A DNA stretch of 64,000 bases, taken from the NCBI GenBank assembly GCA_017448965.1, contig JAFSKK010000009.1:62001-126000 (forward strand), given 5' to 3'. Of this stretch, positions 1 to 64,000 are shown one piece after another. Numbering within the stretch: the stretch's first letter is position 1; each line of letters begins with the position of its first letter. The notes under the pieces were generated by a model. The model was not told where the DNA came from, ran no database searches, and saw nothing but the letters and a program-made list of their open reading frames with translations. Source of the stretch: Bacteroidaceae bacterium. GTDB lineage: Bacteria > Bacteroidota > Bacteroidia > Bacteroidales > Bacteroidaceae. Both the position numbers and the translations under genes were made by a program.

Positions 1-1
1 A

Positions 2-1231
2 TCATCGCAATTGTCCCGTGCCAAACGGCTGCTGAGACGCATGATAGACAATAGGGCTATCATTGTGATTGCTGTATTACTTTTACCTATTGCATGGTAT
101 TTGATATTCCGACATCAAAAAGAACAACAAAATGACGTCGGAATAACAGATACAAAGCATGGCAAACAAACAAGGCCTGATTTGGACAAGAGTCTTACAG
201 TACAGCAAGATAGCGCTGAATTTCGTCCAACAATCAACATTTCCGTACCGACAAGAAAGGAGATCGTGTTGATGAATCAGGCAGAACAAATAGTCTTAAC
301 ACCCGATTCAGATTCCATTGCAGTCAAGCCTCATTCAAACATCACTAATGATCGTCTCATCATGGAAACAGCGGAAGATTCGTTGCATTCTACGCCAAAG
401 GATTCCATCATCAGCCCTGTTATCCAACCAGAAATAAATATTGCTGAAGAACATGACAAAGGAAAAAAGAAGTGGCAATTCCTTGCAGCAGGTTCTCTTG
501 GCCCAGCATTAGCTCAAGGTGCATACAACATGATAGCAACAAAAACCTCTGACCGTCCAGTAATCGGTTCTGATACTCCAGAGCCTGACTATGTAGTGCC
601 AGACAATATAAGCACGTGGGAGGATTATGGCAAATACCTGAAGTTCGTTTCTTCTCCAGATGCTTCTGCCGATACGCTTGCGCTTATTGATATAGTTGAT
701 CATAACACAGGTGAGATAGAACAAAAAGAACACCACGACAGGCCTATCACGTTTGGCGTCTCATTAACAAAGTCTCTCGGCAAGAGGTGGAGTCTTGAAA
801 CTGGCTTACAATATTCAATGTTAAATTCTCAATTCTCTATGGGCGAGAATGGCTACTCCATTGTGGACAAGCAAAAAGCCCACTACCTTGGCATACCGCT
901 CCGTGTGTCGTATCATTGGATAAACCACAAACACTTGTCTGCATACAGTTCATTTAGTTTCACAATGCATGTACCTGTATATGGAAAGACAAAGAGCAAC
1001 TATCTTGTTGACTGGCATAGTGTACACACACAGAGTAAGCATTTCACTCCTTCCGTACAATGGCAAACGGGAGTCGGCTTTGGATTGCAATACAAGTTTG
1101 TTCCAAACACCAGCATTTTTGTAGAGCCGACATTTAACTGGTTTATTCCATCGGGCAGCGATACACATACCATCTGGACAGAACACCCGTTCATGTTTAC
1201 ATGTCCATTCGGCTTGAGAATCACATGGTAG
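2..1231 (+). CDS. Membrane-anchored protein with C-terminal outer-membrane-type beta-barrel domain (5' end missing)
   Basis: The reading frame is open to the left edge, so the true start probably lies outside the window; an ATG at 41 is the first inside it. Visible parts are an arginine-rich stretch, one hydrophobic segment (about residues 14-31 counted from the TTG at 11), a long polar linker, and a C-terminal region of about 170 residues with alternating aromatic/polar strands typical of PorT/OmpA-like outer-membrane beta-barrel domains, ending in an aromatic residue (Trp). In Bacteroidetes such proteins often follow an ECF sigma factor gene and have an anti-sigma-like N-terminus. No sigma factor is visible here, so a regulatory role is only inference. 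It is convergent with the methyltransferase gene, 8 bp away. Confidence 0.7.
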   Translation, partial: SSQLSRAKRLLRRMIDNRAIIVIAVLLLPIAWYLIFRHQKEQQNDVGITDTKHGKQTRPDLDKSLTVQQDSAEFRPTINISVPTRKEIVLMNQAEQIVLTPDSDSIAVKPHSNITNDRLIMETAEDSLHSTPKDSIISPVIQPEINIAEEHDKGKKKWQFLAAGSLGPALAQGAYNMIATKTSDRPVIGSDTPEPDYVVPDNISTWEDYGKYLKFVSSPDASADTLALIDIVDHNTGEIEQKEHHDRPITFGVSLTKSLGKRWSLETGLQYSMLNSQFSMGENGYSIVDKQKAHYLGIPLRVSYHWINHKHLSAYSSFSFTMHVPVYGKTKSNYLVDWHSVHTQSKHFTPSVQWQTGVGFGLQYKFVPNTSIFVEPTFNWFIPSGSDTHTIWTEHPFMFTCPFGLRITW

Positions 1232-1239
1232 TTACTACA

Positions 1240-2025
1240 TCATTTTTCTCCTCTTCTCAAAATATAGAAGCAGCTGGAGCTAAGGTAGTTTCTCCAATAT
1301 GGCATCGACGAAAACGGGCGTGACAATTTACATGGAGTGAGGCCGAACTTGACTTTATAATGTGGATTGATGAAATACAAAGTTCTGTCCTCTATCATCA
1401 AATCGGTCTGATTCACAAGCTTTTCAAACACCTCAACAGTGATTCGAGTCCGTCTTATAGACATCAACTCTCTCAAGCACGTATCGCTTTCTCCAAACCA
1501 TCTGACAAGAGCCTCATACAAGACTTTGGGGAGAAGATGAACATAAGGCAGATGTGAAAGCACCTTATTCCTACAGATTTGTTGATGACCGCCAAAAGGC
1601 ATCTGCCATGCAGGAAACGACATGAAGATGATTCCATCCTCCCTCAAATAGTCAGCAATCCGCAACAAGAACAAGGCCTTATTGTCCAAGTGCTCCAAGA
1701 CATCATGGCAGATGATGATATCATACTTATGCTCCAAGTCTTTAAGATTGAATATGTCCTCAGCAATAAATGTGCCTTTTACCGACTCCCCAAAGAAGAA
1801 TCTTCTGGCTTCCTCTATTCTGCATGACGCAACATCTACTCCCGTCACTTCGCAGCCGAGTTTTGAGAACGGCAACAAATTACCGCCCTCACCGCATCCT
1901 ATCTCCAAAACTTTCATTCCCGCTTTCACTTCATGCCATCGTTTGATGTATGGGATAAAGTAATTCGAACAAGTCTCTGCCAACTCATCAAAGTAGAGCC
2001 TCCTGTTATGATGACGTTCCTGCAT
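1240..2025 (-). CDS. Class I SAM-dependent methyltransferase
   Basis: 261 residues. The SAM-binding motif I is clear (VLEIGCGEGGN, residues 39-49), followed by an acidic strand end (TGVDVAS, 61-67) and a motif IV-like stretch (YDIIICHDVLEHL, about 101-113). This is the methyltransferase-11/23 type of the UbiE/UbiG kind. The substrate cannot be read from the sequence; small molecules, lipids or sugars are all possible. The start was chosen at the first ATG; the protein begins 38 residues before motif I, which is normal. No operon partner: the upstream 400 bp hold no gene on this strand and the downstream neighbour is convergent. Confidence 0.85.
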   Translation of the reverse strand: MQERHHNRRLYFDELAETCSNYFIPYIKRWHEVKAGMKVLEIGCGEGGNLLPFSKLGCEVTGVDVASCRIEEARRFFFGESVKGTFIAEDIFNLKDLEHKYDIIICHDVLEHLDNKALFLLRIADYLREDGIIFMSFPAWQMPFGGHQQICRNKVLSHLPYVHLLPKVLYEALVRWFGESDTCLRELMSIRRTRITVEVFEKLVNQTDLMIEDRTLYFINPHYKVKFGLTPCKLSRPFSSMPYWRNYLSSSCFYILRRGEK

Positions 2026-2447
2026 TTTATTCGGTTGTTTTCAATCATTATTGGTTGTCTGTCGTTAATAATGATATGATAACAAGTCCGATGACTGCAT
2101 GCTTTATTTTTTATTTGATGCGATGCAGTCTTTGCTGTTTTTCTGGTATCTATTAAAGAATGGTACGCTCTACACCATTACACTATGGCTGTCATAAAAA
2201 AAGAACCAAACGATGACAGCACTCCAATTATTAGACATGAAAATGACTCAAATGAACTGCCCAAAGGAAGGATGGTACAGAAGCACTGGCACTTCCTCAC
2301 CCGAACTCCTTTCACAACTCCATTTGAGGTTCTTCCACAACCTCCGAACCGACGTCCCCGATGTCGGTCGACCGATGTCCCCGATGTCGGTTAACCGATG
2401 TCCCCGATGTCGGTTTAGAGGTTGTTGCAATGCCAAAGTCAGGGGAA
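2026..2447. other. 422-bp intergenic region without a convincing gene
   Basis: Short open frames exist here but overlap a tandem repeat and have no recognisable protein features. An inverted repeat (GACTGCAT at 2093-2100 with ATGCAGTC at 2123-2130) flanks an AT-rich loop. A second 8-bp inverted repeat (GCTGTCAT/ATGACAGC, roughly 2188-2220) follows. Neither has the U-tract expected for a good terminator. The GC-rich tandem repeat at 2349-2414 is listed separately. Confidence 0.6.
2349..2414. repeat. Three tandem 20-bp GC-rich units at 23-bp period
   Basis: Units start at 2349, 2372 and 2395. Each reads CCGATGTCCCCGATGTCGGT, the first with one substitution, separated by 3-bp spacers. The second junction creates the perfect palindrome CGGTTAACCG, and each unit can itself fold through its ACCGA/TCGGT ends. 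It lies just beyond the 3' end of ribE. It is too short and too regular in spacing to be a CRISPR array. Confidence 0.85.
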
Positions 2448-3053
2448 TTACAGTTGGTATGCCTGGAGACGCGCGATGTACTTTCCGATGATGTCAAATT
2501 CGAGATTTACCTTCGTGCCCACTTCAATGGTGTGGAAGTTGGTGTTGTCGTAGGTGTAGGGGATGATGTTCACCTCGAACGAGTCGTCTTGCGAGTTGCA
2601 CACGGTGAGGCTGACGCCGTTGACGGTCACACTTCCTTTATCCACCGTCATGTAGCCCTTCGTCGCCATTTTGCGGTCGAATGCGTATTGGAAACGGAAG
2701 GTGTAGCTGCCCTGCCGGTCGATTTTCGCCACACACACGGCGGTCTGGTCAACGTGTCCCTGCACGATGTGACCGTCGAGGCGACCGTTCATCATCATGG
2801 AGCGCTCCACATTCACCTTGTCGCCCACCTTGAGCAAGCCCAGGTTACTCCTGTCGAGCGTCTCCTTCATGGCGGTGACCACATACTTGCCATCAAAGAT
2901 TTTCACCACGGTCAGGCACACGCCGTTGTGCGCCACACTTTGGTCAATTTTCAACTCGTCCACGAATGAGCAGGTGAGGGTGAAGTGCACATTCTCCAAT
3001 TCTTTCTCGATAGCAACGACTGTTGCAAACTCTTCTACAATTCCACTGAACAT
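2448..3053 (-). CDS. ribE: Riboflavin synthase, alpha chain
   Basis: 201 residues from the ATG at 3053. The open frame extends 30 codons further upstream but that extension is not conserved-looking, and the family always begins MFSGIVEE, which is present here. The protein has two lumazine-binding repeats (about 1-97 and 98-195), with the characteristic GHVDQT and GVSLTV motifs. It catalyses dismutation of two 6,7-dimethyl-8-ribityllumazine molecules to riboflavin in the cytoplasm. It is a lone gene; other rib genes are not in the window. A minus-strand TACCTTTG box at 3081-3088 lies 28 bp before the start and supports the shorter start. Confidence 0.95.
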   Translation of the reverse strand: MFSGIVEEFATVVAIEKELENVHFTLTCSFVDELKIDQSVAHNGVCLTVVKIFDGKYVVTAMKETLDRSNLGLLKVGDKVNVERSMMMNGRLDGHIVQGHVDQTAVCVAKIDRQGSYTFRFQYAFDRKMATKGYMTVDKGSVTVNGVSLTVCNSQDDSFEVNIIPYTYDNTNFHTIEVGTKVNLEFDIIGKYIARLQAYQL

Positions 3054-3080
3054 AATCTTAATATTTATAAAATATGTGTA

Positions 3081-3088
3081 CAAAGGTA
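3081..3088 (-). promoter_or_regulatory. -7 box of ribE promoter
   Basis: TACCTTTG on the minus strand, matching the Bacteroidetes TAnnTTTG -7 consensus, 28 bp upstream of the ribE ATG. Confidence 0.6.
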
Positions 3089-3131
3089 CGAAAAACTCCC
3101 AACTCCTGTCTCTTAACTCCCAACTTTTTTT

Positions 3132-3139
3132 TACCTTTG
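3132..3139 (+). promoter_or_regulatory. -7 box for the lipoprotein-GH51 pair
   Basis: TACCTTTG on the plus strand, 45 bp before the ATG at 3184. It forms a divergent promoter pair with the ribE box, about 44 bp apart. Confidence 0.6.
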
Positions 3140-3183
3140 CCACGAAAATCGTGATTCCTAATCACCAAAACACTACTTAAACA

Positions 3184-3603
3184 ATGAAAAAGAACTTTAT
3201 TTTCATGGCGATCATCGCCATAGCCTCACTCTCTGCATTCACCAGTTGCAAGGACGACGATGCCAAGGCTGTCATTCCTCATCTGGAAAGCATTTCTGTC
3301 TCTCCTGCCACCAGCGAACCAGGCGGAGAATGCACGGCAACCGTCAAGTTCGACCGGAAGGGCGAAAACATTCAGGGACATTATCAATACACCATCACAC
3401 CAGGCGGAGAAACAGGGTCATTCAACCTCACGCCTGTCGGTTCCTACAATTTCAAATTCAACGCACCCAGCGAGTCGGGCACCTACACCATCAAAATCGT
3501 CTGCACCAAGGTGGACACCTACGTGGGAAGCCTCTACTATATGGGCAGCATGAGCGACATCGGTTCGGCCTCGGCCACCTTTACTGTAACTGGAGAAGAG
3601 TAA
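3184..3603 (+). CDS. Small lipoprotein with Ig-like fold, unknown function
   Basis: 139 residues. A lipoprotein signal peptide ends at a lipobox-like SAFTSC, followed by KDDD, the acidic +2 region often seen in surface-exposed Bacteroidetes lipoproteins. The remainder is beta-rich, with repeated SP/PGG turns and a terminal SATFTV strand consistent with one Ig-like/cadherin-like domain. The GH51 gene starts 20 bp downstream on the same strand, so the two are probably co-transcribed and this protein may help bind or display substrate at the cell surface. That role is inference; no family was recognised. Confidence 0.75.
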   Translation: MKKNFIFMAIIAIASLSAFTSCKDDDAKAVIPHLESISVSPATSEPGGECTATVKFDRKGENIQGHYQYTITPGGETGSFNLTPVGSYNFKFNAPSESGTYTIKIVCTKVDTYVGSLYYMGSMSDIGSASATFTVTGEE

Positions 3604-3622
3604 CCCAACGACCCACTAACCT

Positions 3623-6064
3623 ATGAAGAAAACTATTGTATCCATTTTGTTGGCATCCAGCACATTGACGGGTTTTGCCAACCATCCTGATTCTGTGTAT
3701 GTACGTCCTGACATGCAGAACGGCACACGCGACTTACAGATAGCCTACTCCATCGACGGAAAACACTGGACACACATGCCCATCAACCTCTTCGAGAGCG
3801 ACTACGGCACCTGGGGCAGCGAGAAGAAAATGTACTATCCCGTGCTGTCTTACGATGGAAAGAAGTATCGTGCCGTCTTCATCCCCAGCCTCAAGAACGG
3901 GCAGATAGCTATCACGGAGTCGGAGGATTTTGCCCTCTGGAAGCCTCAGGATTATCCCTATGTGGCCGAAAGTGAGTTCCAGAGCATCGTGGAGACACAA
4001 GAGCGAGTGTCGAAGAAGAACGTGATCCGTGTGCCCTACGCTGCCATCCAGAACCTCATGTCCAAGAAGATACGAGCTGACCGAAACGGTGCATGGGAAC
4101 GTGACAACTTTGTGGCATCGGGGGCATCCATCGCCAACAACGCCGACCCCATCAGCGCCACACTCACCATCAATTGGGATGACCGCAAGGCCATATCGCC
4201 CAACCTCATGGGCATCTTCTTCGAGGACATCAGTTATGCAGCCGATGGAGGTCTGTATGCCGAACTCATCCAGAACCGCGACTTCGAATACACGGCCGAC
4301 GACCATCGGGGATGGGATGCACAGACAGCATGGAAATTGGTGGGCGATGGCACCACTTGGAGCATCGAAACCCAAGCTCCCATCCACAAGAACAATGCCC
4401 ACTACTCCACCCTCAAAACCACCACACCTGGTGCCCGACTCATCAACGAAGGATGGGACGGCATCACCCTCCAGAAGGGCAAGAAATACAACCTCAGCCT
4501 CTTCACCAAGGGTGCCGGTTCTCTCCGCGTCAGTCTCGTGAGCGAGGGTTCCCCCATCGCTTCCAAAACCTTCAAGGCCACCAAGGAATGGCAGCAACAG
4601 AAGACAGTCTTAACTCCTTCTGCATCAGCAGAAAAAGCAACGCTTGTTATAGAACCGCTTGAAGCAGGAAACGTCAGCATCGACTTCATTTCCCTCTTTC
4701 CGCAGGAGACATTCAAGGGTCATGCCAACGGTCTCCGAAAAGACTTAGCAGAGGTAATTGCCGACCTGAAACCACGCTTCGTCCGATTCCCCGGAGGATG
4801 CGCCACACATGGTCAGGGCATCGACAACATTTACCATTGGCAAGCCACCGTGGGCGACCTTTGGGAACGTGAGCCTGCCATGAACATCTGGAGCTATCAC
4901 CAGACACGCGGATTGGGCTTCTATGAGTATTTCCAGTTCTGCGAAGACATCGGTGCAGAACCGCTTCCAGTGTTGGCAGCAGGTGTGCCTTGTCAGAACT
5001 CGTGGAAAGGCGGTGCAGGTCAGCAAGGCGGCATTCCTTTCGAGAAGGATCTGAACGGCAAACCATCGCCCTACACCTACATGGGCAAGCCGCTCACGAT
5101 GGAGAGTTATCTGCAGGAACTGCTCGACCTCATCGAATGGGCTAACGGCGATGCCAAGACATCCGAACTGGCCAAAATTCGTGCGAAGGCAGGACATCCG
5201 AAGCCTTTCAACCTGAAGTATCTCGGCATCGGCAATGAAGACCTCATCGGCGATGTGTTCCTGAAGCGTTACCGTTTCCTCATCGAAGGCATCCAGAAGG
5301 CACATCCCGAAATCACCATCGTCGGCACGGTTGGTCCTTTCTGGGAAGGCAGCGACTACGAATACGGCTGGCGCGAGGCGAAGGAGAAGAACATCCCCAT
5401 TGTGGATGAACATTACTACAACGGCATCGGCTGGTATTTCCATCATCGCGACTTCTACGACAACTACGACCGCAACGGCACGAAAGTCTATCTCGGCGAA
5501 TGGGCATCGCGTGGCAACAACGTGGCCAATGCACTCATCGAGGCAGCCTACCTTGCCAACGTGGAGCGCAATGCCGATGTGGTGGTCATGTCGTCATACG
5601 CACCGCTGCTGGCGAAGGAAGGGCACACCAGTTGGAACCCCGACCTCATCTACTTCAACAATCAGGAAGTGAAGCCCACGGCCAACTATTTCGTGCAGCG
5701 TGCATTCGGCCAGAACAGCGGAGACGAGTACATCTACTCCGACCTGCAGGTGAATGGCGGCAGCAACATCAGGGAGCGTCTTGACCATTCGGTGGTGAAG
5801 GACAGCCAGACAGGCGACCTCATCGTCAAGGTCATCAGCCTGCTGCCCAAAGCCTCAACCCTGCAAATCAACCTTGGCGACGAGGCGCTGAAGGGCTACA
5901 GCACCAGTGCCGAACTCAGCATCCTCGCGAAAGAGAACGAGCCTGACCGCCAGCGCGAATGGGATGTGAACGAGAAGCGCACCCTCAGCATCGGCAGCGA
6001 GTTCACACTCAACGTGCCAGCCTACTCGGTCTCCATCGTCCGCATCAAGAAAATGAAGAAATAA
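3623..6064 (+). CDS. GH51 alpha-L-arabinofuranosidase, secreted, with N-terminal extension
   Basis: 813 residues with a signal peptide (about 1-19, ending at GFANHP). The GH51 part starts near residue 175 with a carbohydrate-binding-like section (GIFFEDISYAADGGLYAE). It continues into the TIM barrel carrying the acid/base Glu539 (GIGNED) and the nucleophile Glu626 (YLGEWAS), then a C-terminal beta-sandwich ending in SVSIVRIKK. The enzyme removes terminal arabinofuranose from arabinan or arabinoxylan, probably in the periplasm. Residues about 20-130 (YSIDGKHWTHMP...) are an extra N-terminal region resembling part of a beta-propeller/GH43-type blade. It lies in a likely operon with the preceding lipoprotein. 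The GH43 gene at 25 kb and the isomerase-like gene at 8.5 kb may serve the same sugars. Confidence 0.93.
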   Translation: MKKTIVSILLASSTLTGFANHPDSVYVRPDMQNGTRDLQIAYSIDGKHWTHMPINLFESDYGTWGSEKKMYYPVLSYDGKKYRAVFIPSLKNGQIAITESEDFALWKPQDYPYVAESEFQSIVETQERVSKKNVIRVPYAAIQNLMSKKIRADRNGAWERDNFVASGASIANNADPISATLTINWDDRKAISPNLMGIFFEDISYAADGGLYAELIQNRDFEYTADDHRGWDAQTAWKLVGDGTTWSIETQAPIHKNNAHYSTLKTTTPGARLINEGWDGITLQKGKKYNLSLFTKGAGSLRVSLVSEGSPIASKTFKATKEWQQQKTVLTPSASAEKATLVIEPLEAGNVSIDFISLFPQETFKGHANGLRKDLAEVIADLKPRFVRFPGGCATHGQGIDNIYHWQATVGDLWEREPAMNIWSYHQTRGLGFYEYFQFCEDIGAEPLPVLAAGVPCQNSWKGGAGQQGGIPFEKDLNGKPSPYTYMGKPLTMESYLQELLDLIEWANGDAKTSELAKIRAKAGHPKPFNLKYLGIGNEDLIGDVFLKRYRFLIEGIQKAHPEITIVGTVGPFWEGSDYEYGWREAKEKNIPIVDEHYYNGIGWYFHHRDFYDNYDRNGTKVYLGEWASRGNNVANALIEAAYLANVERNADVVVMSSYAPLLAKEGHTSWNPDLIYFNNQEVKPTANYFVQRAFGQNSGDEYIYSDLQVNGGSNIRERLDHSVVKDSQTGDLIVKVISLLPKASTLQINLGDEALKGYSTSAELSILAKENEPDRQREWDVNEKRTLSIGSEFTLNVPAYSVSIVRIKKMKK

Positions 6065-6163
6065 CACCGACAGTGCCTCTCTGAGCATACACCCACAAGG
6101 CTCACGTGCTTACCTCCACTAACCTCGTGAGCTTTGTGGGTGTACAGAATTCCAAGCACCATC

Positions 6164-6212
6164 GTGTAGCGCTTTGCTCGCAAAGAAGCGGTAACTCCCG
6201 AAACTTAAATTG
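6164..6212. repeat. Partial copy of a dispersed intergenic element
   Basis: The segment contains GTAGCGCTTTGCTCGCAAAG and then CGAAACTTAAATT. The second motif also ends the elements near 15.6 and 33.7 kb. The first is a close match to the reverse complement of CTTTGTGAGCAAAGCGCTAC at 33664-33683. It sits in the spacer between the GH51 gene and the next secreted-protein gene. Confidence 0.55.
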
Positions 6213-6232
6213 TAACAATAAAAAAACGAAAT

Positions 6233-6859
6233 ATGAAAAAGAATCTTTTTGCATTCCTGCTCCTTGCGGCTTGTTGGCAGGCTGCTGTGGCGCAGAACAC
6301 CGTGGAGAGCATCCGCGAACGCTATCAGGCGATGAAGGAGTATGTGGCCAGCCATCAGGGCACCAACCAATATGACGGGGCTGATTTTGGCGAGTTCTAC
6401 CATCTCGAAAGTCGTCAGTGGCTGCCTGCCACGGGCGGTCACATCGAGAACACCTACCTGTATTATGACGAGGCGGAAAGTGATGATGATGTGATTTACA
6501 AGCCTCACTATGTGAAGTTCGTCACCACAAAGTTCAACTATGCTGCTCGCGAATTTTATGAGGAGTATCTGTATGACAAGGACGGCAACGTGGCATTCAT
6601 CTACGCCTACGACCCCATGACGGAATTTGATGGCAGCCTGCACGACAAGCAATTTGAATTCCGATTCTACTTCAACAAAGGCAAGTTGCTGAAGGCCATC
6701 ATCAAGAGCAAGGGCGCGGATGATGCGGCATACAAAGAGGTGCTGAACGACAAAGCCATCAAACCCATCTATGCCGATGTGTTCAAGCAATATCAGGCGA
6801 AAGCACGGCAGATGAGGGAACTCTTCATCAACATCGAGAAGGAGGCCTACGTGTATTGA
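6233..6859 (+). CDS. Secreted protein of unknown function
   Basis: 208 residues with a clear type I signal peptide (MKKNLFAFLLLAACWQAAVAQ, cleavage after AVA/Q likely). The mature part is acidic and rich in Tyr/Phe, with a pattern of short strands (FRFYFNKGKLLKAI). It ends in a charged helix (about 180-205) close to IEKEAYVY. I do not recognise a family. It follows the GH51 gene by 168 bp on the same strand and is convergent with the next gene (15 bp between stops). Periplasmic or surface location is inferred from the signal peptide only. Confidence 0.75.
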   Translation: MKKNLFAFLLLAACWQAAVAQNTVESIRERYQAMKEYVASHQGTNQYDGADFGEFYHLESRQWLPATGGHIENTYLYYDEAESDDDVIYKPHYVKFVTTKFNYAAREFYEEYLYDKDGNVAFIYAYDPMTEFDGSLHDKQFEFRFYFNKGKLLKAIIKSKGADDAAYKEVLNDKAIKPIYADVFKQYQAKARQMRELFINIEKEAYVY

Positions 6860-6874
6860 GCTGGGGAGGTTTCC

Positions 6875-7702
6875 CTACTTCCAGAACTGCTCCAGCAGCC
6901 CACCTTTCTTCATGAAGGGCTTCAGGGCAGACTTGTCCATAAAGATGTAATCCAGCCTGTCCTCTTGCACATTTCCTGTGGGGATGTAGAAATTGAGACC
7001 CGTCTTCGTGATTTCGAAACTGGCTGAGGTGTCGACATTGAAATCGTAATCGGTCTCTTCGGGATGATGCTTGCGAAACTCATCCATCATCAGGTTCTCC
7101 ACAAAGACATCGTTGGGAGGCGTCATGTTCAGCAAGTCGGCAAGGGTCAGCAACTGCCCTGTGCGGCTGTCGAACACGAGATTCTCGGCAGAGAAGAAGG
7201 TGTTGCCAATCTGCTCCACCTTCTGCAGATAGAACTGAAAGAAGGGCGCATCGCTCAACATCGGATTCATCAGCGAATCCTCATCCAACTGTCCTGAATA
7301 CTCGAAATACCAGCGGAACAGCGCCTTCCGTCGGTCGCGGTCGGCAGCATCCATGCTCCCGATGAATCCCTCCAGATTCTTGAACTGACGTGTCTCAAAC
7401 TGCGCCGTGAGTTTCTTATAGTCAGCATCTCCAGACACATACTTCATCCGCATCGACTTGCTCAAAATCGTGTCGCGCACAGCCGTCAATGCCACTTTAT
7501 AAGCACTGGGCACCTTCTCCACATCGGGCAGTTCCAAGCGGATGAAGAACTCAATGTCACCTCCATGCTTTGCGGTGAGAGGAAGCGTTCCCTTCACCGC
7601 CTTGTCCATATACAACGTGCGTGTCACGCCCTCCTGGGCATTCACCTGCAGCGACACAAGCCCCAGCAAGGCCACCACAACCAATAAGATCTTTTTCATC
7701 AT
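6875..7702 (-). CDS. Secreted DUF3298/RsiV-like protein
   Basis: 275 residues from the ATG at 7702 (one at 7699 is equally possible). The open frame reaches 7825, but the segment before 7702 is not signal-peptide-like, whereas MMKKILLVVVALLG...VNAQ is. The C-terminal half contains the DUF3298-like pattern FDSRTGQLLTLADLL followed by a segment with the alternation EITKTGLNFYIPTG, as seen in RsiV C-terminal domains and related lysozyme-binding or sensing modules. A binding role is inference. A -7 box lies at 7772-7779 on this strand and the next gene is divergent, so both have their own promoter. Confidence 0.75.
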   Translation of the reverse strand: MMKKILLVVVALLGLVSLQVNAQEGVTRTLYMDKAVKGTLPLTAKHGGDIEFFIRLELPDVEKVPSAYKVALTAVRDTILSKSMRMKYVSGDADYKKLTAQFETRQFKNLEGFIGSMDAADRDRRKALFRWYFEYSGQLDEDSLMNPMLSDAPFFQFYLQKVEQIGNTFFSAENLVFDSRTGQLLTLADLLNMTPPNDVFVENLMMDEFRKHHPEETDYDFNVDTSASFEITKTGLNFYIPTGNVQEDRLDYIFMDKSALKPFMKKGGLLEQFWK

Positions 7703-7771
7703 ATTCATACCAATCTCATTTTCCATTGCCGTTTTCTGTACAAAAAAACTGATTTTTGAAAAAAATGATTG

Positions 7772-7779
7772 CAAATGTA
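7772..7779 (-). promoter_or_regulatory. -7 box for DUF3298-like gene
   Basis: TACATTTG on the minus strand (TAnnTTTG consensus), 69 bp before the ATG at 7702. It forms a divergent pair with the plus-strand box at 7802. Confidence 0.5.
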
Positions 7780-7801
7780 TGGAAATAATTGGAATATTCC
7801 T

Positions 7802-7809
7802 TACATTTG
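7802..7809 (+). promoter_or_regulatory. -7 box for DUF2271-like gene
   Basis: TACATTTG on the plus strand, 52 bp before the ATG at 7861. Confidence 0.5.
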
Positions 7810-7860
7810 CCGCCGCTTTTATCAAAATTCATGGTCAAACACGACAAAAAAGCAGAAATT

Positions 7861-8445
7861 ATGGTACAAAAAAAGTTTTTCTTCGCCACTCTTGCAGCCA
7901 TGCTGCTGGCGGTTCCTGTCATGGGGCAAAGTAACAAAGGCAAGAGCCTTGAAGTGTCATTCAACTATCAGAAGCAGGCAGGTGCTGGCTCCAACCAGTA
8001 TGCAGTCTGGATAGAAAACGACAAGGAAGAGTGTGTGAAGACGCTCTTCGTCACCTCCTTCACCACCAAGGGACGTGCACGTGGCAATGCGCCTGCTCAA
8101 CGTGGCTATGTCATACGTCCCACTTGTGTTCCTGCCTGGGTGCAAACCTCGAAGGCCGCATCGAAGAGCGACCTGCAGTTGGACGCAGTCACAGGCGCCA
8201 CACCTCAGAGTGACGGCAAACAGACCTTCACCTGGAACTTCAAGGACGAGCAGGGAAAGGCTGTTCCAAAGGGCACTTACAAAGTAAAGGTGGAAGCCAC
8301 CCTGTATTTCGAAAGCGACATCATCTACACAGGCACGTTCTCCACACAGGGCAAACCAGGCGCCATCACACTCACCTCTGAGCTGACCAAACCCGACGAG
8401 GCACACAAGAACATGATCACCGACGTGAAAGCCGTGCTGAAATAA
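7861..8445 (+). CDS. Secreted DUF2271 family protein
   Basis: 194 residues from the ATG at 7861. The open frame starts at 7789, but its first 24 codons overlap the promoter region, and a signal peptide (MVQKKFFFATLAAMLLAVPVMG) begins at 7861. The body matches the DUF2271 pattern: an N-terminal strand with SNQYAVWIEN, a central Trp/Thr loop, an FTWNFKDEQGK turn, and the terminal KVKVEATLY strand. DUF2271 proteins are predicted periplasmic and often linked to FMN/redox or thiamine-type systems; here no partner is visible. A strong hairpin terminator follows at 8465-8505. Confidence 0.8.
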   Translation: MVQKKFFFATLAAMLLAVPVMGQSNKGKSLEVSFNYQKQAGAGSNQYAVWIENDKEECVKTLFVTSFTTKGRARGNAPAQRGYVIRPTCVPAWVQTSKAASKSDLQLDAVTGATPQSDGKQTFTWNFKDEQGKAVPKGTYKVKVEATLYFESDIIYTGTFSTQGKPGAITLTSELTKPDEAHKNMITDVKAVLK

Positions 8446-8464
8446 CGAAAAATTAGTAAAACAT

Positions 8465-8505
8465 AAAACGGCCTTGCCATCCATCTGGGACAGCAAGGCC
8501 GTTTT
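8465..8505. terminator. Bidirectional intrinsic terminator
   Basis: A 13-bp perfect stem (AAAACGGCCTTGC at 8465-8477 with GCAAGGCCGTTTT at 8493-8505), with T runs on both strands, between two convergent genes. Confidence 0.85.
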
Positions 8506-8529
8506 TCATGTTCCGTCGGAACGGAGGTG

Positions 8530-10029
8530 TTAATTCTCGAATGGATTCTCCGTTGGATAGAAGTTGCCCTTCGGGAAGTTGTAGTCGATTTCCTCCACTG
8601 GGATGCCCATATACTTGAGCACTTCCCAGAGATACTTACCCTGATGGCCGAACATCACGGCGCAGTGGTGAGGATAGTGCTTCTCGATGAGGACGTGACG
8701 ATAGAAGCGGCTCATGTTCTTGATACCGAAGATACCGATAGAACCGAATGAACGCGTGGCCACAGGAAGAACCTCGCCCTGAGCGATGTAAGCGCGGAGC
8801 TTGGTATCAGCGGTGCTCTGCAGACGATAAACTGTAGCCAGACCTGGCTGGATGTCACCCTCGAGGGTACCGTTGGTCACCTCAACAGGCAGAGCGCGGG
8901 CCATAATGCGCTGGAAGCACATCTGGCAGCTGCAAACCTTGCTGGAAGCGGTGTTGCCGCAGTGGAAGCCCATGAAGATTTCCTTGTCGGTGTAGGTGTC
9001 GCAAGCAAACTTCTTGCCCTTGATGCTCTCCTCGTACATATCAGTAGGTACGGTGTTGTTGATGTCGAGCAGTGTGACAGCATCCTGAGTGATGCAGGTG
9101 CCGATGTACTCAGACAGTGCACCATAAATGTCAACCTCGCAAGCCACTGGGATGCCACGGGCGGTCAAGCGGCTGTTCACATAGCAAGGCACGAAACCGA
9201 ACATGGTCTGGAATGCAGGCCAGCACTTGTTGGCCATAGCCACATACTTGCGAGAGCCCTTGTGAGCCTCAATCCAGTCGAGCAGCGTCAGTTCATACTG
9301 AGCCAGCTTAGGCAGCACCTGAGGAATCTTGTTGCCGGTACCCAGCTCGGCAGCCATGTCCTTCACCACATCGTCGATGCGTGGGTCGCCAGCATGCTTC
9401 TGGAAAGCCTCGAGCAGGTCAAGCTCAGAGTTCTCCTCAATCTCCACGTCGAGGTCATAGAGCGCACGGATAGGAGCGTTGCAAGCGAGGAAGTTGTTTG
9501 GACGAGGACCGAAAGAGATGATCTTCAGGTTCTGCAGACCCACGATGGCACGTGCGATGGGCTGGAACTCATGAATCAGTTCAGCGCAGTGAGCAGCGTC
9601 GCCTACAGGATTCTCAGGGATGTAAGCACGAGTCTTGCGGAGCGCCAAAGCATGGCTGGCATTCAACATACCGCAGTAAGCATCGCCACGACCGTCGATC
9701 AGGTCGTTCTGAGTCTCCTCGGCAGCAGCGCAGAACATTGTTGGGCCCTGGAACCAGTCAGCAATCATCGTCTCAGAAATCTCAGGACCGAAGTTGCCCA
9801 GATAAACAACCAGCGCATTGCAGCCAGCCTTCTTCACATCCTCCAGCGCCTGCTGAGCATGGATTTCGCTCTCCACGATACAGATAGGACACTCGTAGAT
9901 GTCGGCAGCGCCGAACTTCTCTACATACTTAGCCACTACAGCCTTGCGACGATTCACCGCAAGTGACTCAGGGAAACAGTCGCGGCTCACCGCAACGATT
10001 CCGATTTTCATTTCAGGTACGTTTTTCAT
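8530..10029 (-). CDS. L-fucose/L-arabinose isomerase family protein
   Basis: 499 residues from the ATG at 10029; a GTG one codon earlier and an ATG at 10011 (MKIGIVAVS) are alternatives. The N-terminal part is a Rossmann-like domain with VVYLGNFGPE. The middle contains LKIISFGPRPNNFLA, and the C-terminal part has metal-site-like segments (CEVDIYGALSEYIG, FMGFHCGN, CSCQMCFQR). This is the fucose isomerase-like fold that interconverts aldoses and ketoses using Mn2+. The exact sugar cannot be read: fucose, arabinose or another deoxy-sugar are possible. It is a single gene with its own promoter (10098-10105), not in a fucose operon. An arabinose role would fit the GH51 and GH43 enzymes nearby, but that is inference. 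Confidence 0.82.
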   Translation of the reverse strand: MKNVPEMKIGIVAVSRDCFPESLAVNRRKAVVAKYVEKFGAADIYECPICIVESEIHAQQALEDVKKAGCNALVVYLGNFGPEISETMIADWFQGPTMFCAAAEETQNDLIDGRGDAYCGMLNASHALALRKTRAYIPENPVGDAAHCAELIHEFQPIARAIVGLQNLKIISFGPRPNNFLACNAPIRALYDLDVEIEENSELDLLEAFQKHAGDPRIDDVVKDMAAELGTGNKIPQVLPKLAQYELTLLDWIEAHKGSRKYVAMANKCWPAFQTMFGFVPCYVNSRLTARGIPVACEVDIYGALSEYIGTCITQDAVTLLDINNTVPTDMYEESIKGKKFACDTYTDKEIFMGFHCGNTASSKVCSCQMCFQRIMARALPVEVTNGTLEGDIQPGLATVYRLQSTADTKLRAYIAQGEVLPVATRSFGSIGIFGIKNMSRFYRHVLIEKHYPHHCAVMFGHQGKYLWEVLKYMGIPVEEIDYNFPKGNFYPTENPFEN

Positions 10030-10032
10030 CAC

Positions 10033-10392
10033 TTCAAAAAAAGTTTATTAAATAGAATTACGTTAGATTTGTTAGACTTAAACAATTTTCGAACTCCAAA
10101 GGTACGGTGTTCTTGTCAAAGCACCAAAATTTTTCGCACTTTTTCTTCAAAAACCATGCACAACGGCCTCTCAACCCCACATAAATTTGTGATTTGCCCG
10201 ATGTTTTTTGCTTTCCACAAAAAAGAAACGCATCATCTTGGCGACACGTTCCACAGAAAAGCACGCCTCACTTTTTTTCGTCATATTCTATTTTTATACC
10301 CTATAAATTTTGTTGATTGAAAGAGAAATCATAATTTTGCAACTAGAACGCAACAATCATTAATCACACAACACTTAAAAACCTATTTCAAG
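10033..10392. other. 360-bp divergent intergenic region with two promoters
   Basis: No credible gene. A minus-strand -7 box TACCTTTG lies at 10098-10105, about 70 bp before the isomerase-like gene. A plus-strand TAATTTTG lies near 10334-10341, before the PNPOx-fold gene. The remainder is AT-rich and shows no repeat or structure that I could support. Confidence 0.6.
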
Positions 10393-10785
10393 ATGGAAGA
10401 TATTCAGAAAGTCTATGACTTCATCGACAAGGCGCAGAATTTCTATCTGGCCACAATCGAGGGTGACCAACCCCGCGTGAGAGTGTATGGCGCCAGCCTT
10501 CTCTTCGAGGGCAAAATCTACTTCATGGCCATCAAAGGCTCCAATGCCCCCAACCAACTGGCACAGAATCCCAAGTTCGAGATCTGCACGTTCAAGCACA
10601 ACGTACTCCGCATGAGTGGCAAACTCGTCCTCGACGACCGTGCAGAAGTGAAACAAGCCCTCATCAAGAAGCTACCCGCCCTGAGCGCCAGCCTCGGCGA
10701 GGAAGGCATGCTGATGTACTACGTGACAGACGCCACCGCCACATTCTACAACATGCAGGGCGTGTACGAAGTCATCAAATTCTGA
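10393..10785 (+). CDS. Pyridoxamine 5'-phosphate oxidase-fold flavoprotein
   Basis: 130 residues, close to the usual length of small PNPOx-like proteins. Typical features are an N-terminal helix, then FYLATIEGDQPRVRVYG (the first strands of the split barrel and flavin-contact region), then KIYFMAIKGSN and FEICTF. Proteins of this type bind FMN or F420/heme, and many are general oxidoreductases; the substrate is unknown. It is a lone gene with a -7 box near 10334-10341, and ends before a strong terminator hairpin shared with the convergent gene. Confidence 0.85.
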   Translation: MEDIQKVYDFIDKAQNFYLATIEGDQPRVRVYGASLLFEGKIYFMAIKGSNAPNQLAQNPKFEICTFKHNVLRMSGKLVLDDRAEVKQALIKKLPALSASLGEEGMLMYYVTDATATFYNMQGVYEVIKF

Positions 10786-10810
10786 GCCGACATCCCGAAA
10801 CACCGAAAAA

Positions 10811-10852
10811 AAAATCATGGACAATTTCCGGTCAGAAATTGTCCATGATTTT
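10811..10852. terminator. Bidirectional intrinsic terminator
   Basis: A 17-bp perfect stem (10811-10827 with 10836-10852, core ATCATGGACAATTT), A-tract on the left and T-tract on the right, between the convergent PNPOx-fold and secreted-protein genes. Confidence 0.88.
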
Positions 10853-10869
10853 TTCATCCATCTCTCTCC

Positions 10870-11433
10870 TCACCACTTTCTTTCAGCCACCCTGTCGAAG
10901 TCCATTTCCGAGTCATCCACAGAAATGACCAGCTTATCCGAGGTCAGCGACTCCACCTTGAAGGTTCTGAGGAGCTGCCACACCCCATCCAGGTCAGAGA
11001 CGACCTTCTCTTTCGTTCCCTCCTCAATCAGGGTGTAGATCGTCTTTCTGCCTTCCTCGGAACTCAGCAACTCGTTCGCTTCAGCATCAGTCGTCGTGAG
11101 CGAAAGAATCTTAATCTGGAGTTTCGAACCGTCAATAAAGGTGTTCACCACACCATCCTTCTTGCGCAAAAAAGTGCCTTCCACCCACACCTCCAGGTCG
11201 AGGCTCATCTCATCGTCGCCTTGTGACATCCTGAGACAGGGAACAAACTTGTTTCCCTTGAACGTCAGGGTCAAATCCACGTTTGGCGCGTCGGGGTCAT
11301 TTGACACAGCCTCCTGGAAAGCCTTTCCAGCCTTCCATGTGCCATCCAGTTTCTGAGCATAGATGCCCACCACGTTCAGCATCAGCAACAGCGCCGCCAA
11401 CGCCAATTTCTTAGTCATGCTTTCAGTTTTCAT
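10870..11433 (-). CDS. Secreted lipocalin-like protein, paralog of the gene at 15646
   Basis: 187 residues with a signal peptide (cleavage near GIYAQ). The mature protein starts KLDGTW, a typical lipocalin-like opening, and contains NKFVPCLRMSQGDDEMSLDLEVW and a C-terminal DFDRVAERKW. The protein at 15646 has the same N-terminus, the same KLDGTW, FKG.FVPC.R, EVW, VNTF and SLTTTD blocks and the same ending, so the two are clear paralogs 4 kb apart on opposite strands. Function is unknown; ligand binding in the periplasm is inference. Its promoter region is an inverted relative of the one before the gene at 12737. Confidence 0.8.
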   Translation of the reverse strand: MKTESMTKKLALAALLLMLNVVGIYAQKLDGTWKAGKAFQEAVSNDPDAPNVDLTLTFKGNKFVPCLRMSQGDDEMSLDLEVWVEGTFLRKKDGVVNTFIDGSKLQIKILSLTTTDAEANELLSSEEGRKTIYTLIEEGTKEKVVSDLDGVWQLLRTFKVESLTSDKLVISVDDSEMDFDRVAERKW

Positions 11434-11483
11434 ACGCTATCATTTTTCAGTTTTCGAAAAGGTAAGTAAAAATTGTTTCGCGG

Positions 11484-11491
11484 CAAAGGTA
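11484..11491 (-). promoter_or_regulatory. -7 box, first of three related promoter regions
   Basis: TACCTTTG on the minus strand, 50 bp before the ATG at 11433. The 80 bp around it (about 11475-11560) is an inverted relative of 12620-12700: both contain CTTTTACATCTTTGTTGAAGA, GTGTCTGC and ATTTGTGTTACCTTTGCC. Confidence 0.65.
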
Positions 11492-11636
11492 ACACAAATG
11501 GCAGACACGAACAAAGAATTTCGTTTATTTTCTTCAACAAAGATGTAAAAGACACAAAAGATTTTTTGTCATTTTTCTTGCCCACGTCCCATTTTTTTCG
11601 TTAACTTTGTTCCCAGAAAAACCATTAGCAAAACGA

Positions 11637-12461
11637 ATGACAAAGATGGATAATAACAGGCATTTCGACATCAAGCGACTCCGCTCCATCCCCATCTCCA
11701 AAGTGGCAGAACGATGGGGGCTGCCAACTGAAGAAAGTGGGCAGTCACCTAGTGACCCGCTGCCCCTGGCACGACGACAAACACCCCTCCCTCACCCTCC
11801 ATGAAACAGGCGGCGAGAACCACTGCCACTGCTTCGCCTGCGGCAAAGGCGGCAGCACCATCGACTTCGTCATGGCCAAGGAAGGCATCGACTTCAAAGC
11901 AGCCTGCGAAGGACTGGAAAATGCCTTCGGAGGAAAGGGATTCTATCGGAAAACCCCGGAAAACCCGGAGAAACCGGAAATTCCAGAGAAACCAGCGCCA
12001 GCCCCTCCCACCGCCTACATCCCCCGTCAATGGGTGGAGGCCCACGTCTCCGTGGAGAACTCCCTCAGCCGCTGCCTCCACCGGCTACCACTCCGACCTT
12101 CAACAACAACTGCCTCTTCGGCGAACACCTCCTCCGCCGCAACCCCCACAGTGTTGTGGCGCTGGTGGAGTCGCCCAAGAATGCACTAGTGGGAGCCGCC
12201 GTGCAACCTCGCTACGTGTGGGTCGCCACCGGCAACAAGGGGATGCTGAAACGCTCCGTGCTCGAAGTGCTGCAAGGCCGTCAGGTCATGGTCTTCCCCG
12301 ACCGCGACGCCATCAGCGAATGGAAAGCCGCCCTCCACAGCATGCGCGACATCGCCACCTTCTCCGTGTCAGACTTCAGCGAGACCTTCGCGATGGAAGG
12401 CGACACGAAATTCGACATCGCCGACTATGTGGTGACACAATGGAAAGAAACGCGGAGATGA
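11637..12461 (+). pseudogene. Decayed CHC2-zinc-finger / Toprim-like primase-type gene
   Basis: Three frame segments join into one protein. It starts at 11637 or 11646 (DIKRLRSIPISKVAERWGL). The extra C at about 11724-11725 shifts the frame, which then reads VGSHLVTRCPWHDDKHPS and CHCFACGKGGSTIDFV, a CHC2-type zinc finger with its Cys and His residues intact. Near 12080-12100 the frame returns to the first, and the text jumps to NNCLFGEHLLRR, VVALVESPKNALV and RYVWVATGNKGML, the C-terminal region of Bacteroidetes CHC2/DUF6371-type proteins. A stretch between the zinc finger and this region appears deleted. Such genes normally sit on mobile or conjugative elements. It is bounded by near-identical short repeats (AAAAGAnACAAAAGATTTTTT at about 11548 and 12474). 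Function is lost. Confidence 0.8.
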
Positions 12462-12736
12462 CAACAAAGACGGAAAAGATACAAAAGATTTTTTTGAAAC
12501 ATCGCCCTGCGGGCAAATTAAACGAATTGAACAAATAGCTTTTGAAAGTTGAATTCCTTTATTCCTAAATTCCTTAGAGTAGAACTACACCGCTTTGCGG
12601 TAGATTTGGAAGATTAGGAAGATTTGTTCATCTTTTACATCTTTGTTGAAGAAAAAGAACAATTTCCTTGCTTGTGTCTGCGATTTGTGTTACCTTTGCC
12701 CTGAAAACTAACTATTGCACTTAAAAATCAAGGACA
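12462..12736. other. AT-rich spacer with promoter of the large lipoprotein gene
   Basis: Includes low-complexity A/T stretches around short GC cores (CGCCCTGCGGGC near 12505 and CGCTTTGCGGT near 12592), a style also seen in other spacers of the window. The promoter region 12620-12712 holds TACCTTTG at 12691-12698, 39 bp before the ATG at 12737. It is one of three related promoter regions (see 11484 and 14781). Confidence 0.6.
12691..12698 (+). promoter_or_regulatory. -7 box, second of three related promoter regions
   Basis: TACCTTTG preceded by GCTTGTGTCTGC and ATTTGTGT, and followed by GAAAACTAAC. The same block recurs before the gene at 14852 and, inverted, before the gene at 11433. Confidence 0.65.
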
Positions 12737-14746
12737 ATGATGAAAAAAAGAATCCTTTTGTTTGCCGCCATCCTGACACTCTGCGGCACAATGACAACGT
12801 TCACGTCCTGTCATGACGACGACAGCACTCCGTCCAGCCAACCTCTCACCGACCTCGACCGGCAGAAGCTGGAGGAGTGGGAAACCTGCACAAAACTCAC
12901 CTACATTGCCGGCATCGAGAACGAAAACCCCGATTTGCAGGCTGTCATCCGCGAACGGTTTCCCAACCAGACCAAGAGCCTCGCCAATGCGGAGGTGGCT
13001 TTCATCGACCTCGCCACAGCATTGGCTAATATCGACGCACTGGGCGATTTCTATGACCAAGGCGGCCTCATCGTCATGATGCGCCCCTCGGAAACGGGCT
13101 TCGAGTCCTTAGGCGATGAGTATCTGAGTGATGAAGAGGAGAACGAGGAAGGTTACCGGGAGGATGACGAGGATTTCATGGACAATGAGGAAATGGAAGA
13201 GGTGTTCTTTGCCTACAACAAGTTTGAGGAGCATTACACCATGTATGAGGAGCATGCATTCAATGGTCAATACACCGACGAAATCAACGAGATGTCGGCA
13301 GAGGAATGGGAGTCCATCCGGGCTTACAACGAACAGTTCCCCGAAGATTCGGAACTGAATGAGACGGAGACGCTCTACGACAACGACTACGACCAGAACT
13401 ACAACTATTATCAGGCCCGTCTCGACCCGTTCATCGACTTTATCGAGGAAATCAGCCAGAGTACACGGCACATGTCCACACGTAGCGGTGATGATGATGA
13501 GATGAAACTGAGTGTGGAGGACGGGTACTTCTTCGTGAAAGATATGCCCATCTCGCTGAATCACAAGATAGAGAAGGACTATGCCTGGAACAAGAGCAGT
13601 ACGGTGACCATCAAGTATTGGGTCAGCTCTGCCTATATGCTTTCCTGCAACGGCCAGAACAAGGCGGGTGACTACTACATGGTGAAAAGCGAGATCACAC
13701 CTCACATCAAGCCCCTTTGGGAGGTGGCGGCGAAAGCGGGTGGCATGTTCAACTGGGGACGTTGCCGCATCTATGCCTACTGGTTCGACAGCATGAATGT
13801 GGAGTTCAAGCTGCTGGATGCCAACAACCAATCCATCGCCAACAACATCCAGTATTACAAACACCCCATCCCCGACAACGAGAACACGGAATACTCCTAC
13901 AGCAACGGATTCAGTTGGGGACTCAATGGAGCCGTCAGTGGCGAAATCGGCAAGGAGGGACCCAAGGCTCAAGCCAGTGTCGGGTTCAGCCTGGAGTGGT
14001 CGAGCGATGTCAGCTACTCGCTCAAGACCATCCAGTATGAGCGCAACACATCCTCCACTTATCCAACGTTCCGCTACTGGACTAATAATGTGAAGCTGAC
14101 AGATGATGACTATGAGAACGAGGAAAAGACCAACGCCAATTTCCCTGCCGTCACACATACGGAGTTCTCCACCAGCACTGCATGGATTTGGCGTGTGCCC
14201 CGCAACAGCAGCCTTGGTGTGGACGACAACACATCAACCCACTTCAAACTGTGCGTGAGAGTGAAGCCCGTCTATGCTTCGTGGTATCACTGGCGCGGAG
14301 CGGTTGAATACGACGGCAACAAGAAGACCTACAACGGCTACAATCCTGGCAATAACGTCCTCAATGCAGCATTGGACGGTTGGTTCACCCACACAGAGAC
14401 ACTGCCCGCTCCCGACCGTACGCCATGGGGTGTCGTGGCTCTGAAGAATGCCGCATCGTCCTACACAGTGGGCAACATCAAGATCTACAGACAATCGGAC
14501 TTTGATGAAAGGGGATTGAATGCCCCCGTCTTTGCCAAGATACCAAGTTCATACAACATGAACGAGGTGGCCAGGACTTCCCTTCCTGAAGGCACCTATG
14601 CCCTCACTTACCAAGCCATCGACCCCAACCAGAACAACAAGGTGGTGGGCAACTGGAAATATGAGTACATCCAGATTGAGCAGGGCCAGAACGCGGCAGA
14701 TGCCACCACTGAAATCTCCACCATCAATGCGCAGAAGATTAAATAG
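12737..14746 (+). CDS. Large lipoprotein with possible beta-pore-forming (leukocidin-like) region
   Basis: 669 residues. A lipoprotein signal ends at TFTSC followed by HDDDS. Residues about 20-250 are helical and very acidic, with Asp/Glu runs (EEENEE, EDDEDFMDNEEMEE). After about residue 250 the protein becomes beta-rich. Around 390-440 an amphipathic Ser/Gly-rich pair of strands (YSNGFSWGLNGAVSGE...AQASVGFSLEWSSDVSYSL) resembles the stem of leukocidin/aerolysin-type pore-formers. It is followed by aromatic segments (WIWRVPRN, VYASWYHWRGAV) like rim or cap regions. I did not recognise the family with certainty; the pore-former idea is inference. The Sel1-repeat gene follows with a related promoter. 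No frameshift is seen. Confidence 0.7.
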   Translation: MMKKRILLFAAILTLCGTMTTFTSCHDDDSTPSSQPLTDLDRQKLEEWETCTKLTYIAGIENENPDLQAVIRERFPNQTKSLANAEVAFIDLATALANIDALGDFYDQGGLIVMMRPSETGFESLGDEYLSDEEENEEGYREDDEDFMDNEEMEEVFFAYNKFEEHYTMYEEHAFNGQYTDEINEMSAEEWESIRAYNEQFPEDSELNETETLYDNDYDQNYNYYQARLDPFIDFIEEISQSTRHMSTRSGDDDEMKLSVEDGYFFVKDMPISLNHKIEKDYAWNKSSTVTIKYWVSSAYMLSCNGQNKAGDYYMVKSEITPHIKPLWEVAAKAGGMFNWGRCRIYAYWFDSMNVEFKLLDANNQSIANNIQYYKHPIPDNENTEYSYSNGFSWGLNGAVSGEIGKEGPKAQASVGFSLEWSSDVSYSLKTIQYERNTSSTYPTFRYWTNNVKLTDDDYENEEKTNANFPAVTHTEFSTSTAWIWRVPRNSSLGVDDNTSTHFKLCVRVKPVYASWYHWRGAVEYDGNKKTYNGYNPGNNVLNAALDGWFTHTETLPAPDRTPWGVVALKNAASSYTVGNIKIYRQSDFDERGLNAPVFAKIPSSYNMNEVARTSLPEGTYALTYQAIDPNQNNKVVGNWKYEYIQIEQGQNAADATTEISTINAQKIK

Positions 14747-14780
14747 CGGCACAGAAAAAGTTTGATTTTTCCTGAAAATT

Positions 14781-14851
14781 TGTTTGCTTGTGTCTGCTAT
14801 TTGCACGACCTTTGCCCAGAAAACTAACTTTTACACTTAAAATCAAGAACA
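14781..14851 (+). promoter_or_regulatory. Third related promoter region (before Sel1 gene)
   Basis: The block TTGCTTGTGTCTGC...ATTTG...ACCTTTGCCC.GAAAACTAACTnTTnCACTTAAAAATCAAG matches 12668-12733 closely, but the -7 box reads GACCTTTG rather than TACCTTTG, which would be weaker. It lies directly before the ATG at 14852. Confidence 0.6.
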
Positions 14852-15481
14852 ATGATGAAGAACAGAATCATAATGTTTGTGGCTGCCTTGGGCGTGGCCG
14901 CGGGCGTATGGGCACAGAGTGCCGATGAACTTTACCAGAAGGGCCAGTCCTTCTACTACCAGCAGGATTATGACCAGGCGGTGAACTATCTGGAGCAGTC
15001 GGCCAACAAGGGAAATGCCGACGCGCAGTTCATGTTGGGCTACCTCTACTATACGGGCGACGGTGTGGCTCAGGACACGACGAAGACGGCGCACTGGTGG
15101 GAGATGGCCGCCAACCAAGGCAATGTGCAGGCGCAGTTCATGCTGGGCGCCTTCTACTACAACGGACAAGGTGTGCAGCGCGATGCCGCCAAGGCTGCAC
15201 AATGGTGGGAGATGGCGGTGGCTCAGGACATGCCAGAGGCACAGGCTTTCCTCGCCGCCCTCTACATGTCGGGCGACGGCGTGGAGCAGAACAGCGAGAA
15301 GGCACTGGAACTGATGGAGAAGGCTGCCACACAGGGCTACCCCGATGCCCAGAAGACGCTGGTGGAATGGTACACCGACGGCAAGAAGATAGGCAAGGAC
15401 AAGAAAAAGGCCGCCTACTGGAAAAAGATGTATGACGAGAAGCCCAACAAGGACGAAAAACAAGACAATCAAAACAATTAA
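14852..15481 (+). CDS. Secreted Sel1-repeat protein
   Basis: 209 residues. The signal peptide ends near GVWAQS. It is followed by a TPR-like opening (YYQQDYDQAVNYLEQSA) and about four Sel1-like repeats of 36 residues (A..G.A.AQF.LG.LYY.G.GV..D..KA..WWE.AA). It ends in a Lys/Asp/Asn-rich tail. Sel1 repeats form alpha-solenoid scaffolds for protein-protein contact. Its mate is unknown. The shared promoter type with the large lipoprotein gene just upstream suggests common control, with this protein as a possible partner; that link is inference. Confidence 0.88.
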   Translation: MMKNRIIMFVAALGVAAGVWAQSADELYQKGQSFYYQQDYDQAVNYLEQSANKGNADAQFMLGYLYYTGDGVAQDTTKTAHWWEMAANQGNVQAQFMLGAFYYNGQGVQRDAAKAAQWWEMAVAQDMPEAQAFLAALYMSGDGVEQNSEKALELMEKAATQGYPDAQKTLVEWYTDGKKIGKDKKKAAYWKKMYDEKPNKDEKQDNQNN

Positions 15482-15488
15482 TAATTAG

Positions 15489-15630
15489 ACTTCCGGAAGT
15501 TATCGCTTCGCTCAGAAGTTAAAGAAATTATAGAAGTTAAAGACGATACTTTGCCACCAGCATGACATTTGTCTCTAACTTCGAGCGAAGCGATAACTTC
15601 TCTAACTTCAAGGGAGTAAAACTCCGAAAC
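15489..15630. repeat. Dispersed intergenic element, copy A
   Basis: Begins ACTTCCGGAAGTTATCGCTTC, continues CAGAAGTTAAAG, has CCAGCATGACATT in the middle and CGAAACTTAAGTT at the end. The same ordered motifs occur at 33520-33710. Arms built of TTAACTTC/GAAGTTA units allow a long imperfect hairpin. It carries no open frame. Confidence 0.65.
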
Positions 15631-15645
15631 TTAAGTTAATAGCGT

Positions 15646-16221
15646 ATGAAAACTAACCACATGACCAAGAAATTTGTGTTGGCAGCGCTGTTGCTGCTGC
15701 TGAACGTGACAGGCACGTATGCCCAAAAGCTGGACGGCACATGGGTGGCCGGAACCACTTTCCAGAATTTAGTCAAGAAAGCCATGGATGAAGACTCCGA
15801 GATGCCGAACTTAGGGGTGAACATGACGTTCAAAGGGAGCCAGTTCGTCCCCTGCTTCCGGATCACGCATGGCGATGAGGAAATGAGCATAGACATGGAG
15901 GTATGGGCGCAAGGCACCTGCCTGCGCAAGGGGGATAAGGTGAACACCTTTGTGGATCCATCGAAAGCCCAGCTGAAAGTTATCTCGCTGACGACGACCG
16001 ATGAGGATGCGAACGTTCTGTTGGGCACCGAGGCGGGTAGAAAGCTAATCTACGCCGCCCTCGAGGAGAAGGTAAAAGAAGAAAACCTCCTGCAAGATCT
16101 GAGTCCTTTCTGGGATCTCTTCAAGACCTTCGAGGTAAAGGCGGTGACTACAAACAAACTGATCATCGATGTCGAAGGCACGGAACTGGACTTCGACAGG
16201 GTGGCTGACAGAAAGTGGTAA
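15646..16221 (+). CDS. Secreted lipocalin-like protein, paralog of the gene at 10870
   Basis: 191 residues with a signal peptide ending near GTYAQ, then KLDGTW. It shares with the minus-strand paralog at 10870 the blocks FKG.QFVPC.R, MS.D.EVW, VNTF.D.SK, SLTTTD.(D/E)AN, GRK.IY and the ending DFDRVADRKW. The N-terminal MKTNHMTKK also parallels MKTESMTKK in the other copy, which supports the upstream start in both. The gene follows element copy A and does not share the promoter block found before the other copy, so regulation has probably diverged. A perfect hairpin terminator lies 33 bp after the stop. Confidence 0.8.
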   Translation: MKTNHMTKKFVLAALLLLLNVTGTYAQKLDGTWVAGTTFQNLVKKAMDEDSEMPNLGVNMTFKGSQFVPCFRITHGDEEMSIDMEVWAQGTCLRKGDKVNTFVDPSKAQLKVISLTTTDEDANVLLGTEAGRKLIYAALEEKVKEENLLQDLSPFWDLFKTFEVKAVTTNKLIIDVEGTELDFDRVADRKW

Positions 16222-16253
16222 AGCGACCCGAAAAAAATCATTTTTTAGCAAAA

Positions 16254-16291
16254 AAAAATTCCCGAAATGCTTGCGTGTTTCGGGAATTTTT
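16254..16291 (+). terminator. Intrinsic terminator
   Basis: A 14-bp perfect stem (AAAAATTCCCGAAA / TTTCGGGAATTTTT) with T-rich 3' side, just downstream of the lipocalin-like gene. Confidence 0.88.
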
Positions 16292-16551
16292 CGAGTCCGG
16301 GTCACAGATGCTGTCGCATCGGATGGGACTATGTGGCGCAGGTGAAGGCGAACACGGTGCTGGTGGGCGAATCGAACGGCTATGATCTGGACGAATACCG
16401 CGACATCGTGCACTCGAAAGAAACATTTGACAAGTTGACGGCACTGGTCTATCAGACGTATGCCACAGGCGAAAAGATTTCGTTGGTGGTGAAAAACAAG
16501 GTGCTGTTTTCGGCAGAAGAAAAATCGGAGCAATCCGAGAGTGTTAGTTAA
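16267..16551 (+). CDS. Small open frame, probably a 5'-truncated gene remnant
   Basis: 94 codons, but the only ATG in frame lies inside the terminator hairpin, and the first 20 residues are Cys/Gly-rich and not protein-like. From about residue 20 (WDYVAQVKANTVLVGESNGYDLDEYRD) to the end, the amino-acid pattern looks like a genuine alpha/beta protein with local codon usage. It may be the 3' remnant of a larger gene, or may start at a GTG at 16333 or 16342. No family recognised. The HU gene begins 41 bp downstream. Confidence 0.35.
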   Translation: MLACFGNFSSPGHRCCRIGWDYVAQVKANTVLVGESNGYDLDEYRDIVHSKETFDKLTALVYQTYATGEKISLVVKNKVLFSAEEKSEQSESVS

Positions 16552-16591
16552 ATTTATTATGAACCCCCTTTAAAAAAGAAAGGAGACTATT

Positions 16592-17026
16592 ATGAGAATT
16601 CAGTATCGCAAGGCTAAAGTGCGTCTCACGTACCGTGAGGGCAAGCCTGAGGTGTACAAGCTCCACCAGCCCACCTTCCCTCAGGTGACGTTCGCGCAGT
16701 TGGTAAACGAGTGTTCTAATTCGTGTGGCGTGAACCCCGCGCAGACCAAATCGGTGATTGACGCGCTGGTGAACCGTCTGGTGCACTACATGGAGATTGG
16801 CCACAGCGTGAAGATGGGCGACTTCGGTTCGTTCAAGCCCGTGTTCAACTCGAAGACAGCGCACACGCTGGAAGAGACCACCATCGACACCGTGAAGGTG
16901 AAGAAAGTCTCCTTCTACCCCGGCAAGGCATTCAAGGACATGCTCAGCGACCTCAACATGAGCGAGGCTGAGGCCGTGAGCCTGAAGCCTGAAAGTAGCG
17001 ACGGCGACGACGATGACGGCATCTGA
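16592..17026 (+). CDS. HU-family DNA-binding protein with C-terminal acidic tail
   Basis: 144 residues. The HU/IHF fold spans roughly 1-125, with the helical dimerisation part (FAQLVNECSNSCGVNPAQTKSVIDALVNRLVHYM) and the beta arm region (VKMGDFGSFKPVF) visible. This is the Bacteroidetes HU variant with an N-terminal strand (MRIQYRKAKVRLTYREG). After the fold is a short acidic tail (SSDGDDDDG). It binds DNA in the nucleoid. Preceded by a purine-rich AAAGGAGA near 16579, one of the few Shine-Dalgarno-like sites in the window. A terminator follows. Confidence 0.9.
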   Translation: MRIQYRKAKVRLTYREGKPEVYKLHQPTFPQVTFAQLVNECSNSCGVNPAQTKSVIDALVNRLVHYMEIGHSVKMGDFGSFKPVFNSKTAHTLEETTIDTVKVKKVSFYPGKAFKDMLSDLNMSEAEAVSLKPESSDGDDDDGI

Positions 17027-17086
17027 CCTCAGCGTTTGAACCCACGTCTGAGCGCCACGTTTGAAACGGTGATTGAGACACTTGTT

Positions 17087-17128
17087 GCTGTCCGACACAC
17101 AGCTGTATGTGTGCCGGACAGCTTTTTT
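17087..17128 (+). terminator. Intrinsic terminator
   Basis: GCTGTCCGACACAC pairs with GTGTGCCGGACAGC (one mismatch), followed by a run of seven T. Confidence 0.88.
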
Positions 17129-17185
17129 TATGCCTTTTTGTGTTGTTTTCTTGGCGCATTTGATGTGTATCTCACTGAAAAGTCG

Positions 17186-17193
17186 TATCTTTG
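17186..17193 (+). promoter_or_regulatory. -7 box of his gene run
   Basis: TATCTTTG, 30 bp before the hisH ATG, after the HU terminator. It probably drives hisH-hisA-hisF-hisIE and perhaps the genes beyond. No his leader peptide or attenuator is visible. Confidence 0.6.
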
Positions 17194-17222
17194 TAGCGAT
17201 TTATGTGGTTTAGTGAAGCAAA

Positions 17223-17825
17223 ATGAACGTAGTAATCGTAAAATACAATGCGGGCAACATCGGGTCGGTAGAGAATGCCGTGAAGCGTTTGGGACTGGAA
17301 CCGATGGTGACCGACAACCCCGAACTGATTCAATCGGCTGACCGTGTGATTTTTCCCGGACAGGGCGAGGCGCACAGCACGATGGCCTATCTGAAGGCAC
17401 ACCGCCTGGACGAGGTGATTGTGAACTTGAAGCAGCCTGTGCTGGGCATCTGCATCGGCATGCAGCTGCTGTGCCGCCACAGCGAGGAGCAGGACACGGA
17501 CTGTCTGGGCGTGTTCGACGTGGACGTGAAACGGTTCATCCCCCAGGTGCACGAGGACAAGGTGCCGCAGATGGGTTGGAACACGGTGGAGGACACGAAG
17601 ACGGAGTTGTTTGCAGGGTTTGAAAGGTCGGAGTTCGTGTATTTCATCCACAGCTTCTACGTGCCGACCTGCGACTGGACCATTGCCACGACCAACTACA
17701 TTCAGCCCTACTCTTCTGCCCTGCACAAGGACAATTTCTATGCCACGCAGTTCCATCCGGAGAAAAGCGGAAAGGTGGGCGAAAGGATTTTGAAGAACTT
17801 TATTGAGTTGAAAGTTGAAAATTGA
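17223..17825 (+). CDS. hisH: Imidazole glycerol phosphate synthase, glutamine amidotransferase subunit
   Basis: 200 residues. Class I glutamine amidotransferase: the nucleophile Cys77 lies in GICIGMQLL and the catalytic His in FHPEKSG near residue 180. It supplies ammonia to HisF. The start MNVVIVKYNAGNIGS is typical of the family. The C-terminus runs into the A-rich GTTGAAAGTTGAAAATTG, and hisA begins 13 bp after the stop. hisF is in the same run, so the full synthase is encoded locally. Confidence 0.95.
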   Translation: MNVVIVKYNAGNIGSVENAVKRLGLEPMVTDNPELIQSADRVIFPGQGEAHSTMAYLKAHRLDEVIVNLKQPVLGICIGMQLLCRHSEEQDTDCLGVFDVDVKRFIPQVHEDKVPQMGWNTVEDTKTELFAGFERSEFVYFIHSFYVPTCDWTIATTNYIQPYSSALHKDNFYATQFHPEKSGKVGERILKNFIELKVEN

Positions 17826-17838
17826 AAGTTAGGAAACA

Positions 17839-18558
17839 ATGATTGAGATAATTCCTGCAATAGACATTATTGACGGTAAATGCGTGCGGCTCACCCAGGG
17901 CGACTACGACACGAAGAAGGTCTATAACGAAGACCCGCTGGAGGTGGCCAAGATGTTTGAGGCACACGGTGTCCGTCGTCTGCACACGGTCGATCTGGAC
18001 GGTGCACGTTCGCAACACATCGTCAACTACAAGACCATCGAGCGCATTGCCGACCACACCTCGCTGGTGATTGACTTCGGTGGCGGCATCAAGAGCGACG
18101 AGGACATCGACATCGCCTTTGCCAGCGGCGCCACAATGGTGACCATCGGTAGCGTGGCGGTGAAGAAACCCGAACTGTTTGAGACCTGGCTCGAGAAGTA
18201 TAACGACAACAAAATCATCCTCGGTGCCGACGTGAAGAACGGACGCATCAGCATCAACGGCTGGAAGGAGGAAGGCGAGGACGAACTGCTGCCCTTCCTG
18301 CAGCGCTATGTGGCAAAGGGTGTGGACAATGTGCTCTGCACCGACATCAGCAAGGACGGCATGCTAGAAGGCCCTGCTGTCCGACTGTATGAGGACATCA
18401 GGAAGGAGTTTCCCAACCTCTATCTGATTGCCAGCGGAGGTGTGAGTTGCATCGAGGACATCGACCGGTTGAACTCGGCGGGCATCCCTGCAGTGGTGTT
18501 CGGCAAAGCGATTTATGAGGGAAAAATCAAGATGGAAGAGTTGGAGAAGTACCTATGA
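17839..18558 (+). CDS. hisA: ProFAR isomerase (HisA)
   Basis: 239 residues, a (beta/alpha)8 barrel with the two half-barrel phosphate sites. It starts MIEIIPAIDIIDGKCVRL with the catalytic Asp in AIDI, and has the second Asp in VLCTDISKDGML. Converts ProFAR to PRFAR in the cytoplasm, just before the HisH/HisF step. Positioned between hisH and hisF as in many his operons. It is followed by a 121-bp AT-rich spacer before hisF. Confidence 0.95.
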   Translation: MIEIIPAIDIIDGKCVRLTQGDYDTKKVYNEDPLEVAKMFEAHGVRRLHTVDLDGARSQHIVNYKTIERIADHTSLVIDFGGGIKSDEDIDIAFASGATMVTIGSVAVKKPELFETWLEKYNDNKIILGADVKNGRISINGWKEEGEDELLPFLQRYVAKGVDNVLCTDISKDGMLEGPAVRLYEDIRKEFPNLYLIASGGVSCIEDIDRLNSAGIPAVVFGKAIYEGKIKMEELEKYL

Positions 18559-18679
18559 GCATCTACGATTTGACGATTTACGATTTCCCATGCGGCGAGA
18601 ACTACAATTTGTAAATGATCAAATCGCAAAATAGAAAGATAAATCGCAAATAGTAAATTGTCCAATAGTAAATAAGATT
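18559..18679. repeat. AT-rich spacer with repeated AAATAGTAAAT-type units
   Basis: Left part contains GATTTGACGATTTACGATTT, right part AAATCGCAAATAGTAAATTG and CAATAGTAAATAAG. These are partly inverted relative to each other around a short GC core (CATGCGGCGAG). The same AAATAGTAAAT unit is present at 20139-20187. Both spacers lead directly into a gene that starts with GTG. Confidence 0.6.
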
Positions 18680-19471
18680 GTGTTAGCAAAAAGAATCATA
18701 CCTTGTTTGGATATCAAGGACGGGCAGACGGTGAAGGGCACGAACTTCGTGAACCTGCGTCAGGCTGGCGACCCGATTGAGTTGGGCAAACTGTACAGCG
18801 AGCAGGGTGCGGACGAACTGGTGTATCTCGACATCACGGCTTCGCACGAGGGACGCAAGACCTTCACAGAGTTGGTGAAACGCATTGCGCTGGAAATCAA
18901 CATCCCCTTCACGGTGGGTGGCGGCATCAACGAACTGAGCGATGTGGACAGGCTCCTGAATGCTGGTGCCGACAAGGTGAGCATCAACTCGGCAGCGCTG
19001 AGACGACCAGAGTTGATTGACGAGATTGCCAAGCACTTCGGCAGTCAGGTGTGTGTGGTGGCGATCGACGCGAAATGTGAGGATGACACGGTGCATGAGA
19101 ACGGAGACCCACGCATTGACGGCGACTGGCGATGCTATGTGAACGGCGGACGTGTGCCGACCGAATACAAACTCTTCGACTGGGCCAAGGAAGTGAACGA
19201 GAGAGGTGCCGGCGAGATTCTGTTCACATCGATGAATCACGACGGTGTGAAAAACGGCTTTGCCGATGCAGCATTAAGGAAACTGGCCGACACGCTGACC
19301 ATCCCTGTGATTGCCTCAGGCGGTGCGGGATGCAGGGAGCACTTCCGCGACACGTTCCTCAATGGACACAGCGATGCCGCTCTGGCAGCCAGCGTGTTCC
19401 ACTTCGGAGAGATCCCTATCCCAGAACTGAAACAGTATCTGAGGAGCGAGGGAGTGAATGTGAGATTATAG
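18680..19471 (+). CDS. hisF: Imidazole glycerol phosphate synthase, cyclase subunit (HisF), GTG start
   Basis: 263 residues starting with GTG (reading [15 protein letters not shown], the family's usual beginning, so no other start is reasonable). The catalytic Asp residues lie in CLDIKDG and LFTSMNHDG. The Met-Asn-His in the second motif differs from the usual Met-Asp/Thr-Asp-Gly type but is common in Bacteroidetes. Forms the HisF/HisH synthase making IGP and AICAR. The preceding spacer carries AT repeats and no Shine-Dalgarno sequence. Confidence 0.94.
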
Positions 19472-19526
19472 GAAAGCATAGAAGAGCCTAAGAAAGCCTA
19501 AGAAAAAAACAGAAAAAGAAAATATA

Positions 19527-20138
19527 ATGGAAATTGATTTCAAGAAAATGGATGGTTTGGTGCCCGCCATTGTGCAGGATGCCAAGACACTGAAGGTGCT
19601 GATGCTCGGCTTCATGAACGAGGAGGCATACAACAAGACGGTGGAAACAGGAAAAGTGACTTTCTATAGCCGCACTCGCCAGACACTCTGGACCAAGGGC
19701 GAAACGAGCGGCAACTTCCTCAACGTGGTGGAGATTCTGAACGACTGCGACAAGGACACCCTACTCATCAAGGCAAATCCTGTAGGGCCGGTGTGCCACA
19801 CGGGTGCCGACACCTGCTGGAACGAGAAGAACGACAACCCCATCATGTTCCTGGTGGAGTTGCAGCGTTTCATCGAGAAGCGTCACGAGGAGATGCCAGA
19901 AGGCAGCTACACCACTTCCCTCTTCAAGGACGGCTGTCACCGCATGGCACAGAAAGTGGGCGAAGAGGCATTGGAAGCAGTCATCGAAGCCGTTGCCAAC
20001 AACAACGAGCGACTGGTCTATGAGGCTTCCGACATGCTCTACCACCTCATCGTGCTGCTCACCTCGAAGGGCTTGACCATTGAGGACTTGGCAGCAGAAC
20101 TGGCTGAACGCCATGACCCCAACTGGCATAAACACTAA
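19527..20138 (+). CDS. hisIE: Bifunctional phosphoribosyl-AMP cyclohydrolase / phosphoribosyl-ATP pyrophosphohydrolase
   Basis: 203 residues. The HisI part (about 1-105) has LMLGFMNEEAY, SRTRQTLWTKGE and the metal-binding CHTGADTCW. The HisE part (about 113-203) has SYTTSLF, the nucleotide-pyrophosphatase helix KVGEEALEAVIEA and DMLYHLIVLL. Catalyses steps 2 and 3 of histidine biosynthesis. Last his gene of the run; hisG, hisD, hisC and hisB are not in the window and must be elsewhere. Starts 55 bp after hisF. Confidence 0.95.
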   Translation: MEIDFKKMDGLVPAIVQDAKTLKVLMLGFMNEEAYNKTVETGKVTFYSRTRQTLWTKGETSGNFLNVVEILNDCDKDTLLIKANPVGPVCHTGADTCWNEKNDNPIMFLVELQRFIEKRHEEMPEGSYTTSLFKDGCHRMAQKVGEEALEAVIEAVANNNERLVYEASDMLYHLIVLLTSKGLTIEDLAAELAERHDPNWHKH

Positions 20139-20187
20139 TGTCAAATAGTAAATTGTCAAAATAGTAAATCGTCAAATAGTAAATACA
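20139..20187. repeat. Three short tandem units (GTCAAATAGTAAAT) before ftsE-like gene
   Basis: Units TGTCAAATAGTAAAT, TGTCAAAATAGTAAAT and CGTCAAATAGTAAAT fill the entire spacer up to the GTG at 20188. They match the right part of the hisF spacer. Confidence 0.7.
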
Positions 20188-20892
20188 GTGAATCTGATTG
20201 ATTACAAGGACGTGAATGTCTATCAGGAGTCGCAGTTGGTGTTGCAGAATGTCAACTTGCAGATTGGCGAAGGTGAATTTGTCTATCTCACCGGCAAGGT
20301 GGGTGCAGGCAAAAGCTCCTTGCTGAAGACCATCTATGGCGAAATTCCCGTGAAGGAAGGCGAAGCGAGAGTGATGGATTACGACATGACCTCGCTGAAA
20401 CGCCGTCATCTGCCAGAACTCCGCAGAAAACTGGGTGTCATCTTCCAGGACTTCCAACTGCTGACCGACCGCACTGTGGATGCCAACCTGCGCTTCGTGC
20501 TGAAGGCCACGGGATGGACAAACAAATTGGAAATCAACCAGCGCATCAGCGACGTGCTGGAACTGGTGGGCATGTCCACGAAGGGCTACAAGATGCCGTC
20601 GGAACTCTCGGGTGGCGAACAGCAGCGTGTCGTCATCGCACGTGCCATCCTGAACCGTCCCCGACTCATCCTGGCCGATGAGCCGACAGGTAACCTCGAT
20701 GCCGAAACCAGCCGACAGATTCTGGCTCTTCTGCGACAGATCTGCGGAGCAGGAAGCACCGTCGTGATGATTACCCACAACCTGAACTTGATTGAAGAGT
20801 TCCCTGGACGTCAATTGCTCTGCGAGAATCATCAACTGACCGACGTGACCCTGCAGGAGCGTGAAGAAGAAACAACCGAAGAAATTGATTAA
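20188..20892 (+). CDS. ftsE: FtsE-like ABC transporter ATPase, GTG start
   Basis: 234 residues starting with GTG. Walker A GKVGAGKSS (about residues 36-44), the ABC signature LSGGEQQR, Walker B RLILADEPTG and the switch His in MITHN are all present. The closest pattern is FtsE, the ATPase that works with FtsX at the divisome to activate peptidoglycan hydrolases. No ftsX gene is adjacent, so a related exporter ATPase of the LolD/MacB type cannot be excluded. It sits between hisIE and lysC on the same strand. The C-terminus is acidic (EEETTEE). Confidence 0.82.
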   Translation: MNLIDYKDVNVYQESQLVLQNVNLQIGEGEFVYLTGKVGAGKSSLLKTIYGEIPVKEGEARVMDYDMTSLKRRHLPELRRKLGVIFQDFQLLTDRTVDANLRFVLKATGWTNKLEINQRISDVLELVGMSTKGYKMPSELSGGEQQRVVIARAILNRPRLILADEPTGNLDAETSRQILALLRQICGAGSTVVMITHNLNLIEEFPGRQLLCENHQLTDVTLQEREEETTEEID

Positions 20893-20913
20893 AACAATAC
20901 ATATATTATATTT

Positions 20914-22230
20914 ATGAAAGTACTCAAGTTTGGCGGAACATCCGTCGGCACCCCTCAGCGAATGAAGGATGTCGTGAAACTCATCACCGACGGCGAGCAG
21001 AAGATTGTTGTGCTCTCGGCCATGTCGGGCACCACCAACTCACTGGTGGAAATCTCTGACTACCTCTACAAGAAGAATCCAGAAGGCGCAAACGAAACCA
21101 TCAACGCGCTGGAGAAGAAATATAAGAAGCACGTGGATGAACTCTACACCACCGATGCGATGAAGCAGCAAACCCTCAACTTCATGAAGGAGGAGTTTGA
21201 CTATCTGCGTTCCTTCACCAAGGGCATCTTCACGATGTTCGAGGAGAAAATCATCGTGGCTCAGGGTGAAATCATCTCCACCAACATGGTGACGAACTAC
21301 CTCATCGAGCAGGGCTACAACGCCACCCTCATCCCCGCGCTGGAGTTCATGCGCACCGACAAGAATTCGGAGCCTGACCTAGAGTACATCCGTGAGAAAA
21401 TCAAGATTCAGCTCGACGAGAACCCTGGCAAGGAAATCTACATCACACAGGGCTTCATCTGCCGCAACGCATACGGCGAGGTGGACAACCTGCAGCGTGG
21501 CGGAAGCGACTACACGGCATCGCTCATCGGTGCGGCTGTAGGTGCATCGGAGATTCAGATCTGGACAGACATCGACGGCATGCACAACAACGACCCACGT
21601 TTCGTGGAGAAGACATCGCCGGTGAACCATCTGCACTTCGAGGAGGCTGCTGAACTGGCTTACTTCGGAGCGAAGATTTTGCACCCAACGTGTGTGCAGC
21701 CAGCCAAGTATGCAGGCATCCCCGTGAAACTGCTCAACACGATGGATCCGACGGCTCCTGGCACGGTCATCAGCAACGAGACCGAACGTGGCAAGATCAA
21801 GGCTGTGGCTGCCAAGGACAACATCACCGCCATCAAGATCACCTCATCGCGCATGCTACTGGCTTACGGGTTCCTGCGCAAGGTGTTCGAGATTTTCGAG
21901 TCGTACAAGACTTCCATCGACATGATTGCCACCTCCGAAGTGGGCGTGAGCGTGTCCATCGACAACATCACCCATCTCGATGCCATCGTGAACGAACTGA
22001 AGAAATTCGGTCATGTACACGTGGACAAGGACATGTGCATCATCTGCGTGGTGGGCGACCTCGAGGCCGAGAACGTGGGATTCGAGAGCAAGGCCACCGA
22101 AGCCCTCAAGGACATCCCCGTGCGCATGATTTCTTACGGCGGTTCCAACCACAACATCTCGTTCCTCATCTCTGCCGAGGACAAAAAGAAGGCTCTGCAA
22201 TCGCTGAGCGACCACTTGTTTAATGAATAA
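20914..22230 (+). CDS. lysC: Aspartate kinase (monofunctional)
   Basis: 438 residues. N-terminal kinase domain with KFGGTSVG at residues 4-11, VVLSAMSGTTN, and the substrate-binding GGSDYTASLIG. Two C-terminal ACT domains follow (about 300-438, e.g. ITSSRMLLAYGFLRKVFEIF and ISFLISAEDKKKALQ). Phosphorylates aspartate, the first step to lysine/DAP, threonine and methionine; ACT domains in this family usually allow feedback control by lysine. The gene is not fused to homoserine dehydrogenase. lysA starts 6 bp after its stop, so the pair is an operon dedicated to DAP and lysine. Confidence 0.95.
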   Translation: MKVLKFGGTSVGTPQRMKDVVKLITDGEQKIVVLSAMSGTTNSLVEISDYLYKKNPEGANETINALEKKYKKHVDELYTTDAMKQQTLNFMKEEFDYLRSFTKGIFTMFEEKIIVAQGEIISTNMVTNYLIEQGYNATLIPALEFMRTDKNSEPDLEYIREKIKIQLDENPGKEIYITQGFICRNAYGEVDNLQRGGSDYTASLIGAAVGASEIQIWTDIDGMHNNDPRFVEKTSPVNHLHFEEAAELAYFGAKILHPTCVQPAKYAGIPVKLLNTMDPTAPGTVISNETERGKIKAVAAKDNITAIKITSSRMLLAYGFLRKVFEIFESYKTSIDMIATSEVGVSVSIDNITHLDAIVNELKKFGHVHVDKDMCIICVVGDLEAENVGFESKATEALKDIPVRMISYGGSNHNISFLISAEDKKKALQSLSDHLFNE

Positions 22231-22236
22231 AAAATT

Positions 22237-23400
22237 ATGGCTATAGCATCTCATGTGGAAAGGTTTGCGGACATCCGCACACCTTTCTACTACTACAACA
22301 CAAACATCCTGCGTCAGACACTCGATGCCATCAACGCAGAAATCAAGAAACACGACAACTATTTCGTTCACTACGCCGTCAAAGCCAATGCCAACCTCAA
22401 GGTGCTTCAGGTCATCAACGAGGCAGGTCTCGGCATCGACTGCGTGTCGGGAGGCGAAATCGAACAGGTGCTCAAGGCTGGCTTCCCCGCCAACAAAATC
22501 GTCTTTGCCGGTGTAGGCAAAAGCGACTGGGAAATTGAACTTGGCATCGACAAGGACATCTTCTGCTTCAACGTGGAGAGCATCCCCGAACTGGAAGTCA
22601 TCAACGAGATTGCCGCCCGCAAGGGAAAGGTGGCCACCGTGTGCTTCCGCATCAACCCTAACGTAGGTGCCCACACACACGCCAACATCACCACAGGTTT
22701 GGCTGAGAACAAATTCGGCATCGACATGCAGGACATGGAGACGGTAATTCGCCTGGCACAACCAATGAAGAACGTGCAGTTCAAGGGACTCCACTTCCAC
22801 ATCGGTTCACAGATTCTCGAGATGGACGACTTCATCGCCCTCGCCAACCGCATCAACGACCTACAAGACCAACTCGAGGCAGCAGGCATCAAGATTGAGA
22901 TTGTGAATGTGGGCGGAGGACTTGGCATCGATTATGTCAAGCCCGAAGCCAACCCCATCCCCAACTTCAAGGACTACTTTGCCGTGTATGACAAGTACCT
23001 CAAACTGCGCCCCGGCCAGACCGTTCACTTCGAACTCGGCCGCGCCGTCGTCGGTCAATGCGGTGCCCTCATCACCAAAGTTCTCTATGTGAAGGAGAAT
23101 GCCATCAAGAAGTTCGCCATCGTCGATGCAGGTTTCACCGACCTCATCCGCCCTGCCCTCTATGATGCGCACCACAAGATTGTCAACCTCACCAGCACCG
23201 CCACCGAGACGGACACCTACGATGTGGTAGGCCCCATCTGCGAGTCCTCCGACGTCTTCGACAAGGACATCCCACTGACCAAGACAAAGCGTGGCGACCT
23301 CCTCGCCCTCCTCTCCGCAGGTGCCTACGGCGAAATCATGGCCTCTGGCTACAACTGCCGCAGATTGCCTGAAGGATACACAAGTGAGGAACTGCAATAA
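22237..23400 (+). CDS. lysA: Diaminopimelate decarboxylase
   Basis: 387 residues. PLP-dependent alanine-racemase-fold decarboxylase. The PLP lysine is in HYAVKANANLKVL (about residue 49), followed by GIDCVSGGE and the phosphate-binding GGGLGIDY. The C-terminal barrel carries the conserved PICESSDVF and GAYGEIMAS. Converts meso-DAP to lysine. Six base pairs after lysC, so translational coupling is likely. The neighbour downstream is convergent, with only 6 bp between stops. Confidence 0.95.
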   Translation: MAIASHVERFADIRTPFYYYNTNILRQTLDAINAEIKKHDNYFVHYAVKANANLKVLQVINEAGLGIDCVSGGEIEQVLKAGFPANKIVFAGVGKSDWEIELGIDKDIFCFNVESIPELEVINEIAARKGKVATVCFRINPNVGAHTHANITTGLAENKFGIDMQDMETVIRLAQPMKNVQFKGLHFHIGSQILEMDDFIALANRINDLQDQLEAAGIKIEIVNVGGGLGIDYVKPEANPIPNFKDYFAVYDKYLKLRPGQTVHFELGRAVVGQCGALITKVLYVKENAIKKFAIVDAGFTDLIRPALYDAHHKIVNLTSTATETDTYDVVGPICESSDVFDKDIPLTKTKRGDLLALLSAGAYGEIMASGYNCRRLPEGYTSEELQ

Positions 23401-23406
23401 GATTTC

Positions 23407-24330
23407 TCAATAGGAAACAACCTGAAGTTGTTCGCCTGCTTCGATGGCGGTCTTGATTTCTTTGCCACCACTAATCACTTTGCAGAGGCTGATGTCTTCG
23501 CCTTGAACGGTTTCAATCCTCAGTTTGCCGATTTGCTGACGTGCTTCCCGACCTGCCACAATCTTGACGATATAAACGCCCATGTGAAGGCCTGAGAAAC
23601 CTCCTTCTCGGCTGCCGAGGTCGATGTACACTTTCTTCTGTTTTTCTTTCTTGACGGCATCGCCCTCGATGATGTTGGCCTGCAGGGGTTGTGTCGTATT
23701 AAGCCAAGCGGTGATGCGGCGAGCCAATCCGTTCATAGCATCGGAGAGAGCTTTCTCATGATTGGACGAGGAGGTGGAAGTGGCTGTGCCTTGTTCTGAG
23801 AAGGTGGGTGTAGCCACCACTTCACCTGTCTTGGCATCGGTCAGCGTGAGGGTTGCCTCCACCACTCCCTTGTAGTTGGTAGTGACATGCTCCTTGCCGT
23901 TCTTGTCCTTGTAGGTACGAGATTCCGACATGATTTGTATGTTGGTGATGAGAGCATCGGCCACAAGGTTGCCTTCTTCGGCATCATCATACATAGCGAG
24001 CCGTTCTGTGAAGCGGTAACGGTAGGCGTTAGAGAGTCCGCGCACGATGGCGTTCCTTGCCGCTTCTTCGTGATGGACGGCCTGCACGGTCGTCTTTCCC
24101 GTCATCACACCCTTGAAAATTTGGCCTGCCGCATTGCCTGGCGTCATACGTTCATCGTGGTGGGTGTAGCGTATGGTACCCAACATGATGTTATACACAC
24201 GATTCCTTTCCCACTGATCCTCCTGAGCCGTCAGAGAGAGGACGCAACACAGGAGGACTGCCAACATCATCATCCTCTTTAGAGGGTGAACTTGGTGTTG
24301 AATCCCTTCTTTGTAAAGTTTCGTATTCAT
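23407..24330 (-). CDS. Secreted protein with C-terminal FlgT/CsgG-associated-like domain
   Basis: 307 residues. The chosen start is the ATG at 24330; a later ATG at 24273 would also give a signal peptide (MMMLAVLLCCVLSLTAQ). The middle part (about 60-200) has the alternating strands and helix of lipid-anchored curli/penicillin-binding cofactor folds (ARNAIVRGLSNAYRYRF, LVADALITNI). The C-terminal domain is rich in short Gly-hydrophobic units (DLGSREGGFSGLHMGVYIV, GRE..QQIGKLRIE, CKVISGGKEI) as in FlgT C-domains. Function unknown; likely periplasmic or outer-membrane associated. Own promoter at 24351-24358. Confidence 0.7.
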   Translation of the reverse strand: MNTKLYKEGIQHQVHPLKRMMMLAVLLCCVLSLTAQEDQWERNRVYNIMLGTIRYTHHDERMTPGNAAGQIFKGVMTGKTTVQAVHHEEAARNAIVRGLSNAYRYRFTERLAMYDDAEEGNLVADALITNIQIMSESRTYKDKNGKEHVTTNYKGVVEATLTLTDAKTGEVVATPTFSEQGTATSTSSSNHEKALSDAMNGLARRITAWLNTTQPLQANIIEGDAVKKEKQKKVYIDLGSREGGFSGLHMGVYIVKIVAGREARQQIGKLRIETVQGEDISLCKVISGGKEIKTAIEAGEQLQVVSY

Positions 24331-24350
24331 GATTTTCTGGTTTTAGGCCT

Positions 24351-24358
24351 CAAAGGTA
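24351..24358 (-). promoter_or_regulatory. -7 box for secreted FlgT-like protein gene
   Basis: TACCTTTG on the minus strand, 20 bp before the ATG at 24330. Confidence 0.55.
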
Positions 24359-24486
24359 GTGATAAAATCAGAAATGTGAGTGATACGGTCGGAAAAAAAC
24401 GAAAATTCAACCCACTTTTTCGTGTTCATTCTCTCCCACATGGCTTTTATTATGCTGAAAAGTCGGAAAACCTGATTTATTTTTCG

Positions 24487-24494
24487 TACCTTTG
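24487..24494 (+). promoter_or_regulatory. -7 box of queC
   Basis: TACCTTTG on the plus strand, 19 bp before the queC ATG at 24514. It lies inside the upstream extension of the open frame, supporting the shorter protein. Confidence 0.6.
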
Positions 24495-24513
24495 TTGCCC
24501 AAAAGCAAAGAAG

Positions 24514-25167
24514 ATGAAAGACAGCATATTGATTCTGAGCGGTGGCATGGATTCCGTAACCCTGCTCTACGACTATCAGGAGCGCATCGCTCTAGCCATC
24601 TCGTTCGACTATGGCTCCAACCACAATGCCCGCGAGATTCCTTTTGCCCACATGCATTGCGAGCGGCTGGGCATTCCTCACCTCGTGATTCCTCTCGACT
24701 TCATGGCTCACCATTTCCGAAGTTCGCTGCTCTCTGGTGCCGACGACATTCCCGAAGGACATTATGCCAGCGAGAACATGAAATCGACGGTTGTCCCCTT
24801 CCGCAACGGCATCATGCTTGCCATCGCCACGGGAATGGCTGAGAACAACCATTTGCCTTACGTGATGATGGCCAATCACGGAGGCGACCACGCTATCTAT
24901 CCCGACTGCCGCCCTGAGTTTGTCGAAGCCTTCGATGCTGCTGCCCATGCCGGCACCTACAACGGTGTCCACCTGATTTCACCCTACTGCCACCTGACGA
25001 AAGGACAGATTGCCGCCCGAGGTCGCGACCTGGGCATTGACTATGCTGAGACTTGGTCCTGCTATAAGGGTGGTGACAAACATTGCGGTCGTTGCGGCAC
25101 CTGCATCGAGCGCAAAGAAGCCCTCGCAGAGGCTGGTATCCCCGACCCCACCGAATACCTGTCGTAA
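24514..25167 (+). CDS. queC: 7-cyano-7-deazaguanine synthase
   Basis: 217 residues from the ATG at 24514. The frame is open from 24286, but the promoter box sits inside that extension and the family begins close to MKDSILILSGGMDS. The PP-loop motif SGGMDSVT is at residues 8-15. The C-terminal zinc site is C..GG..HCGRCGTC. Converts CDG to preQ0 using ATP and ammonia, for queuosine tRNA modification. No other que genes are in the window. A preQ1 riboswitch is not visible, and the leader is too short for one. Confidence 0.93.
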   Translation: MKDSILILSGGMDSVTLLYDYQERIALAISFDYGSNHNAREIPFAHMHCERLGIPHLVIPLDFMAHHFRSSLLSGADDIPEGHYASENMKSTVVPFRNGIMLAIATGMAENNHLPYVMMANHGGDHAIYPDCRPEFVEAFDAAAHAGTYNGVHLISPYCHLTKGQIAARGRDLGIDYAETWSCYKGGDKHCGRCGTCIERKEALAEAGIPDPTEYLS

Positions 25168-25244
25168 ATATCTGTAGCCAGAGGGACATCACTCCGCCAG
25201 CGAGAGAACACATATTATTATAATAAGATATACACCTAAACAAC

Positions 25245-27347
25245 ATGAAACTAATTTGCTTTTTACTAACTTTTGCAACCTGCCTCTGTGCGGGTGCACA
25301 AACGAAGTCGTGGACAGCCGACAACGGCAACGGCACTTTCACTAACCCACTCTTCTATGATGAGTTCAGCGACCCCGACATCCTGCGTGTGGGCGACGAC
25401 TACTATCTGGCTGGAACCACCATGCATGCTGTGCCTGGATTGGTCATCCTGCACTCGAAAGACCTCGTGAACTGGGAAAACATCTCCTACTGCTTCGACC
25501 GCTTCGATTTCAACGACGACGCTTTCTCGCTGAAGAACCAGAAGGAGGTGTACGGACAGGGCATCTGGGCACCTTGCATCCGCTATGCCAACGGCCAGTT
25601 TTATGTGTTCTCGAACGTGAACGGCAAGGGATTGCAATGCTACACCGCCAAGGACATTCGCGGTCCTTGGGAACACCACAACATGCAGGGCAACATCTAC
25701 GACCTTGGCGTGCTTTTCGACGATGACGGGAAGGTATATGCCATTCATGGCTACGGCACCGTAAAATGCACCGAATTGAAACCCGACATGAGCGGTCCTA
25801 AGGAAGGTACAGAACGTGTCATCATCCCCGAAGGAAATGGTGTGGGCGAAGGACACCACATGTATAAAATTGATGGTATGTACTACCTCATCTCCACCGA
25901 CTACAAGCCGAACGGCCGCACTTTGTGCTCACGTTCAAAGTCAATCTGGGGTCCCTACGAAACTCGCGTCATTTCGGCAGATGAGACCTACGGCTATCAT
26001 GCAGCCTCACTCACTCAAGTGCCTCGTGGCGAGAATCCTCGCATCGGCAAAGACGGCACGAAGTTCGCTCTTGGCCCTGTGGACAAGGATGCAACTGCAT
26101 GCACCAACGCACACCAAGGTGGCATCGTGCAGTTCAAAGATGGCTCGTGGTGGGCGCTCTTCATGCAGGACTTCCACTCCATCGGCCGCACCGTTTGCCT
26201 GATGCCGATAACTTGGGAGGATGGTTGGCCAATGGTCGGTTTCAAGGGGAACTATGGCCGCGCTCCTCGCACTTGGTTCATGCCTGGCACCGCATTGGGA
26301 TGCTATGGCGTTGGCGAAGAGGCGCAGAAACCCTCTGCTCCCTATCACCGCAGCGACAACTTCGACGGCAAGACTTTAGGACGCATCTGGCAATGGAACC
26401 ACAATCCCGACGACAAGATGTGGAGTTTGAAAGGCGGCAAACTGCACCTGAACGCTATGCCTGCCGACCAGTTGATGTGGGCACGCAACACGCTGACCCA
26501 ACGTGTGATTGGCCCGAAGAGCATCACAACGGTGGAACTCCACGTGAAAGGCCTGAAGGATGGCGATGTGGCAGGTCTTGGCAACATCAATGTGCCCTGC
26601 TCGTGGATTGGCATCGTGAAGGATGGCAAGCAACTGACCCTCCGCTGCTTCGAACAGTTAACCAACGACACCATCGACACGCCTGTCACCCTGCCACAAG
26701 GAAAAATCTGGCTCCGCATGAATGGCAACTACGACAACGACCAGGCACAGTATGCTTATTCGCTGGACGGCAAGACGTTCCAGACAATGGGTCGCATGAT
26801 GCCGCTCTCCTACCAACTCATCACCTTCCAGGGTTCTCGCCACGCACTCTTTGCCTTCAACAAGAAAGGCACCAATGGCGGTCTTGCTGAGTTCGACAAC
26901 TTCACGGTGGAAGAACCTTGTGCCGACCGCAGCGGAAACATCCCCTACGGCAAGACCTTCCGCATCATCAATCTGGCCACTGGACGTCCAGCCATCTGTG
27001 ACCCTCACGGCATCCTCTACGACACCCGTCCTGACGACAAGAGCCAACGCACCCAGTTCCAGATTGTGGAGCGAGGCCCTGGCTGTGTTGCGTTGAAATG
27101 TGTCGATGGACGATACATCAAGGTGTATGGTGAAGGATTGGCAGGCGATGTGCGTTTCACGACAGATCCCCAGGAGGCTGAGACCTTCCTTTGGCAAGAC
27201 TACCTCGACCATGAATTCATGCTCTATTCGCTGAAGAACCACCGCTACATCGGCAAGAGTCCGACCACGGGCAGCCCCTATTCGATGGACTTCGCAGGTC
27301 CTGATCCTGCCAAAAGGAACGGCAGCGTTTTCCGTTGGGAAGAATAG
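25245..27347 (+). CDS. Secreted GH43 glycoside hydrolase with C-terminal beta-sandwich and beta-trefoil-like domains
   Basis: 700 residues with a signal peptide (cleavage near AGAQT). The five-bladed GH43 domain spans about 30-340: base Asp43 in EFSDPDIL, modulating Asp153 in YDLGVLFDDDG, and acid Glu202 in GVGEGHHMYK. Residues about 365-560 form a concanavalin-like/DUF1349-type sandwich (DNFDGKTLGRIWQWNHNP...WLRMNGNYD). The last 130 residues (KTFRIINLATGRPAI...KVYGEG...HRYIGKS) look like a fascin or AbfB-type beta-trefoil. The architecture suits subfamily 12-like arabinofuranosidase/xylosidase activity on plant glycans. Follows queC by 77 bp; a strong palindrome lies after it. Confidence 0.9.
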   Translation: MKLICFLLTFATCLCAGAQTKSWTADNGNGTFTNPLFYDEFSDPDILRVGDDYYLAGTTMHAVPGLVILHSKDLVNWENISYCFDRFDFNDDAFSLKNQKEVYGQGIWAPCIRYANGQFYVFSNVNGKGLQCYTAKDIRGPWEHHNMQGNIYDLGVLFDDDGKVYAIHGYGTVKCTELKPDMSGPKEGTERVIIPEGNGVGEGHHMYKIDGMYYLISTDYKPNGRTLCSRSKSIWGPYETRVISADETYGYHAASLTQVPRGENPRIGKDGTKFALGPVDKDATACTNAHQGGIVQFKDGSWWALFMQDFHSIGRTVCLMPITWEDGWPMVGFKGNYGRAPRTWFMPGTALGCYGVGEEAQKPSAPYHRSDNFDGKTLGRIWQWNHNPDDKMWSLKGGKLHLNAMPADQLMWARNTLTQRVIGPKSITTVELHVKGLKDGDVAGLGNINVPCSWIGIVKDGKQLTLRCFEQLTNDTIDTPVTLPQGKIWLRMNGNYDNDQAQYAYSLDGKTFQTMGRMMPLSYQLITFQGSRHALFAFNKKGTNGGLAEFDNFTVEEPCADRSGNIPYGKTFRIINLATGRPAICDPHGILYDTRPDDKSQRTQFQIVERGPGCVALKCVDGRYIKVYGEGLAGDVRFTTDPQEAETFLWQDYLDHEFMLYSLKNHRYIGKSPTTGSPYSMDFAGPDPAKRNGSVFRWEE

Positions 27348-27377
27348 CCGAGAGGAAAAATGAGAAATAACAAAAAT

Positions 27378-27458
27378 GACAGCGCCGTTTCCGAAATTTC
27401 GGAAACGGCGCTGTCGTTAAATCGGAAACGGCGTTATCGATGAAACGATAACGCCGTT
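27378..27458. terminator. Double hairpin: 38-bp perfect palindrome plus second 13-bp stem
   Basis: The first element, 27378-27415, is a perfect 19+19 bp palindrome with GGAAACGGCG in its right arm. The second, 27427-27439 with 27446-27458 (AACGGCGTTATCG/CGATAACGCCGTT), shares the AACGGCG core with the first. They lie between the convergent GH43 and aquaporin genes and probably terminate both. T runs are short, so efficiency in either direction is uncertain. Confidence 0.75.
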
Positions 27459-27464
27459 GAACTT

Positions 27465-28148
27465 TTAAGCCTTCTCTTCACCAATAATCTTCCAGATGCC
27501 AGCAGCAATAGCAGCACCCACGAAAGGACCTACGATGAAAATCCAAAGCTGATTGAGTGCATCACCTTGCTGGAAGATGGCAGGTGCAATAGAACGTGCT
27601 GGATTCACAGAAGTGCCTGTGTAGCGGATGCATACCAGATGCACGAGCACGAGTGAAAGACCGATGGCCAAACCTGCGAAGTTGCCTGCACCCTTCTTGG
27701 AATCAGTTGTACCCAACACCACCAGCACAAACACGCAAGTGAAGATGATTTCGGCAATCAGACCGCCCATGATGGACACACCTTCCTGGCAAGCATTTGC
27801 ACCTGTGCCTTCGAGCGAAGAGTTCTCTGTGAGCACAAACAGAAGTGCCGAACCGATGAAAGCACCAATCACCTGGAAGAGCATGTACATGAGACCATCC
27901 TTCACGCTGATGCGCTTAGTGAGGAGACAGCCAAGCGTGATGGCAGGATTGATGTGACATCCCGACACACCACCAATCGTGTAGGCCATAGCGACCACCG
28001 AAAGACCAAAAGCCAAAGAGGTACCAATCACCGTGCCTGCATTGGCCACTTCACTACAGTTGGATGAGCAGTTGAGGCTAACAGCCACACCGCAACCCAT
28101 GAGTACGAGAACCATCGTTCCCACCATCTCTGCTAAATACTTTTTCAT
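27465..28148 (-). CDS. aqpZ: Aquaporin (MIP family), AqpZ-like
   Basis: 227 residues, six membrane helices in two halves. The first NPA is in SGCHINPAITLG (about 62-73) and the second in TGTSVNPARS, with the Arg of the selectivity filter following it. A Cys/Asn-rich loop (LNCSSNCSE) follows helix 1. The aromatic/arginine pattern and length fit a water channel rather than a glycerol facilitator, and there is no glp gene nearby. Inner membrane. A monocistronic unit with a short A/T leader. Confidence 0.9.
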   Translation of the reverse strand: MKKYLAEMVGTMVLVLMGCGVAVSLNCSSNCSEVANAGTVIGTSLAFGLSVVAMAYTIGGVSGCHINPAITLGCLLTKRISVKDGLMYMLFQVIGAFIGSALLFVLTENSSLEGTGANACQEGVSIMGGLIAEIIFTCVFVLVVLGTTDSKKGAGNFAGLAIGLSLVLVHLVCIRYTGTSVNPARSIAPAIFQQGDALNQLWIFIVGPFVGAAIAAGIWKIIGEEKA

Positions 28149-28219
28149 CTTGTTTTTAATGTTTTAGGGTTTGTAAATAAGGTATTTATCTCACTTTGCT
28201 TAGAAAGTTGTTAGAAAGT

Positions 28220-29275
28220 TCATTGTTCCAGATGCAGGATGCCTCCCGTTGCCGGATAGAGCGTCAGTTTGGTTGTTGCCCCCTTGTTGAACAACGTGGG
28301 ACTCAACATGTCGATGGTGCCAAACTGCGCGAAAGGCAGTTCCCGTTCATAAATGGTGCCCTGCATGTTGCTGATGTTGACGCTGGCCATGCTGGGCATA
28401 TTATAGACGAGTCCTTCGATCTTCCTTTTCTGCAGGTCTTTCTCCGTAGGGAGCACCACCGTGTGCTGATCCTTCACCGTGATGTAGTAAGGCTGTCCCG
28501 CCATATCGTCGGCATCGACAAAGCCAAGTTTCTGCGAGAAACGGAAAAGCACCTTACGCTCCACATCTTCAGTTGGGAGAATGCTGAACGACTGAGCCAA
28601 AAAAGTTGTGTCGCGATACCCTACAAAAAGTTGCGTCAACGCCTCTTCCTGCGTGTTCAATTCGTCGAGCACAATCTTGAGCGAAGCACCGTCTTTGGGC
28701 ATCGATTCCACTTGACCGCGCTTGATAGCGTTCTTGCTTTCACGGATGTCCAGAATCTCCTGTGCAGCCAACTCAGCCATCTTCGCTGTAGAGGTTGCCG
28801 AAAGAATATCCTCGGTGAGATATTGCCGCGCATCGAGTCGATGATGGGTGGAACGTGCAGATGGCAACACACGCTCTTCGTATGGAACGGTGGTGTTGAC
28901 AGCCAGCAGGATGCCACTCGGAGTCAGTTGAACCATTGGTGCAACAGTTTTTTCTTTCATCTTGACTGTGAACACCTTAGAAGTGTCAGGTACACCCTCT
29001 TGAAACACCTCCAATTTGGTCATTTCCCACAATATGGATGCCTCGGCACTCACGCCTCCAATATGCAGATAGCGGTCGGCATATTTCGCAAACTCACCAG
29101 GCGTGTACACAATTTTCATGGCTGCTGCCTCCACCTTCAGTTGTGTCTGAGGCAGCACATAATTCACACCATTGGCCGCCACACCAGGACTGAATTCCGT
29201 CACCACCGTCTGAGCGCTCATGCACACCGACAGCAACAAGGCCAATGCTATTACAATATTTCTTTTCATCATCAA
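28220..29275 (-). CDS. DUF4831 family secreted protein
   Basis: 351 residues. The signal peptide is MKRNIVIALALLLSVCMSAQ. DUF4831 is specific to Bacteroidetes; recognisable blocks are GVNYVLPQTQLKVEA near the N-terminus, ILSATSTAKMAELAAQEI in the middle, and a C-terminal beta-rich region ending LTLYPATGGILHLEQ. Its function is unknown. It lies 27 bp downstream of the nnr gene on the same strand, probably co-transcribed. The neighbour on the other side is the aquaporin gene, also leftward. Confidence 0.85.
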   Translation of the reverse strand: MMMKRNIVIALALLLSVCMSAQTVVTEFSPGVAANGVNYVLPQTQLKVEAAAMKIVYTPGEFAKYADRYLHIGGVSAEASILWEMTKLEVFQEGVPDTSKVFTVKMKEKTVAPMVQLTPSGILLAVNTTVPYEERVLPSARSTHHRLDARQYLTEDILSATSTAKMAELAAQEILDIRESKNAIKRGQVESMPKDGASLKIVLDELNTQEEALTQLFVGYRDTTFLAQSFSILPTEDVERKVLFRFSQKLGFVDADDMAGQPYYITVKDQHTVVLPTEKDLQKRKIEGLVYNMPSMASVNISNMQGTIYERELPFAQFGTIDMLSPTLFNKGATTKLTLYPATGGILHLEQ

Positions 29276-29302
29276 GTCTATAAAATCATCCGATAAAATA
29301 TC

Positions 29303-30859
29303 TCAATCCCGTTTTCTTTCTTCATACAACTGCTTGAAAGCACGAGGCAGATAAGTGATCAAATCGCTGGCGATGACACCTTCATAGCACAGGTCGGCAG
29401 CCGCAAGGTCGCCCGTCAATCCGTGCAGATAAACACCCAGACGCAGCGCCACTTCTGGCACATACGACTGCGCAAGCAAAGCCAGAATGATGCCCGTCAA
29501 CACATCGCCAGCACCCGCAGTCGCCATGCCGGGGTTGCCGGTCGTGTTGAAGAACACGTTGCCCTCAGGAGTGACCACAGCAGAATAGGCACCCTTGATG
29601 AGGATGTAGATTTGCTGACGAACCGCCAACTCACGTGTGCGCTCCAGTTCTTCGTAAGAGTTGCGTGTCGTGCTGATCAAGCCAAAAAGTTCCTTCTTGT
29701 GAGGCGTGAGAATGCAGCGACGAGGCAACTGTGCAATCCATCCGCGATGAGAGCCAAGAATGTTGAGCGCATCTGCATCGATAATCATCGGGCATTTCGA
29801 CATGCTGACCTGCTCGATGAAAGCCTGCACCGTGTAAGACGAGGTGCCGATGCCCGGACCGATAGCCATTGCATCATAGGCGTTGGTGTCGAAAGACTGA
29901 CTGAAGCAATTGCTGTCGACATCGATGTCGAGCACCGCCTCAGGAACAGTTGCCTGCAACACGCGCACATTACTCTCTGGAGTGTGAATAGTCAACTTTC
30001 CTGCACCACCCCGCATACATGCTCGGGCACTCAGGATGGCAGCACCAGCCATGCCTTTCTTTCCAGCAACGAGCAACGCATGACCCATCGTGCCTTTATG
30101 CGCAAACTTGGAACGTCCCTTCAGCATAGCGCGTACTTCCTTCGCATTGGTCAAGAAATATGGGGTATGTGTCTCTTCATTCTCCGGATCGATGATGCCG
30201 ATGTCCAGCACTTCCCACTCGCCCACATATTGCTCATTTTCAGCAAAGAAGAACGCGAGTTTGGGATATTGGATGGTATATGTGAAGGAGGCCCTGATGA
30301 TGTGGTTCATCACATTGTAGGTGTTATCCTCACACATCAATCCCGATGGCACATCGATAGAGACAACCGTTGCAGGCGAAGCGTTGATGTACTTCACCAC
30401 AGAGGCGAATCCTCCGTTCAGCGGTCGAGAGAGTCCCGTGCCGAACAGGCCGTCAATCACCAAGTCACCCTCTTCGAGTGGAGGAGGTGTGAATTGCGAG
30501 GTAATCTCGACGAACTCAACGTTATGCACTCCCATGGTGGTGTGCTTGACAGCTTGGAAATCCACCAGACGCTGCTTGTTGATGAGGCAGTCGGGCGAAA
30601 GATTGTCTGATGTGTTGAAAAGATAGGCATACACCTTGTAGTTCTCCTCGCCCAACATGCGGGCGATAGCCAACGCATCGCCTCCGTTGTTGCCTGGACC
30701 GGCAAAAATCTTAACGGGAGTGCTCACTGGCCAACGTTGCTTGATTCTGTCAGCCACTGCACGAGAGGCACGTTCCATCAAATTCGTGGAAGACACAGGC
30801 TCGTGTTCTATTGTATACGCATCTACAGTCTTTAGTTGAGCTGCTGATAAAATCTTCAT
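29303..30859 (-). CDS. nnr: Bifunctional NAD(P)H-hydrate epimerase / ADP-dependent dehydratase
   Basis: 518 residues. The N-terminal YjeF_N epimerase domain (about 1-215) has FAGPGNNGGDALAIAR and the catalytic Asp in YKVYA.../VIDGLFGTGL. The C-terminal ribokinase-like dehydratase domain (about 225-518) has KFAHKGTMGHALLVAG and the terminal NPGMATAGAGDVLTG motif carrying the catalytic Asp. The enzyme repairs damaged hydrated NADH and NADPH. First gene of a leftward unit with DUF4831. Divergent from hpt, with own -7 box at 30901-30908. Confidence 0.94.
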   Translation of the reverse strand: MKILSAAQLKTVDAYTIEHEPVSSTNLMERASRAVADRIKQRWPVSTPVKIFAGPGNNGGDALAIARMLGEENYKVYAYLFNTSDNLSPDCLINKQRLVDFQAVKHTTMGVHNVEFVEITSQFTPPPLEEGDLVIDGLFGTGLSRPLNGGFASVVKYINASPATVVSIDVPSGLMCEDNTYNVMNHIIRASFTYTIQYPKLAFFFAENEQYVGEWEVLDIGIIDPENEETHTPYFLTNAKEVRAMLKGRSKFAHKGTMGHALLVAGKKGMAGAAILSARACMRGGAGKLTIHTPESNVRVLQATVPEAVLDIDVDSNCFSQSFDTNAYDAMAIGPGIGTSSYTVQAFIEQVSMSKCPMIIDADALNILGSHRGWIAQLPRRCILTPHKKELFGLISTTRNSYEELERTRELAVRQQIYILIKGAYSAVVTPEGNVFFNTTGNPGMATAGAGDVLTGIILALLAQSYVPEVALRLGVYLHGLTGDLAAADLCYEGVIASDLITYLPRAFKQLYEERKRD

Positions 30860-30900
30860 AACTCAGAGAATTGATAAATGGAGATTTCTATTTGTTTGTG

Positions 30901-30908
30901 CAAAAATA
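30901..30908 (-). promoter_or_regulatory. -7 box of nnr
   Basis: TATTTTTG on the minus strand, 41 bp before the nnr start, in the divergent spacer with hpt. Confidence 0.5.
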
Positions 30909-31014
30909 GTGAATAGATACTAAAAAAACCATGAAAAAATGATAAAATAGCACTTTTGAAGATGTTTTTTTACGTTATTCTTCCTTATTTCGTCCTTGAA
31001 TAGGGATTTTTTTG

Positions 31015-31022
31015 TAGCTTTG
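31015..31022 (+). promoter_or_regulatory. -7 box of hpt-adk
   Basis: TAGCTTTG on the plus strand, 28 bp before the hpt start. Confidence 0.6.
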
Positions 31023-31050
31023 CATAAAAATAAAGTGTACAAATCATTCA

Positions 31051-31584
31051 ATGATAACCATAAAAGACAAACAATTTGAACCGTTCATTCATCATGAACA
31101 AATTGCGGAGAGGGTCGCAGCATTAGCCCAAAGGTTGAATGCTGACTACACCGGACGCAACCCCATCCTCATCACCATTCTGAATGGAGCCTTCATGTTT
31201 GTGGCCGACCTGGTGCGCCAACTCAATTTCGACCACGAGATTCAATTTGCGAAATTCTCGTCGTATGACGGCATGGACACCACAGGCACCGTGAAAGAAC
31301 TGATTGGGCTTTCCATCGACATCAAAGACCGCGACATCATCATCGTGGAAGACATCATCGACACCGGCACCACCATGTACCATCTGTTGCCAAGACTGAA
31401 GGAGAAAGGAGCCAAATCCATCGAAATCGCCTCCCTGCTGATGAAGCCCGGCAAACTGAGAATGCCGCTCCATGTGAAGTATTGCGCGATGGAAATCCCC
31501 AACGAGTTCATCGTGGGATATGGCCTCGACTACGATGGCGTCGGACGCAACTACAAGAGCATCTATGTGGTGAAGGAGAACTAA
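31051..31584 (+). CDS. hpt: Hypoxanthine phosphoribosyltransferase
   Basis: 177 residues. The PRPP loop is IIVEDIIDTGTT (about 94-105); ITILNGAFMF upstream matches the pyrophosphate-binding loop region, and FIVGYGLDYDG is the typical C-terminal purine-contact motif. Salvages hypoxanthine (and probably guanine) with PRPP. First gene of a rightward run hpt-adk-obg; adk starts 60 bp after the stop. Confidence 0.94.
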   Translation: MITIKDKQFEPFIHHEQIAERVAALAQRLNADYTGRNPILITILNGAFMFVADLVRQLNFDHEIQFAKFSSYDGMDTTGTVKELIGLSIDIKDRDIIIVEDIIDTGTTMYHLLPRLKEKGAKSIEIASLLMKPGKLRMPLHVKYCAMEIPNEFIVGYGLDYDGVGRNYKSIYVVKEN

Positions 31585-31644
31585 CCCACCCTCTCCCCTA
31601 CTATCCTGAAACCTCACAACAAAACAATAAAACATTTAAACGAA

Positions 31645-32217
31645 ATGAAGAATATCATCATTTTTGGTGCACCAGGCTCTGGCAAAGGCACCTACAGCGA
31701 CGAAATCGTTGCACGCTACGGCATGGGACACATCTCCACAGGCGATGTGCTCCGCAGTGAAATCAAGAACGGTACAGAACTCGGCAAGATTGCCAAAGGC
31801 TACATCGACAATGGCCAACTCATCCCCGACGAGCTGATGATCGACATCCTCGCCAAGACATACGACGAACTGCCAGCAGGCAAGGGCGTCATCTTCGACG
31901 GATTCCCTCGCACCATCGCACAGGCTGAGGCTCTCAAGAAGATGCTGGCTGAGCGCAAGCACGACATGGGCCTCATGATCGAACTCATCGTCGATGAGGA
32001 GACACTCCTCGCCCGTCTGCTCAACCGTGCCAAGGAGCAAGGCCGTGCCGACGACAACGAGGAAACCATCAAGAAGCGTTTCGAAGTGTATCACAAGCAG
32101 ACGGAGCCACTCTCCAAGTGGTTCGAGCAGGAAGGCATCCGCAACACGTTCACTTGGAAGGGTTCCAAGGATGTGATGCTGGGTGAGATTTTCGCTTTCC
32201 TCGACACACAAAAGTAA
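31645..32217 (+). CDS. adk: Adenylate kinase (short-lid form)
   Basis: 190 residues. P-loop GAPGSGKGT at residues 7-15, DGFPRT in the AMP-binding region, and GRADDNEETIKKR near the C-terminus. At 190 residues the protein lacks the zinc-binding lid found in 214-residue forms. Interconverts ATP + AMP and 2 ADP. The gap to obg (106 bp) contains a long AT-rich inverted repeat. Confidence 0.95.
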   Translation: MKNIIIFGAPGSGKGTYSDEIVARYGMGHISTGDVLRSEIKNGTELGKIAKGYIDNGQLIPDELMIDILAKTYDELPAGKGVIFDGFPRTIAQAEALKKMLAERKHDMGLMIELIVDEETLLARLLNRAKEQGRADDNEETIKKRFEVYHKQTEPLSKWFEQEGIRNTFTWKGSKDVMLGEIFAFLDTQK

Positions 32218-32221
32218 AACG

Positions 32222-32318
32222 AAAGAATTGAAGAATTGAAAAATTGAAGTTCCCTGCGGATGGCATACATTGCGTGAAGCCAAACTTCAATTCTTCAATT
32301 CTTTAATTTTTCAATTCT
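32222..32318. repeat. AT-rich inverted repeat between adk and obg
   Basis: Left arm 32222-32251 (units GAATTGAA), right arm 32283-32318 (units TTCAATTC), separated by a GC-richer core (CCCTGCGGATGGCATACATTG). The arms are built of 9-10-bp repeated units and can pair in several registers. Obg starts 6 bp after the right arm, so the structure could affect its translation. Confidence 0.65.
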
Positions 32319-32323
32319 ATTAC

Positions 32324-33508
32324 ATGGAATCCAATTTCATTGACTACGTAAAGATTTATTGCCGCTCTGGACGTGGTGGACGTGGTTCCACCCACATGCA
32401 TCGTGCTAAGTATCTGCCCAAAGGAGGTCCCGACGGTGGCAATGGCGGTCGTGGCGGACACGTGATTCTGCGTGGCAACCGCAACTATTGGACATTGCTC
32501 CACCTGCGCTATGACCGCCACATCAAGGCTGAACATGGCGGCAATGGGTCGAAAAACAAATCGACAGGCAAGCAAGGGGCAAATGCCTACATCGAGGTGC
32601 CCTGCGGCACAGCAGTGTATGATGCCGAAACAGGTGAATACATCTGCGATGTGACTGCACACGAGCAGGAGGTTGTTCTCCTGAAGGGCGGTCGCGGAGG
32701 ACTGGGCAACTTCAACTTTGCCACTCCCACCAATCAGGCACCACGCTACGCACAGCCTGGTGAGCCTATGCAGGAGCGCACGTTCATTCTCGAGCTGAAA
32801 CTCTTGGCAGATGTGGGCTTGGTCGGCTTCCCCAATGCGGGCAAGTCCACCCTCGTCAATGCCATCTCGTCGGCCAAACCGAAGATTGACAACTACCCTT
32901 TCACCACCCTCGAACCCTCGTTAGGCATCGTGTCCTATCGCGACGGACGTTCGTTCGTCATCGCCGACATCCCAGGCATCATCGAGGGTGCCAGCGAGGG
33001 GCGTGGTCTTGGTCTCCGCTTCCTTCGCCACATCGAGCGCAACTCCTTGCTGCTCTTCATGGTGCCAGCCGACACGGAGGACATCCGTCACGAATATGAT
33101 GTGCTGCTCAACGAATTGGCGCAATTCAATCCCGATCTGCTCGACAAGGGCCGTGTGCTCGCCATCACCAAGTGCGACCTCCTCGGTCAAGACGAAGAAC
33201 TGAAGGAGATGCTGAAAGAGGGACTGCCCGACGACATTCCCGTTGTTTTCATCAGCGCTGTGGCTCAGCAGGGATTGCAAGAGCTGAAGGACATCCTCTG
33301 GCAAGAGATGAACAGCGAGAGCAACAAAATTGCTGCCATCAACACGCAGGAGTCCATCATCCACTCTGCCAAGACCTTCGCCTACATGGACGACATCGCC
33401 GACGACGATGAGGGTTGGGGCGACGCAGACATTCCCGAAGAGGAAGACATCGAGTTTCTGGACGAGGACGAGATTGAAGACCTGGAAGATTTTGAATACG
33501 AAACTTAA
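32324..33508 (+). CDS. obg: Obg-family GTPase
   Basis: 394 residues from the ATG at 32324; the open frame reaches 32270 but that part is the AT-rich inverted repeat. The Obg fold (about 1-160) is glycine-rich ([30 protein letters not shown]). The G domain has G1 [10 protein letters not shown]3 DIPGIIEGA and G4 TKCD. The C-terminal tail is very acidic ([12 protein letters not shown]). Essential GTPase in 50S ribosome assembly and stringent response. Third gene in the run after hpt and adk. The stop codon lies inside the first copy of the 21-bp repeat at 33499. Confidence 0.94.
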
Positions 33509-33710
33509 ATTACATGATTCAACTTTCGGAAGTTACCGCTTCGCTCAGGAGTTAAAGCCTATACTCTGTCAACTGTGGAGAGGAGTTTTTACGCCAGCAT
33601 TACATTCGGCTTTAACTCCTCTAACTCCTTTAACTTCTTTAACTCCAAGAAAGTGGAGGTTCTTTGTGAGCAAAGCGCTACGCGATAAGCGAAACTTAAA
33701 TTACATGATT
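33499..33710. repeat. Dispersed intergenic element, copy B, flanked by 21-bp direct repeats
   Basis: CGAAACTTAAATTACATGATT occurs at 33499-33519 and again at 33690-33710. Between them is about 170 bp related to copy A (ordered motifs CGGAAGTTAnCGCTTCGCTCAGnAGTTAAAG and CCAGCATnACATT). The left repeat contains the obg stop codon and the right one ends 8 bp before the pgeF start. The layout looks like an insertion with target duplication, or an element that carries the end motif itself. Confidence 0.7.
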
Positions 33711-33718
33711 ATCCATTT

Positions 33719-34447
33719 ATGTTGATATACGACACGCCACAAAACATCACCGCCTTCTCCACCACGCGAGATGGCGGTGTTGCTATTGACATTCCCCGCT
33801 TGCTCATGCCGCTGCATCAGACGCATGAAACCACCACCGTCATCATCGACGAGGCTTTCCTCAGCAAGAATCCGTTGGAGCAAGCCCTTGCCCTCGATGG
33901 TGTGGATGCCCTCAGCACTCAGCTGCCCAACGTCTGCATCTGCGTGAGGACAGCCGACTGCATTCCTGTCCTGCTTTGGGACGACGAGCAGCAGGTGGTC
34001 TCTGCTGTCCATGCAGGATGGAAAGGCACACAGAAACGCATCGTCGAAGCCAATCTGGAAGTGCTCAAACAGACGTATGGCACAGAGGCCAAGCATCTCC
34101 ACGCCATCATTGGCCCAGGCATCGGCCCCGAGAGTTTTGAAGTGGGCGACGAGGTGTATGAACTCTTTGCCAACGCAGGCTTTCCGATGGAAAAACTCGC
34201 AAAGAAGTATCCTCCCATGAAACCCAACACCCCGAATGGTCTCCCTTCCCATAGAGGGGAAGAGCTGGGGTCAAAGTGGCACATCGACCTCTGGGAATGC
34301 AACCGGCTGCAACTCATCGACAAAGGTGTCAATCCCCAAAACATCCACGTTTCAGGCATCGACACCTTTCAGAACTACGACCGCTTCTTCTCTGCCCGCC
34401 GACACTTCAACGGCAGAATCATCAACGGAATCATGAGAAAGAATTAA
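33719..34447 (+). CDS. pgeF: Laccase-domain protein (PgeF/YfiH, peptidoglycan editing or purine nucleoside enzyme)
   Basis: 242 residues. The family signature is clear: DGVDALSTQLPN, then the metal-binding Cys in RTADCIPVLLWD and His in AVHAGWKGT; an N-terminal TTRDGG is present as well. Homologs were called polyphenol oxidase, later shown to act on purine nucleosides or to prevent mis-incorporation into peptidoglycan; which applies here is not decidable. The 3' end overlaps the convergent HAD gene by 17 bp. Confidence 0.9.
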   Translation: MLIYDTPQNITAFSTTRDGGVAIDIPRLLMPLHQTHETTTVIIDEAFLSKNPLEQALALDGVDALSTQLPNVCICVRTADCIPVLLWDDEQQVVSAVHAGWKGTQKRIVEANLEVLKQTYGTEAKHLHAIIGPGIGPESFEVGDEVYELFANAGFPMEKLAKKYPPMKPNTPNGLPSHRGEELGSKWHIDLWECNRLQLIDKGVNPQNIHVSGIDTFQNYDRFFSARRHFNGRIINGIMRKN

Positions 34448-35222
34448 ACTTCAATCCTCCTACCACCTTTTCCCATTCGTCGCAAAACTCCTGCATCGAA
34501 TGGAAGAGCAGATTTGCCCCCTGACTCAGCAACGCATCGTCGGGCAGCGGTCCTGTGTTCACAGCAATGGTGAATACTCCTGCTGCCACACCTGCCTGAA
34601 CTCCCAGCGGGGCATTCTCCACCACGATGAAATTGGCAGGCGACAACACCGCGCTTTTCCCGTCACACCGCTCACACCACTTTCCATACTTCTCCATGCC
34701 CATCAGATAAGGCTCCGGATTGGGTTTGCCGTACTTCACATCGAAGGCCGTCACCATCAGTTCCTCCCGAAAGATGTCCGGGAAGTTTCTGTTCAATCGG
34801 TCCAACAAAGTCACTTGACCGCTACCAGTCACCACCATCGGCACCACCCCACTCGCCTTCACCTTCACCAAGAGTTCATACGCTCCGGGCATCCGTTCCG
34901 CCTTGGGACACTGATTGAACAGTTCACTCTTGTGCCTGTAGATACGCTCAATCTCATCCTCCGTAGCCTCATATCCACGCTGACGGATGGACACCATATT
35001 GATGGTGCCAGCCCCAGTGCGTCCCTCGTGCATATAGGCCTCCCATTCGGGCAAATCCAACCCGAAATGTGCCATCGTCTCGTGCCAGCATTTGGCATGA
35101 TTTTTCATCGAATCGAACAGCACACCATCCATGTCGAACATGGCGGCCTTCAGTTCCATCCGCTCGATTCCCTTCTCCTCCAAATACTTTCTTACTGCTA
35201 ATCCTATCTGATTCTTATCCAT
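34431..35222 (-). CDS. HAD-superfamily hydrolase, beta-phosphoglucomutase-like
   Basis: 263 residues from the ATG at 35222. The frame is open up to 35315, but a TACCTTTG box at 35285-35292 lies in that part, so the longer form is unlikely. HAD motif I is MFDMDGVLFDS, motif II VVTGSG, motif III near KYGKPNPEPYL, and motif IV VENAPLGVQA. A four-helix cap (YMHEGRTGAGTINM...) places it in the subfamily I group of sugar-phosphate phosphatases or mutases; the substrate is unknown. Confidence 0.87.
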   Translation of the reverse strand: MDKNQIGLAVRKYLEEKGIERMELKAAMFDMDGVLFDSMKNHAKCWHETMAHFGLDLPEWEAYMHEGRTGAGTINMVSIRQRGYEATEDEIERIYRHKSELFNQCPKAERMPGAYELLVKVKASGVVPMVVTGSGQVTLLDRLNRNFPDIFREELMVTAFDVKYGKPNPEPYLMGMEKYGKWCERCDGKSAVLSPANFIVVENAPLGVQAGVAAGVFTIAVNTGPLPDDALLSQGANLLFHSMQEFCDEWEKVVGGLKFNSFS

Positions 35223-35284
35223 CTTAAATCCTTGCTTCCGTACTGAAAAACCTTTCTCACGTACTGCGCAACTCAAATCTTTTG

Positions 35285-35292
35285 CAAAGGTA
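35285..35292 (-). promoter_or_regulatory. -7 box of HAD gene
   Basis: TACCTTTG on the minus strand, 63 bp before the ATG at 35222. Confidence 0.55.
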
Positions 35293-35638
35293 CTGAGTTT
35301 CAGCCACAACACCAAATTCCTCCACTAATTCTTTTCATCTCATACCACACACCCGTTGCCCCCACGAGCTTTACGCCACTACCCTCACGAGCTTTACGTC
35401 GCTACCCTCGTGAGCCTTTCGACACTCGTGTTTCACACAGAACCTATATGCTTCCCCACACAGCCTCATCGTGTTATATTTCACACAGAAAACTCAGAAA
35501 GCACAGAAATATTCACAAACATGTGTAAAAAAAGCCGTAATTTTGCAGCCGAGAAACAAACAGGACAGCTACATCCGTGTTTCCCAAAAACTTCCGAAAC
35601 ATTAGAACGACAACATAAAACTCAATATATCTCACAGA
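35293..35638. other. Intergenic region with a 23-bp degenerate repeat and promoter of DUF4250 gene
   Basis: Units CACGAGCTTTACGCCACTACCCT (35363-35385), CACGAGCTTTACGTCGCTACCCT (35386-35408) and CGTGAGCCTTTCGACACTCGTG (35409-35430) form a 23-bp tandem repeat. A plus-strand -7 box TAATTTTG lies at 35538-35545. No credible gene: the open frame from 35356 to 35871 has no protein-like features and overlaps the DUF4250 gene in another frame. Confidence 0.6.
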
Positions 35639-35839
35639 ATGGAACATCTACCCAAAGATCCCTTCATGTTGGTGTCAGCCATCAACATGCTCCTAAGAGA
35701 CCACGAATTCGACTCCCTGGAAGATTTGTGCGCCAACTTCGACAAAGAAGTGGAAGAACTCAAGGCCTACCTTCTGCAACACGGCTACACCTACAGCGAA
35801 GCACAAAAACAGATGCGCCCCGTCGGCTACGACGAATGA
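35639..35839 (+). CDS. DUF4250 domain protein
   Basis: 66 residues including the start. The family pattern is plain: LPKDPFMLVSAINMLLRD, then SLEDLC and a central EELKAYLLQHGYTY. Small helical protein of unknown role, found in Bacteroidetes and Firmicutes. It is preceded by a promoter box, and was originally convergent with the tRNA array that now lies beyond the island: the hairpin just after this gene recurs directly after the tRNA-Ser gene. Confidence 0.85.
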   Translation: MEHLPKDPFMLVSAINMLLRDHEFDSLEDLCANFDKEVEELKAYLLQHGYTYSEAQKQMRPVGYDE

Positions 35840-35843
35840 GACC

Positions 35844-35880
35844 TAAACGCAAGAAAGAGCCACTCATGTGACTCTTTCTT
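35844..35880. repeat. Left 37-bp direct repeat of the island (att-like), contains terminator hairpin
   Basis: Identical over 37 bp to 40375-40411. The core is an inverted repeat AAGAAAGAG...CTCTTTCTT around CCACTCATGTGA. Located 5 bp after the DUF4250 stop. A degenerate inverted relative (GGCTCACACATGAGTAGG) lies just inside the island at about 35910. Confidence 0.9.
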
Positions 35881-35938
35881 CAATCAGCCCCACTCTTGCC
35901 ATACTACTGGCTCACACATGAGTAGGCATAAAAGCAAC

Positions 35939-36286
35939 TTAGAGTATGGCTACACCCTGGGTAGAGTTTGACAACACCTTCTTTTCTGTAATCGATTTGA
36001 TCATCACCACCTCCCGAGGATCAACACAGCCGTCGCATTCAGACATTTCAACAAACAAATTCATTGCATACGTTTTCTTTTCTGCTGAAAATTTGGCGAA
36101 CTCATTAGAGAGATAGTCAAAATCTATCATTTCCAAATGATCAAACTCACTGATATCTAATTCAAAATCGTGAAAGATTTTGTTTAGATATTCAGTCTCC
36201 GCAGGATTCAAGATACTATCAGCCCTCATAATGAGTACTAGCGTCTGGAATATTATCCTTTTTTCTAATATTGTGAATTCTTGCAT
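35939..36286 (-). CDS. TerB-like protein
   Basis: 115 residues, mostly helical. Features of the TerB/TerB-like fold are the N-terminal helix with LVLIMRADSILNPAETEYL, an acidic pair of DG.../D.E motifs, and the second FVEMSECDGCVDPREVVMI, where the acidic residues bind divalent metal in TerB. Such proteins were first linked to tellurite resistance but are common in defence and stress loci as membrane or metal-sensing adaptors. Starts 2 bp after the helicase stop, so it is the last gene of the operon. Confidence 0.7.
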   Translation of the reverse strand: MQEFTILEKRIIFQTLVLIMRADSILNPAETEYLNKIFHDFELDISEFDHLEMIDFDYLSNEFAKFSAEKKTYAMNLFVEMSECDGCVDPREVVMIKSITEKKVLSNSTQGVAIL

Positions 36287-36288
36287 AA

Positions 36289-38892
36289 TTATCTGATATT
36301 GTTTTTGAAAAATGAATCGTACTTTCTGTTCCCCATATTGATAATGAACAAGTTATTCCTTGCCCTTGTAATAGCCGTGTATATCAAAGCAGGTGCGTTT
36401 TCTCTTGCTTTTATGTAATATCCTTCATATTTTTCATCATCTTTCATTTCTGGTTGCAAAAGTAATATGACATTTTTTGACTCCCAGCCCTTGAAGCTAT
36501 GAATTGTAGAGAATTTAATCGCGTCACAATCTGTTGTAAAATGGGTTTTTGCGGCTCGACGTATATCTTCCAAATCACGGTCGAAGCAAACGACGTTTTT
36601 TGTTTTTCTCTTTAGCTCATTATATTGTTCAAGGGTCTCGAAGTTAATCATGCTCTGCAGGTGAGACAAATGGGTGTAACAATTCTCTATGTCCCGCAAC
36701 ACATTGATAGATTCTGCCATTACCACCACATCTGTTGAGCTTAAGTTGTAGGTCTGCATAATCCAATTTATATTCTTGCATATTTCCAGCCCTTTCTTCT
36801 CTGTACCCAAATTCCAATACTTAATGTAAAACTTTTCATACGTATCCTGAATAGAGAATAGTTGAGAAGAACTATCCATAAAAGTAATAGCGAAGAGTGA
36901 CGACAAGTGGGCGATTCGGGGATTGAGAATACGCATAGACACCCTTTCACTTAATTCGTTCCAGCGGCCTGTGAAAGTGTGAATTATCGGCATTTTTGAA
37001 TCGGCTTCTAATTCTCGGCCATATATGTTCTGCTCACCATCTCCAAAAATGGAAATACTGCCATCAGGATCTAGAAAATAGTTTATGATGCTGTCAAACC
37101 ATGCTGTTTTAAAGTCCTGAGCTTCGTCAATAATGATTGTTTTGTATTTAGCAATATCTTTTGTATATGGGGCAAAGAATTTGACATTATCATAATCGAC
37201 AAGTGATGCTCCATCAGCGTAGCGATTTGCCATAGATTTAAAGAAACGATGATAATTTGTGATTTCAAACATGGTTGTTGAAAAATCAGCAGGAACCTGA
37301 TTAATCCGCATTCTAACATATTGAATCAGGGATATATTAAAAGTCAGTATCAGAACCGTATCACCAGTACGCAGATGTTGCTCTACCGCTCTATTTGCTA
37401 CTACCTGAGTCTTTCCACAGCCAGCGACTCCTTTTACACGCAGACGCTTATTTTCACTACGAACAAACTTTTTTTGTTCATCACTGAGCCTAAAATTCTG
37501 GTCACCATCCTTGAACGAATGCCAATGACCTACTATGAGGGATAACAGTTCATTATAATAGTCAGACTTAAAACCATTCGCACGTTGGGAGTTGAGTATT
37601 TCTTTCAAATCATCAGATGGGTATAATTGAAGAACATACTCAAAAAAGTCCTTTTTCTCAATTCTATCGTCAGCTTCATTATATTTTCGTTCTTTTGCAA
37701 TTGCCATTCTTCGATTAGAGTTGATTTTCTCATTAACTTTGGCAATCTGTTCTTCTACTTCAGATTTAGAACTCTTCGGGAAATATAGAGCTGTTTTAAC
37801 ACTATTATACACGGTCTTGTTTATAACTGAATCTATCTTTATACTTTTAAGATGCGTACTAAACAAGAAACTTTTTATGTTTTCAATACGACGATAATAT
37901 ATTTCTAATTTCTCAATGTCCTCGCATACGTTAAGGAGGATGATACCGTGACTCAAATGAGCCAATACTACATCTGGAACATCTGTGCAGATGTTTGGCC
38001 TAAAAAAGACATCATACGTTTTTCCACAGCATGCCCTTATCTTATTATAACAATCAATCACGTCATCACTCACTACCCCTCTTAAACATTCAGCGGCATA
38101 ATCGTAGTCATCGCTATTGCAGATGCTCTCAGCTTTCTCAATGTAGTTTTCATTAATTGTTTCGCTTCTTTTATGGACAAAACATTTCGTCTCACAACCA
38201 TAAGGATGCTTCGTCTTAGTTGTATAAGCATAGGGAAATTGCTCGATGTTCGAGAAATATTGAGTTGGAGAAAAATAACCGCAGAAGTCTTTTATACGTG
38301 TATTGTATGAGAACTTTGGTCCGACACAAATCATATAATTGACATTTGCCAATGAACCTGTTTTGTGCGCTAGCCAATGAAGGCTGATATTTCTGATATC
38401 GAGTATATTTGAAAATAAATTTATACTTATTCTAGACTTGCAATCAAGTTCATCCCATAATTCATAGTCATTATTTGGTATATACTTGTTGGCACATCTT
38501 ATATCAACACCGGGACCTATAGCGTGCTTTATCCAAAAATGTGCACGAGACAAAGCTAACTCTGAAGGCTCTATCAGCGTTATGCGTTGAAGCCTACCTA
38601 ACAAATTTCTCTCTGATAGAAATTCTATGGCCACTAGCGATGCCATCCCTTGCCCGCAGCCCCAATCAAAGATCTCGTAGCCGTACATTTCGAAATCTTG
38701 TGTTGGCAAATTCTGCAGTGCGGCACGACATTTTATAATATGAATCTCTCCATATGCTGCAAGATACGCATTAAGTTCGTCTTCCGTTTGAGGAACTTTT
38801 GTCCCATGATCAGTTACTTCCCATGGTCTATCTTTAAGATGAGATGGTAGCCTTTGGTAGCACTGTTCTACTATAGAGATAGGATCAATCAT
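36289..38892 (-). CDS. Fusion protein: class I methyltransferase fold + NERD-like segment + superfamily I helicase
   Basis: 867 residues. Residues about 45-245 look like a class I SAM methyltransferase: motif I FDWGCGQG (75-82) and an acidic strand end TLIEPS (105-110). Residues about 290-345 resemble a NERD nuclease-like module (PNICTDVPDVVLAHLSHGII), but the catalytic E-x-K is replaced (NVCE), so nuclease activity is doubtful. The helicase part (465-867) has motif I GVAGCGKT (488-495), motif II DEAQ (589-592), motif III SIFGDGEQNIYG, motif V IHSFKGWES and motif VI TAITRARNNL, all intact. Its ATG overlaps the DUF1848 stop (ATGA), indicating coupling. I do not know a described system with this exact fusion; defence is inference. 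Confidence 0.85.
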   Translation of the reverse strand: MIDPISIVEQCYQRLPSHLKDRPWEVTDHGTKVPQTEDELNAYLAAYGEIHIIKCRAALQNLPTQDFEMYGYEIFDWGCGQGMASLVAIEFLSERNLLGRLQRITLIEPSELALSRAHFWIKHAIGPGVDIRCANKYIPNNDYELWDELDCKSRISINLFSNILDIRNISLHWLAHKTGSLANVNYMICVGPKFSYNTRIKDFCGYFSPTQYFSNIEQFPYAYTTKTKHPYGCETKCFVHKRSETINENYIEKAESICNSDDYDYAAECLRGVVSDDVIDCYNKIRACCGKTYDVFFRPNICTDVPDVVLAHLSHGIILLNVCEDIEKLEIYYRRIENIKSFLFSTHLKSIKIDSVINKTVYNSVKTALYFPKSSKSEVEEQIAKVNEKINSNRRMAIAKERKYNEADDRIEKKDFFEYVLQLYPSDDLKEILNSQRANGFKSDYYNELLSLIVGHWHSFKDGDQNFRLSDEQKKFVRSENKRLRVKGVAGCGKTQVVANRAVEQHLRTGDTVLILTFNISLIQYVRMRINQVPADFSTTMFEITNYHRFFKSMANRYADGASLVDYDNVKFFAPYTKDIAKYKTIIIDEAQDFKTAWFDSIINYFLDPDGSISIFGDGEQNIYGRELEADSKMPIIHTFTGRWNELSERVSMRILNPRIAHLSSLFAITFMDSSSQLFSIQDTYEKFYIKYWNLGTEKKGLEICKNINWIMQTYNLSSTDVVVMAESINVLRDIENCYTHLSHLQSMINFETLEQYNELKRKTKNVVCFDRDLEDIRRAAKTHFTTDCDAIKFSTIHSFKGWESKNVILLLQPEMKDDEKYEGYYIKARENAPALIYTAITRARNNLFIINMGNRKYDSFFKNNIR

Positions 38893-39935
38893 AGAATACT
38901 CTCGCTCTTAGGATTCATTTCATGTCGTTTATAATTCTCAGCAGCCTTCTCTTTACTCGTATTGGCATAGCAATACTCACAGAAATGAATACAAGTATTG
39001 TATTCACCAATATCTTTACTCTGCATACATCCACAGAAATCACGTTGTCCACCATCCTTAATGGCATAGCGGTCGTCTGGCAATAGAATGGCACTTGCTG
39101 GCAATGGTTCTGGCTCACCGAAGAGATTATATTTCCTTTGTTTGATGGCAGCACCTATGAAATCCATCAACTGCTTATCATCATGGGCAAATCTCACAAT
39201 CAGATCGTAATCAATACAATGATTATGCTCTACACCAAACTGTTGAAGATCGATTTTTTCTCCGCAAGTTGCAAGTGTATAACCCCATTTTTTGTTGAGC
39301 ATAGACAAACGCTCGGCAAACTCCATCATTTGTGACTCAGTCCAATCTTGATAGGGAATATTATTCTTTTGAAGATTGCTTTTTACCTTATTGTAACTAA
39401 CAATATCAGCAAAACTAAACACGAGTTTTTCTGTGTAGCCTCGTAACTGATCACCAATACACTCTATCTTGGACAGCAGTGTATCAATAGAAATATCATC
39501 AGTCAATATCAACGGATCAAAACGCCAAATAACTCTTCCCTTTCCTAGCTTATCTACTAGTTGCTTGAACGTGTCTATACGCTCTGAGAGTTTTGGAACA
39601 CCTCGTTCCAAACCCTCGGTTTCATAATCATTAAGAGTATATTGGATATAGCAACCAATATTCCGTTCTTTCAGATAGTCAAGATGAGGCAACAATGGAC
39701 GAGGATTCTTTGACCAAAAGACGATGAATCGAGTTTTATTATAAGACACATATCCTTTGACCCCGTTAAACGGATTAGTCCAAGCTGAATAACCCACCTT
39801 TAGCCGATGGAAAAACCAATCAGCATAAAAGGACGGAACATCTGTACTTCGGCTTGCAGAAACTATTATCGGTACTTGCATTGGCACCACTTCTCCGTTT
39901 TCTCTTGGCTGGTTTTCTTTAATCCACGCTGCCAT
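38889..39935 (-). CDS. DUF1848 family protein with CX3CX2C cluster
   Basis: 348 residues. The family opening IIVSASRSTDVPSFYADWF is clear, then FWSKNPRPLLPHL and QYTLNDYE. A TIM-barrel-like middle follows (VIWRFDPLILT, LVFSFADIV). The C-terminus has CGC (301-303) and then C315-x3-C319-x2-C322 (CIHFCEYCYA), the spacing of radical-SAM 4Fe-4S sites but at the opposite end of the protein; Cys224 lies in LATCGE. DUF1848 is an uncharacterised family. The stop overlaps the helicase start by 4 bp, and an upstream decayed gene ends 11 bp before its ATG. The Fe-S role is inference. Confidence 0.85.
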   Translation of the reverse strand: MAAWIKENQPRENGEVVPMQVPIIVSASRSTDVPSFYADWFFHRLKVGYSAWTNPFNGVKGYVSYNKTRFIVFWSKNPRPLLPHLDYLKERNIGCYIQYTLNDYETEGLERGVPKLSERIDTFKQLVDKLGKGRVIWRFDPLILTDDISIDTLLSKIECIGDQLRGYTEKLVFSFADIVSYNKVKSNLQKNNIPYQDWTESQMMEFAERLSMLNKKWGYTLATCGEKIDLQQFGVEHNHCIDYDLIVRFAHDDKQLMDFIGAAIKQRKYNLFGEPEPLPASAILLPDDRYAIKDGGQRDFCGCMQSKDIGEYNTCIHFCEYCYANTSKEKAAENYKRHEMNPKSESIL

Positions 39936-39946
39936 ATTATTTTTTG

Positions 39947-40202
39947 TTATGCTTTCAAATGCCCATACAACTTCAATCTCAGCACCTCACCATTAGGGAG
40001 CTCGAACTGGAGCTTGACTTACCCTCTGGCCATAGACTTTGGGATATTGCTATTGAAGTACGGATTCTTATGTCCCTACAATAGCACAACAGCGACCAGT
40101 CCTTCGTCTTCTGCACGATATATCTACCATCTCGAACATCACCAGCTGACCCCGAATCTCATATCTCTTGCTTTGTTTCTGGTGCAGTTTTTCCATCGTC
40201 AT
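39947..40202 (-). pseudogene. Decayed small gene at the head of the island operon
   Basis: Starting from the ATG at 40202, one frame reads MTMEKLHQKQSKRYEIRGQL. After about 40125 the sensible reading moves to a second frame (GRYIVQKTKDWSLLCY). Near 40078 it moves to a third (GHKNPYFNSNIPKSMARG, a TAA, then KLQFELPNGEVLRLKLYGHLKA) ending at 39947. So two frameshifts and at least one in-frame stop broke an approximately 85-residue protein. Family not recognised. It lies directly after the operon promoter, so its loss may be recent. Confidence 0.6.
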
Positions 40203-40216
40203 ATAGGTTTCGCCCA

Positions 40217-40224
40217 CAAAGGTA
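40217..40224 (-). promoter_or_regulatory. -7 box of the island operon
   Basis: TACCTTTG on the minus strand, only 14 bp before the ATG of the decayed first gene, suggesting an almost leaderless transcript. No other promoter-like box was found between the decayed gene and DUF1848. Confidence 0.55.
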
Positions 40225-40287
40225 GGGCAAAAAATGCATAATACAAAATAAAAAAATCCTTTTTTTGAGTCAGGAATCCTTCTGAGC

Positions 40288-40342
40288 AACCATAAACCAG
40301 CGGAATCGGGAAGAAAATGCAAGTTTCCGCTGGTTTATGGTT
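40288..40342. repeat. 17-bp perfect inverted repeat near the right island end
   Basis: AACCATAAACCAGCGGA (40288-40304) pairs with 40326-40342, with a 21-nt loop. It lies between the operon promoter and the right direct repeat. No strong U-tract; could be a recombination-related or termination structure. Confidence 0.75.
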
Positions 40343-40374
40343 ATGAGTCACTTTGCAGCCAAAATCACAGGATA

Positions 40375-40411
40375 TAAACGCAAGAAAGAGCCACTCATGT
40401 GACTCTTTCTT
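40375..40411. repeat. Right 37-bp direct repeat of the island; tRNA-array terminator
   Basis: Identical to 35844-35880. Read on the minus strand, it is the hairpin with U-tract directly after tRNA-Ser and is probably the terminator of the tRNA operon. Confidence 0.9.
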
Positions 40412-40413
40412 TG

Positions 40414-40498
40414 CGGAGGGAGAGGGATTCGAACCCCCGGTGCCTCTCAGCACGACGGTTTTCAAGACCGTTGTAATCGACCACTCTACCATCCCTCC
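40414..40498 (-). tRNA. tRNA-Ser (UGA)
   Basis: 85 nt, type II with a long variable arm (GTGCTGAGAGGCAC region). Anticodon loop TCTTGAAAA gives anticodon TGA. Acceptor GGAGGGA pairs with TCCCTCC, discriminator G, no encoded CCA. Last gene of the array and the one next to the island boundary. Confidence 0.95.
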
Positions 40499-40541
40499 TA
40501 ATATGAAAGGGATTTTGATGTTGTCTCAATCCCTTTCCTTG

Positions 40542-40614
40542 TACGCCCTCAGGGGCTCGAACCCTGGACCCATTGATTAAGAGTCAATTGCTCTACCAAC
40601 TGAGCTAAGGACGC
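40542..40614 (-). tRNA. tRNA-Lys (CUU)
   Basis: 73 nt. Anticodon loop ACTCTTAAT gives CTT. Acceptor GCGTCCT/AGGGCGT pairs with two wobbles; T-loop TTCGAGC. No encoded CCA. Confidence 0.95.
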
Positions 40615-40628
40615 ATCTTTATGTTTTG

Positions 40629-40702
40629 CGCTTCAGGATGGGCTTGAACCAACGACCCCATGATTAACAGTCATGTGCTCTAACCAACTGAGCTACTGAA
40701 GC
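40629..40702 (-). tRNA. tRNA-Asn (GUU)
   Basis: 74 nt. Anticodon loop ACTGTTAAT gives GTT. Acceptor GCTTCAG pairs perfectly with CTGAAGC; discriminator G. The T-stem has one mismatch. Confidence 0.93.
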
Positions 40703-40730
40703 ATTATCTTTATTTCTGGCGTTCCTTGTG

Positions 40731-40812
40731 TGAAGAGGAGGAGACTCGAACTCCCACGGGCTGAGCCCACTACCCCCTCAAAGTAGCGCGTCTACCATTC
40801 CGCCACCTCTCC
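40731..40812 (-). tRNA. tRNA-Leu (GAG)
   Basis: 82 nt, type II. Stem CTACT/GGTAG encloses loop TTGAGGG with anticodon GAG. Acceptor GGAGAGG/CCTCTTC has one wobble; discriminator A. Confidence 0.93.
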
Positions 40813-40858
40813 ATTGAAGGATTTATTTGTTTTCAGACATTGGAAGTTCCAACTTTTG

Positions 40859-40931
40859 AGCGGAAGACGGGGCTCAAACCCGCGACCCCCAGCTTGGAAG
40901 GCTAGTGCTCTATCAACTGAGCTACTTCCGC
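40859..40931 (-). tRNA. tRNA-Gly (UCC)
   Basis: 73 nt. Anticodon loop CTTCCAA gives TCC. Acceptor GCGGAAG/CTTCCGC perfect; discriminator T. Confidence 0.94.
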
Positions 40932-40973
40932 GACCTCTATGTGGGCTTTCACCCGTGTGGATTTTCATCCGTG

Positions 40974-41056
40974 TGGGCAGGGACGGATTCGAACCGCCGA
41001 AGCCGTAAGGCAACAGATTTACAGTCTGCCCGTTTTAACCACTTACCTACCTACCC
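40974..41056 (-). tRNA. tRNA-Tyr (GUA)
   Basis: 83 nt with a long variable arm. Anticodon loop ACTGTAAAT gives GTA. Acceptor GGGTAGG/CCTGCCC with one wobble; discriminator A. Confidence 0.94.
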
Positions 41057-41094
41057 GAAACTTTCTTCCAGAACGATGATTCCTCAAAAAGGAG

Positions 41095-41168
41095 TGACTC
41101 GCACAGGATTCAAACCTGTAACCTTTTGATCCGTAGTCAAATGCTCTATTCAGTTGAGCTAGCGAGCC
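41095..41168 (-). tRNA. tRNA-Arg (ACG)
   Basis: 74 nt. Anticodon loop ACTACGGAT gives ACG, whose A34 is normally edited to inosine. Acceptor GGCTCGC/GCGAGTC with one wobble; discriminator A. Confidence 0.94.
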
Positions 41169-41187
41169 AAATGATTCTTTTTGTAGG

Positions 41188-41203
41188 CGTGGGCGCTGAC
41201 GGA
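41188..41203 (-). repeat. 16-bp copy of the tRNA-Val 3' end
   Basis: CGTGGGCGCTGACGGA at 41188-41203 equals 41236-41251, which is the 3' acceptor strand and start of the T-arm of tRNA-Val. The rest of a tRNA is absent, so this is a fragment. Confidence 0.7.
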
Positions 41204-41237
41204 GTGTTTTCAACGAACCGTCATCTTCACCACTACG

Positions 41238-41312
41238 TGGGCGCTGACGGATTCGAACCGCCGACCCTCTGCTTGTAAGGCAGACGCTCTGAACCAGCTG
41301 AGCTAAGCGCCC
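41238..41312 (-). tRNA. tRNA-Val (UAC)
   Basis: 75 nt, first gene of the array in transcription order. Anticodon loop CTTACAA gives TAC. Acceptor GGGCGCT/AGCGCCC perfect; discriminator A. Confidence 0.95.
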
Positions 41313-41400
41313 CTGCATCGTTGGGGAAAGTCCTTCAGAACAACGCTGTCACACTAGACTTTGTTGGTTTGTGTCTTCCGTTCCTTCCCGAAAGCGAGTG

Positions 41401-41408
41401 CAAAGGTA
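41401..41408 (-). promoter_or_regulatory. -7 box of the tRNA array
   Basis: TACCTTTG on the minus strand, about 89 bp before the 5' end of tRNA-Val. It probably drives all eight tRNAs. Confidence 0.55.
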
Positions 41409-41538
41409 GAGACTTTTTGGCAATCCACCAAATGTTTCAGCACTTTTTTTCCGACTTTTTTCTTTCAGCTTTTTAAGTTGCTGAGAATCAATGATACTTC
41501 AAAAAGCCTCTCCTCGCGTAAGTCTGTCAGAATGCACT

Positions 41539-44500
41539 TTATTTATCACTTTTCACGTGCATCATCATTCCTTCTGTATGTCCGCCAAACTGCTTCGCGT
41601 ACACACATTCCACCGTAGAGACACCCACCTGGTAGGAGCCGGCACGAACGACCGAATATTCCATGTCGACCGTAGAGGTGCCACGTGTGAACCAGTCGAA
41701 GAACATGTCGAAACGTGCATCGTGGATGGAGAGGTAGCAACCACGTCCGCCCATCCATTGATAGCCTGAGAGGTGGCGCAATGGTTCCAGACAGGCTGGA
41801 TGCTGTGCCGATACACGCACGAAATCCATGTCGCGGTCAGCGGTGATGATGTGACGAATCTTCACCTTATCCCCCACTTTCAGCACGTCTCCTTCTTGGT
41901 AGTCGGCCCAGTCGTCACTTCCTGCGTGCTGCACGTAGATCTTTCGCTGTATCTTCAGTTCGTTGGTGGCATAGAGTTTCAAGTTGCCCACATCTTCGAG
42001 GAAGGTTGCATAAGCGGCACCCCACGAGATGCCCGGAGTCTGCTTCTTCACCTCCAGTTGCTGCGCTCCGTCGTTCAGGAGTTCTTCGGGCGCATCGGCC
42101 AGCACGTTGCCTTCCAGAATGAGGTTTGCCTTGCGGCCTTCCAACTCGTCACGCTCGGTGTTGATGGTGCCGTAATCCAAATCCTTCAGCTCGCTGCCGT
42201 CCACCACCAGCACTGGATACTTGGTCTCGTGGAAGTTCTCCATCGGCGACACCTGCAGGAGGAAGTCAGCCACGTCGATCGTGTTCATCGGGTTGTCCCA
42301 CTTCTGCACCTGCTTCTGCGAGATGAGCCACAACTGCATCTCGTTCAGGATGGCATCTTTCCTGTCCTTCTGATAGATGGCCTTCATGGCAGCCACCTGC
42401 GTCGGGATGCGATAATCCATCCATGAGTAGTAGGCTGCATCGGTGGCAAAGAAGCGTCCCTGTCCGGGTTTCTCCACGGTATAGTCTTTCAAGAAGTTCA
42501 CAAACTTGTCAGCCAACTTCACATGACCGAATGCCCTCAGCGTGTAAGCCGCATTAGCCACGCCATAGATGGTCAGGTCTTCGGGCGTCTTTTCCACTCT
42601 CGACAGATAATCCTCACGCATCTGGCTCACCTCCTTGCTCACAGCCCTGTCAGGCATCAGTGCCGACACGTAGAGATAACGCAGTTCGGAGTTCGAAGGC
42701 CAAATCTTGTACTTCTTCAGTTTAGCATATTTATAGGCCTTTAGTTCATGATCGTCAAGATATTTCATGCCATCAGCCAACATACGCTTCACCTTCTCGT
42801 TGGGCTTTGGTATCTTTGCCAGATGTTCACACACCGCCAAAGTGGTGTAGTAACTGCTCTGCATGCCCTTGAACCAGCTCCAGCCGCCATCTTCCAGTTG
42901 CAAGCCAGCCAGTTTCTGTTCGGCTGTAGCCACACGCTGCTTCAAGTCTTCCGAACTTTCATGCTTCTCCATCACGGGGAAGGTCTGCATGAGTTCCACC
43001 AAACGCGTGTTGGCATAAAGTGACGCTGCAAAGTCAATGGCATCATCATCCACAGGATTCTTCACGCTACGCAGGGCTTCGATGCACATCCACACAGGAT
43101 TGTCCGTATATTCCACCTTGAGTGTACGGTTGGTGGCTGTGGCAGAGTTCTGGTTGTAGAGTTGACTCAAGTCCATCGTCTTGGTCACCTCAGAACCATC
43201 GGAATTGCCCATGATGTAATAAGGCACAGCCTCCACCATCTCCTTCTTCGTGGACAGCACCGGCAACGGATTCTTCTCACCGTCGCTCACATTGCCCGAC
43301 ACGGCTATAATCTCACAGTCGAGGTCTGTCCACTCCTCCTTCACATCGAAGCCGAAGTCAAGACCCACGGTCTTGCCAGCCTCCACAGAGAAAGGCTTTT
43401 CCATCGTCAGCACCACATCGCCCGTGGCTGGGTTGAGCAGTCGCATACGCACACCACCCTTCAGCGCTTCTTCGCTCTGGTTGACCACCGACGCTGCAAT
43501 CACCGCCTTGTCGCCCCAGCGCAAGAAACGTGGCATGTTGGGTCTGAGCATGAAGGACTTGCGTGCCGTTGCTGTAGCATAAAGCTTGCCGTAATCGACA
43601 TCCTTCGTGTGGGCAAAGCCGATGAAGCGCCATTCGGTCAACGACTCTGGCAGCGTGAATTGGATGTTCACATTACCCTGTTTGTCCGACACCAGATGCG
43701 GCAAGAAGAAGGCCGTTTCGGCAAAGTTCTCGCGAATGGTGGCATTCTCGTAATCCACTGGCTCATCCTCCGTTTCCTCATCCGCTATCGCGGTGCCTGC
43801 CTCATTGGCAGCAGGTGCTTCGTCAACCGCCATACGTGCATGCATATACACCACACCGTCGTCTTCCACAGCGGCTCTGCTCTCCAGCACCATGCCGGCA
43901 CTCTTCGACCTGCGGAGATAGCGGTCGTGTTCAAAGCCATTCAACTGGTCGAACGAACGAGAGTATGCAGAATGGTGAGCGATATCGCCCGACAGCGAAC
44001 TCGACGGGAATGACGAGCGCAACGCATGAGAACTGCTTACACTTGGTGTGAATCGGCTGAAGTAAAGTCCGAAGTCCCAATCATGATGGTAGATGCGGTC
44101 GAGCGATGCATCGTAGAGCACAGCCATCAACTCTGCCCCGTTCACTCGGCGACCGTCCTTGTTCGTCACGGTCAGTGTCCACTGTTCCTCCTGTCCTGGC
44201 TGCAATTTGTCGCGGAAGGTGGCCCACTCCAGTTTCAGTTTCTTCTCCGGACGTGCCAACGTGAAGTTCTGGTTCATCAGGCGGTAATGTCCATTGCGCA
44301 CATACATCACCCTCACATTGATGCCTTCGCCCCACTCTTTTCTGTACTTCAGGCACAGATGCTTCATGGTGCCATCAGTCACAGCACGTTGGGTCTCCAG
44401 CAATCCGTTGGCGTTATACACATTATATATAATATAGGCATCTGTTTCTGCTGTTGAGAAATAGATATCCACGTGTCCATTCTCCTCAAATTCCGTCTTG

Positions 44501-47007
44501 GGTGCATAGAAGAGGTCGCTTTCTTTTGGCTGACCTTCAGCACGATATTTGGCATCCATTCCCATCGCACGGAAGTCCGTCACGGGCTGAGTGGAATTGT
44601 ATGGAGTGAAATAGGCACGTTCCTTCATTTCCTGACCATTGTTGTCGATAATCGTGGCCTCGATGCTGTAGTTCACACCCAATTGCAGGTTCTGAGGCAA
44701 CTGCAGCGTGTCGCCAGCAGCAAAACTGCCTTCTGCCACCGCCTTGTCTCCATAGAGAATGCGGTATTTGCCTTCCGTCTCCACCTTTTCGTGGTTGGCA
44801 TTGAAGACATCCACCTGGAAGAAAGGCTTCTTTGCCATGTCTGTCATCCTGTCCACAGTCACATCGACGGAGCGGTCGATGTTGCTCACGTTGATGCCCC
44901 ACTCCGCATCATGGCTTTCACCTGCCACGTCGGTCACTCGTGCCTTCACGCGGAAACGAACCACAGGATAGTCACCCGACACGTATTCGTCTGTCAAAGG
45001 AATGGCCACACGGAACTGACCCTCTTCGTCTGTCGTGATGTCGCCTTCCTCCATCTCCTGCCAGTCGTTGTTGCGCTCATACCACCAACGGAACTTCCGC
45101 GATTGGCATTCCACTTTGTAATGCACGTTCGCGCCTTGCACAGGCACACCTGCCAGCATCATGGCCGTGCCGACTGCTTCTATCTTCTCTCCGAACTTAG
45201 CACCGCGTGGTCCCTCGATGGTCACATCGTAGGTGGGTCGCTTATACTCCTCCACTCGCAGGGTCTCATAAAGACGTCCGCCAGCATCGCTGCTCACATT
45301 CAGATTCCAGGAACCCACCGCACAACCGTCGGGCAGCATAAACTCGAAAGAGGCCGTTCCGTATTCATTTGTCAGCAGAGAGAGCGTGGTGAGTTCTTTC
45401 CTCTGGGAGTCAACCACTCTCATTCTCACCGAATCGCCGGCAACCACTTTCACCTCGTCACCCTTCTGCCAGAAAGCCACCACAGAACCCATCACTTTCT
45501 GTCCCGGACGGTAGATGCTGCGGTCGGTCATCAGCTTGAGGTTCACATTTTCCACTTTCTCCCGCGGGATGCTCCAATAGGCATGCGCATTGGTGTAGTT
45601 AGTGTAGTCGTCCTGGCTCTTCACGACGCGATACCACAATTTCGATTCGATATCCACAGTGCCGTCAGCATCGGTGGTGTACTCATATTTCAAGTCGCGG
45701 TTCTCCCATCCCTCCGTCTTGTCCTTATCAGAAGGGATGCGTTCCCTGCACTGCACTTTTGCGCCAGCCACAGGCCGTCCTGTCTCATTGTCAACCACAT
45801 AGAGTCTGATTTTCTCCTTGTCCACATCGGTTGTCATCAGATGCAGCGAGGAAACACGGAACTCGCTCACTTCCTTATCGCCCACGCCTTCGGTCACCAG
45901 CACATAGTGTCCTGCCGGCAACGTAAACGATGTTTTAGCCCATCCGCGGACAGGCAAATTCTGCGCCTTCCGTGCCGCATTGGCCGAATCGATGGCAAGC
46001 ACCACCTCGTGCTGCTCCACCACGGCACCCGTCGTCAGCAATGCGCCCCAACCGTTCTTGGTCTTCTCCCGACCAGCGTATTTCCGCACCGTTGCCATGG
46101 CCCGTTCACCATTCCAGAATCTCACGCTCACCTCGTTGGCACGGTTTGCCAAGAAGTCTTCCACACTGCTCATATAGATTTCGGGGTGCAGAACCATTTC
46201 CAAGGAATTCTGCAGGTCGCCCTTGCGTTTGGACTTGCCCAAATTCTCCAAAGCCCAGCGGAGGAAGTTGATTCTCTCGTCCGAGCCGTAGATGTGGTTG
46301 GAATAGGCCAAAGCGATATCGGCACCGATTTCCACATCCTTCACTTCCTGCAAGAGTTGATAGAGGCTGTCCTGCTTCTGCTTCTCCGTGATGGCACCAT
46401 ACTTCCGTGGCACCTCACGCATCAAATTCAGCCACTTCGACTTCATCTGTCCATAGCCGTTCAGATTGCCACGACGCTTGTACACCTCGAAGGCACGCCT
46501 GTACACCTCGGCATTTTTCCATGCATCCCAGTTCGTCTCGCTCATGACAAACGAAATCAGCACCGAGAGCATATCGTTCTCGTAGAGATCGCTGTCCTTT
46601 CCCTTGGTCAGGAGCACGGAATAATTGCTACTTTTCGCGGCAGCCAATGCGTCCATGTTGTCCAGCACATGGTCGAAATGGTTGTCGAGTTTACGCACAT
46701 AGTCGCCACGTGTCTCCTCGTCATAGTCGGAAATGCTGGTCCACCTCATCTCGCGATAGGCCGAACCCAGCAGCGCATGCACCACGCTCTGCTCCACGGG
46801 GTCCTGACGAGTGCCCCAGTCCTTCTCCAACTGTGCAATATTTTTCTTGAACGTGTCGGGGTCTTTGTTCGCGTCCTTCTCCACAGCCTCTATGGCCGAT
46901 TTCAACTTAGAGGCAAATCCGCCGTTCTGCCCAAAGAGATTCAACACTCCCATAGATAACACGCATGTCAGAATAACCCGACACCAACGATACTGCTTGA
47001 GTTTCAT
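41539..47007 (-). CDS. Alpha-2-macroglobulin family protein, thioester-less, secreted
   Basis: 1822 residues with a signal peptide (cleavage near LFGQ). The first ~370 residues are helical/TPR-like. A peptidase-regulatory-like segment (RLYVVDNETGRPVAGA, about 401-416) precedes the MG2 domain (LMTDRSIYRPGQKV, about 491-504), with further macroglobulin-like beta domains after it. The A2M domain is near 1090-1140 (FFLPHLVSDKQGN, TLPESLTEWRF). A helical toroid and receptor-like region follow (about 1270-1822). The CxEQ thioester motif was not seen, as in many Bacteroidetes members. Bacterial A2Ms are thought to trap attacking proteases in the periplasm; without the thioester, trapping would be conformational. 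Own promoter at 47054-47061. Confidence 0.9.
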   Translation of the reverse strand: MKLKQYRWCRVILTCVLSMGVLNLFGQNGGFASKLKSAIEAVEKDANKDPDTFKKNIAQLEKDWGTRQDPVEQSVVHALLGSAYREMRWTSISDYDEETRGDYVRKLDNHFDHVLDNMDALAAAKSSNYSVLLTKGKDSDLYENDMLSVLISFVMSETNWDAWKNAEVYRRAFEVYKRRGNLNGYGQMKSKWLNLMREVPRKYGAITEKQKQDSLYQLLQEVKDVEIGADIALAYSNHIYGSDERINFLRWALENLGKSKRKGDLQNSLEMVLHPEIYMSSVEDFLANRANEVSVRFWNGERAMATVRKYAGREKTKNGWGALLTTGAVVEQHEVVLAIDSANAARKAQNLPVRGWAKTSFTLPAGHYVLVTEGVGDKEVSEFRVSSLHLMTTDVDKEKIRLYVVDNETGRPVAGAKVQCRERIPSDKDKTEGWENRDLKYEYTTDADGTVDIESKLWYRVVKSQDDYTNYTNAHAYWSIPREKVENVNLKLMTDRSIYRPGQKVMGSVVAFWQKGDEVKVVAGDSVRMRVVDSQRKELTTLSLLTNEYGTASFEFMLPDGCAVGSWNLNVSSDAGGRLYETLRVEEYKRPTYDVTIEGPRGAKFGEKIEAVGTAMMLAGVPVQGANVHYKVECQSRKFRWWYERNNDWQEMEEGDITTDEEGQFRVAIPLTDEYVSGDYPVVRFRVKARVTDVAGESHDAEWGINVSNIDRSVDVTVDRMTDMAKKPFFQVDVFNANHEKVETEGKYRILYGDKAVAEGSFAAGDTLQLPQNLQLGVNYSIEATIIDNNGQEMKERAYFTPYNSTQPVTDFRAMGMDAKYRAEGQPKESDLFYAPKTEFEENGHVDIYFSTAETDAYIIYNVYNANGLLETQRAVTDGTMKHLCLKYRKEWGEGINVRVMYVRNGHYRLMNQNFTLARPEKKLKLEWATFRDKLQPGQEEQWTLTVTNKDGRRVNGAELMAVLYDASLDRIYHHDWDFGLYFSRFTPSVSSSHALRSSFPSSSLSGDIAHHSAYSRSFDQLNGFEHDRYLRRSKSAGMVLESRAAVEDDGVVYMHARMAVDEAPAANEAGTAIADEETEDEPVDYENATIRENFAETAFFLPHLVSDKQGNVNIQFTLPESLTEWRFIGFAHTKDVDYGKLYATATARKSFMLRPNMPRFLRWGDKAVIAASVVNQSEEALKGGVRMRLLNPATGDVVLTMEKPFSVEAGKTVGLDFGFDVKEEWTDLDCEIIAVSGNVSDGEKNPLPVLSTKKEMVEAVPYYIMGNSDGSEVTKTMDLSQLYNQNSATATNRTLKVEYTDNPVWMCIEALRSVKNPVDDDAIDFAASLYANTRLVELMQTFPVMEKHESSEDLKQRVATAEQKLAGLQLEDGGWSWFKGMQSSYYTTLAVCEHLAKIPKPNEKVKRMLADGMKYLDDHELKAYKYAKLKKYKIWPSNSELRYLYVSALMPDRAVSKEVSQMREDYLSRVEKTPEDLTIYGVANAAYTLRAFGHVKLADKFVNFLKDYTVEKPGQGRFFATDAAYYSWMDYRIPTQVAAMKAIYQKDRKDAILNEMQLWLISQKQVQKWDNPMNTIDVADFLLQVSPMENFHETKYPVLVVDGSELKDLDYGTINTERDELEGRKANLILEGNVLADAPEELLNDGAQQLEVKKQTPGISWGAAYATFLEDVGNLKLYATNELKIQRKIYVQHAGSDDWADYQEGDVLKVGDKVKIRHIITADRDMDFVRVSAQHPACLEPLRHLSGYQWMGGRGCYLSIHDARFDMFFDWFTRGTSTVDMEYSVVRAGSYQVGVSTVECVYAKQFGGHTEGMMMHVKSDK

Positions 47008-47053
47008 ATCCCAAAAAGTTTTAGTTACACTTCAAAAGATTCTATTTCGGCCA

Positions 47054-47061
47054 CAAAAGTA
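47054..47061 (-). promoter_or_regulatory. -7 box of A2M-like gene
   Basis: TACTTTTG on the minus strand, 47 bp before the ATG at 47007. Confidence 0.55.
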
Positions 47062-47109
47062 CGTCCAAAATCGTTTTCCACCAAAACTAAAACGCTAAAA
47101 AAACAAAAA

Positions 47110-47134
47110 AGCGGCCCATAAGGGTCGCTTTACT
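47110..47134 (-). terminator. Intrinsic terminator after the CNNM-type gene
   Basis: On the minus strand AAAGCG...CGCTTT closes a stem over an ACCCTTATGGGC hairpin, followed by a T-rich run. Confidence 0.65.
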
Positions 47135-47148
47135 CAGTGTCGAAGTCG

Positions 47149-47226
47149 TTCATAACTTATGAATATTTGTTCATAACTTATGAATAATTATCCGTAACTT
47201 ATGAATAATTGTCCATAACTTATGAA
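47149..47226. repeat. Four palindromic 15-bp units at exact 21-bp period
   Basis: Units start at 47149, 47170, 47191 and 47212. The first two are TTCATAACTTATGAA, a perfect 7-1-7 palindrome; the third and fourth have changes only in the left arm. Located in the 3' untranslated region of the CNNM-type gene and about 90-165 bp upstream of the A2M promoter box. The fixed 21-bp spacing equals two DNA turns. Confidence 0.9.
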
Positions 47227-47255
47227 CAATACCATGCCGTCCTCAGGCCGCCTTG

Positions 47256-48335
47256 TCACTTGTGCTGTTCCTTCTGCATCTGTTTCCACTGCTCCTTGGC
47301 CAACTCCTGCATGTCAACCACTTCGTCTTTCTCGTCGACAATCTCGAAGCCAAGCATCGTCTCGATGACATCCTCCAGCGTGACAATGCCTCGCAACGTG
47401 CCGTACTCGTCGATGATGATGGAGATGTGCTCCTTCTTCTCCAGCAGTTTCTCCCAAATGGTGGACACATCCTCATCTTCGGAGAAAGAGAGAATGGGAC
47501 GCGCCAACTCACCAAGTGTGGTGTCAAACTTATCCTCGGCAAGACGCTCGAGAATCTCCTGACGCAGCACATAGCCTGTGATATAGTCGCTCTCCTCGCC
47601 CTTATAGACCGGAATACGGGAGAAGTTCCTATATTCTTCGTCATTGTAGAACTCACGCAACGTCATCTCCTCTTCAGCCATCGCCACCACCACGCTGGGC
47701 GTCATAATCTCATGGGCGGCAACACTGTCCAGCTTCAGCAGGTTCTGAATCATGCGGTTCTCTTTCTTTTCCAGCACACCCTCCTCGGTGCCCACCGTAA
47801 CCATCGCCGCCACCTCATCGCGGGTGACAGACTCCTGGTTGGCTGCATTACCTAAGCTATGTGTCACCTTTTCGAGCAAGATGACCAGCACGTAGGTGAG
47901 TATAATATATATATGTATAATGCTGCTGGCAGGAATCGCCAACTTGCGCCAATAGGTGGAGCCTATCGTCTTAGGCACAATCTCTGAAAACACCAAAATG
48001 AGGAAAGTGAATACACCAGATATGATACCGACAAAAAGGCTTGACACATCAGAAGTCGCATAATGAGACGCCGCATATCCTGCCGCAGTCGAACCGACCA
48101 ACGAAGCACCCACCGTGTTGGCAATGGTGTTGACAATCAGAATGGCCGAAATGGGACGGTCGATGTTGGTCTTATACTGCTTGAGCCGTTCCCACCCCTT
48201 GGCACCTTGTGTCTCCAGGGTGGTGATGTATGACATGGGGGTTGAGAGGATGGTTGCCTCCAGCACAGAACACAGTGCTGAGATAACTAACGACAACAAC
48301 ATATATATGATAAGAAGGGTTATTTGCGAGTCCAT
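47256..48335 (-). CDS. CNNM/CorC-HlyC family transporter (DUF21 + CBS pair)
   Basis: 359 residues. The DUF21 membrane domain occupies about 1-180 (helices with LLIIYMLLSLVISALCSVLEA, SLFVGIISGVFTFLILVFSEIVPKTIG). The CBS pair follows (about 205-340), with MTPSVVVAMAEEEMTLREF and HISIIIDEYGTLRGIVTLEDVIETMLG. No C-terminal CorC_HlyC domain is present, so this is the short form. Homologs export or sense Mg2+/Co2+ in the inner membrane. A lone gene, divergent from nothing close: upp upstream is co-directional, 116 bp away. Confidence 0.9.
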   Translation of the reverse strand: MDSQITLLIIYMLLSLVISALCSVLEATILSTPMSYITTLETQGAKGWERLKQYKTNIDRPISAILIVNTIANTVGASLVGSTAAGYAASHYATSDVSSLFVGIISGVFTFLILVFSEIVPKTIGSTYWRKLAIPASSIIHIYIILTYVLVILLEKVTHSLGNAANQESVTRDEVAAMVTVGTEEGVLEKKENRMIQNLLKLDSVAAHEIMTPSVVVAMAEEEMTLREFYNDEEYRNFSRIPVYKGEESDYITGYVLRQEILERLAEDKFDTTLGELARPILSFSEDEDVSTIWEKLLEKKEHISIIIDEYGTLRGIVTLEDVIETMLGFEIVDEKDEVVDMQELAKEQWKQMQKEQHK

Positions 48336-48451
48336 GCCTCCCCTCCTTTCCTGTTGCTGTTCAACTTGTGATTTACAATAGAATTTATTAGGCGGCTACT
48401 GTTTTCCGCCGGATAACTGTCTGAGTCCATTCTACATTGAATTGGTTAACA

Positions 48452-49114
48452 CTAAAGTTTGTCGCCATAAGCGAGGTCGCCCGCATCGCCGAGACCTGGA
48501 ACGATATAGCAATGCTCGTTCAGTTCAGGGTCGATGGCCGCACACCAAAGGGTCACATTGTCAAAATCAGCAAAAGCCTTCTTGATGTAATCGACACCTT
48601 TTTGTGCTGCAATGACGCTACAGAGATGCACCGTAGCCGGCACACCCTTGGTGGAAAAAGCATGATAGCCCAGTTCGAGGCTACCGCCCGTTGCAAGCAT
48701 CGGGTCTGCGATGATAAGTGTCTTGTTGGTCAAGTCGGGCGTGGCGATATACTCTATCTTGATGCCTACATTCTTACACTCCTTATCCCTGTAGTAACGA
48801 TAGGCAGACACGAAGGCATTGCCCGCATTGTCAAACACATCCAGAAAGCCCTGATGGAATGGCAACCCTGCACGGAAGATGGTGCCAAGCACAATCTGGT
48901 CGTCAGGTGTGGAGCCTTGCGCAGTAGCCAATGGCGTCTGGATGGTCTTGGTCGAATACTGCAACGTCTTGCTGATTTCGTAAGCCATCATCTGGCCAAT
49001 GCGCGCCAGGTTATAACGGAATCTTGCACGGTCTTTCTGAATGTTCACATCGCGCAATTCTGCAATGTACTGATTGATTACAGTGTTTTGCTTTGCAAAG
49101 TTGACAACTTTCAT
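48452..49114 (-). CDS. upp: Uracil phosphoribosyltransferase
   Basis: 220 residues. PRPP loop IIADPMLATGGS (about 144-155) and the C-terminal uracil-binding IVPGLGDAGDLAYG are both present. Salvages uracil to UMP. Twenty-one bp downstream of the small HAD gene on the same strand, so they are probably co-transcribed. It ends 116 bp before the CNNM-type gene. Confidence 0.95.
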   Translation of the reverse strand: MKVVNFAKQNTVINQYIAELRDVNIQKDRARFRYNLARIGQMMAYEISKTLQYSTKTIQTPLATAQGSTPDDQIVLGTIFRAGLPFHQGFLDVFDNAGNAFVSAYRYYRDKECKNVGIKIEYIATPDLTNKTLIIADPMLATGGSLELGYHAFSTKGVPATVHLCSVIAAQKGVDYIKKAFADFDNVTLWCAAIDPELNEHCYIVPGLGDAGDLAYGDKL

Positions 49115-49135
49115 CGTATTGCTGTTTTAAGGTGA

Positions 49136-49582
49136 TTATTTCTTCTTGGTCTTCCAAAACATCCACTTGGGATATGGAGGTTCCTCTTCTTCATACTCAC
49201 TCATCACTTCCGCCCGTATCATCTGCTTCCAATTCTTCCCACGGGTGATGATTTTGTAGATGGTGGGCCAGTCGGGCAGACCGCCCACATTGCGGTCGTC
49301 GATGAACACGTCGGCATTCAGTTTGCAGGAAAGATGGTCGGGCTTGGCCTCCATGAACTGGGCAGGATACTCGCTGTTGACAGCATAGAACTCCACCCCA
49401 CGCTCAGCACACCACTTCACCGCATCGTCCAGCAGTTGCCCTTCGCGCATGGTCCACAGCACCACCTTATGCCTCTCGGCAATCAGCATCTTGAGCACCT
49501 CGGTGGCAAAAGGACGTTCTTCGCCAATCTGTGGATACTCGTGCTCCACAATCGTTCCGTCAAAGTCTACCGCTATCAGCAT
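49136..49582 (-). CDS. Small HAD-fold protein (BT_0820-type putative hydrolase)
   Basis: 148 residues. The start is MLIAVDFDGTIVEHEYP with the DxD-T pattern of HAD motif I; KVVLWTMREG is motif II-like, and the acidic motif IV is FIDDRNVGGLPDWP. No cap domain is present, which agrees with the small Bacteroides HAD proteins of unknown substrate. The C-terminus is basic (MFWKTKKK). Lies between wzc and upp, all leftward. Confidence 0.85.
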   Translation of the reverse strand: MLIAVDFDGTIVEHEYPQIGEERPFATEVLKMLIAERHKVVLWTMREGQLLDDAVKWCAERGVEFYAVNSEYPAQFMEAKPDHLSCKLNADVFIDDRNVGGLPDWPTIYKIITRGKNWKQMIRAEVMSEYEEEEPPYPKWMFWKTKKK

Positions 49583-49637
49583 GATGATTCCATTTTATCG
49601 ATTCAACCTCTTTCTGCTTTCAGTTTGCCAACGACGC

Positions 49638-52073
49638 TTACACCTCTTCCAACTTAGCGCTGTCGCCATAACCATAGCCGTAGCCGTAACCGTAACCATA
49701 TCCGTAGCTACGGTATCCCTTGCCGTAACGTCCGTATGAACTATAGTATGAACGCGAAGTGTCTTTCTGCTTCACGGCATTGAGAATCAAGTTGATGTTC
49801 GGAAGGCGATTGTTCTCATGCAGCGTGTTGATGAACTCGATGTCGGCCTTTAGCGTGTAGTTGGAACGAACAATGTAGAGCACCAAATCAGCCAACTTGG
49901 CAATGGTCATCGTGTCGCTCACCAAACCCACAGGAGCCGTATCCATCAGGATATAGTCATATTTCTGCTTCAGATATTCCACTGCACTCGCCAGATTCTC
50001 ACGTTCGAGCAACTCGGCAGGGTTAGGTGGAATGGTTCCGGCTGGAATGATGTCAAGGTTGGCGCTGATGTCCGTCTTTTGAATCAGGCTTTCCAGATAC
50101 TTGTAGTCATCAGGTTCGCGCGAGAGGAAATTCGAGATACCCTTTTCCGTGTCGGAGAGATTGAAGATTCCAGCCAATCGCGGTTTGCGGATATCAAGAC
50201 CCATGATGAGAACCTTCTTGCCCGCAAACGCCATACTGGTTGCCAAGTTGGAAGCGATACAAGTTTTACCCTCACCTGACTGGGTGGAGGTGAAAAGTAT
50301 CACTTGCTGCCCTGGTTTCAGCACGAACGGCAGGTTGGAACGCAAAGCACGATAGACTTCCATCATGATACTGTTGCGATTTTCCTTCAACACAATGGTA
50401 CGATTGCTCTTTGCCAACACTTTCACATAAGGAATAGTGCCCAACAAAGGCGCCTTGGCCAATTGAGCCAGTTCTTCCTCACCTTCCAGACGATAGCGGA
50501 AGATGTTGCGCAGATAATAATAGACGTATGGCAGGACAAGACCCAGCACAAAGGCTCCCAAAAGAATAATATTCCTTTTTGGAGAGACTGGGCCATAAAT
50601 CGTCGGCTCTTCAACCTGCTTGGCTTTGTAGGCAGCAGAAGAAAGTTTGATGAGGTTCTCCTCACGCTTCTTCAGCATCATCAGGTAGAGTTCCGACTTC
50701 ACTCCCTGCTGACGATTGATGTCGACCAGCATACGCTCACGCTCAGGAGCCATCGAAATGCGGCTGCTGTATTTGCTGTGCTGATTCTGCAAGTCACCTC
50801 GCCGCATAACAGCCTGGCGCTTGGCACTCTGCAAGGATGTGCGCAATGTGGAGTAGTAACCTTCCGCTTCATGCGTTTTTTCCAAAACAGAGGGGGTTGT
50901 CTCTGACAAAGAACGGAGCAGTCTGTTGCGTTCAAGAATGGTTTCGTTGTACTTGGCTATCACCGTGTTGAGATTGGCATCAACAAGGCCAATGTTGGAC
51001 GGAACCACCTGATATTCATTATGCTTGTCGTTGCAATACTCTATCAGATAATTGATCAGGTCAATCTGTGTGCCCACTTCCACCAACTTCTGCTCGTAGA
51101 GAATGTTTTGGCTCACATCCACAGAGGCATCAGCCTGATAATCGACGATTCTGCTCTGCTGCTTGTATTGCTGCAATTGATCTTCTGTCAAATTAAGGTC
51201 TTTGCTGATTTCAGCCAGACGTTCTTCGATGAAGTCACGGGTGCGAGTTGCCTCGATGTTGTTGTCGAGGTTGGCATCATCGTTGTAAACATCCACCAAT
51301 TTGTTCAGATAGTCCTTACAACGTTCAGGCACATTGTCGGTCAGCGTGATTGCCGCAATGGTGGTTGTACGCGATGTTGCCTCAACCGACAATGCAGCTG
51401 CGTATGCCAATGCCACCGACTCAAGCGGATAAATGACAACCTTCAGGTCATTCTCCATATAGTCGAGCACACCCTGAGGATTTCTCGAGATGATGACCTC
51501 TCCATAGGGAGTGGGAATATGAGCAGGGAAAGAAGTAACCACCTTTTCGTCCGCGAAATTCACGGTCTCAAGAGTGACGGCAAGGCTCTTGCCCTCCTGG
51601 GTCAACTTCAATTGAATGGGATAGAGAAGAGAATCGAGCATATTCTCCTGAAGATCTACCAGATACGGAGAATATTTTCCATAAATCTCATGGTTCTTCA
51701 TCTTCTCCTTTGTGTAATACATGGAATAGAGTTTCAGATCCCGAACCACCTTCTTGTTCATCGTCTTGGTGGCAATGATTTCCAACTCGTTTTCAAAACC
51801 ATTACTACTATTGGTCATACCCATTTCGGAGAGTGACATGTTCATCGATCTTGATGAGTAGAAAGAGTTTTCCTGATCTTTGATAAGCACTTTCGTCGAA
51901 ACGCTATATTTCGGCGTAGCATACCACAAATACGCTACTGCAATCAGGAGACAAAATAACACAGAGGCAACGAACCAATACTTGTACCTCTGCATAATCG
52001 CCCAAAGGACTTTCACATCAAATTTTGACGACTCGCTGTACTCCGCCTCGCTGGCATAATATCCATTTTCCAT
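49638..52073 (-). CDS. Wzc/GumC-type polysaccharide co-polymerase with tyrosine kinase domain and YG-rich tail
   Basis: 811 residues. The N-terminal Wzz domain begins with a membrane segment (about 30-50, ASVLFCLLIAVAYLWYA), and a long coiled coil spans about 270-470. A second membrane segment is near 505-525. The BY-kinase domain has Walker A SGEGKT (599-604), Walker A' LIMGLDIRKPRL and Walker B YDYILMDTAPVG. The C-terminal tail (about 774-811) has 12 tyrosines, seven of them in a continuous (YG)7 run, the usual autophosphorylation cluster. It controls chain length and export of exopolysaccharide. Divergent from the sugar transferase at 52346. Confidence 0.93.
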   Translation of the reverse strand: MENGYYASEAEYSESSKFDVKVLWAIMQRYKYWFVASVLFCLLIAVAYLWYATPKYSVSTKVLIKDQENSFYSSRSMNMSLSEMGMTNSSNGFENELEIIATKTMNKKVVRDLKLYSMYYTKEKMKNHEIYGKYSPYLVDLQENMLDSLLYPIQLKLTQEGKSLAVTLETVNFADEKVVTSFPAHIPTPYGEVIISRNPQGVLDYMENDLKVVIYPLESVALAYAAALSVEATSRTTTIAAITLTDNVPERCKDYLNKLVDVYNDDANLDNNIEATRTRDFIEERLAEISKDLNLTEDQLQQYKQQSRIVDYQADASVDVSQNILYEQKLVEVGTQIDLINYLIEYCNDKHNEYQVVPSNIGLVDANLNTVIAKYNETILERNRLLRSLSETTPSVLEKTHEAEGYYSTLRTSLQSAKRQAVMRRGDLQNQHSKYSSRISMAPERERMLVDINRQQGVKSELYLMMLKKREENLIKLSSAAYKAKQVEEPTIYGPVSPKRNIILLGAFVLGLVLPYVYYYLRNIFRYRLEGEEELAQLAKAPLLGTIPYVKVLAKSNRTIVLKENRNSIMMEVYRALRSNLPFVLKPGQQVILFTSTQSGEGKTCIASNLATSMAFAGKKVLIMGLDIRKPRLAGIFNLSDTEKGISNFLSREPDDYKYLESLIQKTDISANLDIIPAGTIPPNPAELLERENLASAVEYLKQKYDYILMDTAPVGLVSDTMTIAKLADLVLYIVRSNYTLKADIEFINTLHENNRLPNINLILNAVKQKDTSRSYYSSYGRYGKGYRSYGYGYGYGYGYGYGDSAKLEEV

Positions 52074-52345
52074 TTTTCCAGATACTTTTTTCTTTTTGAT
52101 ATTTTGTGCAAAGGTACAGATATTTTTTTTTTCGGAAAAAGATTTAGAAAAAATTCTCAGGTTCTAACACCTTTCACCCACTCAAACACCCCAAAAAGAG
52201 GACATACAATGCGTTTTCCGGTCGTTTTCAAGCACAACTTGAGAGTAAAAAACACATTTTGACAAAATAAAAGGTTCAAAGGTTTCTCCCTTAACATTAT
52301 TTTATGTACCTTTGCACTCGATTTCAGAAAAATACCAGTTGATTC
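52074..52345. other. Divergent promoter region of the exopolysaccharide genes
   Basis: -7 boxes TACCTTTG at 52109-52116 (minus, for wzc-type gene) and 52307-52314 (plus, for the sugar transferase), each about 31-36 bp from its start codon. The middle is AT-rich with no gene or clear operator. Confidence 0.6.
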
Positions 52346-53743
52346 ATGGGAACCGACAAAAATCTTCAGATAGGTATATTCACGGTTGACATCATCCTGT
52401 TAACCCTTTTCATGATAGGATTTTACAAACTCATTGTCCTCATTGCGCCCCAATTCAGCAATGGCATTGACAATGTTCCGTGGTTTCTTTGTACTTACCT
52501 CGTCAGTTTCTGTATCAGCACATTCCTGTTCCCTTCTGTGACACAGATGCGTATTATCAAGAAAGAAAAAATTGTGACACGCATCCTCACAACCTGCTTC
52601 ACGATGATGCTGTTCATCACTTTGATCACACAACTTTCGCAACCATTCTCCCGTTTCCCACGAAAGTTCCTCATCCTTTCCATCATCGCCTATACGGCAT
52701 TCTTGCTGATTGAACGTTTCTGTATCAGAGCCTATCTGATGTATATCCGTTCGAACAAGCGCAACCAAAAGAATGTGGTTCTGATTGGCAACGAGAAGAC
52801 CGTGGAGAAATTGTACGAAATCTTAAGCACACCTTTCTACGGCTACAACATTATCGGCACATTCTACGACGGTGAATGCACCTTCGAACAGATTAAGTCA
52901 AAGCGTCTTGGAGGCACAGCCGACATTTACGGATGGTTAGCCAAGAACCCTAACGTGAACGAAATCTATGGGTACTTCCCCAAGGAACAGCACGACACCG
53001 TCAACATGATTAGCAAATTCTGCGACAATCATCTGATACGCTTTTTCTACATACCCGCCATTAACATCTTCAAGGGCAACATGACCTTCATCTCGATGGA
53101 CGGCATCCCCGTGATTGCACGAAGAGAAGAGCCACTCCGCAACAGCACGAACAAATTCGTCAAGCGCACGTTCGACATCATCTTCTCAGGGCTTGTACTC
53201 CTCCTTATCTTCCCTTGGGTGTGGTTATGGGTAGCCATCATGATCAAGATTCAGTCCCCCGGCCCTATTTTCTTCATACAAGAACGAACCGGATTGGACG
53301 GAAAAATATTCAAATGCATCAAGTTCCGTTCCATGAAAGTGAACGATGATGCCGACACGTTGCAGGCCACCAAGGACGACCCGCGCAAATTCCCCTTTGG
53401 CGACTTCATGCGCAAGACCAACATCGACGAACTGCCACAGTTCATCAATGTGTTCATCGGCGATATGTCGGTGGTCGGTCCACGCCCGCACATGCTGAAG
53501 CACACCAATGAATACTCCCGCCTCATCAACCGATTCATGATTCGCCATTTCGCAAAACCAGGCATCACAGGATTGGCCCAAGTGACAGGATTCCGCGGTG
53601 AGACACGCTACATCGACCAGATGGAAGGCCGCGTGAAAAAAGATATCGAATATATCGAGAACTGGACTTTCCCTCTTGACCTCAAGATTATCTTGAAGAC
53701 CATCACAAACATGTTTGGAAAAGAGAAGGGCAACGCTTACTGA
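52346..53743 (+). CDS. Undecaprenyl-phosphate sugar phosphotransferase (polyisoprenyl-P hexose-1-P transferase)
   Basis: 465 residues. Four N-terminal membrane helices (IFTVDIILLTLFMIGFYKL onward), then a CoA-binding-like/Rossmann segment (NVVLIGNEKTVEKL). The C-terminal catalytic domain (about 275-465) has the RTGLDGKIFKCIKFRSM motif with KFRSM, a NIDELPQFINV helix and PRPH. This is the WbaP/CpsE family that loads the first sugar phosphate onto undecaprenyl phosphate. It initiates the repeat unit for the polysaccharide handled by the divergent Wzc-like protein. Confidence 0.93.
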   Translation: MGTDKNLQIGIFTVDIILLTLFMIGFYKLIVLIAPQFSNGIDNVPWFLCTYLVSFCISTFLFPSVTQMRIIKKEKIVTRILTTCFTMMLFITLITQLSQPFSRFPRKFLILSIIAYTAFLLIERFCIRAYLMYIRSNKRNQKNVVLIGNEKTVEKLYEILSTPFYGYNIIGTFYDGECTFEQIKSKRLGGTADIYGWLAKNPNVNEIYGYFPKEQHDTVNMISKFCDNHLIRFFYIPAINIFKGNMTFISMDGIPVIARREEPLRNSTNKFVKRTFDIIFSGLVLLLIFPWVWLWVAIMIKIQSPGPIFFIQERTGLDGKIFKCIKFRSMKVNDDADTLQATKDDPRKFPFGDFMRKTNIDELPQFINVFIGDMSVVGPRPHMLKHTNEYSRLINRFMIRHFAKPGITGLAQVTGFRGETRYIDQMEGRVKKDIEYIENWTFPLDLKIILKTITNMFGKEKGNAY

Positions 53744-53816
53744 TGCATGATCAGGAAATCACATCGATAACACAACGACACTACATTATTATATATATAT
53801 ATAAATGTAACATCCA

Positions 53817-54461
53817 ATGGCTTTTTTAGATATTTTCAAGAAAAAGAAGAAGGAAAACGTGGGAGGAATGGAAGACTTCATGACACTGATTCGTGTTTAC
53901 TTCCAAAGCGTGTTAGCAGCCAATCTCGGCATATCTAACCTCGCAGCCCTGCCCGACCTCCTTACTTTTAAACGAACACTCCGTGTCGCCACAGTCAACA
54001 ACAAACTGGGCATTGGCGAGAAGAAAGCATGCGCCAAGATGCTCCACGACCTCTATGGCATCAGCGACAACTTCTTCAAAGAGATTGACCAAAGTGTCAA
54101 GAAAGGATGCCGCACACAGAACGACGTGAGCCGCTACCTTTACTTGTTCCAAGGCTTCACCCAAGAGACTATGATGCTGATGGGAAACCTGCTCAAGTGG
54201 AAGTTCCGCATCCCTGGCTTCATGAAGAAAATGGTGAAGAACCTGACCGACAGCACAGTTCACGACATCCTAACCAAGGACACATGGGATGACGATGGCA
54301 TCAGAAAATCAGTCTTCTCTGTACGCCGCTACCAACAAATGCTTGGATTTAGTGAGGCTTGGATACAGGAATACACCTACAACCTCATCGTATTGGCAAA
54401 GAAGGAGCCTAATCCATCGAGCGAAGAAGTGGCAAAAGCCGAAGCAAAAATGAAAAAGTAA
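53817..54461 (+). CDS. Conserved hypothetical protein
   Basis: 214 residues, highly basic at the N-terminus (FKKKKKE) and helical. There is no signal peptide or membrane segment. Repeated Lys/Met-rich helices (FMKKMVKN, YLYLFQGFTQETMMLMGNLLKW) and a basic tail. I recognise no family. Follows the sugar transferase by 73 bp on the same strand, so it may be part of that unit. A weak hairpin (GAGAAAAA/TTTTTCTC, about 54481-54505) follows. Confidence 0.7.
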   Translation: MAFLDIFKKKKKENVGGMEDFMTLIRVYFQSVLAANLGISNLAALPDLLTFKRTLRVATVNNKLGIGEKKACAKMLHDLYGISDNFFKEIDQSVKKGCRTQNDVSRYLYLFQGFTQETMMLMGNLLKWKFRIPGFMKKMVKNLTDSTVHDILTKDTWDDDGIRKSVFSVRRYQQMLGFSEAWIQEYTYNLIVLAKKEPNPSSEEVAKAEAKMKK

Positions 54462-54617
54462 GACCTAAAAAGCTAAAATATAGAGAAAAAAGTCACTTTT
54501 TCTCATCTTTTTCATGAGCATTGCTGCAAAAAACGCCTAAAAGATTGCTAGAAACTATACAAAGTTATAAATTTGCATAAAATTGTTGTAACCTCCGTGT
54601 TTTAACACACACATCAC

Positions 54618-54944
54618 ATGACAGCAGAAGAAAGACAGTCAATGAAAAAATTTGAAGCGAAAGTACGTCACGTCATCGCTCAATTTCGTGTGCTGAAACA
54701 GGAAAATGCCGACCTGTATGCTGAACTGGAAGGCAAAGACGAAGAAATCAAGCAGCTCAAGGCCGAATTGGCTCAGAGTCAGCGTGATTACAACAATCTG
54801 AAATTGGCCAAGATGATTGAAATCAGCGATACCGACATCAAGGAATCGAAGATGAAAATCTCCCGACTGATTCGTGAAGTCAACAAATGCATCAGCATCT
54901 TATCCACCGGCACAGAAGGTGACGGAAGCGATACAAACCAATAA
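54618..54944 (+). CDS. Small coiled-coil protein upstream of zapA
   Basis: 108 residues, one long coiled coil (about 5-70, with heptads such as LKQENADLYAELEGKDEEIKQLKAEL). It shows no zinc or catalytic motif. A gene in this place, directly before zapA in Bacteroidetes, is usually a small FtsB/ZapB-like coiled-coil partner, so a divisome role is inferred. zapA begins 52 bp later. A TAAATTTG box at 54568-54575 may drive both. Confidence 0.75.
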   Translation: MTAEERQSMKKFEAKVRHVIAQFRVLKQENADLYAELEGKDEEIKQLKAELAQSQRDYNNLKLAKMIEISDTDIKESKMKISRLIREVNKCISILSTGTEGDGSDTNQ

Positions 54945-54996
54945 GCGCACTTGGCAGATCAAGACAAGCCGCTTATAAATAACCCGTAAATTTGTC

Positions 54997-55290
54997 ATGG
55001 CAAACAAATTAAACATCAAGGTAATCGTAGAGGACATCCCACTCGACTTACAGGTTGCCACACCTGAAGAAGAGAAGATGTACCGCGACGCTGCAGCCAA
55101 CATCCAGCGCCGCATCCAGAAATTACGCGATGTTTATCCACAGGTTCCTCATGACAAATACTACTATGTTATGGCCATGCTCACCACTGCTTTCGAAGCC
55201 GCGAAGGCCTCGGAAATGGCAAACGTTGGGCCATACATAGACATGATGCATGACATTGAGAAAGAGATAGAATCGCTCGGAATCAAATGA
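54997..55290 (+). CDS. zapA: Cell division protein ZapA
   Basis: 97 residues. The N-terminal strand IKVIVEDIPLDLQV and the helix YRDAAANIQRRIQKL agree with the ZapA fold; the terminal coiled coil is shorter than in E. coli. Promotes Z-ring bundling with FtsZ. Located between the coiled-coil gene and rny. A structured 145-bp spacer separates it from rny. Confidence 0.9.
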   Translation: MANKLNIKVIVEDIPLDLQVATPEEEKMYRDAAANIQRRIQKLRDVYPQVPHDKYYYVMAMLTTAFEAAKASEMANVGPYIDMMHDIEKEIESLGIK

Positions 55291-55295
55291 AGCAG

Positions 55296-55415
55296 AACGG
55301 TCGCTGGCTCCACATACCAGCAACCGTCAACATAGCGAGAATTTAAGGCACAATTTCAGTTGTTCACATATCAGCCGTATGTGAAGGACTAAAATTGTGC
55401 TTTTTCAATAAATAT
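55296..55415 (+). ncRNA. Candidate structured RNA or attenuator between zapA and rny
   Basis: Two hairpins in 120 nt. The first is ACGGTCGCTGG with CCAGCAACCGT (one mismatch). The second, larger one is GCACAATTT...TTCACATA with TATGTGAA...AAAATTGTGC, followed by a T-run. In some other phyla the 6S RNA gene lies beside zapA; whether this is a homolog cannot be judged without a covariance search. It could also simply be a terminator for zapA. Confidence 0.4.
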
Positions 55416-55437
55416 ATAACCTAAATAAACAAAAAAG

Positions 55438-56958
55438 ATGGATATAATAGTAGCAATAAGCATCGCGGTTGGCTGTCTGATATTAGGTGGCGTCATAGGA
55501 TTCGTCCTGTTCCGCTACATCATCAAACAGAAGTACAACCAAATCATCAAAGAGGCTGAAATTGAGGCTGAAGCCCTCAAGGAGAAGAAGCAGTTGGAAC
55601 TCAAGGAGAAGTATCTGAACAGAAAATCAGAACTCGACAAGGAAGCAAATCAGCGCAATCAGAAATTGCAGACTTATGAGAATAAACTGAAACAGCGCGA
55701 ACTCTCCCTGAACCAGCAACACGATGAAGTGCAAAAGAAGCAGAATGAGGTGGACGCACAACGCAACAGCCTCACCAAGCAACAAGAAAAACTGGATGTA
55801 CTCATCGCCGACCAACGCTCAAAACTCGAAGCCATCTCTGGCTTAACCACAGAAGAGGCTCGCGAATCGCTCATCGAATCGCTGAAAGACGAGGCCAAGA
55901 CCCAGGCTCAGCAATACATCAACGAAATCATGGACGAGGCCAAGATGACAGCCAACAAAGAGGCCAAGAAAATCATCATCCAGTCCATTCAACGCGTAGC
56001 CAGCGAAACAGCGGTTGAAAACTCCGTCAGCGTATTCCATATCGACTCCGACGAAGTGAAAGGTCGTGTCATCGGCCGTGAAGGCCGCAACATCCGTGCC
56101 CTCGAAGCAGCAACTGGAACCGAAATTGTGGTGGACGACACCCCTGAGGCCATCGTTATCAGCGCCTTCGATCCTGTTCGTCGCGAAATTTGCCGACTGG
56201 CTCTGCACCAATTGGTGGCAGATGGACGTATTCACCCTGCTCGCATTGAAGAAGTGGTTGCCAAAGTAAAGAAACAGGTGGAAGACGAAATCGTCGAAAC
56301 GGGTAAACGCACTTGCATCGACTTGGGCGTACATGGATTGCACCCAGAACTTGTGCGTATCGTCGGCAAGATGAAATATCGTTCATCATACGGCCAGAAC
56401 CTCCTGCAACACGCTCGCGAAACAGCCAATCTCTGTGCAGTCATGGCTGCCGAACTGGGCCTCAACCCCAAGAAAGCACGACGCGCAGGTCTGTTGCACG
56501 ACATCGGCAAGGTGCCTGATGAGCAGTTGGAAATCCCACACGCACTTTACGGCGCACAGATTGCCGAGAAATATAAAGAAAAGCCGGACATCTGCAATGC
56601 CATCGGTGCTCACCACGATGAAATGGAGATGACCACTCTGCTGGCCCCCATCGTGCAAGTGTGCGATGCCATCAGTGGCGCACGTCCAGGTGCACGTCGT
56701 GAAATCGTTGAGGCATACCTCAAACGTCTGAACGACCTCGAGAACTTGGCAGCAAGTTATCCAGGCGTAACCAAGACTTACGCCATCCAGGCAGGTCGCG
56801 AATTGCGAGTAATCGTTGGTGCCGACAAGATTTCAGACAAGGAAATCGATGCACTCAGCGCAGACATCGCCAAGAAGATTCAGGATGAGATGACCTACCC
56901 AGGTCAGGTGAAAATCACCGTCATCCGTGAAACCCGCGCTGTGGCCTTCGCTAAGTAA
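55438..56958 (+). CDS. rny: Ribonuclease Y
   Basis: 506 residues. N-terminal membrane anchor ([25 protein letters not shown]). Long coiled coil to about 185. KH domain with [15 protein letters not shown] (about 208-222). HD domain with [11 protein letters not shown] (about 352-362) and AHHDEMEM. Ends with [16 protein letters not shown], typical of the family. Endoribonuclease initiating mRNA decay at the membrane. The length is normal. Confidence 0.95.
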
Positions 56959-56998
56959 ACAGTAAACAAAAACAAGTAATATCTTTTGCAAGTCGACC

Positions 56999-58525
56999 AT
57001 GAAAAAGGTTCTTGTTGTATTACTTTCAGCATTCACACTCAACACCTTTGCCCAGTCACCAGATTTGGGCAAAGGTGTTTCTTTTTTTGCAGAAACATCT
57101 GGCACCTTTTCTGATGGTGCCCATGCCCCATTGTGGTTAACCGCCAACAAATACGGTTTGTCATCCATAGAGAGAAACTCTGGATATCTGCGAGGAGGCG
57201 TCTTTCGAAGTGCCTTGAATGATTCCACGCGCCATTGGGATATCGGCTATGGTGCAGATCTCGTTGTACCCGCCAACTACACCAGCAAATTCTTTGTACA
57301 GCAACTCTACGCCGATGTACGTTGGTTGAAAGGAACACTCACCGTTGGACAGAAACAGCAACCCATGCAGTTGAAGAACAACGAACTCAGCAGCGGTTCG
57401 CAAACCTACGGAATCAACGCTCGCCCCTACCCGGAGATGCGCCTAGCCCTACCCGACTACTGGGAAATTCCTTACACTCGTGGATTTCTCTCCTTCAAAG
57501 GACACATCGCATGGGGCATATTTACTGACGGGAACTTTCAGGAAGACTTCGCGAAGGGACATGGAGACTATGACCAACATGTACTCATGCACACCAAGGC
57601 CGGATATTTCCGAATCGGAAAGAAAGAAAAGCCCTTCAATGCAGAGATAGGTCTTGAGATAGCATCACAATTTGGCAGCACCCATTACAAATGGTACAAC
57701 AACGAATACACCAAAATCAAAAATGACCGTAACCTCAAGTCCTTCTGGCATGCTTTTGCTGGAGGAGGAACAGACAGCGCCAACGATGGTGCCACTCGCA
57801 ACAACGAGGGCAACATTCTGGGCAGTTGGGTCTTACGCCTGAACTACGACACAAAGGCTGTAAAATATGGACTATATGCCGACCATTTCTTCGAAGACCA
57901 CTCAGCCATGTTCCACCTTGACTATGATGGCTATGCCTATGAAGACGGGCAAATGAAAAAGAAAAAACGCCGTTATTTGGTTTACCCACTCAAGGATATT
58001 ATGTTGGGCGCAGATGTGCATCTGAAACACTTCCCCTGGATCAGCGATGCAGTCGTAGAATACATCTACACAAAATACCAGAGCGGCCCGATATACAGCG
58101 AACGCACCATGCAGATTCCCGACCATATCGGCGGCAAGGACAATTATTACAATAATGCCATCGAACCCGGTTGGCAACATTGGGGACAAACACTCGGTAA
58201 TCCACTCTATCGTTCCCCCATCTACAACGAGAACAAACAACTCGATTTCCAGTGCAATCGCTTTACAGCATGGCATATCGGTCTAGCCGGACAACCCACA
58301 GATCAACTACGATATCGTCTGCGTGCCTCCTGGCAGGAAGGGCTTGGAACCTACGATATGCCCTATTTCAATCCCAAGCGTAACGTCAGCATTGCTGCGG
58401 AAGCCACCTACAACTGCGACAAACTCTACCAAGGTCTCCGCATCGGTGCCGCCTTCGGCATAGACAGAGGCGAGTTACTCGGCAACAACACTGGTGCAGC
58501 CATCACATTCAGGTTGGAAAGATAA
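56999..58525 (+). CDS. Wzi-family capsule-assembly outer-membrane protein
   Basis: 508 residues with a signal peptide ending at TFAQS. Wzi-type beta-barrel pattern: FFAETSGTFSDGAHAPLWLTANKYG near the N-terminus, QLYADVRWLKGTLTVGQKQ, LSSGSQTYGINARPYPEMRLA, and many aromatic strands to the C-terminal FRLER. Wzi proteins anchor capsule or exopolysaccharide at the outer membrane. Here it belongs with the surrounding polysaccharide genes. Starts 40 bp after rny; a lipoprotein gene follows. Confidence 0.88.
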   Translation: MKKVLVVLLSAFTLNTFAQSPDLGKGVSFFAETSGTFSDGAHAPLWLTANKYGLSSIERNSGYLRGGVFRSALNDSTRHWDIGYGADLVVPANYTSKFFVQQLYADVRWLKGTLTVGQKQQPMQLKNNELSSGSQTYGINARPYPEMRLALPDYWEIPYTRGFLSFKGHIAWGIFTDGNFQEDFAKGHGDYDQHVLMHTKAGYFRIGKKEKPFNAEIGLEIASQFGSTHYKWYNNEYTKIKNDRNLKSFWHAFAGGGTDSANDGATRNNEGNILGSWVLRLNYDTKAVKYGLYADHFFEDHSAMFHLDYDGYAYEDGQMKKKKRRYLVYPLKDIMLGADVHLKHFPWISDAVVEYIYTKYQSGPIYSERTMQIPDHIGGKDNYYNNAIEPGWQHWGQTLGNPLYRSPIYNENKQLDFQCNRFTAWHIGLAGQPTDQLRYRLRASWQEGLGTYDMPYFNPKRNVSIAAEATYNCDKLYQGLRIGAAFGIDRGELLGNNTGAAITFRLER

Positions 58526-58555
58526 AAACATTCACGACAAAAAGAACGACGACCC

Positions 58556-59005
58556 ATGATCACCAAAGCCTTCATGAAACGAAGCATCTACATCATAGTG
58601 GCCTGCATCACACTGGCCGCATGCGAACTGGAGACCTCAAACAACGGGAAACTTGATGGGAACTGGCAATTGCGGCAAATAGACACCTTGTCCACAGGCG
58701 GCACCACCGACATGTCACACAGTTACATCTATTGGGCTGTGGAAAATCACCTGTTGCAAGTACGCGACATTGACGACAGCAATCTCACCATCTTCTTCCA
58801 ATTTGAGAAGGCTGGCAGCCAATTGACCATTCAAAGCCCCTATAAAGTGGTGACCAAAGACCAACTCGAGGCCATTGAAGACGAAGAAACACTACGTCCC
58901 TTTGGCATCGTAGGATTGCAAGACACTTTCCAATTTGAGGAACTGAACGGGAAGGCCCTCACACTCAAGAACCAATTTTATAGACTGCATTTCAGAAGAT
59001 ACTAA
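58556..59005 (+). CDS. Lipocalin-like lipoprotein
   Basis: 149 residues. A second start (ATG at 58574) fits the lipoprotein signal better: MKRSIYIIVACITLAAC ends in a lipobox. The mature part begins KLDGNWQL, the lipocalin GxW opening, with strands to the end (TLKNQFYRLHFRRY). It belongs to the DUF4847/lipocalin-like type of Bacteroidetes; ligand unknown. It follows the Wzi-like gene by 30 bp on the same strand and may be a partner lipoprotein. Confidence 0.8.
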   Translation: MITKAFMKRSIYIIVACITLAACELETSNNGKLDGNWQLRQIDTLSTGGTTDMSHSYIYWAVENHLLQVRDIDDSNLTIFFQFEKAGSQLTIQSPYKVVTKDQLEAIEDEETLRPFGIVGLQDTFQFEELNGKALTLKNQFYRLHFRRY

Positions 59006-59105
59006 CCCCATTTTTAGAAATCTTCAATATTTTGTGCAAAAATATTGCCTCTCTTCACAATAAATAACAACATTGTACGTTTTATTGTTAACAGGATTAT
59101 ACCAG

Positions 59106-60185
59106 ATGACGATAAACTACACCTATATCATTATTGCGTTTGCCATCAGCCTTGTGTTCTCCCTGATAGGCACACCTTTCATCGTGCGTCTTTGCAACAC
59201 ACGTGGACTGCTTGACCAACCCAACGCACGGAAAGTACACAAACGCGCCATTCCCCGTTTGGGCGGCACTCTTTTCATGCCCTCCCTTTGTATAGGTGTC
59301 CTCATCACGCTCATCATCATGTATCTTAGCGGCACCCTCCAAATTGTGGTTGGTCTGTCTAACTTCATCATGATTACAGGTGCCATCCTCATCTATATCA
59401 TTGGAATTTTCGATGACTTGAAGGGCATGAAAGCGACCCACAAGTTCATTATCCAAACCATTGCAGCCCTACTCTTCCCCCTGTGCAACCTTATGATTTA
59501 CAATATGCACGGGATTTTCGGAATCTACGAGATTCCCATCTATGTAGGCTACCCACTTACCGTCTTCTTCATCCTGCTGATAGTCAACGCCATGAACCTT
59601 ATCGACGGCATCGACGGTCTTGCATCAGGCCTTGCATGCCTCATTCTTGGGGCTTTTGCTTACTTCTACTACAACGTGGAGGCCTATCTGTTCAGTCTCA
59701 TCAGCATCAGTCTCACGGGAGCCGCTCTCGCCTTTTTCTTCTTCAATGTCTATGGCAAGGTGGGACGACTGAAAACCTTTATGGGCGACTCCGGAAGTCT
59801 TTTCCTCGGATATGTAATTGCCTACCTTGCCATCAAATACCCCATGGTTTACGCAACAAAGGTTTTCTGCCATCACGAAGAAGCCATCCTCGCCTCCTTC
59901 ACGCTGGTATTCCTTCCATGCATCGACGTAATCAGGGTTGCCCTTCAGCGCAAACTGAACCATAAAGGCATGTTTGAACCAGACAAGACCCACATACACC
60001 ATCTGATTATGGACATAGGAATCGGCATGTACACCACGCTCGGAGTCATCTTGTGTCTCTTTTGCTGCATATGCGTCATTAACTGGGCATTATACACCGC
60101 GGATACGCCTCTTCTTTACATCTCTCTCATAGATGTTGTCATCTATGGACTCTTTATCAGCTGTGTAAGATTTCTCAAAAAATAA
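59106..60185 (+). CDS. MraY/WecA-family undecaprenyl-phosphate sugar-1-phosphate transferase
   Basis: 359 residues from the ATG at 59106; the frame opens upstream at a TTG but that part is unconvincing. About 10 membrane helices. Family motifs: RKVHKRAIPRLGG (cytoplasmic loop), GIFDDLKGM, NLIDGIDGLASG with the catalytic Asp pair, GDSGSLFLGY and DKTHIHH at the end. The last motif is typical of WecA-like enzymes acting on UDP-GlcNAc. This could initiate a second glycan, distinct from the WbaP-like transferase at 52 kb. Confidence 0.9.
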   Translation: MTINYTYIIIAFAISLVFSLIGTPFIVRLCNTRGLLDQPNARKVHKRAIPRLGGTLFMPSLCIGVLITLIIMYLSGTLQIVVGLSNFIMITGAILIYIIGIFDDLKGMKATHKFIIQTIAALLFPLCNLMIYNMHGIFGIYEIPIYVGYPLTVFFILLIVNAMNLIDGIDGLASGLACLILGAFAYFYYNVEAYLFSLISISLTGAALAFFFFNVYGKVGRLKTFMGDSGSLFLGYVIAYLAIKYPMVYATKVFCHHEEAILASFTLVFLPCIDVIRVALQRKLNHKGMFEPDKTHIHHLIMDIGIGMYTTLGVILCLFCCICVINWALYTADTPLLYISLIDVVIYGLFISCVRFLKK

Positions 60186-60270
60186 CTGCTTTTTAGGGCC
60201 ATCGATACAGATAATTACACTAAAAAGCATTTTTTCACAAACTCAGCACCATTATGTAACTAAAAGTTCG

Positions 60271-60278
60271 TAATTTTG
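60271..60278 (+). promoter_or_regulatory. -7 box of epimerase-GT2 unit
   Basis: TAATTTTG, 25 bp before the ATG at 60303. It lies near the upstream TTG of the longer frame, supporting the shorter protein. Confidence 0.55.
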
Positions 60279-60302
60279 TATTCGCAAATTTACGAAAGAA
60301 GC

Positions 60303-61298
60303 ATGAAGATAACTCTAATAGGTGCCAGCGGATTCGTTGGCACAAGGTTGATGAATCTCTTGGAGGGGGATGAAAAGGATTACAAACTGAAAAATATTGA
60401 CCTGCTTCCAAGCCATTTCTTCAATCAACATACAACCATCGGCGATGTTCGCGACCAGGCACAGATGGACAAGGAACTGGCAGGTGCAGACCTTGTTGTG
60501 CTTTTGGCAGCCCAACATCGTGATGACGTATCTCCCGTTTCACTCTATTACGACACCAACGTGGGCGGCATGGAAAAGACCCTCCACGCGATGGAGAAGA
60601 ACGGGGTGAAAAGGATTGTCTTCTTCTCATCCGTCGCCGTCTATGGACTGAACAAACACAACCCCGACGAAGACCACGAAAAAGACCCGTTCAACCACTA
60701 CGGGAAATCAAAATGGCAAGCAGAGCAGGTGCTTCAGGAATGGTACAAAACCCATAGCGACTGGAACATCAACATCATCCGCCCAACCGTCATCTTCGGA
60801 GAACGCAATCGTGGCAATGTCTATAACCTGCTGAAACAGATTGCCAGCGGTAAGTTCCTGATGGTGGGTGACGGCAACAACAAAAAGTCGATGGCATACG
60901 TGGGCAACGTAGTTTCCTTTGTCAAATTTCTTATTGACAACAAAACCACCGGCTACAATGTCTATAACTACATAGACAAACCAGACTTCACGACCAACGA
61001 ACTGGTGCTGCTGGTGGAGAAAGTGTTAGGCAAGCACATTCCCAGCACCCATTTTCCCTATTGGTTGGGAATGGCAGGCGGCTATGTGTTCGACGCCCTG
61101 GCTTTCATCACACGCAAGAAACTAACCATCAGTTCTGTGCGCGTAAAGAAATTCTGTGCCACCACCGAGTTCAACTCCAACAAGATGTTGAACAGCGGAT
61201 TCAAAGCCCCATACACCCTATCCGAGGGTCTGTCCAGAACACTCAAATACGAATTTATTGACCCTCCAACTGATGATGTCATTTTTGTTTCAGAATAA
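60303..61298 (+). CDS. NAD-dependent epimerase/dehydratase (extended SDR)
   Basis: 331 residues from the ATG at 60303. Rossmann motif GASGFVGTRL near the N-terminus, active-site YxxxK in YGKSKWQAE, SSVAVYG before it. Overall like the GalE/UDP-GlcNAc 4-epimerase or dTDP-sugar reductase subgroup. It probably provides a nucleotide sugar for the adjacent glycosyltransferases; the exact sugar cannot be read. Followed after 12 bp by the GT2 gene, so an operon is likely. Confidence 0.87.
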   Translation: MKITLIGASGFVGTRLMNLLEGDEKDYKLKNIDLLPSHFFNQHTTIGDVRDQAQMDKELAGADLVVLLAAQHRDDVSPVSLYYDTNVGGMEKTLHAMEKNGVKRIVFFSSVAVYGLNKHNPDEDHEKDPFNHYGKSKWQAEQVLQEWYKTHSDWNINIIRPTVIFGERNRGNVYNLLKQIASGKFLMVGDGNNKKSMAYVGNVVSFVKFLIDNKTTGYNVYNYIDKPDFTTNELVLLVEKVLGKHIPSTHFPYWLGMAGGYVFDALAFITRKKLTISSVRVKKFCATTEFNSNKMLNSGFKAPYTLSEGLSRTLKYEFIDPPTDDVIFVSE

Positions 61299-61310
61299 AC
61301 TCAGCCGCCC

Positions 61311-62096
61311 ATGATTGAAGAAAAGGTATCCGTTATCATGCCTTCCTACAACACAGGCAAGATGATTTGTGAGAGCATAGACAGTATACTCTCACAGACC
61401 TATACACATATCGAATTGCTGATATCAGACGATCATTCGTCTGATGCTGAAACCATTGACATACTCAAAGCATACGCTCAAAAAGACCCTCGTGTCAAGG
61501 TGTTCTTCTTAGAAAAGAACGGAGGTGCAGGCGTGGCGCGCAACAACTCCATCCAACAGGCCACAGGACGTTACATCGCCTTTTGTGACAGCGATGACAG
61601 ATGGATGCCCGAAAAACTGGAGAAGCAACTAGCTTTCATGAAAGAAAAAGACTGTTGCTTGAGTTTCACCTCTTATTACACATGCGATTACGATGGCACA
61701 ATAAATGGAAAAGTCATTGTGCCGAAGACTTTAACCTTATCGCAAGAAAAGAAGGACAACAAGATAGGTTGCCTGACAGCCATCTATGACACTTCAAAAT
61801 ATGGCAAGTTCTACATGCCTACCATCCGCAAGCGACAAGACTGGGCTTTATTCCTCAACATCCTCAAACAATGCCACAAGGCTTATGCCCTCCAAGAGCC
61901 ACTCGCCATCTATCGGGATGTGCCAGGCAGCATCTCATCCAACAAACTCAACCTCATCAAGTACAACGCCAAGGTGTACAAAGAGGTCTTTGGCTATTCC
62001 AACCTCCAAGCCTACACCTATCTGGCCATCTTTTTCTTCCCTACCTATTTCACCAAGAAAGTTCAGACATGGGTGAATAACAGGAGAAAGAAATGA
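61311..62096 (+). CDS. GT2 family glycosyltransferase
   Basis: 261 residues. GT-A fold: VSVIMPSYNTGKMI at the N-terminus, a nucleotide-binding DDHSSD motif, then the metal-binding DSDD in FCDSDDRWMPEKL (about residue 90). The C-terminal half is hydrophobic and basic. Adds a sugar to the growing repeat unit; donor unknown. Twelve bp after the epimerase gene; GH16 follows after 50 bp. Confidence 0.93.
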   Translation: MIEEKVSVIMPSYNTGKMICESIDSILSQTYTHIELLISDDHSSDAETIDILKAYAQKDPRVKVFFLEKNGGAGVARNNSIQQATGRYIAFCDSDDRWMPEKLEKQLAFMKEKDCCLSFTSYYTCDYDGTINGKVIVPKTLTLSQEKKDNKIGCLTAIYDTSKYGKFYMPTIRKRQDWALFLNILKQCHKAYALQEPLAIYRDVPGSISSNKLNLIKYNAKVYKEVFGYSNLQAYTYLAIFFFPTYFTKKVQTWVNNRRKK

Positions 62097-62146
62097 AAAG
62101 CGCATGATTTCCTCAATCATTTTATCCGATAGAACTGCGATTAATC

Positions 62147-62980
62147 ATGAACAAGAATCTGTTGATTATATCATTGCTTTTTTTGTTTGTTTCAGCCGAC
62201 TCATCCTATTTTGCAAAAGAAGATGTACATCAAGACAACACAAATTATGTGTTGGTATTCAGCGATGAATTTGACCAACCCAATGGGAGTCAACCCGATT
62301 CAAAAAAATGGAGGTGCTGTATCAGGTATGTCGGAACTGGATGGAACCGCTGGATTAGTCCCTCCCCCGATGTGGCATTCATTAAAAACGGACATCTCGT
62401 ATGTCGCGCAATACCCAATCCTGATTTACGCACAGACACCGCTACCATGTTGACTGGGGCGATAGAAACCTATGGCAAGTTTTCCTTTCAATACGGGAAG
62501 GTGGAAGTCCGAATGAAGACCAACAATAAGCGTGGAAATTTCCCCGCAGCATGGATGAAATCTGAGAAAAACGATCCAAACAGATACGGTGAAATTGACA
62601 TTGTAGAGATGTTTGGAAACCAAGGACTTGCTCAACAGACCATCCACAATCACAAGACCACCATCTTAAAAAAAGGACGTGCATTCAATGTCAATAAAAG
62701 AATACCATTGAACAAATGGCACGTATATACTGTGGAATGGACGCCCGAAAAACTGATTTTTCTGATAGACGGTAAAGTCACGGGGGAATTTAAGAAATCC
62801 AATAATAGTCAAGACATTGCTGAAGGACAATGGACCTTCGACTGTCCATTCTACATTCGGCTGAACCAAAGCGTTGGCAATGGGAACTATGAATGCATGA
62901 TACCCAACACAAATGGTATCTACGAAACTCAGTTTGACTGGGTTCGTGTCTATCAGAAAAAAAAGAAAGTGACCAATTAA
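62147..62980 (+). CDS. Secreted GH16 endo-glucanase/laminarinase-like enzyme
   Basis: 277 residues with a signal peptide (MNKNLLIISLLFLFVSADSS). The active site is the family motif GEIDIVEMFG with catalytic Glu149 and Glu154 and Asp151. The lead-in YGKFSFQYGKVEVRMK and the end FDWVRVYQKK are typical. GH16 cuts beta-1,3 or beta-1,4 glucans, agarose-type or lichenan-type glycans. In this exopolysaccharide gene cluster it may trim or release the organism's own polymer rather than feed it; inference only. It is convergent with the fucosyltransferase gene (7 bp between stops). Confidence 0.9.
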   Translation: MNKNLLIISLLFLFVSADSSYFAKEDVHQDNTNYVLVFSDEFDQPNGSQPDSKKWRCCIRYVGTGWNRWISPSPDVAFIKNGHLVCRAIPNPDLRTDTATMLTGAIETYGKFSFQYGKVEVRMKTNNKRGNFPAAWMKSEKNDPNRYGEIDIVEMFGNQGLAQQTIHNHKTTILKKGRAFNVNKRIPLNKWHVYTVEWTPEKLIFLIDGKVTGEFKKSNNSQDIAEGQWTFDCPFYIRLNQSVGNGNYECMIPNTNGIYETQFDWVRVYQKKKKVTN

Positions 62981-62987
62981 TTCTCCA

Positions 62988-63851
62988 TCAAATGAGTTGC
63001 CACTCTTTCAACTGGATTTGAAGAGGCGGAGACACATTAAACCATTTTTTAGGAGCGATGACACATTTAGCCTTAGTATTCAGATATGCTGCCCACCATG
63101 AGAATGAACTATTAGCTATTATCAACATCCGACAATTAGACATTAGTTGCATATCTACATAACTGCGGAATCCCACATTCCAGTCAACAAACGTGTATTC
63201 GCCATCCCGCATCAAATGTTGTAGATTCTCCTGACACCACGCAATGTCATTAGAGAAAAAATAGAAATGAGGATGTTCGAACTTATTCCTTGCCTCTCTA
63301 ATGGCCCGCTCATAATATACAAGGTCACATATTCCCCTGTATCGTTTCTTCTTCAGATAGTCACCACGTCTGATGTGGATACCTACAGAATCACTGTTAC
63401 TGATTATCTGACAAAGTTTTTGGTTTCGTTCATCAAGAGGTATTCGGAACTTAAATATCTCTATCAATTGAGGGCGTATGGATTCATAGTATCTTGAATC
63501 TTGCCAATATCCATCATAATAAGTATCTTGAGTTCTGAATACATCTTGATGATATGGTTTGGATAAAATTTCCTGAATGGTGGATGTCTTCTTTATACGT
63601 AACCATTTCAGGACTTTATGTACTCGATAACTTGAAGCATAAAACGCCAACTTTTTCACATCCTCCTTCGATGCTAATTGAAGTTCAACAGAAAATATCT
63701 TCTCTATTTCCAACCCATTATGTCTAGTATAACCTTTGAAACAATGGGTATCAGCCAACACGGTCTCATTTAACTGATTTTCCAGAACCTTTATCAAGGC
63801 ATACTGAAACATTTGATTTCCCAAACCTCCAAATATGTTAACTATCCTCAT
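62988..63851 (-). CDS. GT11 alpha-1,2-fucosyltransferase
   Basis: 287 residues. Family motifs are clear: IFGGLGNQMFQYA at the N-terminus, the nucleotide-binding GIHIRRGDYL (about 156-165), and the C-terminal SSFSWWAAYL. Transfers L-fucose from GDP-fucose, giving 1,2-linked fucose on the polysaccharide, often a host mimic. Ten bp after a leftward gene that continues beyond the window, so it is part of a leftward unit. Confidence 0.93.
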   Translation of the reverse strand: MRIVNIFGGLGNQMFQYALIKVLENQLNETVLADTHCFKGYTRHNGLEIEKIFSVELQLASKEDVKKLAFYASSYRVHKVLKWLRIKKTSTIQEILSKPYHQDVFRTQDTYYDGYWQDSRYYESIRPQLIEIFKFRIPLDERNQKLCQIISNSDSVGIHIRRGDYLKKKRYRGICDLVYYERAIREARNKFEHPHFYFFSNDIAWCQENLQHLMRDGEYTFVDWNVGFRSYVDMQLMSNCRMLIIANSSFSWWAAYLNTKAKCVIAPKKWFNVSPPLQIQLKEWQLI

Positions 63852-63860
63852 GATTTATTA

Positions 63861-64000
63861 TTAGTATATTCCCATTCTAAAAAACTCATTCCAAGAGATG
63901 ATGAAGACACACATCATGCCAAACGTTCTATAAGCGGAGCCATCGCTATCGAAGGCTGGTATTGAAGAGCCTTTTGGATGCAGTATTGCCGCATAGAGTT
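63861..64000 (-). CDS. C-terminal end of a protein that continues beyond the window
   Basis: The minus-strand frame is open from the right edge to the stop at 63861-63863, giving at least 45 residues ending FIISWNEFFRMGIY. It is 9 bp before the fucosyltransferase start, so the pair is probably co-transcribed. The family cannot be told from this piece; a glycan enzyme is plausible from context. Confidence 0.5.
   Translation of the reverse strand, partial: LYAAILHPKGSSIPAFDSDGSAYRTFGMMCVFIISWNEFFRMGIY

Follow-up and report, generated by a model that had tools for sequence, protein, structure and literature searches.

A compact island of about 4.5 kb in the genome of a Bacteroidaceae bacterium belongs, as one of several types, to a larger modular gene family, in which the DUF1848 gene is kept constant while the methyltransferase-effector cassettes behind it are exchanged. 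The family is apparently undescribed, and its core consists of DUF1848 and a class I methyltransferase (MTase). Most likely it serves in defence against phages or plasmids and is probably modification-gated, a reading to which we give middling credence. The stretch analyzed, here called the window, comprises 64,000 nt (positions 62,001-126,000 of the forward strand of contig JAFSKK010000009.1, assembly GCA_017448965.1, Bacteroidaceae bacterium).

Layout and insertion site of the island

The island and its flanks contain the following features (positions in the window):

35639..35839, plus strand: DUF4250 gene of the left flank, 66 aa (Pfam PF14056, 1.3e-19)
35844..35880, no strand: left 37-bp direct repeat with terminator hairpin, 3' of DUF4250 (hairpin z -5.7 or -5.8)
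35939..36286, minus strand: TerB-like protein, 115 aa, operon gene 3 (PF05099, E 5.7e-5)
36289..38892, minus strand: 867-aa fusion, operon gene 2; predicted MTase at residues ~1-245, NERD-like domain at ~285-400, UvrD/GajB-like SF1 helicase at ~465-867
38889..39935, minus strand: DUF1848 protein, 348 aa, operon gene 1 (PF08902, 3.1e-91); C-terminal CX3CX2C at residues 315-322
40132..40196, minus strand: remnant of an ORF6N-domain gene, 5' coding end with start codon at 40196, now operon leader
40217..40247, minus strand: Bacteroidetes-type promoter TTTG-N19-TACCTTTG, likely the operon promoter (motif search)
40288..40342, no strand: perfect 18-bp inverted repeat with 19-nt loop, upstream of the promoter (hairpin z -7.5)
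40375..40411, no strand: right 37-bp direct repeat with terminator hairpin, directly downstream of tRNA-Ser (z -5.7 or -5.8)
40413..40498, minus strand: tRNA-Ser (TGA), first of an eight-tRNA array

The two 37-bp repeats are exactly identical and form strong hairpins (z of -5.7 and -5.8), and the end of the right copy lies 1 base away from the tRNA-Ser. Between them (35881-40374), GC content is 38.2%, compared with 49.7% in the remaining window; the lowest value among 203 other windows of 4,494 bp was 43.0%. A preliminary description of this DNA had proposed identical hairpin repeats bracketing an AT-rich segment of about 4.5 kb, and both parts of this proposal were confirmed.

Three intact ORFs, all leftward, were found in the island: those of DUF1848 and the fusion overlap by 4 bp, and a gap of 2 bp separates the fusion from the TerB-like ORF. 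The same description had counted four genes, one of them decayed. The leftward operon stands, with three genes only; the supposed decayed gene is instead mostly leader, made up of a promoter and the start of an ORF6N-type gene. Positions 40132-40224 match contig 5 of the same genome (G000:C5:39822-39914) at 85% DNA identity, and an ORF6N match (C5:39874-40212) adjoins this leader relative; contig 5 holds an intact ORF6N gene with a related leader. This relative was found by a genome search, and no relative of the leader among the ORFs of the compared loci was significant. The promoter follows the pattern TTTG-N19-TAnnTTTG (8 matches in the window vs 1.1 expected), the promoter type of the phylum Bacteroidetes. 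The operon thus comprises three genes, its likely promoter and its leader being borrowed.

The insertion site was compared in a genus sample of 45 genomes, with DUF4250 found in 38 and 30 loci read. Among these loci, G015 presents the empty arrangement of DUF4250 stop, single hairpin and tRNA-Ser. An empty site with one hairpin, as the preliminary description had envisaged, is thus found in arrangement, but the hairpin sequence differs from that of the window. Other DNA separates DUF4250 from tRNA-Ser in G031 (~1.6 kb) and G034 (~1.4 kb), and ~7.5 kb does so in G016. In the nearest relative by DUF4250 (G010), a transposase-like gene follows DUF4250, and no tRNA was present in the 12 kb read at this locus. 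The tRNA-side hairpin is nearly identical to the window's in G029, G031, G034 and G041; hence we take the tRNA-side copy as old and the DUF4250-side copy as its duplicate. Among the 45 genomes searched, the fusion was found only in its own; G031 had a match to the MTase part alone. Together with the AT-richness, its absence from the other 44 genomes supports horizontal acquisition of the island, as proposed earlier.

The island shares direct repeats and an empty arrangement with site-specific integrative elements; no integrase was detected in the island by a Pfam search of the three intact genes, all other island ORFs being short. The repeats would mark the entry of this island copy into the tRNA-Ser terminator, with no part in function, and entry may have occurred through a recombinase acting in trans or through homologous recombination. 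As hallmarks of the system, repeats and tRNA location were both discarded: direct repeats flanked 4 of 65 loci, or 2 of 63 once L177 and L243 were removed, where overlapping bounds had produced artefacts, vs 2 of 46 controls, and a tRNA was present in only 1 of 18 loci.

Predicted enzymes of the operon

Pfam lists DUF1848 among its domains of unknown function, and no paper naming DUF1848 or PF08902 was found in the literature searched. Residues C315, C319 and C322 were invariant in alignments of 19 and of 27 members. The modelled structure has the features of a radical-SAM barrel; a partial barrel fold and the CX3CX2C motif are common to DUF1848 and Elp3, RlmN, Cfr and spore photoproduct lyase. 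Unlike in these enzymes, the cysteine motif of DUF1848 is C-terminal, and we propose a circular permutation. No match seen between DUF1848 members and Pfam PF04055 exceeded the curated cut-off; weak matches were obtained for 14 of 19 members, the best E-value, 0.027, belonging to one of them. Four permutants constructed in silico yielded E-values of 0.038, 0.044 and 0.13 and, in one case, none, while 0 of 3 reversed controls matched; the permuted DUF1848 of the window had no PF04055 match. In the first two permutants a single PF04055 stretch covered model positions 5-136 and 5-120, and in the third only positions 5-23, with an E-value equal to that of the unpermuted form. Since the best unpermuted E-value was already 0.027, permutation lengthened the matches and did not raise the best score. 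We judge DUF1848 to be probably a radical-SAM enzyme, and its circular permutation to be somewhat more likely than not. A PDB sequence search with DUF1848 gave nothing meaningful. Its best structural neighbours are mostly enzymes acting on nucleic acids, but also include PFL-activating enzyme, Mmp10 and anSME, which act on proteins.

The MTase domain of the fusion belongs to the class I SAM-dependent enzymes, with the consensus motifs DWGCGQG, EPS and SN(I/V)LD and the invariant residues D76, C79-G80-Q81, P109-S110, N162 and L164-D165 in an alignment of 29 members. The NPPY or PCQ motif, which marks DNA methyltransferases, was absent from the domain in this alignment. Fold neighbours of both SAM enzymes are compatible with RNA. 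METTL17 is described in the intermediates of structure 8csp (PMC9892005); we infer that chain 7 of 8csp is METTL17, an identity for which sequence comparison gave no confirmation.

Judged by sequence, the motifs of both SAM-type proteins and of the helicase are intact. The NERD-like domain seen in the preliminary description is present, but its catalytic E-x-K is missing: N321-V-C323 occurs where a plasmid homologue has E-V-K, and N321 and V322 are nearly invariant among 11 aligned fusions. In the UvrD-module type this domain is probably catalytically dead. The helicase part of the 867-aa protein was modelled with low confidence (mean pLDDT 68), and the TerB-like protein missed the gathering cut-off of PF05099 (23.8 vs 24.4 bits).

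DUF1848 is kept constant while cassettes are exchanged

Among 399 genomes of the same family, 31 matched the 867-aa protein; the full-length fusion was found in 9 genomes and the MTase part at 30 places, of which 29 were inspected (G118:C194 was left out). DUF1848 lay directly upstream of all nine full-length fusions and TerB directly downstream of seven. The genes thus recur jointly and in the same order, in agreement with the single functional module suggested before. DUF1848 was located within 6 kb of the MTase in 28 of the 29 places (on the opposite strand in L200). The sole exception is L206, whose record ends at a contig edge; in its genome, another contig carries a DUF1848 gene ~1 kb from its end. 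In the phylum as a whole, 4 of 395 genomes, the window's own included, had the MTase domain, so that the system seems concentrated in the family of the host. A scan of viral contigs gave no match to the 867-aa protein and seven loci with DUF1848; the UvrD type is present in two near-identical IMG/VR contigs (L287 and L288).

Linkage was also evaluated from the side of DUF1848. A scan of named genomes returned 533 relatives, 80 of which were kept, and an MTase protein occurred within 6 kb of 48 of 79 DUF1848 ORFs (adjacent in 36). In the family genomes 38 of 67 DUF1848 ORFs had no MTase partner, and in the named-genome set 31 of 79, counts that include contig-end cases (5 and 7) and cases with a different MTase protein (L197, L217 and L272). 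As the two genome sets overlap (MTase proteins are identical in L194 and L276 and in L200 and L249), their counts are not independent; a few HMM members (e.g. L177 and L243) may be spurious, and L285 (long) and L143 (short) contain stretches reading as X. In a tree of 68 DUF1848 proteins, MTase-linked members clustered (8 changes vs 22 under shuffled labels), and 30 rows formed an all-solo group with weak support (81/72).

Several types of operon were distinguished: (i) the UvrD-module type of the window, with a TerB-like gene after 16 of 22 fusions and a coiled-coil gene after none; (ii) a RecQ-like type, whose complete helicases measure ~1,370-1,890 aa and in which a coiled-coil gene comes next after 19 of 22 fusions and a TerB-like gene after 0 of 22; (iii) a split type near DUF1848, in which the MTase, an SF1 helicase and an ADP-ribosyltransferase/glycohydrolase protein are each encoded by a gene of their own; (iv) a Mokosh-like type (L278) with an MkoC-like helicase (2e-59); and (v) a type with Sel1 and LRR repeats and a DUF6602 or radical-SAM neighbour. 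In L261, a member of the last type, an extra radical-SAM protein is encoded downstream. Some RecQ-like helicases were judged by eye to contain a PD-(D/E)XK-like insert.

Mean identity of DUF1848 was 67% within the UvrD type, 66% within the RecQ type and 67% between them; the corresponding values for the MTase were 52%, 38% and 32%. For L128 (UvrD) and L185 (RecQ), DUF1848 proteins are 96% identical vs 25% for the MTase domains. Twelve pairs were hand-picked from a list with DUF1848 identity of at least 80%, three of them same-MTase pairs for comparison. In all nine pairs with different MTases (23-34% identical), DNA similarity is lost in the interval from 79 bp upstream to 23 bp downstream of the DUF1848 stop codon; in the three same-MTase pairs it continues past the stop. 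In L144 and L185 the outer DNA is ~92% alike on both sides. On the downstream side the match covers 0.33 kb and reaches the end of the L144 record. On the upstream side there are two matches, one of 0.6 kb immediately before DUF1848 and one of 2.6 kb farther out, and the ~3.5 kb between them differ. This common outer DNA indicates that, at a single locus, one DUF1848 gene is followed by either of two different cassettes. The L144 record, labelled 'Bacteriophage sp.', is short and unannotated. Neither the constancy of DUF1848 nor the exchangeability of cassettes is visible from one sequence.

Proposed role, alternatives and known systems

Genes around DUF1848 were compared with PADLOC families at a threshold of 1e-15, the tallies referring to overlapping families, not to genes. 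Neighbours of MTase-linked operons (95 of 136 listed, those of L124-L201 without L177) had matches in 54 families; among the matches listed are type I restriction, Abi and PDC entries. Background genes (95 of 100 ORFs sampled randomly across the window and the four genus loci L078, L080, L081 and L084) matched two families, which agrees with the defence-like setting proposed earlier. For neighbours of solo DUF1848 genes (95 of 103, with L159 and L174 dropped) the number was 76. Enrichment over solo neighbours was therefore rejected (54 vs 76), only the neutral background being different; the DUF1848 family overall tends to lie in defence-rich DNA, and linked operons are not singled out.

In the mechanism we favour, a predicted radical-SAM-like DUF1848 protein and a SAM-dependent MTase domain would form the core, usually fused to or beside an effector; in the window the effector would comprise the UvrD/GajB-like SF1 helicase, the probably dead NERD-like domain and the TerB-like partner. 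The combination of two SAM-type proteins with helicase, nuclease or ADP-ribosyltransferase suggests a modification step gating an attack step. The two enzymes may install or recognize a mark on nucleic acid by which the helicase/nuclease module is gated, and the attack would be directed at unmodified invading nucleic acid or at a cell with disturbed modification. Such a system would resemble restriction-modification in which all types have one modification step in common and the restriction modules can be exchanged, a reading favoured by the DpdF-like helicase of a RecQ-type operon.

Alternatively, DUF1848 and the MTase might modify tRNA or rRNA in an RNA-centred guard or abortive-infection system, in which a mark that is lost, changed or present on phage RNA leads a helicase or ADP-ribosyltransferase effector to stop the cell. 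Fold similarity does not give the substrate, and most modules look DNA-directed (UvrD, RecQ/DpdF-like, NERD, PD-(D/E)XK-like); we consider this explanation unlikely, though worth keeping in mind. Rather improbable, in our judgement, is a role of DUF1848 as a maturase, which would modify a conserved part of the MTase domain after translation or place a radical on it, the MTase alone acting as sensor. This role would explain why DUF1848 is near-constant and interchangeable among partners only 23-34% identical in nine pairs, and the extra radical-SAM protein of L261 fits with it; the best structural neighbours mostly act on nucleic acids, despite the presence of PFL-activating enzyme, Mmp10 and anSME. 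Very little weight is given to a non-defence reading, in which the mobile island carries an operon for DNA repair or housekeeping and the helicase works together with DUF1848, a repair lyase: the full-length fusion (9 of 399 genomes) and the MTase domain (4 of 395) are patchily distributed, cassettes are swapped and the neighbours are rich in defence genes.

Returning to modification-gated defence, we tentatively propose that DUF1848 is a permuted radical-SAM enzyme and the constant hub of a large immune family, with cassettes of an MTase plus a helicase, nuclease or ADP-ribosyltransferase being swapped where the DUF1848 gene ends. If this is true, swapping effector cassettes behind a constant radical-SAM-like gene would be a new route to immune diversity, in which weapons change while one nucleic-acid-modifying step stays common. 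DUF1848 might then also lead to new nucleic-acid chemistry, and it would help to find many unannotated defence operons in Bacteroidales.

Several known systems share parts with the island. Its fusion carries a UvrD/GajB-like helicase as in Gabija, but a GajA-like nuclease is not among the three island proteins, which include two SAM-type proteins instead. In comparison with the Schlafen (SLFN11) helicase, the fusion has an N-terminal MTase, and no Schlafen core nuclease was recognized. The L278 type shares an MkoC-like helicase with Mokosh (MkoA/MkoC helicases), but has the MTase fusion behind DUF1848. The PADLOC entry for a reverse transcriptase-associated DUF1848 (DRT) represents the same DUF1848 family (1.3e-36), and the NERD-UvrD candidate C3a187 the same NERD-UvrD helicase family (7.5e-33); no reverse transcriptase family occurs among the three island proteins, and both entries as listed are without MTase fusion and without module swapping. 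Dpd combines 7-deazaguanine modification of DNA with restriction, DpdF being part of this known DNA-modification defence, and the RecQ-type helicase of L185 is DpdF-like (2e-70). In the island, which has no DpdA-like transglycosylase among its three proteins, the core is instead formed by DUF1848 and the MTase, and the window type carries a UvrD-like helicase in place of the DpdF-like one.

Repeats and mobile elements around the loci

The scan for flanking repeats returned only two flanked cases, namely the RecQ-type operon of L185 (58 bp, 88% identity) and the type carrying an MkoC-like helicase (L278), which is bracketed by the following repeats:

L278 5529-5627 and 10555-10653, 99-bp direct repeats, 95% identity

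In and beside the window island, two further repeats were detected, one upstream of the DUF4250 gene and one just upstream of the operon promoter:

35359-35427, 23-bp tandem repeat in three copies (100, 87, and 70% to the first copy)
40288-40342, perfect 18-bp inverted repeat (z -7.5)

At the position of the window's island, directly after DUF4250, the nearest relative (G010) carries a transposase-like gene (L066 8225-9181), which we take to be REP-associated.

Probable transfer and loss of the cassette

The fusion proteins of L129 and L130 (882 aa) are 100% identical and come from two different genomes, probably reflecting a recent transfer. At one of these loci, what looks like a transposase gene pair adjoins the fusion gene. 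DNA comparison of L209 with L210 showed DUF1848 regions 99.4% alike across 1.7 kb; relative to L210, L209 lacks the RecQ cassette, and its methyltransferase protein is cut down to the first 170 aa, so L209 has probably undergone decay or a deletion.

Other partners and a reversed domain order

Among the matches listed by PADLOC, neighbours of DUF1848 genes without a linked methyltransferase partner (L154-L183) included type II restriction and KwaB as well as helicases of the NERD-UvrD, GajB-like, and DpdF-like kinds. DUF1848 may act as a hub outside the methyltransferase systems too.

In L197 (3368-8320), the gene after DUF1848 encodes a protein of 1,650 aa that combines NERD (1e-8, E-F-K present) with an AAA helicase; its C-terminus matches Rsm22 weakly, at 6e-4, which falls short of the cut-off. 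Proteins resembling it, as judged by eye only, occur in L217 and L272. L197 carries the same core with its domain order reversed.
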